This document shows positions 1 to 34,351 of a stretch of 34,351 nt of DNA, piece after piece. The stretch comes from a virus. The stretch lies in the IMG/VR virus record IMGVR_UViG_3300042554_000102, positions 1 through 34,351 of that record. One strand, 5' to 3'. Each line of letters begins with the position of its first letter. Within the stretch, counting starts at the first letter, position 1. Below the pieces are notes generated by a model. That model did no database searches, was not told where the DNA came from, and saw only the letters and a list, made by a program, of their open reading frames with translations. The translations under genes and the position numbers were made by a program.

Positions 1-47
1 ACTCCTATTATTTTTTCTGTTACATTCGGCCATCTCCCGTTTACTCG

Positions 48-674
48 GTGCCCATGATAGAACTACAGCCCACTGCGGAACATCCGGTTCCATACGACTT
101 GTCCGACGAGCAGCCCAAGACTCATGCGGACAGCATTGCCATTGCGGTGAACACAGTAGACCTAATCAACGAGCTTGGACCTACTATAGATTTCGATGAA
201 GGTGATTTGCACAGAGCAAGTGACCTGATTACGGGCGCAGAGAAACCCAAGGAGAAGAAGACGTTCTCCAAGTCAGCAGAGGCTGCGGCTGCACACTACC
301 TCGTCAAGAAGTTCGACTTTCAAGCGTTCTCGGATGCGCTGCAAGCGAGGAACTTCATCACAAACAAATTGATTGCGCTGGCCGACAGCGGCGACCCAAA
401 GGTCGAACTCAAGGCGCTGGAGTTGCTGGGCAAGCACTCAGATATCGGGCTCTTTACCGAGCGCAGCGAGATCACAATCAACCACACTACTTCTACCGCA
501 CTGGAGAACTCCATTAAAGAGAGAGTCAAACGCCTGCTAAACAGTGACGTGATAGACATAACCCCCCTGGACGACTTGGATGCGCAGTTGGGGCCAACCC
601 AACCCGTTGAGGCGTTTGAAGAAGTGCCGCAAGAGGAATGTACCCCGGATTCCGAGGTAGAGAACAATGAGTGA
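48..674 (+). CDS. terS: Probable terminase small subunit
   Basis: Probable DNA-recognition subunit of the packaging motor. It sits directly before the large terminase and overlaps it by 8 nt, the usual place for terS. The protein (208 aa) has an acidic N terminus, a basic helical middle (about residues 65-135) and an acidic tail. The stretch ALELLGKHSDIGLFTER followed by a helix with KERVKRLL resembles the core-to-tail part of phage small terminases that I know. The start is uncertain: GTG at 48 and ATG at 54 are in frame, neither has a clear Shine-Dalgarno, and the frame stays open to the left edge, so the true N terminus could lie upstream. The function rests on position plus weak family resemblance. 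Confidence 0.72.
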   Translation: MPMIELQPTAEHPVPYDLSDEQPKTHADSIAIAVNTVDLINELGPTIDFDEGDLHRASDLITGAEKPKEKKTFSKSAEAAAAHYLVKKFDFQAFSDALQARNFITNKLIALADSGDPKVELKALELLGKHSDIGLFTERSEITINHTTSTALENSIKERVKRLLNSDVIDITPLDDLDAQLGPTQPVEAFEEVPQEECTPDSEVENNE

Positions 675-2190
675 CATCTCCCTCAAGGACATTGAAGCCC
701 TGATCGACAGTGGCAAGTTGTCTGAGTCGGACATGCGGGTGCTCGAAGCCCAGTTAACCAAGCTTGAGAAGCTCAAAGACCGGGAACTTTCGCAGGAGAG
801 GTTCATCAAGTTTGTGGAGAGGGTCTGGCCGACCTTCATTTCGGGCGCTCACCACAAGAGAATGGCCAACGCGTTCGAGAGAGTGGCCGCTGGGACGTGC
901 AAACGGCTCATCATCAACATGCCACCCCGGCATACCAAGTCAGAATTTGCGTCATACCTGCTCCCGGCTTGGTTTTTGGGCAAATTCCCGCACAAAAAGG
1001 TGATTCAAGCGTCCCACACAGCCGAGTTGGCCACGGGGTTTGGTCGAAAAGTGCGAAATTTGGTGGATACGGAGCTTTATCACGAGATTTTTCCTGATTT
1101 GACGCTCCAACAGGACTCAAAAGCAGCCGGGCGATGGAATACCAGCAAGGGCGGTGACTATTTCGCCATTGGTGTGGGCGGTGCGGTGACGGGTAAGGGC
1201 GCTGACGTGCTCATTATTGACGACCCGCACTCAGAACAAGAGGCCGCGATGGCCGCGAGCAACCCCGATGTGTATGACAAGGTGTATGAGTGGTACACGT
1301 CAGGTCCGCGTCAGCGTTTGCAGCCGGGTGGGGCGATCGTCATCGTGATGACGCGCTGGGCACAGCGAGATTTGACTGGCCAAGTGATAAAAGCTGCCGC
1401 TGCGCGGGGTGGCGAGGAGTGGGAAGTGATCGAGTTCCCGGCCATCCTGCCGTCTGGCAACCCCCTGTGGCCACAGTTCTGGAGCCTGGACGAGTTGTCT
1501 GCGCTCAAGGAGGAACTGCCTAATAGTAAGTGGCAGGCGCAGTATCAGCAGAATCCCGTGGGCAATGAGTCAGCTATTGTGAAGCGGGATTGGTGGCAGT
1601 GGTGGGAGGAGGAAGACCCACCCCAGTGCGACTACGTTTTGCAGACGTGGGACACGGCCTTTGAAAAGAACCAGCGGGCCGACTTCTCCGCTGGGACGAC
1701 GTGGGGGGTGTTCAACCACAAAGGCGACGGCAACAGACCCAACATCATCTTGCTCAACACGTACAAGAAGCGCGTTGAGTGGGTGGAGTTGAAACGAGAC
1801 GTGCTCAAGGAGTACAACGACTTTGAGCCTGATGGCCTGCTTATTGAGAAGAAAGCAACCGGAGCGCCGTTGATCTATGAACTCCGGGCGATGGGCATAC
1901 CTGTGCAGGAGTACACGCCTAGTAAGGGGCAGGATAAGATTGCGAGATTGAATTCGGTGAGCGATATCATCGCGTCAGGAAAAGTATGGGTGCCCAAAAC
2001 AAGGTGGGCAGAAGAGTTAGTAGACGAGATCGCTGCGTTTCCGTCAGGCGAGCACGATGACTTGGTAGACGCAACGACTTTGGCGCTTATGCGGTTCAGG
2101 CAGGGTGGGTTCCTCCGTCTTCCGATCGACGAGCCCGAAGAAGTTCAATGGTTTAAAAGTCCGCGCAGAGAGCGGTTCTATACAGTGTAA
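667..2190 (+). CDS. terL: Terminase large subunit (packaging ATPase-nuclease)
   Basis: Motor ATPase and headful or end-generating nuclease that pumps DNA through the portal. At 507 aa it is normal for the family. The N-terminal ATPase shows a Walker A-like PPRHTKSE (residues 86-93) and a Walker B LIIDD (182-186). The C-terminal RNase H-like nuclease shows WDTAF with D329, LLIEKK with E394 and EHDDLVDA with D464/D465 and D468, giving the expected acidic metal-binding set. ATG at 667 is preceded by GAGG 9 nt upstream and overlaps the terS stop as ATGAGTGA, so translation is probably coupled. The portal gene follows after 9 nt. This is one of the most secure calls in the window. Confidence 0.95.
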   Translation: MSDISLKDIEALIDSGKLSESDMRVLEAQLTKLEKLKDRELSQERFIKFVERVWPTFISGAHHKRMANAFERVAAGTCKRLIINMPPRHTKSEFASYLLPAWFLGKFPHKKVIQASHTAELATGFGRKVRNLVDTELYHEIFPDLTLQQDSKAAGRWNTSKGGDYFAIGVGGAVTGKGADVLIIDDPHSEQEAAMAASNPDVYDKVYEWYTSGPRQRLQPGGAIVIVMTRWAQRDLTGQVIKAAAARGGEEWEVIEFPAILPSGNPLWPQFWSLDELSALKEELPNSKWQAQYQQNPVGNESAIVKRDWWQWWEEEDPPQCDYVLQTWDTAFEKNQRADFSAGTTWGVFNHKGDGNRPNIILLNTYKKRVEWVELKRDVLKEYNDFEPDGLLIEKKATGAPLIYELRAMGIPVQEYTPSKGQDKIARLNSVSDIIASGKVWVPKTRWAEELVDEIAAFPSGEHDDLVDATTLALMRFRQGGFLRLPIDEPEEVQWFKSPRRERFYTV

Positions 2191-2199
2191 GGACACATC

Positions 2200-4695
2200 A
2201 TGGCCACAGGTTCAATTGACAAAGGTTTGTATGCAGCCCCCTTGGGTCTTGAGGATTTTCCCGAGCCCGATCTGGAGATCGAAATCGAAGACCCCGAGGA
2301 AGTCACCATTGGCATAGGCGACGTTGAAATTGAATTGAAGCCGGGCGAAGACACCGACGAAGAGTTTAATGCCAACTTGGCCGAGTTCATGGACGACAGT
2401 GAGTTGCAGTCCCTGGGCGAAGAGTTGGTTGAAGAGTTTGGCAAGGATATCAATGACCGCAAGGACTGGATGCAGACCTATGTGGATGGGCTGAAGCTGC
2501 TGGGCTTGAAGTATGAGGAGCGTACTGAGCCGTGGCAGGGGGCGTGTGGTGTGTTTCACCCCATGCTCACTGAGAGCGTAGTTAGGTTCCAGAGCGAGGG
2601 TATCACCGAAACGTTCCCAGCCGCTGGGCCTGTGAAGACTGTCATTCTGGGTAAGGACACCCCGGAGGTAGAAGAAGCGGCGGCGCGAGTTCGTGAGGAC
2701 ATGAACTATCAGTTGACCGACGTGATGTACGAGTACCGCCCCGAGCACGAGAAGATGCTGTGGAACCTACCCATTGCGGGCTCTGCGTTCAAGAAGGTGT
2801 ACTACGACCCGAGCAAGGGACGCCAGATGGCGGTGTTCATCCCCGCTGAAGATATTGTTGTGCCCTACGGCGCGAGTAACTTGGAGACTGCCGAGCGGGT
2901 CACGCACGTCATGCGCAAGACCAAGAATGAAGTGGCCAAGCTCATGGAGGCTGGGTTCTACATGGACGTGGACCTGGGCGAGCCCACGTATGACTTGGAC
3001 GACATTGAGAAGCAGAAGGCCGAGGAGATGGGCATGTCTGCGATACAAGACGACCGGTATAGGTTCCTCGAGATGCACGTCGATTTGGACTTGGCTGGAT
3101 ATGAAGACGAGGACAAGAAGGGCCGACTGACTGGCATAGCGTTGCCATACGTTGTGACTGTTGAAAAGGGCACGCGCAAGATCGTGGCCATACGGAGAAA
3201 TTGGTATGAAGGAGACAAGCTCCACATTAAGCGCCAGCACTTTGTCCACTACCAGTACATCCCAGGGTTTGGGTTCTACGGGTACGGGCTCATCCACCTC
3301 ATCGGTGGGTACGCCAAGTCTGCCACCATGCTCATCCGTCAGCTTGTCGATGCAGGAACGCTGTCGAACCTCCCAGGAGGTCTCAAATCTCGTGGACTTC
3401 GCATTAAGGGTGACGACACACCGATACAGCCCGGCGAGTTCAGGGACGTAGACGTCCCCAGTGGCTCCATCAGGGACAACATCCTGCCCCTGCCATACAA
3501 AGAGCCAAGCCAAGTGCTGTACCAACTGTTTGACCGCATCGTCCAAGAGGGGCGTTCGTTTGCTTCCAGCGGCGACATGAAGGTCAGCGACATGAGCAGC
3601 CAAGCCCCCGTGGGCACCACACTGGCAATTTTGGAGCGCACTCTTAAAGTGATGGGAGCCGTGCAAGCGCGGATGCACTTCACGATGAAGCAAGAGTTCA
3701 AACTTTTGAAGGTCATCATTGCCGACTACACCCCGGACGAGTATGACTATGAGCCTATAGAGGGTAGCCGCAAGGCCAAGAAGGGTGACTATGAATTGGT
3801 GGACGTGATCCCCGTGAGCGACCCCAACGCCAGCACGATGGCCCAGAAGGTTGTGCAGTATCAGGCGGTCCTCCAGCTTGCTCAGTCAGCCCCACAGTTG
3901 TACAACCTGCCCCTGTTGCACCGTCAGATGATCGAGGTGTTGGGTGTCAAGAATGCAGCCAAGTTGGTGCCGATCGAAGACGATGCCATCCCTGTGGACC
4001 CTGTGCAGGAGAACCAGAATCTGTTGGTTATGAAGCCCGTCAAGGCGTTCATTGAGCAGAACCATGAGGCTCACATTCAGGCGCACATGGCTGCAATCCA
4101 GAATCCGAAAATTCAGCAGATGATGCAGATGAACCCACAGGCGCAGGCGATCATGGCGGCGGCGATGGCCCACGTTAATGAGCACATGGCGTTTGAGTAC
4201 CGCAAACAAATCGAGATGGCTCTTGGCGCACCGTTGCCCAGCGAAGAGCAAAACAAGCACATCCCACCCGAGATTGCCGATCAGATTGCGATAGCCGTAG
4301 CGCAGGCGTCCCAGCAGCTTACACAGCAAGCACAACAGGAAGCCCAGCAACAGCAGGCTCAGCAACAGATGCAAGACCCCATCGTCCAGATGCAGATGCA
4401 GGAACTCCAGATCAAGATGGAGGAGTTGAAGCTCAAACAGCAAAAGCAACAGATCGACGCTGCGGCCAAGGCCGACCAGATGCGTATCGAAGAGTCACGT
4501 ATTGCGTCTCAGAAAGAGATTGCGGCAATGCAAGTCGCGGCTACAGCAGCCGCTGCAAAAGACAAACTCTCGCGGCAAAGTGAGATGGAAGGAGTTCGTA
4601 TAGGCATGGACGCGGCTAAACACCGCGCTCAAATGGCTGTACAGCAAGCGCAACGGGCAGCGCAAAAAACGCCTAGTAAACCCAAGAAGGAGTGA
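2200..4695 (+). CDS. Portal protein (P22/SU10-like)
   Basis: Forms the dodecameric ring at one head vertex through which DNA enters and leaves. At 831 aa it is long, as in P22-like portals. After an acidic N terminus (to about residue 85) comes the portal core, with recognisable stretches such as EPWQGACGVFHPMLTES, RPEHEKMLWNLPIAGSAFKK and PGFGFYGYGLIHLIGG. The last ~190 residues are a Gln/Ala-rich coiled coil (dense QQ runs near residues 700-755) with a basic end, comparable with the barrel extension of P22 portals. ATG at 2200 follows AAGGA. The position after terL supports the call. The C-terminal barrel role is inferred from composition. Confidence 0.9.
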   Translation: MATGSIDKGLYAAPLGLEDFPEPDLEIEIEDPEEVTIGIGDVEIELKPGEDTDEEFNANLAEFMDDSELQSLGEELVEEFGKDINDRKDWMQTYVDGLKLLGLKYEERTEPWQGACGVFHPMLTESVVRFQSEGITETFPAAGPVKTVILGKDTPEVEEAAARVREDMNYQLTDVMYEYRPEHEKMLWNLPIAGSAFKKVYYDPSKGRQMAVFIPAEDIVVPYGASNLETAERVTHVMRKTKNEVAKLMEAGFYMDVDLGEPTYDLDDIEKQKAEEMGMSAIQDDRYRFLEMHVDLDLAGYEDEDKKGRLTGIALPYVVTVEKGTRKIVAIRRNWYEGDKLHIKRQHFVHYQYIPGFGFYGYGLIHLIGGYAKSATMLIRQLVDAGTLSNLPGGLKSRGLRIKGDDTPIQPGEFRDVDVPSGSIRDNILPLPYKEPSQVLYQLFDRIVQEGRSFASSGDMKVSDMSSQAPVGTTLAILERTLKVMGAVQARMHFTMKQEFKLLKVIIADYTPDEYDYEPIEGSRKAKKGDYELVDVIPVSDPNASTMAQKVVQYQAVLQLAQSAPQLYNLPLLHRQMIEVLGVKNAAKLVPIEDDAIPVDPVQENQNLLVMKPVKAFIEQNHEAHIQAHMAAIQNPKIQQMMQMNPQAQAIMAAAMAHVNEHMAFEYRKQIEMALGAPLPSEEQNKHIPPEIADQIAIAVAQASQQLTQQAQQEAQQQQAQQQMQDPIVQMQMQELQIKMEELKLKQQKQQIDAAAKADQMRIEESRIASQKEIAAMQVAATAAAAKDKLSRQSEMEGVRIGMDAAKHRAQMAVQQAQRAAQKTPSKPKKE

Positions 4696-4697
4696 GA

Positions 4698-4895
4698 TTG
4701 AACGACTACAAGTTGTTGGCTGTAGTTGCCAAAGAGATCGAGAAGATGCGACAGGAGCAAATTGCCTTTGTCGCTGCAAGTCGAGCCGATACCTTTGACG
4801 AATACAAAAAAGTCTGCGGAGTCATCCGGGGTCTGAACCTCGCAGAAAACATCATTAACGACCTTGTGCAAAAAATGGAGAAGTCTGATGACTGA
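4698..4895 (+). CDS. Small helical protein of unknown function, TTG start
   Basis: A 65-aa, largely helical, charged protein (MNDYKLLAVVAKEIEKMRQE at its N terminus with TTG read as Met). A GTG at 4692 is in frame, but it sits on the last base of the AAGGAG at 4687-4692 and cannot use it. TTG at 4698 lies 5 nt after that motif, so I place the start there. The ribosome binding site is inside the end of the portal gene and the start follows its stop by 2 nt, so translation is probably coupled. The next gene begins inside this one. Small helical proteins at this position are common in related phages, but I know no function. Confidence 0.65.
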   Translation: MNDYKLLAVVAKEIEKMRQEQIAFVAASRADTFDEYKKVCGVIRGLNLAENIINDLVQKMEKSDD

Positions 4896-5298
4896 GTTTG
4901 ACGTAGCGGCAGTAGACCTGTCTGGAATCTTGAACACCACTGCGGAGCAAAAAGCCAAGCAGTTGCCTGACCCCAAGCGGTTTCATATGTTGTGTGTTGT
5001 TCCCGAAGCAATGGAGGAATACCACGACAGTGAAGTGGGGCTGATTAAAGATGCCAAGACAATGCACTATGAGGAAGTGCTCACTCCGGTTCTATTCGTT
5101 GTGAAGCTTGGCCCCGACTGCTATACAGACACTACCCGGTTCCCCAGTGGACCGTCGTGCAAGGAAGGTGATTTCATCATCGTCCGACCCAATTCAGGCA
5201 CCCGCCTGAAGATTCATGGCCGTGAATTCCGCATCATCAACGATGACTCGGTTGAAGCAGTCGTGGAAGACCCCCGTGGAATTACACGAGCATCATAA
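4888..5298 (+). CDS. GroES-like co-chaperonin (Cpn10 fold)
   Basis: A 136-aa protein whose residues ~25-130 follow the GroES layout. A strand (FHMLCVVPE, like the N-terminal strand of GroES) is followed by a flexible loop with VGLIKD that matches the hydrophobic GIVL-type mobile-loop motif. Then come a VVKLGPD turn, CKEGDFIIVRPNSGTRLKI (compare VGDIVIFNDGYG-K), GREFRIINDDSVEAVVEDP and the final strand. GroES caps GroEL. Phage versions such as T4 gp31 redirect host GroEL to fold the capsid protein. Its place between portal and scaffold/capsid genes fits that role (inference). Start ATG 4888 with GGAG 7 nt upstream, overlapping the previous gene by 8 nt. A longer TTG start at 4864 has poorer support. 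Confidence 0.72.
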   Translation: MTEFDVAAVDLSGILNTTAEQKAKQLPDPKRFHMLCVVPEAMEEYHDSEVGLIKDAKTMHYEEVLTPVLFVVKLGPDCYTDTTRFPSGPSCKEGDFIIVRPNSGTRLKIHGREFRIINDDSVEAVVEDPRGITRAS

Positions 5299-5307
5299 GG
5301 AACCATC

Positions 5308-6297
5308 ATGGCAACATTGCCCGCATTTAAAGGTGAAGACTACAAGTTTCCTGATGAACAGGAGGCCGTTGTTGAAGACAAGTTTGAGGTAGAAATCGAG
5401 GACGATACCCCTCCAGAGGACCGTGGGCGCAAGCCTATGAAGGAGCCTGTGGAAGACCCGACCGAAGACGAACTATCCTCCTATGACGAGAAGGTACAGG
5501 CTCGCATCAAGAAGTTCACCCGTGGCTATCACGATGAGCGTCGCGCCAAAGAGGAAGCTCTGCGCGAACGAGAAGCAGCCGAAACCTTCGCCCGACAAGT
5601 GTTTGAGGAGAACAAACGTCTCCAACAACAGCTTTCTACGGGTAGCAAGGCGTTTATTGAGCAGACGCAATCCACCGCTGAAATCCAGCTTGGTGCCGCC
5701 AAAAAGCGGTACAAAGAGGCTTATGAAATAGGGGATGTGGATGCACTTGCCGACGCGCAAGCGGATATCGCCAAAGCTACCTTGAGGATGGACAAAGCTT
5801 CTGACATGAAGCCTATTGAGGTGGAGGAGAAGGAATTCACCCCCGCCCAGCCCGCCGCTCCTAAGTTGGCCCCCCGCACTCAAAAGTGGATAGATGCCAA
5901 CAAAGACTGGTGGGGTCAGGACGAAGAAATGACTATGACTGCTATGGGGCTTGACAAGAAGTTACAAAAGCAGTATGGTGCGGCCTATATAGGTACTGAA
6001 GAGTACTTTGAAACCATCGATAAAACGATGCGCAAAAGATTTCCTGAGCAGTTTGAAGACGCTCAGAGCGACGAGGATGACGAACCGCCTCCAAAGAAAA
6101 GAACGTCAGACCCGGCATACGAGGATGATCCTCCACGCCGTGCAACAAAACCCGCTGCGGTAGTGGCTCCGGCCTCACGTAGCACCCCGCCTAACCGTAT
6201 TAAGTTAAAGGGGTCCGAAGCTGCGATCGCTCGCAGGCTTGGGGTCCCGATTGAAGAATACGCTAAACAGGTTGCCAAACTAAGAAGAGGTGAATAA
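5308..6297 (+). CDS. Probable capsid scaffolding protein
   Basis: A 329-aa, hydrophilic, highly charged protein with the typical scaffold plan. The N terminus is strongly acidic (residues 1-55). A long predicted coiled coil, Glu/Arg/Lys/Gln-rich, spans about 65-165. A Pro/Ala linker follows, then a small tryptophan-containing segment (WIDANKDWWG). The basic C-terminal helix (LKGSEAAIARRLGVP onward) is the kind of element scaffolds use to touch the coat protein. It lies after the portal and co-chaperonin and upstream of the capsid genes, as scaffolds do. ATG 5308 has AAGGA 6 nt upstream. The call rests on composition, order and length rather than on a diagnostic motif. Confidence 0.72.
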   Translation: MATLPAFKGEDYKFPDEQEAVVEDKFEVEIEDDTPPEDRGRKPMKEPVEDPTEDELSSYDEKVQARIKKFTRGYHDERRAKEEALREREAAETFARQVFEENKRLQQQLSTGSKAFIEQTQSTAEIQLGAAKKRYKEAYEIGDVDALADAQADIAKATLRMDKASDMKPIEVEEKEFTPAQPAAPKLAPRTQKWIDANKDWWGQDEEMTMTAMGLDKKLQKQYGAAYIGTEEYFETIDKTMRKRFPEQFEDAQSDEDDEPPPKKRTSDPAYEDDPPRRATKPAAVVAPASRSTPPNRIKLKGSEAAIARRLGVPIEEYAKQVAKLRRGE

Positions 6298-6776
6298 TGG
6301 ATCAAATGCAAGTCAAAGCTGCTGAAAAAGCACAAAATCGTATGAGTCGTGAGTTGGACTCTCGTGCCGTGATGCAACGCCCAACAGCGTGGCGTCCGCC
6401 TGAGACCCTACCTATGCCAGATGAACGCCCGGGGTGGAAACACCGCTACGTTCGCATCAGTACGATGGGCACTGCTGATCCAAGCAACATTTCTTCAAAG
6501 TTACGCGAAGGCTACGAGCCGTGTAAAGCGGACGAGTATCCCGAGCTAATGATGCACGCTACCACCGAAGGTCGCTTTAAAGGCAACATTGAGGTGGGTG
6601 GACTGTTGCTCTGTCGGATTCCGACTGAGTTCTTGGAGCAGCGTATGAAATACTACGACACTCAAAATAGAGCCCAAATGGATTCCGTGGACAACAATTT
6701 TCTTCGTGATAGTGATCCTCGTATGCCTCTGTTTTCAGAGAAAAAGACGAAGGTTACTTTCGGTTCTGGTTCATAA
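6297..6776 (+). CDS. Conserved phage head-region protein, function unknown
   Basis: A 159-aa soluble protein joined to the scaffold gene by a TAATG stop/start overlap. The middle contains a conserved-looking block (TAWRPPETLPMPDERPGW, then KHRYVRIST) and a short domain ending in GGLLLCRIP. The end is basic and polar. I recognise this type of protein as frequent between scaffold and capsid genes of aquatic podovirus-like phages, but no biochemical role is known to me. Its place suggests a head accessory or assembly factor (inference). There are no membrane segments and no cysteine clusters. Confidence 0.7.
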   Translation: MDQMQVKAAEKAQNRMSRELDSRAVMQRPTAWRPPETLPMPDERPGWKHRYVRISTMGTADPSNISSKLREGYEPCKADEYPELMMHATTEGRFKGNIEVGGLLLCRIPTEFLEQRMKYYDTQNRAQMDSVDNNFLRDSDPRMPLFSEKKTKVTFGSGS

Positions 6777-6790
6777 ACTTGGAGTCTTAA

Positions 6791-7447
6791 ATGGCATATC
6801 CTACGATCGACAAGCCTTACGGCTTGAAGCCGATCAATCTGTACGGTGGTACACCCTTCGCGGGCGCTACTCGCCAGTATCGGATTGCTTCGGCATACAA
6901 CACTGGAATTTTTTACGGTGATGTTGTTGAGATGATTAACGATGGCACGATTATCAAATCTGCTATTACGACCGCTCGCGCAACCGTAACGACTTCACAG
7001 GTCATTGGCATTTTCTTGGGCTGCTCTTACGTTAACGCGCAAGGTCAGACCACTTTTGCCCAATACTTCCCTGCAAACACCACGGCTCCTACGGGTACGT
7101 TCATTACCGCTTACGTGTGTAATGACCCCAACACCCTGTTCAAAGCTGTGATTGCCGCAGGCACAACTGCTGATGGTGCAGCCTCTGGCTTGTTGCCTTC
7201 TAGCACTACGCAATTTACCGTCATTGGTACTAACGTAGAGTTGGTGCAGAACAGCGGTTTGACGACTACTGGCGATAGCCGCGTAGCCGTTGCAGCTTCC
7301 GCCACCACTGGAACCTTGCCCATGAACGTTGTTGACGTTGTTCAAGACACGTCTTATGTCAACGGTTCTGGCAACGTTGTGTTCCCCGAGGTCATCGTTC
7401 GTTGGAACTTTGAGATTCATACCACCACTATCGCTTCTGGCGTTTAA
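6791..7447 (+). CDS. Probable head decoration or minor capsid protein
   Basis: A 218-aa Thr/Ala/Val/Gly-rich beta protein. It begins MAYPTIDKPYGLKPINLYGG and shows no membrane segment or enzyme motif. Composition and position immediately before the major capsid gene suggest a capsid-binding decoration or cement protein, as I know from related environmental phages. The start ATG 6791 has GGAG at 6781-6784. The gene ends 15 nt before the capsid gene, whose own strong AAGGAG would allow high independent expression. An alternative is a second coat-like protein; the sequence alone does not decide. Confidence 0.68.
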   Translation: MAYPTIDKPYGLKPINLYGGTPFAGATRQYRIASAYNTGIFYGDVVEMINDGTIIKSAITTARATVTTSQVIGIFLGCSYVNAQGQTTFAQYFPANTTAPTGTFITAYVCNDPNTLFKAVIAAGTTADGAASGLLPSSTTQFTVIGTNVELVQNSGLTTTGDSRVAVAASATTGTLPMNVVDVVQDTSYVNGSGNVVFPEVIVRWNFEIHTTTIASGV

Positions 7448-7462
7448 TCAAGGAGCTAAATC

Positions 7463-8374
7463 ATGGCTATTTCACGCGCACAACTGCTGAAAGAGTTGCT
7501 CCCTGGTCTGAACGCTTTGTTCGGTATGGAGTATTCTCGTTACGGCGAAGAACACAAGGAAATCTACGAGACTGAGACTTCCGAGCGTTCGTTTGAAGAA
7601 GAGACCAAACTGTCTGGATTCTCCGCCGCTCCGGTGAAGAACGAAGGCTCTGCAATTGCTTATGACAATGCGCAGGAAGCTTGGTCAACCCGCTATACGC
7701 ACGAAACCATCGCCTTGGGTTTCTCGATCACTGAAGAAGCGGTCGAAGATAACTTGTACGACAGCTTGTCTGCTCGTTACACCAAGTCGCTGGCTCGCGC
7801 TATGGCTTACACCAAGCAAGTCAAGGCTGCTTCGGTCATTAACAACGGTTTCTCCAACACCTACGCAGGTGGTGATGGCGTTTCCCTGTTCAATGCCAGC
7901 CACCCCTTGATCTCCGGTGGTGTCAACAGCAACACTCCCTCCACTCAAGCTGATTTGAACGAGACTTCTTTGGAAGCCGCCGTTATTCAGATCGCCGCTT
8001 GGACGGATGAGCGTGGTTTGTTGATCGCAGCCAAGCCCAAGAAGATGGTTGTTCCCCCTGCCCTGATGTTCGTGGCCAAGCGTTTGCTGGACACCGAACT
8101 GCGGGTCTCTACTGCTGATAACGATATCAACGCTATCAAGCAGATGGGCGCAATCCCTGAAGGCTACTGTGTCAATCACTTCTTGACTGACACCAATGGT
8201 TGGTACCTGACCACTGACGTGCCCAACGGTATGAAGCACTTTGTCCGCACCCCCTTGCAGAACAGCATGGACGGTGATTTCGACACTGGCAACGTCCGCT
8301 ACAAGGCCCGTGAGCGTTACAGCTTCGGCTGGTCTGATCCCCTCGGTATGTGGGGTTCTTCAGGTTCGACCTGA
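7463..8374 (+). CDS. Major capsid protein (Mu gpT-like, HK97 fold)
   Basis: A 303-aa protein in the size range of Mu gpT-type major head subunits. The N-terminal helix (LLKELLPGLNALFGMEYSRY) is followed by an extended arm with EIYETETSERSFEEE, then the core with LFNASHPL, KMVVPPALMFVAKRLL and a C-terminal FDTGNVRYKARERYSFGW. This layout matches the gpT family of HK97-fold capsids as I know it. AAGGAG at 7450-7455, 7 nt before ATG 7463, is a strong ribosome binding site. Codon choice is biased to CTG/TTG, AAG and GCT/GCC as expected for a highly expressed gene. A strong terminator follows at 8383. No protease gene is seen nearby, so capsid processing is not expected. Confidence 0.88.
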   Translation: MAISRAQLLKELLPGLNALFGMEYSRYGEEHKEIYETETSERSFEEETKLSGFSAAPVKNEGSAIAYDNAQEAWSTRYTHETIALGFSITEEAVEDNLYDSLSARYTKSLARAMAYTKQVKAASVINNGFSNTYAGGDGVSLFNASHPLISGGVNSNTPSTQADLNETSLEAAVIQIAAWTDERGLLIAAKPKKMVVPPALMFVAKRLLDTELRVSTADNDINAIKQMGAIPEGYCVNHFLTDTNGWYLTTDVPNGMKHFVRTPLQNSMDGDFDTGNVRYKARERYSFGWSDPLGMWGSSGST

Positions 8375-8382
8375 TGAGACTG

Positions 8383-8412
8383 AAAAAGGGGCCTTGTGCC
8401 CCTTTTTCTTTT
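8383..8412 (+). terminator. Rho-independent terminator after the capsid gene
   Basis: A perfect 10-bp stem AAAAAGGGGC (8383-8392) pairs with GCCCCTTTTT (8398-8407) around the loop CTTGT, followed by C and further T residues. It lies 9 nt after the capsid stop. Because the stem starts with five A, it could also work on the opposite strand. This is the only strong intrinsic terminator I see in the window. Confidence 0.88.
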
Positions 8413-8430
8413 GGTGTATATTGCACTCAT
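8394..8430 (+). promoter_or_regulatory. Possible weak sigma70-type promoter
   Basis: TATATT at 8417-8422, preceded by TG, could serve as a -10 element. A poor -35 (TTGTGC, 8394-8399) lies 17 nt upstream. A start near 8429 would begin exactly at the structured RNA that follows. The location after a terminator makes a promoter reasonable, but the -35 overlaps the terminator stem and the match is weak. Confidence 0.25.
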
Positions 8431-8510
8431 TCCGGGGTTCCCGGTGTATCTGACAGTCCCGGCTGACGACATGCAGACAGATACGCCCCACTTGCATGTA
8501 AGGAAAAATC
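8431..8510 (+). ncRNA. Predicted H-type pseudoknot RNA, possibly the Mu-gpT-DE motif
   Basis: The 136-nt gap between the capsid gene and the next gene holds a second structured element. GGTGTATCTG (8443-8452) pairs with CAGATACGCC (8478-8487): 10 bp with one G-U. The enclosed loop contains ACATGCA (8469-8475), the exact complement of TGCATGT (8493-8499) just downstream, which makes an H-type pseudoknot. The second stem ends next to AAGGA (8500-8504), the ribosome binding site of the gene at 8511. A small CCGGG-GTT-CCCGG hairpin (8432-8444) overlaps the first stem by two bases and could be an alternative fold. From memory, a metagenomic RNA motif named Mu-gpT-DE lies downstream of gpT capsid genes; I cannot confirm a match here. 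Confidence 0.62.
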
Positions 8511-9035
8511 ATGGCAAATACCACGTTTAACGGCCCAGTTCGTTCTGAAAACGGCTTTCAAGACATTTCTATTAACGCAACAACTGGCGCAGTTACAGTT
8601 GACGCTACGTTTGGTGCTACTACTAGCGTAACCAACTTAACTACTACAAATCTGGTCTTCACAGACCAAAACCACCCTACAACTGCCGCTATTAACGCAA
8701 CAGCCACAGCGACTGCTGCAGAAGTTGCTACCGGCTACATCACAGTAACTTCAGCCACTGCGGTAGTTATCACGTTGCCCACAGGCACCTTGCTTGGCGC
8801 TGCTCTTGGAGCCACCAAAGGCACTGTGTTGGACTTGTACATTGACAACACTGCAAGCACAAGCTCGGGCGCTGTGACTGTTGCTGTAGCCACCAACGGT
8901 ATCTTGTCAAGCGCTGCCGCTGACACCCCTGGTAGCTTCGGTGATTTGACTATTCCCGTTGGCGCTACTGGCTTGGCACGATTCACCATCATGTTCTCCA
9001 GCGCCACGGCATACGTGTTTACACGCACCGCTTAA
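8511..9035 (+). CDS. Probable virion surface protein (head fibre or decoration)
   Basis: A 174-aa Thr/Ala/Val-rich beta protein. It begins MANTTFNGPVRSENGFQDIS, which resembles the N-terminal anchor of several phage surface proteins, and then has a single compact beta domain (from about residue 55) with alternating hydrophobic/Thr strands. There is no catalytic motif or membrane segment. It is the first gene after the terminator and pseudoknot RNA, so its expression could be controlled separately from the capsid. The AAGGA ribosome binding site lies 6 nt before ATG 8511. Head fibre or capsid decoration is inferred from place and composition. Confidence 0.65.
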   Translation: MANTTFNGPVRSENGFQDISINATTGAVTVDATFGATTSVTNLTTTNLVFTDQNHPTTAAINATATATAAEVATGYITVTSATAVVITLPTGTLLGAALGATKGTVLDLYIDNTASTSSGAVTVAVATNGILSSAAADTPGSFGDLTIPVGATGLARFTIMFSSATAYVFTRTA

Positions 9036-9042
9036 TCAACCC

Positions 9043-9063
9043 AACGGGGCTACGCCCCCTGTT
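9043..9063 (+). other. Short GC-rich hairpin between genes
   Basis: GGGGC (9046-9050) and GCCCC (9054-9058) form a tight hairpin that can be extended by AAC/GTT with a 2-nt bulge. The following run is A, not T, so it is not a typical terminator on the + strand. It might protect or process mRNA. Confidence 0.3.
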
Positions 9064-9080
9064 AAAAAAGGAGTTTGATT

Positions 9081-9587
9081 ATGACGATGCAAACAGACGT
9101 AAAAGCAGGACACCTTAACAACTCGGGTTTTGTTGTTTTGGGGCGAAACAGGATCAAAGCTGTTTCCACGGTTGGCACAGCTACGGCTGGAACACTGGAT
9201 ATCTTTGACACCACCACAGCGCCTGTTTCTGCGACATACGCAAGGACTACGACGCTCATTACGGTTACAAAAGTAGCTCATGGTTTGGTTACCGGGGACG
9301 TAGTGGGGATTGCGTTTGCAACGGCAAGCGGGTCATCAGGCACAAACGGCAACTATTCCATCACGCGCACAGGCGCGGACACCTTCACAGTCACGGACAT
9401 CAACTCTGGAACTATCGCAGGGGGCACGGCGGCAACATATTCATCGCTGTGGGTTGTCAGTTACGATATTGGAGCAGGGGACTTGTTTGGTAATTTTGCA
9501 CTGATTCCCGGCGAAGGAATACTGGTTAAAAACGGTATTTACTTTAGCATGTCCAACATAACTTCTGCTAACGTGTACTATGGCTAA
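9081..9587 (+). CDS. Virion protein with an FCCH-like beta domain
   Basis: A 168-aa beta-rich protein. The stretch from about residue 58 to 110 (VTKVAHGLVTGDVVGI, then NGNYSITRTGADTFTVTD) has the HGL-TGD ... NG-Y-V-DTFTV pattern of the small E1_FCCH-type beta domain that is often inserted in phage structural proteins. The remainder looks like a jelly-roll edge. It probably belongs to the capsid or connector surface. ATG 9081 is chosen because AAGGAG (9068-9073) lies 7 nt upstream; the in-frame TTG at 9075 is too close to that motif. It overlaps the next gene by 8 nt. Confidence 0.62.
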   Translation: MTMQTDVKAGHLNNSGFVVLGRNRIKAVSTVGTATAGTLDIFDTTTAPVSATYARTTTLITVTKVAHGLVTGDVVGIAFATASGSSGTNGNYSITRTGADTFTVTDINSGTIAGGTAATYSSLWVVSYDIGAGDLFGNFALIPGEGILVKNGIYFSMSNITSANVYYG

Positions 9588-9903
9588 GTCACCTGCATGG
9601 CAACGCAAGGAAGGCAAATCCGAGAAGGGCGGCTTGAACGCCAAGGGACGGGCTTCCTACAACGCAGCCAATCCGGGCAAGCCGGGGTTAAAAGCCCCGC
9701 AGCCCAAGGGAGGCAGCAGGCGCGACTCTTTCTGTGCAAGGATGACTGGGATGAAGAAAAAGCTGACATCCGAGAAGACAGCCAACGACCCAAACAGTCG
9801 GATTAACAAGAGCCTACGGGCTTGGAATTGCGCCGAGGGTGGGTATGTGAACTCAGCAGATGGCATCGCCACCAAAGGCAAAACTAAGGGTAGGTTTGTC
9901 TGA
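9580..9903 (+). CDS. Small basic DUF6321-like protein with C-terminal ADGIA tag
   Basis: A 107-aa very basic protein. The main block, SPAWQRKEGKSEKGGLNAKG followed by RRDSFCARMTGMKKKLTS and DPNSRINKSLRAWNC, is a family I know from many phages (I believe DUF6321). Its function is unknown. The charge suggests contact with DNA or nucleic acid inside the virion (inference). The end, GGYVNSADGIATKGKTKGRFV split by a short linker, carries the same final peptide as the protein at 13199. It starts inside the previous gene (8-nt overlap) and ends with TGATG, overlapping the next start by one base. Confidence 0.75.
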   Translation: MAKSPAWQRKEGKSEKGGLNAKGRASYNAANPGKPGLKAPQPKGGSRRDSFCARMTGMKKKLTSEKTANDPNSRINKSLRAWNCAEGGYVNSADGIATKGKTKGRFV

Positions 9904-10151
9904 TGGAGATGGCTATCTGGAACGCTATTTTGACGGCCTTTCTGGGGCTACTGGGTTGGAATCTGAAAGAGAAGTCCGATGAGATCAAACGCCTTCAGAT
10001 TTTGATTAACAAGACCCGAGAAGAAATGCCCAAAGAGTACGTGACCAAGATAGATTTGCACACAGATATCAATCGAATCATGGACAGGTTGGACAGGCTA
10101 GAAACCAAGATCGACATGTTTATGAAGGAGCAGCGAAGTGCCCTCAGTTAG
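9903..10151 (+). CDS. Small membrane-anchored coiled-coil protein
   Basis: An 82-aa protein with one hydrophobic N-terminal segment (about residues 4-20, AIWNAILTAFLGLLGW). A charged heptad-like coiled coil follows to the end (KEKSDEIKRLQILINKTREE ... DRLDRLETKIDMFMKE). This plan is seen in XhlA/BhlA-type phage membrane proteins, which are linked to lysis or membrane contact. However, this gene lies among head/connector genes, far from the holin and endolysin at 23763-24751. It may instead be a virion or membrane adaptor. The start overlaps the previous stop by one base (TGATG). Confidence 0.65.
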   Translation: MEMAIWNAILTAFLGLLGWNLKEKSDEIKRLQILINKTREEMPKEYVTKIDLHTDINRIMDRLDRLETKIDMFMKEQRSALS

Positions 10152-10641
10152 CAAGAAACAACATAACTTCATGGCGGCGGTGGCCAACAATCCAGCGTTT
10201 GCCAAGAAGGTTGGGGTCCCTAAAAGCGTGGGGCAAGATTTTGCCGCCGCTGACAAAGGCAAGAAGTTTGGCGCGGGTACCCGTGCTGATTTGCAAGGTG
10301 TGAACAAGCCCAAAACCAATCAGGGCAAAACTGAACTCTTTAACAAAGGTGGCGAAATGAAAGAATCTAAAGCAATGGTCGGTAAAGAAATGGCCTTCAT
10401 GAAGAAAAAAGGCGCTCCTGCTTCCATGATAAAACATGAGAAGGCCGAGATGACGGGCATGAAAAAAGGTGGCATGAAGAAGATGGCCTCTGGTGGCATC
10501 GCCGCTTCAAAAATGGGTTCTGTTAGAACCGCCGCTCCCAGTGTGGACGGACTTGCTGCCAAGGGTAAAACCAAGGGCACTCAAGTCAAGATGACTGGTA
10601 GCAAACCTTTGGGTATGAAAATGGGCGGCAAAGTCCGCTAA
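10138..10641 (+). CDS. Lysine-rich virion-type protein, GTG start, with tag-like motif
   Basis: A 167-aa protein with very high Lys, Met and Gly content. The N terminus (SKKQHNFMAAVANNPAFAKK, then GVPKSVGQDFAAADKGKKF) is a conserved block I know from many phages, with no known function. The rest is KKGG-rich low complexity, with VDGLAAKGKTKG (from 10543), a variant of the recurring tag, followed by a 19-residue tail. GTG 10138 is preceded by AAGGAG (10125-10130) at 7-nt spacing and overlaps the previous gene by 14 nt. The strong positive charge suggests DNA binding or packing in the head (inference). Confidence 0.68.
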   Translation: MPSVSKKQHNFMAAVANNPAFAKKVGVPKSVGQDFAAADKGKKFGAGTRADLQGVNKPKTNQGKTELFNKGGEMKESKAMVGKEMAFMKKKGAPASMIKHEKAEMTGMKKGGMKKMASGGIAASKMGSVRTAAPSVDGLAAKGKTKGTQVKMTGSKPLGMKMGGKVR

Positions 10642-10653
10642 AAGGAGTTTGAC

Positions 10654-11352
10654 ATGGCACGAGGACGAGATTTAGCTGGGCTTGCAGCCCTTGCTGGGTT
10701 GGCCTACATGGCCAACAAAAAAGGCAAAGAAACCACCGGGGTTGACCCCGATGCGGCTATGGGCGCTGGCGCAGTTTCCCCCGAGGACGCCCGTGGCAAC
10801 GCCGAGATGGCGCGTATGGCAGCTTTAGACAACCCTGACTTTGAGCCCGGTATGTACACGAAGGAGCCCGGTGGGGATTCCGCGCCTGCACCCGCTCGTG
10901 CCGCTCCTACTCGTTCTGCTGCTAAAGCTACCGCTGCGGCCCCTGTTCGTACCCCCGGAAATCGTGACTTAGAGAAGGGTGTGTCCAGAGGTTCTGGTGC
11001 TGGCAGAGCAAGCAGGTATGACTACAGCAATGAAGGTAGGGGTAAAGAGCGCCTTATCCTTGGCAACACAACTGGAAGTACGGAAGAAGGCATGAAGGGG
11101 TATGTTCCTCGTCGTGCTCCAGCAGCTAACCCCGACTACGGCAACGAAGGCCGGACATACGATCCAAAAGTTAAACCCAAGGCTAAGTACGAGACCCCGT
11201 ATGACCGTATGAACCGCGAAAATCGCGAAGCAGGGATTAAGTTTAAAAAAGGTGGCGTGGTCAAGAAAATGGCCAACGGTGGTGTGACTTCGGCTTCTAA
11301 ACGTGCTGACGGTATTGCCTCTCGTGGCAAGACTAAGTGCAAAATGTATTGA
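10654..11352 (+). CDS. Basic protein with hydrophobic N terminus and ADGIA tag
   Basis: A 232-aa protein with three parts. Residues ~7-20 (LAGLAALAGLAYMA) form a hydrophobic helix. A long Pro/Ala/Arg/Gly-rich disordered middle carries NEGRGKERL and GNEGRTYDPKVKPK. The basic end has KKGGVVKKMANGGV and the tag RADGIASRGKTK (11302 onward). The last four residues, CKMY, depart from the GRFV seen elsewhere. AAAGGAG ends 7 nt before ATG 10654. I do not recognise a family beyond the tag. Virion association is inferred from position and resemblance to its neighbours. Confidence 0.65.
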   Translation: MARGRDLAGLAALAGLAYMANKKGKETTGVDPDAAMGAGAVSPEDARGNAEMARMAALDNPDFEPGMYTKEPGGDSAPAPARAAPTRSAAKATAAAPVRTPGNRDLEKGVSRGSGAGRASRYDYSNEGRGKERLILGNTTGSTEEGMKGYVPRRAPAANPDYGNEGRTYDPKVKPKAKYETPYDRMNRENREAGIKFKKGGVVKKMANGGVTSASKRADGIASRGKTKCKMY

Positions 11353-11360
11353 GGTAAATC

Positions 11361-11765
11361 ATGGGGCGCTTTACAAGACATGGCATGGACAACCAACCGC
11401 TTGAGGGCGGTGGCGGGGGTGGGAGTGGTATTGCCAGCAAAATTAGAAATGCTATTGGTGCCGCTGGTGCTGCCGGGGTAGCAGCCACTCCTATTGGTGT
11501 TGCCTATAAGGCCAATGAGTTGGCAAAAGAACGTGAAGCCGCTGCTGGAAAGAAGCGGGAGGCCGCTGCTGAAGTAAAGCGGGAATCCCGTGGTGTTGAT
11601 AAGTCTGGTACTGACAGAGCGCGGGAAGCCGCCAAAGTTATTTCAGACGATGAGAAGTACACTAAGGAAACCCCGGATCAAAAGTACGCCAAGGGTGGTA
11701 CTGCCTCGTCTCGTGCCGATGGGTGTGCTGTGCGGGGTAAAACTCGTGGGACGATCATCAAATGA
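11361..11765 (+). CDS. Small Ala/Gly/Lys-rich protein with ADGIA-like tag
   Basis: A 134-aa protein. After a polyglycine stretch (EGGGGGGSG) comes a hydrophobic Ala/Gly segment (about residues 28-50), then a charged helical region rich in Lys/Glu/Arg/Ala. The end is KGGTASSRADGCAVRGKTRG plus TIIK, a variant of the tag in which Ile is replaced by Cys. GAGGT at 11351-11355 lies ahead of ATG 11361. The stop overlaps the next start in AATGATG. There is no recognised enzyme motif. It resembles a short version of the preceding protein in plan (hydrophobic segment, disordered charged middle, tag). Confidence 0.62.
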   Translation: MGRFTRHGMDNQPLEGGGGGGSGIASKIRNAIGAAGAAGVAATPIGVAYKANELAKEREAAAGKKREAAAEVKRESRGVDKSGTDRAREAAKVISDDEKYTKETPDQKYAKGGTASSRADGCAVRGKTRGTIIK

Positions 11766-12040
11766 TGGCCAGCCGTGGGATGGGGGCAATCAACCCCAAG
11801 AAGATGCCGACCAAGAAGGTCATCCATCGCACGGATGACCCCAACGATGTGGACATGTACAAAGAAGGCGGCGGGGTGAATGCTGCTGGCAATTACACCA
11901 AACCGGGTATGCGTAAGTCGCTGTTCAATTCCATCAAGAATTCAGCAACGCAGGGTACGGCGGCAGGTCAGTGGTCAGCCAGAAAAGCGCAGTTGCTGGC
12001 CAAACGGTACAAGGCAAAAGGCGGGGGGTACAGAGATTGA
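11762..12040 (+). CDS. Small basic protein with a QWSARKAQLLA domain
   Basis: A 92-aa basic protein. The second half (YTKPGMRKSLFNSIKNSATQ, then GQWSARKAQLLAKRYK and GGGYRD) is a compact conserved domain I have seen in many phage proteins, sometimes fused to others; its function is unknown. The N-terminal part has an IHRTDDPNDVDMYKEGG linker. Two ATG codons (11762, 11765) are possible; the first overlaps the previous stop by 4 nt. The following gene starts with TTG overlapping this stop, so three genes in a row are translationally linked. Confidence 0.68.
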   Translation: MMASRGMGAINPKKMPTKKVIHRTDDPNDVDMYKEGGGVNAAGNYTKPGMRKSLFNSIKNSATQGTAAGQWSARKAQLLAKRYKAKGGGYRD

Positions 12041-12270
12041 AAGCGCCGCAGGCTTCCCTTAAAAATTGGACTGACCAAAAATGGAGAACCAAAAGTGGAA
12101 AACCGTCTAGCAAAACAGGTGAGCGATACCTTCCAGAAGCTGCGATCAAAAGTCTCAGCCCTGCTGAGTACGCTGCGACAACGCGGGCAAAGCGAGCAGG
12201 TAAAAAAGCCGGAAAACAATTCGTAGCGCAACCAAAAAGCATTGCGAAGAAAACAGCAGGGTTTAGATAA
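12037..12270 (+). CDS. Small very basic phage protein, TTG start
   Basis: A 77-aa protein (MKAPQASLKNWTDQKWRTKS at its N terminus, TTG read as Met) with RYLPEAAIKSLSPAEYAATT and ending in basic KQFVAQPKSIAKKTAGFR. I recognise this as a recurrent phage family in which SLK-W-QKWRT-SGKPS and the KQF-QPK-IAKKTA end are fixed; its function is unknown. The only longer option is GTG at 11971, which would overlap the previous gene by 70 nt and add unconserved sequence. TTG 12037 overlaps the previous stop (ATTGA), with a G run 8 nt upstream. It is linked to the next gene by TAATG. Confidence 0.66.
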   Translation: MKAPQASLKNWTDQKWRTKSGKPSSKTGERYLPEAAIKSLSPAEYAATTRAKRAGKKAGKQFVAQPKSIAKKTAGFR

Positions 12271-13199
12271 TGGCAGTCACATCTGGCGCAACAACATTCA
12301 ACCTTGACCTGACAGAGTTGGTCGAGGAAGCCTACGAGCGTGCTGGCTCAGAGTTGCGCACGGGTTACGACTTGCGTACAGCGCGGCGCAGCCTCAACAT
12401 CATGTTTGCAGATTGGGCCAGTCGCGGCATCAATATGTGGACGTTTGAGCCGGGCATTATTGACTTGGTTCAAGGGCAAAACACCTACGCACTGCCAGAC
12501 GACACCATTGATCTGCTGGAGCATGTGATTCGCACGGGTGGGAACGTGGCGGCAACGCAAGCTGACTTGACCATCACCCGTATCAGTGTTTCTACCTACG
12601 CTACGATCCCCAACAAAATTCAACAAGCTCGCCCAATTCAAGTGTGGGTGCAGCGGTTCAATGGCCAGAACTCGCCCGTGAGCGCGACTCTGAGCACCAC
12701 AATTACTTCGTCGTCTACTGAGATTGTGTTGAGCAATGCTACGGGTTTACCCGCATCTGGCTTCATTAAAATTGACAGCGAGATCATCAACTACGGGTAC
12801 ATAACAGGCAATACCCTGTATAGCTGCTTCCGTGGCCAACAAAACACCACTGCGGCGGCTCACACTGCTGGGGCAATTGTGTATTGGGCGCAAGTCCCAG
12901 CCGTCACAGTTTGGCCGACTCCCGACAATGCCCAGACGTATCAGTTCGTGTACTGGAGGCTGCGCCGTACCCAAGATGCAGGCGGCGGTGTCAACGTCAT
13001 GGACGTGCCGTTCAGGTTCATCCCCTGTATGGCAGCGGGCTTGTCCTACTACATTGCTGGCAAGATTCCTTCTGGTTTTGAGCGTATTCCCATGCTGAAG
13101 TCTCAATACGACGAAGCATGGCAGATAGCGGCTGGTGAAGACCAAGAGAAAGCGTCTGTTCGCTTTGTGCCGCGACAACAGTTCATTGGAGGTACGTAA
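12270..13199 (+). CDS. Head-to-tail connector protein
   Basis: A 309-aa protein. The N terminus (LDLTELVEEAYERAGSELRT, then TARRSLNIMFADWASRGINMWTFE) is the helical adaptor-type start common in podovirus connector proteins. A beta insertion follows (about residues 130-215, with SSTEIVLSNATGLPASGFI and a DSEIINYGYI motif). The C terminus is helical (PCMAAGLSYYIAGKIP ... QYDEAWQIAAGED). The order and motifs match gp4/gp11-type connectors beneath the portal, which seal packaged DNA and provide the tail attachment ring. A separate SU10-adaptor-like gene lies at 14317, so this one may be a second ring. It is joined to both neighbours by TAATG overlaps. Confidence 0.75.
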   Translation: MAVTSGATTFNLDLTELVEEAYERAGSELRTGYDLRTARRSLNIMFADWASRGINMWTFEPGIIDLVQGQNTYALPDDTIDLLEHVIRTGGNVAATQADLTITRISVSTYATIPNKIQQARPIQVWVQRFNGQNSPVSATLSTTITSSSTEIVLSNATGLPASGFIKIDSEIINYGYITGNTLYSCFRGQQNTTAAAHTAGAIVYWAQVPAVTVWPTPDNAQTYQFVYWRLRRTQDAGGGVNVMDVPFRFIPCMAAGLSYYIAGKIPSGFERIPMLKSQYDEAWQIAAGEDQEKASVRFVPRQQFIGGT

Positions 13200-13504
13200 T
13201 GGCAAAAGTTAAACGATTTGATGAAGGTGGCGATGTCGGTAAAGCATTGCTAGGTGGGCTTGGGGTCATTCCCGGCATGGCGTTACGGGCGCTTGGAATG
13301 AAGTCAGGGCTAGGAGAAGGCGCGGGTGGTGAGGGTATTGGGCTGCTGGAAAAAGCAATGAAGGACAAAGAAGCGCAGAAACAGATGGCTATGCAAGCTA
13401 TGCCCGTCGCCGCAGCCACCACGATGAAGAAAGGTGGCCTGACTGCTTCCCGCCGTGCTGATGGCATTGCTTCCCGTGGTAAGACCAAGGGAAGATTTGT
13501 CTAA
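13199..13504 (+). CDS. Small protein with the consensus ADGIASRGKTKGRFV tag
   Basis: A 101-aa protein. After MAKVKRFDEGGDVG comes an amphipathic, glycine-rich hydrophobic segment (ALLGGLGVIPGMALRALG), then a Met/Lys/Glu/Gln helix, then KKGGLTASRRADGIASRGKTK and GRFV at the extreme C terminus. The last 15 residues are almost identical to those of the protein at 9580, and RADGIASRGKTK is identical to the stretch at 11302 despite six synonymous codon differences. Both ends use TAATG coupling. The body is not a family I recognise. It may be a virion protein directed by the tag. Confidence 0.68.
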   Translation: MAKVKRFDEGGDVGKALLGGLGVIPGMALRALGMKSGLGEGAGGEGIGLLEKAMKDKEAQKQMAMQAMPVAAATTMKKGGLTASRRADGIASRGKTKGRFV

Positions 13505-13932
13505 TGGGAAATAGGTTCGCCTCTGGTAAAAATGCGATCTCCCAGTGCGATCGCTGTGACCAGCGTTTTAAGCTGACGCTTTTGAAGCGTGAAGTCATCA
13601 AGGGGCGTAACTACGATCTTTTGGTTTGCCCAGAGTGTTGGGACCCAGATCAGCCACAATTGCACTTGGGCGAGTTTCCAGTAGACGACCCACAGGGTTT
13701 GCGTAATCCCCGTCCTGATCGGAGCTATGTGCTGTCAGGGACAAGCGGGTTGCAGATCAATGTGAACGGTGGGACTGGGCCTACGGGCACGGGAACTGTG
13801 GAAGCGGGTAGCCGAATCTTTCAGTGGGGGTGGAGCCCTGTGGGGGGATCATCATTTTTTGACGCGGCCCTCACACCAAATAACTTGGTTTTGAGCGTGC
13901 AATTGGGTACAGTATCGGTATCAACGACATAA
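13504..13932 (+). CDS. Zinc-ribbon virion-type protein
   Basis: A 142-aa two-part protein. Residues 15-45 form a treble-clef or zinc-ribbon motif: C15-x2-C18 (CDRC) and C42-x2-C45 (CPEC). WDPDQPQLHLGEFPVDDPQG follows, then arginine/proline-rich DPQGLRNPRPDRSY. The second half is a Gly/Thr/Ser-rich beta segment. I recognise the CxxC ... CPEC-DP-QPQ block from aquatic phage connector regions; its function is unknown. Zn binding follows from the cysteine pattern. It may fix DNA or a partner at the head-tail joint (inference). It is coupled to the tag protein by TAATG. Confidence 0.7.
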   Translation: MGNRFASGKNAISQCDRCDQRFKLTLLKREVIKGRNYDLLVCPECWDPDQPQLHLGEFPVDDPQGLRNPRPDRSYVLSGTSGLQINVNGGTGPTGTGTVEAGSRIFQWGWSPVGGSSFFDAALTPNNLVLSVQLGTVSVSTT

Positions 13933-13941
13933 GGAGTCGAA

Positions 13942-14118
13942 ATGGACACGAAGACAGTGAAGAAAATTGCCGACAAGGAAGTCATGGCGCATGAAAAACG
14001 CCTGCACCCCAGTGCAAAAAAGATGGCTGCTGGTGGCAAGACCAACTCCCAGATGCTCAAGTATGGGCGTAATATGGCCAAAGTAATGAACCAGCGTAGC
14101 CCTGGTCGTGGAGGCTGA
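13942..14118 (+). CDS. 58-aa basic conserved phage protein
   Basis: A small basic protein, MDTKTVKKIADKEVMAHEKR at its start, then MAAGGKTNSQMLKYGRNMAK and ending in NQRSPGRGG. It has a good ribosome binding site (AAGGAG, 13931-13936) 5 nt before ATG 13942, and fits between two genes without overlap. The VKKIA-KEV--HEKR ... GRNMAKVMNQR pattern is one I recognise from related phages; no function is known. It shares the Lys/Gly style and the GGKTNS segment of the neighbouring small virion-type proteins. Confidence 0.7.
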   Translation: MDTKTVKKIADKEVMAHEKRLHPSAKKMAAGGKTNSQMLKYGRNMAKVMNQRSPGRGG

Positions 14119-14119
14119 T

Positions 14120-14320
14120 ATGGCAACCTACAAGGTACCGAAAAAAGTAGCCACTGTGGTCGTTGGCGAAGAGCCAGCCAAAGAGACGATGCGTAAAGCA
14201 AACGTGTCTGTGGCCAACACACGTAGCCAAGACTATCCCCCCACCAAGACCAGCGGCATCAAAATCCGTGGTACTGGCGCGGCTACTAAAGGCTTGATGG
14301 CCAGAGGCCCAATGGCATGA
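14120..14320 (+). CDS. 66-aa small conserved phage protein
   Basis: A small protein with a Val/Lys N terminus (MATYKVPKKVATVVVGEEPA) and a conserved-looking end IKIRGTGAATKGLMARGPMA. The start ATG 14120 has GGAGG (14110-14114) 5 nt upstream; a GTG at 14108 in frame lies over that motif and is less likely. The stop overlaps the adaptor gene start in ATGA. The RGTGAA-KG--ARGPMA ending is familiar from aquatic podovirus-like phages and, like the ADGIA tag, is a short basic Gly-rich C-terminal peptide, but the two sequences are not the same. Confidence 0.68.
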   Translation: MATYKVPKKVATVVVGEEPAKETMRKANVSVANTRSQDYPPTKTSGIKIRGTGAATKGLMARGPMA

Positions 14321-15060
14321 ACTACACCGAGTTGTACAACACAATTCAGTCGTACACCGAGAATCAGTTTCCGGATGTATATCTGGCGAGTGGAAGTACT
14401 GTGTCTGCAACGACGCAGATCAATACTTTCATCACGCAGGCTGAACAACGTATATACAACTCGGTTCAGTTCCCCTCGTTGCGTAAAAACCAGTACAGCC
14501 CAATTACTGTAAACAACAAGTACGTGTCTTTACCCAACGACTTCTTGTCTGTGTATTCTTTGGCGTTGGTAACAGGTGTCACGGGCGGAAACTTGGATAC
14601 GGGCACGTTTGAGTACCTGCTCAACAAAGATGTAAACTTCATCCGTCAGGCGTACCCAACGCCAAACGATACGGGCGCACCAAAATACTACGCTTTGTTT
14701 GGCCCAACAATTGTCAGTTCAGCAATCACAAACGAGTTGTCTCTTATTCTTGGCCCTACGCCAGATGCAACGTACTACGTTGAGTTGCACTATTACTATT
14801 ACCCTGAGTCCATCACTACGGTAGCATCTGGCCAAACATGGCTTGGCGATAACTTTGATTCTGTGTTGCTGTACGGGTCTTTGGTAGAAGCCTACACCTT
14901 TATGAAGGGTGAAGTGGACATCATCACTGGGTACAACCAAAAGTACATGGAAGCTCTTGCATTGGCCAAACGTTTGGGCGATGGTCTGGAGCGTAGCGAT
15001 GCGTATCGCAGTGGGCAGTACCGCACACCTGCGTTGCCACAGAATACTGGGGTGCTGTAA
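14317..15060 (+). CDS. Head-tail adaptor protein (SU10 adaptor-like)
   Basis: A 247-aa protein. The N terminus (MNYTELYNTIQSYTENQFP, then QINTFITQAEQRIYNSVQFP and LRKNQ) and the block KYVSLPNDFLSVYSLALV are typical of the phage adaptor family that forms the ring under the portal in SU10-like podoviruses. Later stretches LLNKDVNFIRQAYP, PKYYALFG, LILGPTPDATYYVELHYYYY and VEAYTFMKGE complete the match. The family links portal to nozzle and fibres. It overlaps the previous stop by 4 nt and the next start by one base (TAATG). I am more certain of the family than of the exact ring it forms. Confidence 0.84.
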   Translation: MNYTELYNTIQSYTENQFPDVYLASGSTVSATTQINTFITQAEQRIYNSVQFPSLRKNQYSPITVNNKYVSLPNDFLSVYSLALVTGVTGGNLDTGTFEYLLNKDVNFIRQAYPTPNDTGAPKYYALFGPTIVSSAITNELSLILGPTPDATYYVELHYYYYPESITTVASGQTWLGDNFDSVLLYGSLVEAYTFMKGEVDIITGYNQKYMEALALAKRLGDGLERSDAYRSGQYRTPALPQNTGVL

Positions 15061-15482
15061 TGGCGTTTACAGGCAACTTCAGTTGCAACACCCTTCGCTC
15101 TGGGCTGGCAAACGGGTCGTTTAACTTCTCAACGGATGTTTTTCGTTTGGCGTTGTACACCAACGCAGCCACGCTTGACGAGACCACCACTGCGTACACC
15201 ACGACTGGAGAAGCTTCCGGGGGTAACTATGCCGCTGGGGGCCAAGTGGTTACTGCAACTGTAGGCACGGAAACCACTTCTGCTGGAAGCATTGTGTTCA
15301 TTAATTTCTCGTCCCCTGTTTGGACGGGAGTTATCACTGCCAGGGGCGCACTGATTTACAAGGCCGGGGATAATGGCGCTGTATGCGTATTAGACTTTGC
15401 CAATGATAAAACTTCGGCTAATACTTTCACCGTGACGATGCCTGCAAACACAAGCACGTCAGCACTCATAAGGATTGTGTAA
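15060..15482 (+). CDS. Beta-rich virion protein, paralogue A
   Basis: A 140-aa Thr/Ala/Gly/Ser-rich beta protein with FRLALYTNAATLDETTTAYT, NYAAGGQVVTA, ARGALIYKAGDN and AVCVLDFANDKTSANTFTVT. This pattern (FKLALY-TLD-TT-Y-T-GE-G--Y-AGG ... GALIY) is a phage structural family I recognise without known biochemistry. The protein at 15690 has the same block order, so the two arose by duplication with the small gene at 15482 between them. It is likely part of the tail or connector decoration. Both ends use TAATG overlaps. Confidence 0.66.
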   Translation: MAFTGNFSCNTLRSGLANGSFNFSTDVFRLALYTNAATLDETTTAYTTTGEASGGNYAAGGQVVTATVGTETTSAGSIVFINFSSPVWTGVITARGALIYKAGDNGAVCVLDFANDKTSANTFTVTMPANTSTSALIRIV

Positions 15483-15679
15483 TGGCACTAGTAACCACAA
15501 CCAAAGGCAACATGGACGAATCTTTGCTTGAAAAGCGAGAGGGAACCGTGGACAATGACAATGAACTCACCACTTGGGTTGAGTATTGGCTGGAAGGTGA
15601 GCTTGTTCACCGCTCTGCCCATGTGACCCTGAAAAAAACAGCCGTCTTTGGTGGCGGTGAAACAGCTTCTTTTGCTTAA
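15482..15679 (+). CDS. 65-aa conserved acidic phage protein
   Basis: A small acidic protein, MALVTTTKGNMDESLLEKRE at its start, then DNDNELTTWVEYWLEGELVH and RSAHVTLKK. It is compact and probably beta, with several Trp. I recognise the MDESLLEKREG ... TTWVEYWL-GELVHRS pattern as recurrent in aquatic phages, usually beside the family at 15060. Its function is unknown. A role as partner or assembly aid of the two paralogous beta proteins on either side is possible (inference). It starts one base inside the previous stop. Confidence 0.7.
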   Translation: MALVTTTKGNMDESLLEKREGTVDNDNELTTWVEYWLEGELVHRSAHVTLKKTAVFGGGETASFA

Positions 15680-15689
15680 AGGATAAATC

Positions 15690-16166
15690 ATGGCAAATAC
15701 CCAATCAATGTGCACCTCCTTCATGGGTGAGTTGCTGACGGCAACGCACAACTTTGGCACTGCGCCCATTCGTGCAGCTTCTACCGCTGATACTTTCAGG
15801 GGTGCTTTGTACTTGGCTTCTGCAACCATCAACGCATCAACCACTGTGTATTCATCGACAGGTGAAGTAACGGGTACAGGCTATTCTGCTGGAGGTGTGG
15901 TGGTAACAAACGCAACTGCGCCTACTGCAACCAACGCATCAGCTACGGCGGGCGTAGCCTACTGGACGCCATCCGCAAGCTTGGTGTACACCTCAGTAAC
16001 TTTGACCACGGCGTTCGACGCTGTGTTGATCTACAACGCATCACAAAGCAACAAGGCGGTGAGTGTCCACACGTTTGGTTCACAGACCATTACGGCGGGT
16101 ACTTTTACCTTGACAATGCCTGTAAACAACACCACCACAGCATTGTTGCGTTTGGCTACAACCTAA
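15690..16166 (+). CDS. Beta-rich virion protein, paralogue B
   Basis: A 158-aa protein with the same block order as the gene at 15060: FRGALYLASATINASTTVYS, GTGYSAGGVVVTNAT, FDAVLIYNASQSNKAVSVHT, and a final TFTLTMPVNNTTTALLRL that closely follows TFTVTMPANTSTSALIRI of the other. It has an extra N-terminal stretch (MCTSFMGELLTATHNFG). It likely forms a hetero- or homo-oligomer with paralogue A on the tail (inference). ATG 15690 follows AAAGGA. After the stop, a 25-nt gap leads to the repeat protein. Confidence 0.66.
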   Translation: MANTQSMCTSFMGELLTATHNFGTAPIRAASTADTFRGALYLASATINASTTVYSSTGEVTGTGYSAGGVVVTNATAPTATNASATAGVAYWTPSASLVYTSVTLTTAFDAVLIYNASQSNKAVSVHTFGSQTITAGTFTLTMPVNNTTTALLRLATT

Positions 16167-16191
16167 GCGGAGGCGGCGTAGGCCGTAAGCC

Positions 16192-17034
16192 ATGTTTGGT
16201 ATATCCGCATACGCACAGTCACCATATGCCGCTCTTGGCGAGAACATAATTGTTGTCGCCCTTACGGGCGTGTCTGCGTCTGGAAACGCGGGTACTGTTG
16301 GGGTTGAGCATACCAATGACCTGACGGGGGTTTTGGCCACAGGAGATGTAGGTACTGTTGTTGCCACAGGGTCGCAGGCGATAACGGGCAATCAGGCAAT
16401 AGGTGACGTTGGGACGGTTGTACAGAGTATTTCGGTTGCCCTGACCGGGGTTCTTTGTTCACCCGATGTTGGCGGGGTAGATGAAACCAATCTACCTGAA
16501 ATACAAGAAGTCCATGCCAACGGTGAAGTTGGTACGGTAGTCTCGGTTTTGTCGATTGCCCTTTCGGGGGTATCTGCTTCCGGGGCAGTAGGGACAGTAA
16601 CCCAAAGCCAAGAAGCTGCGTTGACAGGTGTCCAGGCTTCTGGCGATGTTGGGACGATGATCTACAACGAGTCGGATGCAACATCTGGTGATGTGGCTAC
16701 AGGCGAAGTTGGTACGGTAGCCCCAGGTATTTCGGTTGCATTGACCAGCGCCACTGCATCGGGCGCAGTTGGTGACATTAATTACACCCAGGTTGGGTTC
16801 TTGACTACGGACTCAGCGGAGGGTTATGCCGGGACAGTTGGGCCAGTTATTTCAGTGGCTTTGTCAGGGGTTCAGGCCGCAGGTGCAGTTGGAGATGTGT
16901 TTTCCGTCTACTGGAAGTTGGTGGATGACAGTCAGACCGCAAACTGGCAAAATGTTAACAACTCTCAAGCTGCTGGCTGGGCATTGGTGGACAACGCAGA
17001 AACAGCCAACTGGGTCTTGGTTGAAACGGATTAA
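16192..17034 (+). CDS. Repeat protein: eleven 20-residue units plus Trp-rich 11-residue units
   Basis: A 280-aa protein made almost completely of repeats. After 20 N-terminal residues, positions 21-240 are eleven units of exactly 20 residues with consensus S-ALTGV-ASG-VGTV plus four variable residues. No insertion or deletion breaks the phase. Residues 241-280 change to an 11-residue unit starting with Trp (WKLVDDSQTAN, WQNVNNSQAAG, WALVDNAETAN and a partial WVLVETD). The units probably stack as beta strands in a solenoid or fibre, with the Trp end as an anchor or tip. It lies between adaptor/beta proteins and tail fibres, so a tail or fibre shaft is likely. The family is not one I can name with a function. 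The nearest GGAGG is ~17 nt upstream, so initiation may be weak. Confidence 0.68.
   Translation: MFGISAYAQSPYAALGENIIVVALTGVSASGNAGTVGVEHTNDLTGVLATGDVGTVVATGSQAITGNQAIGDVGTVVQSISVALTGVLCSPDVGGVDETNLPEIQEVHANGEVGTVVSVLSIALSGVSASGAVGTVTQSQEAALTGVQASGDVGTMIYNESDATSGDVATGEVGTVAPGISVALTSATASGAVGDINYTQVGFLTTDSAEGYAGTVGPVISVALSGVQAAGAVGDVFSVYWKLVDDSQTANWQNVNNSQAAGWALVDNAETANWVLVETD
16252..16911 (+). repeat. 11 x 60-bp coding repeat (20-aa units)
   Basis: Eleven consecutive in-frame 60-bp units encode S-ALTGV-ASG-VGTV-type peptides. Units 5, 8 and 10 are the most divergent. Bases differ much more than the key residues, so the repeat is old and kept at protein level. Confidence 0.85.
16912..17031 (+). 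repeat. 3.6 x 33-bp coding repeat (Trp-rich 11-aa units)
   Basis: Three full 11-residue units and a 7-residue partial unit, each beginning with Trp and carrying V-D/N-x-x-Q/E-x-A, directly follow the 20-residue array in the same gene. Confidence 0.78.
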
Positions 17035-17042
17035 GGACACTC

Positions 17043-17513
17043 ATGGCTTTCGTACTTGCAGACCGGGTAAAAGAGACTACCACTACGACTGGTACGGGGA
17101 CAGTGACGCTTCTCGGGGCATCTACTGGGTATCAGTCGTTTTCAGCTATTGGCAACGCCAACACCACCTACTACACAATTGCAAGCCAAACGCTTTCTGA
17201 ATGGGAAGTGGGCATTGGCACATACACTTCATCTGGGACAACGCTGGCCCGCACGACAGTCATTTCGTCCAGCAACTCAGGTTCATTGGTTAACTTCAGC
17301 GCAGGCACAAAAGATGTGTTTGTCACGTACCCGGCAGAATTCACAGCCAACGCTATAGGCGGGGGTATTGGGGCGGTGCTGTTGAACGCAGACACTGCCA
17401 CGGTAAGCGGGACAATTTCTACTGGGCAGAACGGGTTCACAGTTGGGCCGTTGACAATTAACAGCGGCGTGACCATCACGGTTGCTTCAGGGCAAAGGCA
17501 CGTAATCATATGA
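17043..17513 (+). CDS. Tail-region structural beta protein
   Basis: A 156-aa Thr/Gly/Ser-rich protein. The first 100 residues (VLADRVKETTTTTGTGTVTL, then YYTIASQTLSEWEVGIGTYT, TLARTTVISSSNSGSLVNFS and TKDVFVTYPAEF) are a domain I recognise as common in aquatic phage tail-fibre regions. The C-terminal part (about 105-156) is a small beta segment ending in ITVASGQRHVII. It probably connects fibres to the tail or forms part of a fibre base (inference). AAGGA lies ahead of ATG 17043, and the stop overlaps the tail fibre gene at 17510 (ATGA). Confidence 0.7.
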   Translation: MAFVLADRVKETTTTTGTGTVTLLGASTGYQSFSAIGNANTTYYTIASQTLSEWEVGIGTYTSSGTTLARTTVISSSNSGSLVNFSAGTKDVFVTYPAEFTANAIGGGIGAVLLNADTATVSGTISTGQNGFTVGPLTINSGVTITVASGQRHVII

Positions 17514-18829
17514 GCACGATTAAATCATCTACCACCAGCACGACTGCATACCAAGTAGTTGCCGACACCACGGGCACGTTGGTGTTTCAGACCGGGGCTA
17601 CGCCGACTACGGCTTTGACGATTGGGACAGACCAGTCTGTTACTTTTGCTGGGGCCGTTTCTTCTACGGGCAATCAAACTGTTACGGGCAACCTGACGGT
17701 AAACGGAAACACCACGCTGGGTGACGCAAGCACAGACACTGTACTGATGACAGGTGCGCCTTCTATTGGTGGCGCTGGCTTGGGCATGGGAATGGGGTTC
17801 CGCAACCGCATCATCAATGGTGCAATGGTGATTTACCAGCGTAATGCTGGGGCATCACTTAGCCTGTCTAGTACGCCTACTTATCTTGTTGATCGCTGGG
17901 AAACCAGATTGGGTACATCAACAAGCAGCACTGCGCAGCAATCTTCAACTGCCCCAGCGGGATTTGTAAACAGTGTATTGTTAACAATCGGCACAGGCGC
18001 ATCTCCTTCTGCTTCAACTGGAACAAATTACTTTAACCAAAAGATCGAAGGGTTTAACTGCGCCGATCTTGGTTGGGGTACATCGAATGCAGTTCCTGTA
18101 ACTGTAAGTTTTTGGGTTCGTTCAAGTTTGACAGGAACTTTTGGCGTTACTGTTTGTAATGACGGGCTTACTCGTTCTTATCCAACATCGTACACAATCA
18201 GTGCAGCAAACACTTGGGAACAAAAAACAATAACAGTCCCAGGTTCCACCAGCGGAACTTTTACCACCAACAACACGGGTTCTGTTCGTTTAATTTTTGA
18301 TTGGGGTAACGGGTCTGACTACAAAGGAACCGCTAATACATGGGCAAATGCTGACTATCGCGGGGGAGCAACTGGCACTCAAAGTATTTGCGCCACATCA
18401 GGCGCTACTTGGTATGTCACAGGCGTACAGTTGGAAAAAGGCTCAACAGCAACTGCTTTTGACTACCGCCCCATTGGCACTGAGTCAAATCTTTGCTATA
18501 GATACTTTTACAGGCGTTGGCACACTGCTGCAAACGCTGGAAATACACAGACATATCCAGGTTCTATTCTTGGAGTTGCAAACTCAACTTCTTCTCTTAT
18601 TGTGGGAACAGCATTTCCTGTTCCGTTAAGAGCGACCCCATCATTTACCCTTTATCAAAACGGTGTATCTGGGAGAATATGGAATGCAGACACCGCAGGT
18701 TCTGTGGCAATAACTCTTAGTCAAAATTGGTGGGATACAAACGGGGTGGCGGGATTGCTGGCTACTTCCGCTGTTCTTACAATTGGGGTAGGTTATGGAT
18801 ATGACTTTGATGTTTCAGCGGAGCTTTGA
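17510..18829 (+). CDS. Tail fibre protein 1 (receptor-binding candidate)
   Basis: A 439-aa protein. The N-terminal part (residues 1-85) is a Thr/Gly-rich shaft containing TALTIGTDQSVTFAGAVSST, shared with the fibre at 19001. From about residue 98, FRNRIINGAMVIYQRNAGAS and YLVDRWETR start a jelly-roll carbohydrate-binding-like domain known from phage fibres, ending near VQLEKGSTATAFDYRP. A final ~110-residue domain (CYRYFYRRWHTAANAG onward) follows and may be the tip. From about 17960 the DNA becomes more AT-rich than the N-terminal part, as expected for an exchanged receptor-binding module. Confidence 0.75.
   Translation: MSTIKSSTTSTTAYQVVADTTGTLVFQTGATPTTALTIGTDQSVTFAGAVSSTGNQTVTGNLTVNGNTTLGDASTDTVLMTGAPSIGGAGLGMGMGFRNRIINGAMVIYQRNAGASLSLSSTPTYLVDRWETRLGTSTSSTAQQSSTAPAGFVNSVLLTIGTGASPSASTGTNYFNQKIEGFNCADLGWGTSNAVPVTVSFWVRSSLTGTFGVTVCNDGLTRSYPTSYTISAANTWEQKTITVPGSTSGTFTTNNTGSVRLIFDWGNGSDYKGTANTWANADYRGGATGTQSICATSGATWYVTGVQLEKGSTATAFDYRPIGTESNLCYRYFYRRWHTAANAGNTQTYPGSILGVANSTSSLIVGTAFPVPLRATPSFTLYQNGVSGRIWNADTAGSVAITLSQNWWDTNGVAGLLATSAVLTIGVGYGYDFDVSAEL
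17605..17640 (+). repeat. 36-bp perfect direct repeat, copy 1
   Basis: These 36 bases are identical to 19102-19137 and encode TALTIGTDQSV with flanking residues in both fibre genes, in the same frame. Confidence 0.9.
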
Positions 18830-18831
18830 TT

Positions 18832-18999
18832 ATGTACAAACTTTTACCAAGCACCCCATTTGGCCCAGCAACTTGTGTCATGCGAATTGCTGATAACACA
18901 TACATACCGTTTGCTGAAGACAACACCGACTACCAAGCCTATTTGAAATGGCTGGCAGAGGGCAACACGCCTGAACCAGCAGACGAACAAGGAGCCTGA
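18832..18999 (+). CDS. 55-aa tail-fibre-assembly-like protein
   Basis: A short protein, MYKLLPSTPFGPATCVMRIA, then DNTYIPFAEDNTDYQAYLKW and LAEGNTPEPADEQ. The IP-DxxNxDY--YL-W-AEGNTPEP pattern is a well known element of phage tail fibre assembly proteins and related chaperones. It lies directly after fibre gene 1 and before fibre gene 2, as such helpers do. It begins 2 nt after the previous stop and ends one nt before the next ATG. With only 55 residues it is easily overlooked, but the motif is convincing. Confidence 0.75.
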   Translation: MYKLLPSTPFGPATCVMRIADNTYIPFAEDNTDYQAYLKWLAEGNTPEPADEQGA

Positions 19000-19000
19000 C

Positions 19001-19660
19001 ATGGCCGCATCAATCAACGCAGACAATGGCGCAGTCAGCGGCTCCGCTGGCCTTAAATCGACCGCAGATTCCACAGGCGTCTTGGCACTCCAGACCAACG
19101 GGACTACGGCTTTGACGATTGGGACAGACCAGTCTGTGACGATGGCAGGAACACTTGGTGTGACGGGAAAGGTAACCAAGGCATCTATGCCTACTGGTAG
19201 CGTACTACAAGTCGTTCAAGCATCTACTTCCAGCCAATTCGATTCAACCTCAACAACTTACGCAGATTCAAATCTAACAGCAAGTATTACACCAACAAGT
19301 GCCACAAGCAAAATTTTGGTATTGGTAAATCAGCACATATTTGCTGCTGGAGGGGCTGCTGTCGGGTATGGTTTTCAAACAAATGCTGGCGTAAAGTTAG
19401 TAAGAGGTGCTACTGACCTTGTTACTCCTAGTAGTGATAGTGGTGGCAAAGGTTCAATATTTTTATCAACTGGAGTTGCTCCTGCGTCTGGATCTATTGT
19501 AATTGCTGGATATGTTAGCTTTACCTATCTTGACTCGCCAGCAACAACATCATCAACAACTTATAAAACTCAAGTTGCATTAGGAACTTCTGGAATGGGT
19601 CATGCTTATGCAAATTCATCAAATCCATCATTTATCACCCTTATGGAGATTGCCGCATGA
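19001..19660 (+). CDS. Tail fibre protein 2
   Basis: A 219-aa protein. Residues 1-60 (INADNGAVSGSAGLKSTADS, LALQTNGTTALTIGTDQSVT) match the shaft of fibre 1; a 36-bp stretch is identical at DNA level. From about residue 66 (MPTGSVLQVVQASTSSQFDS) a different beta tip domain begins, with TSKILVLVNQHIF and FITLMEIAA at the end; MPTGSVLQVVQ is a familiar fibre-tip start. The tip is encoded by AT-richer DNA. It overlaps the next gene as ATGA. Probably a second, interchangeable receptor-binding fibre or a side fibre. Confidence 0.72.
   Translation: MAASINADNGAVSGSAGLKSTADSTGVLALQTNGTTALTIGTDQSVTMAGTLGVTGKVTKASMPTGSVLQVVQASTSSQFDSTSTTYADSNLTASITPTSATSKILVLVNQHIFAAGGAAVGYGFQTNAGVKLVRGATDLVTPSSDSGGKGSIFLSTGVAPASGSIVIAGYVSFTYLDSPATTSSTTYKTQVALGTSGMGHAYANSSNPSFITLMEIAA
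19102..19137 (+). repeat. 36-bp perfect direct repeat, copy 2
   Basis: Identical to 17605-17640, in the second fibre gene and in the same reading frame. The flanks differ, so recombination or recent copying is likely. Confidence 0.9.
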
Positions 19661-19962
19661 ATCAAATTACTAAATCAACAGCAATTCTTTCGCTAGTACC
19701 AAATGCAGAGTTTGTGAATCGTGAGGGCGTGATTGAATGGCATAACCCATCAACAGCACCAGTTTCTGATGAACAGATTGACCAAGAACTTATCCGCTTG
19801 CAACAGCAATATGAATTAGATTCATACAAGCGTAACCGATTGGCTGAGTACCCCCCAATTACAGATTACATTGACGGTGTTGTAAAAGGTGACCAAGCGC
19901 AGATCGATGCGTATATTGCCGCTTGCCAAGCAGTCAAAGCCAAGTACCCCAAAGGAGCATAA
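19657..19962 (+). CDS. Tail-fibre-associated small protein
   Basis: A 101-aa, mostly helical protein. The C-terminal part (RNRLAEYPPITDYIDGVVKG, then DQAQIDAYIAACQAVKAKYP) is a conserved phage element (YPP--D-IDG-VKGD-AQID-YI--C--VKAKYPK) found in tail fibre assembly or XkdW-like proteins. The N-terminal part (about 1-45) includes LVPNAEFVNREGVIEWHNPS, which looks like a small beta domain linked to fibre assembly. It lies between fibre genes 2 and 3, like the tiny gene at 18832, suggesting that each fibre has its own helper. Confidence 0.72.
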   Translation: MNQITKSTAILSLVPNAEFVNREGVIEWHNPSTAPVSDEQIDQELIRLQQQYELDSYKRNRLAEYPPITDYIDGVVKGDQAQIDAYIAACQAVKAKYPKGA

Positions 19963-19964
19963 CC

Positions 19965-21092
19965 ATGTCACTGATTCTCTCAGGCACAGACGGGCTGTCG
20001 GATATTGACGGTTCTGCCGCAACCCCTGCTATCAGGGGAACGGACGCAAACACAGGTATCTTCTTTCCTGCGGCTGACACCATTGCCTTTGCTGAAGGAG
20101 GTGCGGAAGTGGCAAGGTTTGATTCAAGCGGCCAATTGGGTATCGGAACTACAACGCCAGACGCTCTTTTGCACGCATACAAAACATCCGGAAAGGTTGC
20201 CACCTTTGGAAATAATGTAAACAACAATGGAAACTACATTGTTTTGGGTGGCACTGTATCTAATAAAAACTGGGTGCTTGCAAACAACATGATTGTTGGG
20301 GGTGAGTTTGGTGTTGGCAGAACAAGTGCTAATGGCGGAACAACTATTGGGTCAGCATACGATTTAATGATCAACTCCAGCGGTCAATTAATTCTTGGAG
20401 ATACAACTGCTGATGGTCGATTAAAAGTTGTTGAAACTGCGGCTGGTGCTGGTGTCACTTTTTACAATAGCGCAAATAATTCTGCTGGACAGATTGGAAC
20501 AACCAATGAAGCAGGGGTCGCTAATAGTTTGGAAATAAATGCCTATCGTGGTAGTGGCAGAATTGTTTTTAAGACGAATAATACTTATGCCGCCTCATTC
20601 GACTCCAGCGGTCGATTGCTTTTGGGTACTACGACTGTTGGAACCGATGGGCCAAGGATTACTGTTGCAAATTCAAATAATACACAAACATGGCAATTAG
20701 GAACAATAGCAGCTTTTACTCCTTTTTATGTATACAACAATTCAACCGTTGGTGTCTATATAACAAATGGTGGAACATCATGGAGTTCAAGTTCAGATGA
20801 ACGAATAAAAGACATTATTGAGCCTATTGAAAACGCAATTACCAAAGTATCTGCGTTAAGGGCGGTTATTGGAAAATATAAAACAGATGAAGAAGGCACT
20901 CGTAGAAGTTTTCTAATTGCTCAAGATGTTCAGGCTGTATTCCCGGAGGCAATAAATGTTCAAGAAGATGAGCAAGGTACTTTGGGGTTGCAATACACAG
21001 AAATAATCCCATTGCTGGTTGCCGCAATCAAGGAACAGTCTGCCCTCATCACAACCCTCACCGCCCGTATCGCTGCACTGGAGTCAGCATGA
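19965..21092 (+). CDS. Tail fibre protein 3 with S74 self-cleaving chaperone domain
   Basis: A 375-aa fibre. The N terminus (MSLILSGTDGLSDIDGSAAT, NTGIFFPAADTIAFAEGG, LGIGTTTP) is a typical trimeric shaft. A Gly/Asn-rich beta shaft follows. The end from residue ~274 is an intramolecular chaperone (peptidase S74) with SDERIK: S277 and K282 stand at the spacing of the Ser-Lys pair that performs autocleavage in this family. FLIAQDVQAVFPEA and a final coiled coil follow. The chaperone trims itself after trimer folding. ATG 19965 has AAAGGAG 7 nt ahead; an upstream TTG is unlikely. Rows near 20521 and 20701 are only 33% GC against 53% at 2701. Confidence 0.88.
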   Translation: MSLILSGTDGLSDIDGSAATPAIRGTDANTGIFFPAADTIAFAEGGAEVARFDSSGQLGIGTTTPDALLHAYKTSGKVATFGNNVNNNGNYIVLGGTVSNKNWVLANNMIVGGEFGVGRTSANGGTTIGSAYDLMINSSGQLILGDTTADGRLKVVETAAGAGVTFYNSANNSAGQIGTTNEAGVANSLEINAYRGSGRIVFKTNNTYAASFDSSGRLLLGTTTVGTDGPRITVANSNNTQTWQLGTIAAFTPFYVYNNSTVGVYITNGGTSWSSSSDERIKDIIEPIENAITKVSALRAVIGKYKTDEEGTRRSFLIAQDVQAVFPEAINVQEDEQGTLGLQYTEIIPLLVAAIKEQSALITTLTARIAALESA

Positions 21093-21247
21093 TTAAACTG
21101 GAACTGCCAATTGACGCTGTAAACATGATCCTTGGGGCTTTAGGGGAACTCCCAGCCAAGACCAATGCAATGGCCCTGGCGCTTACAATCAAAAGCCAAG
21201 CTGACCCTCAAGTGCCCAAAGAAGAACCTGCTAAGGAAAACCAATGA
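21089..21247 (+). CDS. 52-aa conserved small phage protein
   Basis: A short protein, MIKLELPIDAVNMILGALGE, then LPAKTNAMALALTIKSQADP and ending in KEEPAKENQ. It overlaps the previous stop (ATGA) and the next start (ATGA), so it is neatly inserted between fibre genes 3 and 4. The IKLEL-IDAVN-IL-ALG-LP-K-NA-AL---I--QA-PQ pattern is one I know from many phages; its function is unknown. Perhaps a fibre-assembly aid, given its location (inference). Confidence 0.72.
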   Translation: MIKLELPIDAVNMILGALGELPAKTNAMALALTIKSQADPQVPKEEPAKENQ

Positions 21248-22434
21248 GTACGTATTCATCAAATCTGCGGATTGAACTCATCACCAACGGCACCCAGGCG
21301 GGTACGTGGGGGGACACGACCAACAACAACTTGGCCTATGTACTGGATTCGTCCATTGCGGGGTATCAGACGGTCAGCGTCACTTCTGCAAGCCAAGCCC
21401 TGACATACACAAGCGGGCCGACTGCAACGGCTTCCGCCAACCAGTCTGTATACGCCATGTTGCGGTTCACCACCACGACTGGGGCAGCTTTTGCCGTATA
21501 TGCACCCCCCGCCTCCAAAGCGTACATTGTTTGGAACAACAGTGGGTATTCAATGACCATTTACAACTCGTCTGTAATTGGTAACACCACAGCGGCGGGT
21601 ACGGGAATCACGGTTGCCAACGGGGATAAAGTTGTTGTTTGGTCTGATGCAACCAATTTCTACGACATCAAAACCAACAACATCACGGGCACTGTAGCCA
21701 TTGCCAACGGCGGCACCGGGCAGACCACAGCCAACGCAGCACTGAACGCTTTGCTACCAAGCCAAGGCACCAACGCCAACAAATACTTACAAACTGACGG
21801 AACCAACTCAAGCTGGGATGCGATCAGCCTGAGTACAGCCGACATTACAGGTACCCTGGCGCTGACAAATGGTGGCACTGGTGCCACTACGGCTTCTGGG
21901 GCAAGGACTAACTTGGGACTGGCCATCGGTACAGACGTACCCGCCCCCACGGGCACAGGCGCATCAGGCACTTGGGGCATTAACATCTCTGGCAACGCTG
22001 CCACCGCGACAAGTGCAACTTCAGCCACTAACGCCACCAATGCAACAAACGCCACCAATGCAACAACTGCAACAACTGCGACAACTGCCAATGCCGTAGC
22101 TGCCGGGGCCGTGGGTGTTGCGGGGCTTGCTACTGCTGCTATACCAATTGGGGCCAGCCAAACTTGGCAAGATATGACTGCTAGTAGAGCTATCAATGTA
22201 ACGTACACCAACAGTACGGGCAGGCCAATTATGGTAAACATTACAGGGGCTTTTACCGTCAACCAGTATGTAGAAATTTTAATTGGTGGTTCAGTTATTG
22301 TTGCCAAAGCGTCTTGGGATAGCTTCGCTAGTGGTCGAGTTTGGGGCACGGTAAGCGCAATTATTCCTGCCGGAAACACATACCAAGCTACTTCAACAGG
22401 GCTTAGTAGTTTGAGCTGGGCCGAACTTCGGTAA
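21244..22434 (+). CDS. Tail fibre protein 4
   Basis: A 396-aa fibre. The N terminus (MSTYSSNLRIELITNGTQAG, TWGDTTNNNLAYVLDSSIAG) is the common attachment domain of aquatic phage fibres, followed by a beta domain to ~155. Two repeats of the fibre motif ITGT-A--NGGTG-TTA--A appear (near residues 150 and 200). A low-complexity Ala-Thr-Asn/Ser run spans about 253-284. The C-terminal ~105 residues (PIGASQTWQDMTASRAINVT onward) form a small tip domain seen in many phage fibres. The stop is followed by the in-frame gene beginning with ATT at 22444. Confidence 0.82.
   Translation: MSTYSSNLRIELITNGTQAGTWGDTTNNNLAYVLDSSIAGYQTVSVTSASQALTYTSGPTATASANQSVYAMLRFTTTTGAAFAVYAPPASKAYIVWNNSGYSMTIYNSSVIGNTTAAGTGITVANGDKVVVWSDATNFYDIKTNNITGTVAIANGGTGQTTANAALNALLPSQGTNANKYLQTDGTNSSWDAISLSTADITGTLALTNGGTGATTASGARTNLGLAIGTDVPAPTGTGASGTWGINISGNAATATSATSATNATNATNATNATTATTATTANAVAAGAVGVAGLATAAIPIGASQTWQDMTASRAINVTYTNSTGRPIMVNITGAFTVNQYVEILIGGSVIVAKASWDSFASGRVWGTVSAIIPAGNTYQATSTGLSSLSWAELR
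22000..22095 (+). repeat. Ala-Thr-Asn/Thr-Ser low-complexity triplet array
   Basis: Around ten 9-bp units of GCN-ACN-AAC/ACN type encode an Ala-Thr-X run within fibre 4. Such runs are frequent in fibre shafts and are prone to slippage or recombination. Confidence 0.7.
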
Positions 22435-22443
22435 GGCGTAAAA

Positions 22444-23013
22444 ATTGATCCAATCACGGCATTCGCACTTTGCAAGGGGGCCTATGAAGGCATAAAGGGG
22501 TGCGTTGCCGTCTACCAAGACCTGAAGAAAACGGGCAATGATCTGACAAAGATCACAACTGAGGTTGGTGGGGCGCTCTCAAGTTTCTTCAAAGGCCAAG
22601 CGGAACTGGAAACCAGCCATGAAAAAGCGGAAGTTCAACGGGAAGACAACAGGAAGAAGGGGATCAAAGACGACCTTGCCACACAAGCCATAGACAACGT
22701 GATGTATCTGCGGCAGACCAAGCAGTTTTATGCCGATCTTGAGAGAATGGTGCGCTGGGAGATGGGAATGCCTGATCTCTGGCGGGAAATCGTTGAAGAG
22801 TATCAACGGCTGTTGGATCAAAAATCGGAGCAAGCGGCTCGTGAATTGCACGAAAAGCGGGTGAAAGCATGGCGGCGACAAAGGTTAAAAAATCAGATAC
22901 TGGACAGGGTGCTGGAAACGGTGGTGGTGGTTTTCGTAATCGGTTACCTGATATGCCTGCTGTGGATAATCAGTCTTCATCATCGGGGTCGATTGGATAC
23001 CTTTTTGTCTTAG
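22444..23013 (+). CDS. Lysis-region membrane protein with apparent ATT start
   Basis: An open frame of 189 aa that begins directly after the fibre 4 stop in the same phase. The first candidate codon is ATT at 22444, followed by DPITAFALCKGAYEGIKG. The family I know begins M-D-P-I/V-T-, and an AAGG (22433-22436) lies 7 nt ahead of this ATT. No ATG, GTG or TTG occurs in frame before GTG 22699, which would remove a conserved-looking 85 residues. The body is helical and charged (about 40-150), and residues ~160-182 form a membrane segment (VLETVVVVFVIGYLICLLWI). The last 145 nt overlap the next gene. It may belong to the lysis cassette or the virion; function unknown. Confidence 0.62.
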   Translation: MDPITAFALCKGAYEGIKGCVAVYQDLKKTGNDLTKITTEVGGALSSFFKGQAELETSHEKAEVQREDNRKKGIKDDLATQAIDNVMYLRQTKQFYADLERMVRWEMGMPDLWREIVEEYQRLLDQKSEQAARELHEKRVKAWRRQRLKNQILDRVLETVVVVFVIGYLICLLWIISLHHRGRLDTFLS

Positions 23014-23174
23014 TCCTGTTCGCGCTGGTCTTTGTGTTGGTGCTCCCTTTGGTCGGTATGCTGTATGTGGACACGATGGTTGTGAAGCGAGAGGCCAAGG
23101 CCCAGATGGAGAAGGTGGAGAAGCTGCGTAAACAGGTTGAAGAAGATGCCAAACGAGAAGCCGAACCCAGATGA
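22869..23174 (+). CDS. Small single-span membrane protein, nested in the lysis region
   Basis: A 101-aa protein with a disordered Gly/Ser N terminus (1-40), a strong membrane segment (about 42-66, IGYLFVLVLFALVFVLVLPL) and a charged helical tail (MVVKREAKAQMEKVEKLRKQ) that may form a coiled coil. It overlaps the previous gene by 145 nt in another frame and the next by 29 nt. Its membrane segment is encoded mainly beyond the overlap, so only the disordered part shares DNA with the membrane helix of its partner. The layout recalls spanin pairs, but I see no lipobox. Its role is unproven. Confidence 0.6.
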   Translation: MAATKVKKSDTGQGAGNGGGGFRNRLPDMPAVDNQSSSSGSIGYLFVLVLFALVFVLVLPLVGMLYVDTMVVKREAKAQMEKVEKLRKQVEEDAKREAEPR

Positions 23175-23763
23175 CACCTTGAGCAAGGTGCTGGCCTATG
23201 TGGACAGCCCGTTCAAGTTGATCGCCATCCTGGTGATGGGGGTGGTGGCCTTCTCAGGGTATTTTCTTTGGCAGAACCAAGAATTGTTGGTGGGGGCATA
23301 CCGGGAGAACCAGAAGATGCCCTCCATCGCAGAAGACAGAATTGAGGATGCGGCCTCTCACCTGTTCAAGCACACCGGGGCGGTGGTGGTGGCGGTGTTC
23401 AAGGTCAACCCAATGTTTGGGACTCGGGTGCTACACAGAGCCTACACAAAGGAAGGCCGGGACAAGATCAATGACGGGCTGGATGTTGGGCTGTTTACAT
23501 CCAATGCAGCCAACAACAGGGATGTGGTGGCGCTGATGGCGGGGGAGATAACCTGCGGGGCTTACACCCAAGCGCAGAGCGAGATTGGCCTTTGGTACAT
23601 TGAGAAAGGTATGACCTTTGGGTGTAGAGTGGGTGTGCCGCCTGACCCAAGTAGGTTCATCGGACAGATCACCGTTGGATGGGCCGAACAGCCCGAAGAC
23701 ATGGAGAAGATTCACAACCTGCTGCTTATAGCGGCAACAATGCTTTCAAGGAGCAAACAGTAA
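23146..23763 (+). CDS. Membrane-anchored periplasmic-domain protein of the lysis region
   Basis: A 205-aa protein. A short basic/polar N terminus precedes one membrane segment (about residues 24-43, FKLIAILVMGVVAFSGYFLW). A ~150-residue globular domain follows (SHLFKHTGAVVVAVFKVNPM, then VLHRAYTKEGRDKI, GEITCGAYTQAQSEIGLW and FIGQITVGWAEQPEDM). The strand pattern recalls a GAF-like fold with two Cys (CGAY, FGCRVGV), but this is only a resemblance. ATG 23146 is preferred; a TTG at 23137 is in frame. The position before holin and endolysin suggests a lysis or superinfection role (inference). It is joined to the holin by TAATG. Confidence 0.68.
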   Translation: MPNEKPNPDDTLSKVLAYVDSPFKLIAILVMGVVAFSGYFLWQNQELLVGAYRENQKMPSIAEDRIEDAASHLFKHTGAVVVAVFKVNPMFGTRVLHRAYTKEGRDKINDGLDVGLFTSNAANNRDVVALMAGEITCGAYTQAQSEIGLWYIEKGMTFGCRVGVPPDPSRFIGQITVGWAEQPEDMEKIHNLLLIAATMLSRSKQ

Positions 23764-24278
23764 TGCTGACCCTATTCTCGACCCTGATCTCTTTCCTGAT
23801 GGGCGGCTTGCCCAAGTTGCTGGAGTTCTTCCAAGACCGCAGTGATAAAAAGCATGAGATGGCCCTGGCGCAGCTTCAGATTCAGCGGGAGTTGGAGATG
23901 CGAAAACTAGGGTTTGAGGCCCAAGAGCGGGTCGAGCACATCAAGTCCGAGCAACTGGAGATGGAAACCAAATCCAATGAGAAGCAAGCCCTGATTGGCG
24001 CTCAACAGGCTGAGATGCAAGCCATATACGCCCACGATACCAGCCTGAATGAAGGCACAAGCACTTGGATGAAAAACCTGCGTGCCAGCGTGCGCCCGGT
24101 CATCACCTACGGCTTCTTCCTGCTTCTGGTGGGCATTGACTGCGCCTTGATTTGGCACGGATTCAACAGCAGTGTGAGCTTTGCGGAAATGGCAAACCAA
24201 CTGTGGGATGATGAAACCCAGGCTCTGTTTGCCTCAATCATCGCCTTCCATTTTGGCGGCAGGGCGTTTGGCAAATGA
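23763..24278 (+). CDS. Holin (3TM, GTA-like family)
   Basis: A 171-aa membrane protein. It has an N-terminal hydrophobic helix (LTLFSTLISFLMGGLPKLLE), then a long charged coiled coil (RSDKKHEMALAQLQIQRELE ... QQAEMQAI). Next come WMKNLRASVRPVITYGFFLL and LVGIDCALIWHG, and a third hydrophobic part LFASIIAFHFGGRAFGK. This is the recognised plan of the 3TM holins of gene transfer agents and phages, including the RASVRPVITY and FHFGGR signatures. It forms the membrane hole that releases the endolysin encoded next. AAGGAG 9 nt ahead of ATG 23763; TAATG with the previous gene and ATGA with the next. Confidence 0.85.
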   Translation: MLTLFSTLISFLMGGLPKLLEFFQDRSDKKHEMALAQLQIQRELEMRKLGFEAQERVEHIKSEQLEMETKSNEKQALIGAQQAEMQAIYAHDTSLNEGTSTWMKNLRASVRPVITYGFFLLLVGIDCALIWHGFNSSVSFAEMANQLWDDETQALFASIIAFHFGGRAFGK

Positions 24279-24751
24279 AGCTCAGCCCAGGGGCCATCAA
24301 GGTCATCTGCCACCATGAAGGGGTGCGGTACAAGCCATACCGATGCCCAGCAAAGCTCTGGACGATTGGCGTGGGCCATGTTCTGTACCCGGAGCAGGGG
24401 AAGTTAAAGATTGAGGCGCGGGATGGGTTTGCCCTGCGCCCGGAGGACAACAGACAATTCACCAAGGACGAAGTAGATGGGATTCTCAGAAGCGATCTTG
24501 CAAGGTTTGAGCGTGGAGTGGCTCAGTTCTGCCCCGTTCCCCTTACACAAGGTATGTATGATAGCCTTGTTAGCTTTAGTTTTAATGTCGGTCTTGGAAC
24601 ACTCCAGCGTTCAACGCTTCGTCAAAAGCTGCTTCGGGGCGATAAAGCGGGCGCTGCGGAAGAACTCTTGAAGTATTGCATGGCTGGTGGGAAAATACTC
24701 AAAGGGCTGCAAAACCGTCGGATTGACGAACGCGCCATGTTCTTGTCATAG
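24275..24751 (+). CDS. Endolysin, GH24 phage lysozyme (muramidase)
   Basis: A 158-aa lysozyme that cuts the glycan chain of peptidoglycan between MurNAc and GlcNAc. The catalytic pattern E-8aa-C/D-5aa-T is fulfilled exactly: E15 (HHEGVRYKPY), C24 (RCPAK) and T30 (LWTIGVGHV). The C at the second place is the known variant of this family. Further family blocks are MYDSLVSFSFNVGLGTLQRS and GLQNRRIDERAMFLS at the end. No signal peptide is visible, so release relies on the holin with which it is coupled by ATGA. The final gene of the lysis cassette. Confidence 0.95.
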   Translation: MKLSPGAIKVICHHEGVRYKPYRCPAKLWTIGVGHVLYPEQGKLKIEARDGFALRPEDNRQFTKDEVDGILRSDLARFERGVAQFCPVPLTQGMYDSLVSFSFNVGLGTLQRSTLRQKLLRGDKAGAAEELLKYCMAGGKILKGLQNRRIDERAMFLS

Positions 24752-24759
24752 GAATCGAA

Positions 24760-26820
24760 ATGCCCTTACAGAAACTTGCATTCAGGCCGGGAACCAACCG
24801 AGAAAGCACCAACTACGGCAATGAAGGCGGTTGGTATCAAACCAACAAAGTGCGCTTTCGTTCTGGTATGCCAGAGAAAATTGGTGGTTGGGCCAAAGAC
24901 AACGGCGCTTTATCTACAGTAATTGCTGGTGTTACCACCACAGTTCTTACCCCCTCTACGGGAACCTTGTGGGGCGTGTGTCGTTCCATGTGGAATTGGA
25001 TTACGCTGTCTGGGTACAACCTGTTGAGTTTGGGCACCAACCTCAAATACTATATTCAAAACGGCCCTGGTGGTAACTTCTACGATGTAACGCCACTTCG
25101 GGAAACCACGGGCGCAGGAGCAGCCACTTTTGCTGCCACTACAGGCTCATCAACCATCGTAGTAACTGACTCTGGATATAACGGTCAAACCGGAGACTTT
25201 GTGACCTTCAGTGGTGCAGTTGGTCTTGGTGGCAACGTGACTGCCGCTATCCTCAACGCTGAGTTTCAAATTACATATATCTCCTCAAGCACATACAGCA
25301 TTACAGTGTCTGTTGTAGCCACTGCTGGTGACTCTGGCAATGGCGGCGCTTCTGTTGTGGCAGCTTATCAAATCACAACGGGCGGTGAGGTATATACAGT
25401 TGGCGTTGGTTGGGGTGCGGGTGGTTGGGGCGGTGTAACAACTGGGTATGCGTCTACTGGGTGGGGTTCAGCCGCCCCTGCGGGTCTTGGTATTGGTATT
25501 CAGTTACGCACTTGGAGCCAATCAAACTTTGGTGAAAACCTTGTGTTTAATCCTCGTGGCGGTGCGATGTATTACTGGGATACGAATGCAAACCCAACTA
25601 TTTTTGACCGAGGCGTTGTAATTGCAGCAGGGGCAACTATTAGTGGGTTGACAGTAGATTCCACTTGCCCTTCTATTGCTAATTTTATAACTATATCTGA
25701 CTCATCGCGGTTTGTTATTGCTTTTGGCACTAATGATCCAACAGGCGTATATGCCACTACTGCGCTTGACCCTATGCAAATTCGTTGGTCAGATCAGGAA
25801 AGCATTTGGACTTGGACGCCAGCCATTACCAACCAAGCCGGGGACTATAGACTTAGCCACGGGTCGGCAATCATTACGGCGCAACAAACACGCCAAGAAA
25901 TTTTGGTGTTTACAGACTCTGCTATCTACTCCATGCAGTACCTTGGCCCACCTTACGTGTGGAGCTTCCAAATTTTGGGGGACAACATCTCTATTGCTGG
26001 CCCAAACTCAGTAGCATCTGCCACTAACATCACGTACTGGATGGGGTTGGACCAGTTCTATATGTACTCTGGCCGAGTGGAGATTCTGCCGTCCACACTG
26101 CGTGAATATGTCTTTACCGACATAAACAAAGCACAATCTTTTCAATTTGTGTCTGGTACGAACGAGGGTTACAACGAAGTCTGGTGGCAATACTGCTCTG
26201 CCAATTCCAATGTAATTGACCGTTACGTAATCTACAACTACAAAGACAATGTTTGGTACTACGGTGACTGGAACAACTACGCTGGCGCTAATCAAGGACG
26301 AACGGCGTGGCTGGATAGCGCGTTACGGGCTTCTCCAATGGCTACTGCTTATGGAACTGCTGGCGGAAGTACAAACGCAATACTGGTATATCACGAAGAT
26401 GGCGTTGATGATGGCACGGTCAATCCGTCTGTCCCAATTGTGGCCAACGTGCAGTCTTCTGATTTTGACATTGGGGATGGCAACAACTTTGGTTTTGTAT
26501 GGCGCTTGATTCCTGACTTGACGTTTGATGGTTCTGATGTAAATCAACCAACTGCGTATTTCACGGCCATTCCAAGAACTTTCCCCGGCGCGGCGTATGG
26601 CCCTTCAAACGACCCTGCTGTGACCAGCGCCCAAAACTACCAGAATCAAATCACATACAACATACAGCAATTCACTCAGCAGGTCTACGTGCGGATTCGT
26701 GGGCGTCAAATGGCATTCAGGGTCAGTTCCGGAACTACGGGTAACGCTCTAGACGGGCTGGGGGTGCAGTGGCAGTTGGGCGCTCCTCGTATTGATATTC
26801 GCCCGGACGGCAGACGTTAA
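24760..26820 (+). CDS. Probable tail nozzle protein
   Basis: A 686-aa protein with a conserved N terminus (MPLQKLAFRPGTNRESTNYG, NEGGWYQTNKVRFRSGMPEK, IGGW). This start is typical of the large tail nozzle or tubular protein B-type family in aquatic podovirus-like phages. The body is beta-rich with repeated W/Y/G blocks (GVTTGYASTGWGSAAPAGLG, PMQIRWSDQESIWTWTPAIT, YSMQYLGPPYVWSFQILGDN). This is compatible with a propeller-like fold as in T7 gp12 and P22 gp10 (fold inferred). The location after lysis genes and before fibre-like and ejection genes fits a short-tail tip. ATG 24760 lies 9 nt after the lysozyme stop, and the gene ends with TAATG into the next. Confidence 0.72.
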   Translation: MPLQKLAFRPGTNRESTNYGNEGGWYQTNKVRFRSGMPEKIGGWAKDNGALSTVIAGVTTTVLTPSTGTLWGVCRSMWNWITLSGYNLLSLGTNLKYYIQNGPGGNFYDVTPLRETTGAGAATFAATTGSSTIVVTDSGYNGQTGDFVTFSGAVGLGGNVTAAILNAEFQITYISSSTYSITVSVVATAGDSGNGGASVVAAYQITTGGEVYTVGVGWGAGGWGGVTTGYASTGWGSAAPAGLGIGIQLRTWSQSNFGENLVFNPRGGAMYYWDTNANPTIFDRGVVIAAGATISGLTVDSTCPSIANFITISDSSRFVIAFGTNDPTGVYATTALDPMQIRWSDQESIWTWTPAITNQAGDYRLSHGSAIITAQQTRQEILVFTDSAIYSMQYLGPPYVWSFQILGDNISIAGPNSVASATNITYWMGLDQFYMYSGRVEILPSTLREYVFTDINKAQSFQFVSGTNEGYNEVWWQYCSANSNVIDRYVIYNYKDNVWYYGDWNNYAGANQGRTAWLDSALRASPMATAYGTAGGSTNAILVYHEDGVDDGTVNPSVPIVANVQSSDFDIGDGNNFGFVWRLIPDLTFDGSDVNQPTAYFTAIPRTFPGAAYGPSNDPAVTSAQNYQNQITYNIQQFTQQVYVRIRGRQMAFRVSSGTTGNALDGLGVQWQLGAPRIDIRPDGRR

Positions 26821-27461
26821 TGGCAACAAACGTAATCATCAACCGCTATCGGCCTGTCGTAGCGCCGCGCCTACCCTCGGCTCCAACAGAGTACAACGCT
26901 CAGTACCAAGAGCAGTTCATGAACATCTTGCGGTTGTACTTCAACCAGCTTGATAACTTGACGGGTACTTTGATTGGGGATAACGGGGGACGGTTCTTGC
27001 GTCTTCCGTATGGTTCTTTTTCGGACTCAACGACCCAAACAGCGGCAGCAACAGGAACGGCATACGCGGTCACGTTTAACACGACTGAGTACAGCAACGG
27101 GGTGGCTGTCAGCACGCCCACATCAAGGATTTTGATTACTGATCCGGGGTACTACAACTTCCAGTTTTCTCTTCAACTTGATAAATCGTCTGGAGCTACA
27201 GGGCATACGTACATATGGCCCCGAATAAATGGCACCAACGTACCCCGTTCTGCTAGTGAAGTTGCTATACAAGGAACCGCAGCGGAAAACATTGCAGCTT
27301 GGAACTTTGTGCTGGAGATGCAGGCTGGGCAATACTTTGAATTGATGTGGAGCGTGGACGACACCAACATCCAGATTAAAGCTGTTGCAGCGGCGGCTCC
27401 AGTCCCGGCTATCCCTTCGGCGATCTTAACTGTGACATTTGTCTCGGCGCTCTCAACATGA
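26820..27461 (+). CDS. Virion protein with a probable jelly-roll C-terminal domain
   Basis: A 213-aa protein. The N-terminal helix (YNAQYQEQFMNILRLYFNQL) after RPVVAPRLPSAPTEYN looks like a virion attachment part. From about residue 62 a beta domain follows (YGSFSDSTTQTAAATGTAYA, DPGYYNFQFSLQLDKSSGAT, GQYFELMWSVDDTNIQIKAV). The pattern of DPGYY-FQFS-QL and ATGHTYIWPRINGTNV is that of C1q/TNF-like jelly rolls in phage head or tail spikes. I recognise the family from aquatic phages; its exact place is unknown. It is joined to the nozzle gene by TAATG. Confidence 0.68.
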   Translation: MATNVIINRYRPVVAPRLPSAPTEYNAQYQEQFMNILRLYFNQLDNLTGTLIGDNGGRFLRLPYGSFSDSTTQTAAATGTAYAVTFNTTEYSNGVAVSTPTSRILITDPGYYNFQFSLQLDKSSGATGHTYIWPRINGTNVPRSASEVAIQGTAAENIAAWNFVLEMQAGQYFELMWSVDDTNIQIKAVAAAAPVPAIPSAILTVTFVSALST

Positions 27462-27495
27462 TACGATCAACCAACCCCCCATTTACGAGGCAAAA

Positions 27496-28656
27496 ATGAG
27501 CCTTCATCAAGCTGCCCAACATCTCGCTGCCCAAGGGCGCGGTAAAGACACGACCTTAGTCCACATGACCCCCAACGAGGTTCGTGGGTTGCAACAAATT
27601 GCTATGGCTGCTGGAGGGTCTCTAAGCGTCAATCCTTCTACGGGTTTACCCGAAGCTGGGTTTCTTGAAGATATGCTGCCAATGATTATCGGCGCTGGAC
27701 TAATTGCGGCGACTGGAGGCGCTGCGGCCCCTGCTGTTATGGGTATGAGTATGCCCGCCGCCGTCGGTCTTGGGGTTGGTGGTGTCCAAGCATTGCGTAC
27801 TGGCAACCTGATGGAAGGTGTCAAAGCAGGTTTGGGTGCCTACGGCGGCGCAGGCTTGGCCACTGGGTTGATGGGCGCTGGTGTTGGCGCGGCACAAAAC
27901 GCGGCCATTGCTGGAGCGCCTACATCAGTTGTGGGGTCTGAGCTTACACAACAGGGGCTGGCAAATCAAGCGGCGGCGGAAGCTACAAAAACGGCTTTGG
28001 CTAACCCACTTGCTACCACTGGGCAGGGGCTTGCAGGGTTAGGTACGGAAGCTGGCCGAGCAGGATTTATGTCTTCGGTGGGCGGAGTTTCTGGCCTTGC
28101 AAAATCTGGGTTGGCGGGGTTGGCTCCCATGATGATGGCTGAACCAGAAGCTCCACCAGTAGGAACTCCCGACAGGGATATGGGGCAGCGGTATTCCTAC
28201 AGTGCAGGGCCGACTACGCCGTTCCCCCAACCCGATGTGCCAAGGGCTGGGTCTCCAGAGCAAGGCCAAAGCTTCGGCAAAGAACAACGTTACTTTACGC
28301 CCAGCTACACCAAGATTGATGCGGGGCAAGCTAAATCCCTCTACGGGTTTGCTGGGGGCGGCGGCGTCTCTCATCTTGGCGATTACTCCGATGGTGGCCG
28401 ACTGCTTCGTGGCCCTGGAGACGGCGTGTCCGACTCTATCCCTGCTGTGATTGGTAAAAAGCAGCCTGCACGGTTGGCCGACGGTGAATTTGTGGTGCCT
28501 GCACGTATCGTGTCTGAGTTGGGCAACGGCTCAACCGAGGCTGGTGCTCGTAAGCTATACGCAATGATGGCCAGAATTCAATCGGCCCGAGGCAAAACAG
28601 TGGGTAAAAATAAAGTGGCCAAGAACAGTCGGGCCGAACGCTTTTTACCAGCATGA
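27496..28656 (+). CDS. Probable internal virion or ejection protein
   Basis: A 386-aa protein. The N terminus (LVHMTPNEVRGLQQIAMAAG, GSLSVNPSTGLPEAGFLEDM) is a conserved block. Residues ~60-140 are a hydrophobic Gly/Ala-rich region that could insert in a membrane. The end contains FAGGGGVSHLGDYSDGGRLL, then GPGDGVSDSIPAVIGK, PARLADGEFVVPARIVSELG and STEAGARKLYAMMARIQSAR, a motif set known from many aquatic podovirus-like ejection-type proteins without known role. ATG 27496 has GAGG 5 nt upstream; the frame begins earlier (27439) without support. The location before the two large final genes suggests an inner-core protein injected with DNA (inference). Confidence 0.7.
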   Translation: MSLHQAAQHLAAQGRGKDTTLVHMTPNEVRGLQQIAMAAGGSLSVNPSTGLPEAGFLEDMLPMIIGAGLIAATGGAAAPAVMGMSMPAAVGLGVGGVQALRTGNLMEGVKAGLGAYGGAGLATGLMGAGVGAAQNAAIAGAPTSVVGSELTQQGLANQAAAEATKTALANPLATTGQGLAGLGTEAGRAGFMSSVGGVSGLAKSGLAGLAPMMMAEPEAPPVGTPDRDMGQRYSYSAGPTTPFPQPDVPRAGSPEQGQSFGKEQRYFTPSYTKIDAGQAKSLYGFAGGGGVSHLGDYSDGGRLLRGPGDGVSDSIPAVIGKKQPARLADGEFVVPARIVSELGNGSTEAGARKLYAMMARIQSARGKTVGKNKVAKNSRAERFLPA

Positions 28657-29099
28657 CACCACAAGGGAAACTTGAATGGTTTGGGGGCAATCAGGATGCC
28701 CTGAACATGTATCGTGCGTTTGTAGACTTGGCCCACATTTGGGATGACCTTGTTGATAAGGACAACCCCGTCTCCGCAGATAAAATCAATCAAGCTTTCT
28801 TAACGTGTCTGGTGTACTTGCCTGCTAATCCGTTTTACCGGGCAATTCAAGAACAGATAATGCCAATGTGGTTGGTGGTGGTTTCTGCGTATGAGACGGC
28901 AAACCATTTTGAAAAGATCAAAGACGCTCATGGGATTGAGATTGCCCACGGGTTGCGACATGCCTCGGGGAACATACTAGCCTATGCGGTGCATGTTTGT
29001 GTGGGCCCAGAAAAGGCTAAAGAAGTCCTTCCCGAAATGTGGAAGAACATATTTTTTGAGCGGTTTGACGATTACCGCAAGGAGCATCTAGATGTTTAA
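28653..29099 (+). CDS. Helical DDLVD-containing protein, function unknown
   Basis: A 148-aa, nearly all-helical protein. MYRAFVDLAHIWDDLVDKDN and PVSADKINQAFLTCLVYLPA show an Asp-rich WDDLVDKD motif. The rest includes MPMWLVVVSAYETANHFEKI, IEIAHGLRHASGNILAYAVH and FFERFDDYRKE. The DDLVD on a helix recalls the Asp-rich motif of all-helical isoprenoid-type enzymes, but no second DDxxD-like motif is seen, so enzyme activity is not claimed. The frequency of such genes beside ejection proteins suggests an assembly or DNA-ejection partner. It overlaps the previous gene by 4 nt and the next by 8 nt. Confidence 0.68.
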   Translation: MTPQGKLEWFGGNQDALNMYRAFVDLAHIWDDLVDKDNPVSADKINQAFLTCLVYLPANPFYRAIQEQIMPMWLVVVSAYETANHFEKIKDAHGIEIAHGLRHASGNILAYAVHVCVGPEKAKEVLPEMWKNIFFERFDDYRKEHLDV

Positions 29100-31542
29100 G
29101 CTGTCCAGCCTGTTGAATTTTTTACTTGGCCCACGTTTGTCTATCAGCATGGGTGGGGGCAACAGCACTCCTGCAAACACAACCCAGACTACAACGCAAG
29201 AGTTGCCTGAGTGGGCACGGGGGTACGCCAAAGATACACTGGCTAAAACGTCGGCATTGACGGACGTTAACCAGAATCCGTATAAGACCTACGATGCAAA
29301 CCGCATTGCTGGGTTTTCGCCGATGCAGCAACAGTCAATGACGGGTGCTCAAAATATGACAACCGCGCCGCAGTTGGATACTGCGTCTGGCATAGCGGGG
29401 ATTGCTGGCTCTAGGGCTATAGGTTCTCAGTACAACCCAAATCAATTTGGCGCACAGCAAGTTGGCACGCAAGACTACACGGGGCAGAACGTCAGCCAGT
29501 ACATGAACCCCTACATGCAGAATGTAGTGGACATCCAACAGCGCGAAGCCCAGCGCCAAGCAGACATCATGGGGACTCAGCGTGCTGGACAGGCCGTTCG
29601 CTCTGGCGCTTTTGGTGGTTCCCGTGCAGGCTTGATGGAAGCTGAAGCCGCTCGTAACTTGGCAACCCAGAAGGGTGACATTCAAGCCCAAGGGCAAAAC
29701 GCTGCGTTTCAAAACGCTCAGCAGCAATTCAATACCCAGCAGCAACGGGACTTGCAAGCGCAGATGGCCAATCAACAGCAGGGTATGACTGCTCAACAGC
29801 TTGGAGAACAATCTCGTCAGTTTGGTGCCAACTACGGAATGCAAGGGTTGCAGACTGGTTTGCAAGCTGCGGGGCAGTTAGGGCAACTGGGTGGTCAACG
29901 ATTCCAGCAAGGTATGGATATCAACAAGCTGCAAAACACCTATGGCGCACAGCAGCAACAGTTAGAACAACAAGGCTTGAGCCAGTCGTATCAAGACTTT
30001 TTGAACCAGCAAAACTATCCGTACAAACAATTGGGCTTTATGTCTGACATTTTGCGCGGTACGCCTACGGGTTCGTCATCCTCCGTGAACATGTATCAAG
30101 CTCAGCCCGGCGCACTACAAACAGCGACAGGGTTGGGTCTCGGTGCTTATGGCGTTAGCCAGTTGATGAAAGCTGGCGGCGGTTCGGTGTATGAGTATGC
30201 TGATGGCGGCTCAGTCACGAGTGATTACAACACTGCCGACATTATTGACACGCTGAGCGACCAGCAATTGCAAGCAGCCCGGCAAAACGCACAGACCCGC
30301 AAAGATATGGGCACGCTTGAACTCATTGACGAGGAACTAGCACAAAGGGCTTCCGATCGCGGCGGCATGTCTGCTGCGTTTAATCAGCTTCCCCCCAATG
30401 CACAAGAGGATATGTACAAGGCTGCGAATGGCGGCATTGTGGCTTTTGCTGACGGCGGGTCTTATAGGAAGCAAGCCGCAGAGGACCGTGAAACTTTAAA
30501 AGGGTTGTCGTTTGCTGCCCCAACACCCGAAGATTACGAAAAGGGCGTGGCCGCTCGGTTGCCGTTTATTGAGAAGATGTATGGTGCGGATACTTTGTCC
30601 CCGTACTTGGCCGAGACTAAGGCTGAGCGGGAGAAGTTAAAGAGCGGTAAGGCTATGGACGAAGCCAAAGGTCTTGGCGCGTTGATGGCTGCGGCTGAAC
30701 TATTTGCTGCCCCCAACATGAACCAAGGCGCGGCGGGCGCGATAAAAGCGTTTACTGGCGAGGTCGCCCGAGTCAAGAAAGATAACAAAGAAGCTGAGCG
30801 TCTGCTGCGTTCTTCTGAAATTCAGTTGGCCACTGCCGCACAAGCTCGTAAAGAAGGTCTGATTGGTAAAGCCATGACTGCGCAAGACAAAGCCGACGGC
30901 CAATTTATGGAAGCCAAGAAGCTTGAAGCTGGCGTGAAAGAAAAAGTTGCCCAACTGTCTGGCGGTCTGGCTCAAGCTGAGTTGTCTGGTGAGTCTCAGG
31001 TGCGTGCTGCGGGTATATCTGCAAACAAACCCACGGACTTGGCCCGTCAAACGGACATTGTGTATCAGGGGATGCTCGAAGCTGGCGCACCCGCCAACAA
31101 ACAGACGATGGCCAAAGCTGCTGCTCAAGCCGCAAGCGATCTTGGTCGGTATTCAGGCACTGATCGTGCTGCTGCCGCAATGGCGGGCGCAACTCAGAAA
31201 TCGGTCAAAGAAGCCAAAGAAGCATGGGCCAACAGTGTCTTGACGGATAAAACGCTTAGAAAGCAATACGAAACTTTGCGGAAAGAAGATCCTACGCGGG
31301 CCGAGGCATTCCGAGACGATTGGATTGAGCGGGAGATGAGTGTTGGTAAACCTACCCCTCAAGGTGCCCCGGCTCAAGGAGCCCCAACACCAGCGCCAGT
31401 ACGGGGAGCACCTGCAACGCAAGGAGCCGCCCCAACTGCTGTACCACCACTTAATACATGGATGAGTGCAGCTAAGAAAGCAAACCCCAATGTTTCTGAC
31501 GCGGAGTTGGCCGCGTACTACAATCAAAAATACGGCAAATAA
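29092..31542 (+). CDS. Large Gln-rich internal virion or ejection protein
   Basis: An 816-aa protein. The N terminus (residues 1-40) includes PARLS-free MFKLSSLLNFLLGPRLSISM, then conserved PEWARGYAKDTLAKTSAL and FSPMQQQSMTGAQNM. Residues ~130-330 are Gln/Ala/Gly-rich helix with MNPYMQNVVDIQQREAQRQA. Then GGSVYEYADGGSVTSDY, a helical block (DTLSDQQLQAARQNAQTRKD ... TLELIDEELAQRASDRGGMS) and GGIVAFADGGSYRKQ. The C-terminal half is a charged helical region with a Pro/Ala/Gln linker and a small end domain (KKANPNVSDAELAAYYNQKY). The composition fits an inner-core protein delivered into the host. AAGGAG lies 7 nt ahead of ATG 29092. Confidence 0.75.
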   Translation: MFKLSSLLNFLLGPRLSISMGGGNSTPANTTQTTTQELPEWARGYAKDTLAKTSALTDVNQNPYKTYDANRIAGFSPMQQQSMTGAQNMTTAPQLDTASGIAGIAGSRAIGSQYNPNQFGAQQVGTQDYTGQNVSQYMNPYMQNVVDIQQREAQRQADIMGTQRAGQAVRSGAFGGSRAGLMEAEAARNLATQKGDIQAQGQNAAFQNAQQQFNTQQQRDLQAQMANQQQGMTAQQLGEQSRQFGANYGMQGLQTGLQAAGQLGQLGGQRFQQGMDINKLQNTYGAQQQQLEQQGLSQSYQDFLNQQNYPYKQLGFMSDILRGTPTGSSSSVNMYQAQPGALQTATGLGLGAYGVSQLMKAGGGSVYEYADGGSVTSDYNTADIIDTLSDQQLQAARQNAQTRKDMGTLELIDEELAQRASDRGGMSAAFNQLPPNAQEDMYKAANGGIVAFADGGSYRKQAAEDRETLKGLSFAAPTPEDYEKGVAARLPFIEKMYGADTLSPYLAETKAEREKLKSGKAMDEAKGLGALMAAAELFAAPNMNQGAAGAIKAFTGEVARVKKDNKEAERLLRSSEIQLATAAQARKEGLIGKAMTAQDKADGQFMEAKKLEAGVKEKVAQLSGGLAQAELSGESQVRAAGISANKPTDLARQTDIVYQGMLEAGAPANKQTMAKAAAQAASDLGRYSGTDRAAAAMAGATQKSVKEAKEAWANSVLTDKTLRKQYETLRKEDPTRAEAFRDDWIEREMSVGKPTPQGAPAQGAPTPAPVRGAPATQGAAPTAVPPLNTWMSAAKKANPNVSDAELAAYYNQKYGK

Positions 31543-31553
31543 AGGGGTTCGGC

Positions 31554-34351
31554 ATGGCCATCATTGATCCGTTTGAGGTTCAAACGCCACAACGGAGAGG
31601 CATTGTTGACCCGTTTGAGGCGCAGCCTGCCCCACAGATTGTTGACCCGTTTGCCGAAGGGAAACTTTCGCAGGAAACCACATCAAACCCGTTCATGGGA
31701 ATACTGGGTCGCGCCGCATCTTTGGCTGGCGCAGGCGTTGGGGCCGTGGCAGAAGTTGCCGAGAGGCTTGGCGACAAGTTGGAATTGGCTGTGCCGTTGT
31801 CTGGCATAAGCGAAGAAGACATAAAGAACAAGAAGCAGCTTCAGCCGCTGTTTGATTGGGCCAAGTCGCTCAAAGATTTTGACGAGAGCATTGGCTATCA
31901 ACCCAGCACGCAACTTAAAGAGTTGGCAAGCAACCCCCTCAAAGCTGTACCGTTCATTGCCGAGCGCGTGCTGACTTCTTCTCCAGATATGGTGGCAGCG
32001 GTAGGGGTTTTACCTGCCTACATCATGTCGCGCACCAAAGAAATTCTGGATGAGCGCGTTAAGAACGACGAAAAGACACTCGATGAAGCCACTGTCGGAG
32101 ACGTAACTGCTGCGGTTACTGCCGCTGTTGTAGAAGGCACGCTTGAACGCTTTGCCTCCAAAGGACTTTTGAAGGCTACCCCTGGTAAGACGGGCGCTGG
32201 CCGCATCGGGAAAGAGACCGCTACTCAAGCTGGTACTGAGGTTGTAGAAGAAGAAGCAGCGTATCTTGGCGAAGCTGCTGGAACCAAGAAAGGTCTCAGT
32301 GCAGAAGAGGCATTGAATCGTGGCTTGGAAGCTGCAATCGTTGGCGGTGGTCTCGGCGCTGGTGTGCAAGGCACAAAAGAGTACCTCAACCGCAAACCTG
32401 AAGCCGCCCCAGAGGCACCTGCACAAACAGTTGCCGGGCAACCAACGACTGCCCCTAACGTAGAAGAAGCTGCTGCTGCGCCAACGCCCGGTGTGCCACA
32501 AATTGACCCTGCGCGTGTGGAGCAACTGAAAACCACGTTTATAGATATGGGTTTAACGCCCGCCGAGGCTGAAATCAACGCCGTGGAAGCGGCTACTTTA
32601 GAGGCAGAAGACGATGCGGCTTACGAAGGAACAGCGCAAGGAGCAGAAGATGTTGCAGGAGTTGACACTACAGCAGGTGGAGCAGGCGCTCCAGTGGTTG
32701 GACAGCCCGGTGCAGTCAGCGCCCCCGCAGGAGTTGGAGCAGTTGAGCCAAGTGGAGTGGTACCTGCTAGACAAGATGTTGCAGGAACTCCTGTTGGAGA
32801 AGCGGTTCAGCAGCCTGCATTAACAGAGGCCGAAACCAAAACTTCCGGTGCGGTACTCAACGAAGCTTGGACAAAAAATTTTTTAGCTCGCCAAGAGTTG
32901 CTTGATGAAGCTGATGCGCTTGGAAAAGAATCAGAAAAAATTTCTGACGAGCTTTATAGTTTGCCCTTATCACAACAGTACGACTCGCCGTTGCGTCAAA
33001 AACTGGATGATCTTAACGCGCAACACGACAAAATTATTGCCCAAGTTGATGCACTTGACACCGCAAGAAAACAACTCACGACCGCTCCCGCAGTCGAAGA
33101 AGGCATCCCGCCTGTCGAAGAACAAGCTGCGCTGCAAGAAGAACTTGCCGCAGAACAAGCCAAGACGGACGTTGACTACGCCGAGGAAGCTCCCATTCCT
33201 GATTCGGTTGCCAACGTGGTTGGCGATCTGGCTGACCTTGCGCCTGAGATTGAGGCCGAGACTCAAGCTGAAACTGAAGCTGCACCCAAAGGCAAACGAG
33301 GACCGAAGGGTGCTCGGTTAACACCAGAACAAAAAGCTGCTTCGGACGAACGCCGCCAGCAACAGACCAAAAACTGGAAGTCCAATAAGAAGGCCGTGGA
33401 TGCTGCGGATGCGGCGCTCACTGACGCACTGACGCCCTTGGACCCTAGCGGCTACGACAGTCTTGAAGCTGCACAGGAAGCGGTTGAGAGCCAACGGATC
33501 GGCAAAATTCAAGCAGTCAAATCATTGATGCTGCTGGGTCGTACGCTTAAAGGTACTGAGCTAGGCGCTAGAGTTGAAACACTGCTTAAAAATCCGGCAA
33601 TCACCGCCAAGGAACTTGCTGATATCAAAGCGGGTATTGCTGCGCAAGTGTCCAAATCTGCTGCTCAAGTCAAAACAGGCCGAGCCGACACCAGATTTAG
33701 CGGCATGACCACGGGTCAGCAAGCACTGCGGCACGTCATCAAGACAGGTAATCCATTCCAGAAGTTCTTGGCCCAGCGCCTGCTGCCGTTTGTCAAAGAC
33801 GTTCGCTTCCAAGTCGTTGAGGAAAATGACCCATTACCCGCACAGATTACCGAGGGCGGCGCTGTCGAAGACTGGGATGCGTCCCGTGGCTTGTTCTTGC
33901 GTGTTGTTTCCACTGGCGAACGCTTCGTATTTGTACGGGGTGCAACTGGAGGCCCAAGCCAAGGCGTAAATAACGTCACTGTGCTGCACGAGATGTTGCA
34001 CGCCGCCCTGAACAAGAAAATGGACATGGCGGATTGGGCTCTCCGCAGTGGGTACGATCGCACTTCCGATTTGGCCACGGCGTTCAAGTCGCTGCAAGAA
34101 ACAATACGCCTGACGCAAGAGCGCATGGCCGACATGCAAGAAGCTGGCACGCTGCCAGAGTCTATGTATCAACTTGTTGACTCAGGGATATTCACCGACG
34201 CTCGTGAGTTTGTTGCGTATGCAATGTCAGACCCCGCCTTCCAAAAGTTTCTGATGGACACGCCGGGGGTGTTGAAGCAGTCGTTGTTCACTCGCTTTGT
34301 CAACAATGTGCGGCAGTTCTTCAACATGGGGCCAATGCACACGAGCGCCCT
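31554..34351 (+). CDS. Giant ejection-type protein with HEMLH zinc-protease motif, 3' partial
   Basis: An open frame without stop from ATG 31554 to the right edge, at least 932 aa; the end is outside. Residues 5-33 contain three DPF repeats (IIDPF, IVDPF, IVDPF). The N-terminal ~270 residues are hydrophobic/helical (SSPDMVAAVGVLPAYIMSRT, AAIVGGGLGAGVQG). A Pro/Ala/Gln/Glu-rich linker and a coiled coil (about 430-560) follow. Near residues 760-900 is a protease-like domain: VLHEMLHAALNKK with HEMLH at 812-816, and DAREFVAYAMSDPAFQKFL with E885 as possible third zinc ligand. GGGGTTC precedes ATG. Such proteins are injected with phage DNA or process virion parts; the exact role is inferred. Confidence 0.72.
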   Translation, partial: MAIIDPFEVQTPQRRGIVDPFEAQPAPQIVDPFAEGKLSQETTSNPFMGILGRAASLAGAGVGAVAEVAERLGDKLELAVPLSGISEEDIKNKKQLQPLFDWAKSLKDFDESIGYQPSTQLKELASNPLKAVPFIAERVLTSSPDMVAAVGVLPAYIMSRTKEILDERVKNDEKTLDEATVGDVTAAVTAAVVEGTLERFASKGLLKATPGKTGAGRIGKETATQAGTEVVEEEAAYLGEAAGTKKGLSAEEALNRGLEAAIVGGGLGAGVQGTKEYLNRKPEAAPEAPAQTVAGQPTTAPNVEEAAAAPTPGVPQIDPARVEQLKTTFIDMGLTPAEAEINAVEAATLEAEDDAAYEGTAQGAEDVAGVDTTAGGAGAPVVGQPGAVSAPAGVGAVEPSGVVPARQDVAGTPVGEAVQQPALTEAETKTSGAVLNEAWTKNFLARQELLDEADALGKESEKISDELYSLPLSQQYDSPLRQKLDDLNAQHDKIIAQVDALDTARKQLTTAPAVEEGIPPVEEQAALQEELAAEQAKTDVDYAEEAPIPDSVANVVGDLADLAPEIEAETQAETEAAPKGKRGPKGARLTPEQKAASDERRQQQTKNWKSNKKAVDAADAALTDALTPLDPSGYDSLEAAQEAVESQRIGKIQAVKSLMLLGRTLKGTELGARVETLLKNPAITAKELADIKAGIAAQVSKSAAQVKTGRADTRFSGMTTGQQALRHVIKTGNPFQKFLAQRLLPFVKDVRFQVVEENDPLPAQITEGGAVEDWDASRGLFLRVVSTGERFVFVRGATGGPSQGVNNVTVLHEMLHAALNKKMDMADWALRSGYDRTSDLATAFKSLQETIRLTQERMADMQEAGTLPESMYQLVDSGIFTDAREFVAYAMSDPAFQKFLMDTPGVLKQSLFTRFVNNVRQFFNMGPMHTSA

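What the first reader, a model, noticed from the sequence alone, without database searches (positions are those of the whole stretch)
31554..34351. Giant ejection-type protein with HEMLH metalloprotease motif running off the window
A stop-free frame of at least 932 codons has N-terminal DPF triplicate, hydrophobic helical region, long linker/coiled coil and a zinc-protease-like part (HEMLH 812-816, E885). Many podoviruses use a transglycosylase in their ejected core proteins; a protease in this place would be a different way to cross or modify the envelope, or to disarm host proteins after injection, as proposed for phage polyvalent proteins.
Basis: partly seen in the sequence, partly recalled or inferred. 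Interest (0 to 1): 0.62.

Follow-up and report, generated by a model that had tools for sequence, protein, structure and literature searches.

The report
Giant ejected protease with docking tags
The truncated gene encodes a giant protein that a phage probably packs in its head and injects with its DNA; it carries a protease-like domain already known from such proteins, and its three-fold start is one half of a previously unreported (as far as I could find) plug-and-socket code that matches the end of the neighbouring ejection protein in many phages.

Summary
The frame is open for 932 codons, with three DPF repeats, HEMLH at 812-816 and E885, and it runs off the contig. Relatives are 1,918-3,164 aa, with LPD39 and PLxRFG domains downstream. 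Residues ~712-932 are a zincin. H812, E813, H816 and E885 stay invariant in relatives found without using the motif. The AlphaFold model (pLDDT 84) matches the PhiM1 tetrameric ejection protein, the N4 virion RNA polymerase C1 domain and anthrax lethal factor. Zincins in ejected polyvalent proteins were described in 2017, so this part is a new member of a known kind.

The less expected result concerns the 'DPF triplicate'. It is a swappable N-terminal tag of at least 17 types, normally in 2-3 copies. Its type is matched by the last ~30 residues of the ejection protein upstream (window: ...KKANPNVSDAELAAYYNQKYGK). In 78 junctions the nearest C-terminus predicts the motif type 70 of 74 times (chance 4). 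Thirty of 30 contigs with the DPF-type C-terminus carry DPF-like repeats on the next gene, some on apparently unrelated proteins. I read this as a docking pair between consecutive ejection proteins. Binding itself is inferred, not shown.

The parts
31554..34351 (+). Giant ejection-type protein, first 932 codons; the gene is cut by the contig end (relatives 1,918-3,164 aa)
31560..31652 (+). N-terminal tag: three copies of [IV][IV]DPF (residues 3-7, 17-21, 29-33), the proposed peptide half of the docking pair
31444..31539 (+). C-terminal mini-domain of the upstream ejection protein (PPLNTWMSAAKKANPNVSDAELAAYYNQKYGK), the proposed socket half, DPF type
29092..31542 (+). Upstream ejection protein, 816 aa (phrog_4287 'DNA ejection protein', E 1.3e-13)
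33687..34349 (+). Zincin (metallopeptidase-like) domain, residues ~712-932
33987..34001 (+). HEMLH zinc-binding/catalytic motif, residues 812-816
34206..34208 (+). E885, predicted third zinc ligand

Best explanation
The gene encodes a giant internal virion protein that is packed in the head and ejected with the DNA. Its N-terminal repeats (three DPF copies here) probably bind the folded C-terminal mini-domains of the ejection protein encoded just upstream. That would hold the giant in the internal core and may help reassemble the two proteins into the envelope-crossing tunnel. The pair is a swappable cognate docking module: phages exchange both halves together while both protein bodies stay the same. 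Downstream of a linker, residues ~712-932 form a zincin (H812, H816 and E885 as zinc ligands, E813 as base) that most likely acts after ejection, trimming the giant or its ejectosome partner (slightly favoured) or a host protein. The LPD39 and PLxRFG regions seen in relatives would follow beyond the contig end. Shown here: the zincin fold by prediction, invariance of the active site, and matching of the C- and N-terminal types. Inferred: virion location, physical binding, proteolysis, its timing and its substrate.
For: Zincin: model pLDDT 83.6, pTM 0.80. VIA-align Z 9.4 to PhiM1 ejection protein 8vb2, 8.6 to N4 vRNAP 9pnt, 8.4 to anthrax lethal factor, 7.3 to PPEP-1. Profile against PDB sequences: E 2.9e-18 to internal virion protein 9sfn. 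44/44 unique domains keep HExxH. Virion role: LPD39, PLxRFG, next to an ejection protein. Docking: nearest C-terminus has the same motif type 70/74 against 4.1 by chance, 62/72 with dissimilar bodies only. In related pairs identity drops at the last ~40 residues of one protein and the first ~40 of the next, in genes otherwise up to 100% identical (L065/L067 DNA). 30/30 DPF-type C-termini with a readable next gene are followed by DPF-like repeats. PW-type C-termini are followed by PWxx(x)[YFW] in unrelated phages, also when inserted genes push the partner 1.0-2.6 kb away. The own motif recurs elsewhere in the giant, 8/63 against 3/945 for foreign motifs (P 2e-8), including its far C-terminus.
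Against: No binding or proteolysis was measured. The AlphaFold run on a read-through of a PW-type junction folded the mini-domain (pLDDT 80-90) but left the motifs at ~54, so docking is unconfirmed. The two tags are neighbours in DNA, so joint swapping by one recombination tract is expected from linkage alone; adjacency is escaped only by the C-terminal copies and the separated genes. Kosakonia phage Kc259 has one NPFAQFA but no clear partner C-terminus, and phikF77 shows no tag. Foldseek alone found no PDB match at E below 0.2, and a Z of 8-9 is modest.
Confidence: 0.75

Rival explanations
1. The terminal tags are matched only because they sit next to each other and are exchanged on one short recombination tract; they do not bind each other. 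The N-terminal repeats might instead bind the capsid, the portal or a host protein.
For: The two halves are 0-12 bases apart in most genomes and the swap tract in L065/L067 is only ~200 bp.
Against: Almost no mismatched junction was seen between diverged backbones, although recombination inside the tract would make some. The own-type motif recurs at the far C-terminus ~7 kb away (L015, L019, L022, L023). Pairs hold when separated by 1.0-2.6 kb of inserted genes. In the mini-domain/peptide types the polarity looks reversed (YEY, DGRI), as expected of binding partners.
Confidence: 0.2
2. The zincin is a host-directed effector that cleaves a bacterial protein after injection, such as an envelope or defence protein.
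For: Structural neighbours include secreted effector proteases and PPEP-1; Iyer et al. list host targeting as one option (PMC5512222).
Against: No target is known. The domain occurs in structural ejection proteins of phages infecting very different hosts, which fits a general task better.
Confidence: 0.3
3. The domain degrades peptidoglycan, as its annotation in related phages ('endolysin domain') and the PhiM1 paper suggest.
For: phrog_342 and the PhiM1 authors label the corresponding protein or region endolysin/exotransglycosidase-like.
Against: The region carries an invariant HExxH...E site, and its best structural neighbours after the phage proteins are peptide-cleaving zincins, not glycosidases. 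A zinc peptidase acting on peptidoglycan cross-links is not excluded.
Confidence: 0.12
4. The zincin fold is catalytically dead and purely structural in the core.
For: N4 vRNAP is packaged unprocessed, and the region that includes its zincin is needed for encapsidation (PMC5512222).
Against: All four catalytic positions are invariant while mean column identity is ~50%, which is hard to explain without catalysis.
Confidence: 0.1

Closest known systems
Zincin-like metallopeptidase (MPTase) domains of phage polyvalent proteins, incl. N4 virion RNA polymerase aa 2130-2448 (Iyer et al. 2017, PMC5512222)
   Same: HExxH helix, later helix with a glutamate, small sheet; large multidomain phage protein; LPD39 in relatives
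   Different: No RNA polymerase or other known effector domain was detected; a PLxRFG region follows; sequence too far for any Pfam or PHROG family to claim the window protein itself
Tetrameric ejection protein of PhiM1 (gp48, PDB 8vb2) and phiKMV-like internal protein (9sfn; phikF77 gp41)
   Same: Homologous zincin (E 0.0016 and 2.9e-18), virion-internal, gene placed after another ejection protein in phikF77
   Different: No detectable sequence similarity outside the zincin; no N-terminal repeats seen in phikF77; PhiM1 authors call the region endolysin-like
T7 gp15/gp16 contact (gp16-N 'molecular tape' on gp15 C-termini, PMC8954989)
   Same: N-terminal part of the later ejection protein contacts the C-terminal part of the earlier one
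   Different: In the phages here the contact would be a short exchangeable tag of many types, with 2-3 copies
Docking domains of NRPS/PKS megasynthases (recalled from general knowledge; PMC7496407 seen only as title and abstract start)
   Same: C-terminus of one protein recognises the N-terminus of the next by small swappable cognate elements
   Different: Different proteins and folds, viral ejection machine, repeated motif copies; analogy, not homology

Membership tests
Polyvalent-protein zincin (MPTase) | HExxH with a downstream glutamate on a second helix | tested here: met
   H812, E813, H816, E885; 44/44 HExxH with masked profile; helices 96-121 and 172-181 of the model carry them
Polyvalent-protein zincin (MPTase) | Zincin fold | tested here: met
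   AlphaFold model pLDDT 83.6; VIA Z 7-9 to several zincins
Polyvalent-protein zincin (MPTase) | Peptidase activity | not testable with these tools
   needs an assay
PLxRFG / tail-700 (NF032893) and LPD39 giant proteins | Domain match above the curated cut-off | tested here: inconclusive
   Met in full-length relatives L002 (79% identical), L012, L019; the window gene ends before this region
gp16-like tetrameric ejection protein (PhiM1 gp48, phiKMV gp37) | Homologous zincin | tested here: met
   9sfn E 2.9e-18, 8vb2 E 0.0016
gp16-like tetrameric ejection protein (PhiM1 gp48, phiKMV gp37) | Homology over the rest of the protein | tested here: inconclusive
   No PDB hit with the downstream region or with full-length L002; absence of sequence similarity does not exclude a shared fold
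gp16-like tetrameric ejection protein (PhiM1 gp48, phiKMV gp37) | Present in the virion core as a tetramer | not testable with these tools
   uncultured phage
Cognate docking pair between ejection proteins (proposed here) | C-terminal type predicts N-terminal motif type across unrelated backbones | tested here: met
Cognate docking pair between ejection proteins (proposed here) | Direct binding of the two tags | tested here: inconclusive
   AlphaFold on the read-through junction: mini-domain confident, motifs not

The most novel reading that the evidence does not exclude
Podovirus-like phages use a polymorphic docking code: a C-terminal mini-domain on one ejection protein and 2-3 copies of a cognate short motif on the next (or the reverse) hold the internal core together, and the code lets phages swap whole ejected effectors or add extra cargo. 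In T5S1 the tagged partner is a lysozyme, in L204 a protein with an inorganic-pyrophosphatase domain, and in L204-L206 an inserted zinc-ribbon-like gene also carries the matching KPWE-W motif.
Probability: 0.6. Interest if true: 0.8.

Novelty: new variant of a known kind. Interest (0 to 1): 0.62.

Why it matters
How internal proteins are chosen for packaging, stacked in the core and reassembled in the envelope is poorly understood. A sequence-readable code at the protein ends would make it testable: it predicts partners, explains why ejected giants swap so freely, and suggests a tag for loading chosen proteins into phage heads. The zincin result suggests that a domain called 'endolysin-like' in a solved ejectosome is a metallopeptidase, a second simple test.

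Tried and rejected
Zincin cleavage of the repeated motifs: rejected as unlikely, because the motif type changes between giants whose bodies are nearly identical (L065/L067). A second HExxH in some relatives (HEQYH, HELYH) is not conserved (NHDMYQ in L002) and was dismissed. The weak Pfam hit to JetA (E 0.27) is treated as chance. The 70-domain conservation table is partly circular, since those loci were found by LHExLHAA, so it is not used as proof. Overall partial correlation of tag similarities was weak (0.13, above all permutations), probably because most pairs of short tags are simply unrelated; nearest-neighbour counts are the informative test. Neighbour-gene similarity by motif type was confounded by relatedness. 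The control junction one gene upstream is better conserved (50/65% against 22/29%), but some control genes were probably mis-called. Genome contigs gave one weak hit (Zoogloea MAG), so the host is unknown. The DPF-type C-terminus has no match in the annotated phage collection. A first AlphaFold alignment with separate N-terminal rows was misaligned and replaced. One query with wrong coordinates, one with stops and one too short failed. Literature searches found no description of such tags in the open-access papers held.

Full report
1. Observation. The frame at 31554 opens with ATG and has no stop to the end of the record; the window is the complete 34,351-base virus record, so the gene is cut. 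The neighbourhood is a virion block: large terminase (667-2190), portal (2200-4695), major capsid protein (7463-8374), adaptor-like proteins and tail fibres, then an ejection protein (29092-31542, phrog_4287) immediately upstream of the giant.

2. Full length. A viral scan gave 22 relatives, some complete. Full-length versions are about 1,900-3,200 aa. The closest, L002 (79% identical over the shared part), is 2,022 aa with LPD39 (E 2.8e-11) and the PLxRFG/tail-700 domain (E 2.9e-91); PHROGs link the C-terminal region to DarB-like giants. So the window protein is very probably a polyvalent, ejected giant with more domains past the contig end.

3. The zincin. In relatives found through unrelated peptides, HExxH and a later glutamate are invariant down to cultured phage phikF77. 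In a set found through the PLxRFG region, 57 of 59 giants with enough upstream sequence have the domain, and 44 of 44 unique copies keep HExxH; the glutamate is kept in all 55 copies examined, a count limited to those with HExxH. The AlphaFold model has a three-strand sheet, the HExxH helix and the glutamate helix. VIA-align puts PhiM1 8vb2 (Z 9.4, 133 residues, 4.9 A), N4 vRNAP C1 (Z 8.6, 187 residues, 4.7 A), anthrax lethal factor (Z 8.4, 151 residues, 4.0 A) and PPEP-1 (Z 7.3, 142 residues, 3.6 A) on top. These Z values are modest, but they are backed by sequence profiles to 9sfn and 8vb2. The viral structure library gives internal virion proteins, N4-type polymerases and polyvalent proteins.

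4. What is known of it. Iyer et al. 2017 named zincins the commonest domain of polyvalent proteins, placed one at aa 2130-2448 of the N4 polymerase, and proposed self-processing, processing after entry, or host targets (PMC5512222). The N4 structure paper notes HExxH in its C1 domain (PMC12633501). The PhiM1 paper calls the matching region of its tetrameric ejection protein (Asp268-Asp528) endolysin/exotransglycosidase-like and does not mention a protease (PMC11440229). The zincin in the window is therefore a new member of a known kind; the PhiM1 label probably needs revision.

5. The triplicate. Comparing N-termini showed that the repeat is a swappable cassette: DPF, GPWxxY, WWxxAP, NPFxxF, FFDxFD, WSVVSETP, DGWETI, FTSFTP, FVPLSE, WTPPSDA and others. 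It is typical of this gene and not of other genes in the loci (14 of 894 ORF N-termini score as high, several of them giant fragments). Near-identical bodies can carry different types; in L065/L067 DNA homology breaks from ~127 bp before the giant's start to ~90 bp after it.

6. The matching half. The last ~30 residues of the upstream protein follow the type. The nearest C-terminus has the same motif type in 70 of 74 cases against 4.1 by chance, and in 62 of 72 when only dissimilar backbones may be chosen; C-terminal similarity is 0.52 within and 0.11 between types. In 13 related pairs of different type, identity generally falls in the last ~40 residues of the first protein and the first ~40 or more of the second; some pairs differ more widely. 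For two types (YEY, DGRI) the roles look reversed, with a mini-domain on the giant and a short peptide at the upstream C-terminus.

7. Out-of-sample tests. Annotated phages found through one half mostly show the other half, on unrelated proteins: EBPR podovirus 2, a Bradyrhizobium phage, Aeromonas BUCT695, T5S1 (partner is a lysozyme), RHph_I3_11, LKA5, DSL-LC05, RHph_N65 and phiM5 (phiM5 is weaker). Kc259 does not fit clearly, and the annotated start of the F116 partner was unusable. A viral scan through a PW-type junction found loci of which those matched only by the C-terminus all have a PW-type partner gene; in L204-L206 it lies 1.0-2.6 kb away behind inserted genes. A scan through the window's own DPF-type C-terminus gave 31 loci; all 30 with a readable next gene begin with DPF-like repeats.

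8. Linkage or binding? Adjacent tags can be swapped together without binding. Against linkage alone: almost no mismatches across diverged backbones, pairs kept at a distance, and motif copies of the right type elsewhere in the giant, including its far end (8/63 against 3/945, P 2e-8). AlphaFold on a read-through junction folded the mini-domain but not a complex. Binding is therefore an inference, which I hold at about 0.75.

9. Mechanism. The simplest model: the upstream protein's mini-domains hold the giant's repeats in the packed core. Two to three motifs per giant would fit a partner in excess, as in PhiM1 where an octamer sits under a tetramer, and the place of contact recalls T7, where gp16-N stitches the gp15 C-termini (PMC8954989). 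After ejection the zincin would act on the giant, its partner or a host protein; substrate and timing are unknown.

10. Verdict. Observation confirmed; interpretation partly supported. The zincin alone would score about 0.3. The docking code raises the interest to 0.62.

Noticed in passing
L204 5406, L205 5493, L206 6943 (minus strand): A zinc-ribbon-like protein encoded between the two tagged genes also carries the matching KPWE-W motif; it could be extra cargo docked to the ejection protein.
   Followed up: partly
L192:8066-8656 (phage T5S1): A phage lysozyme carries PW-type tags and follows a protein with the matching C-terminus.
   Followed up: partly
PDB 8vb2 (PhiM1 gp48); L024:4879-8892 (phikF77 gp41, phrog_342): Region or protein labelled endolysin-like has a HExxH...E zincin signature; likely misannotation.
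   Followed up: partly
L015, L019, L022, L023, C-terminal end of the giant: The same motif type as at the N-terminus recurs at the extreme C-terminus.
   Followed up: yes
L166, L167: Two PLxRFG giants lack this zincin; L166 has a different HExxH stretch (MVHEASH).
   Followed up: no
L049:6307-15003: A larger relative has a possible HATPase-like segment (E 4e-5, just below the curated cut-off).
   Followed up: no
window 26820-27461: Weak match to BclA C-terminal/C1q-like domain (E 0.001, below cut-off), probably a fibre head.
   Followed up: no
window 12270-13199 and 14317-15060: Two SU10-type adaptor-like proteins in one genome.
   Followed up: no
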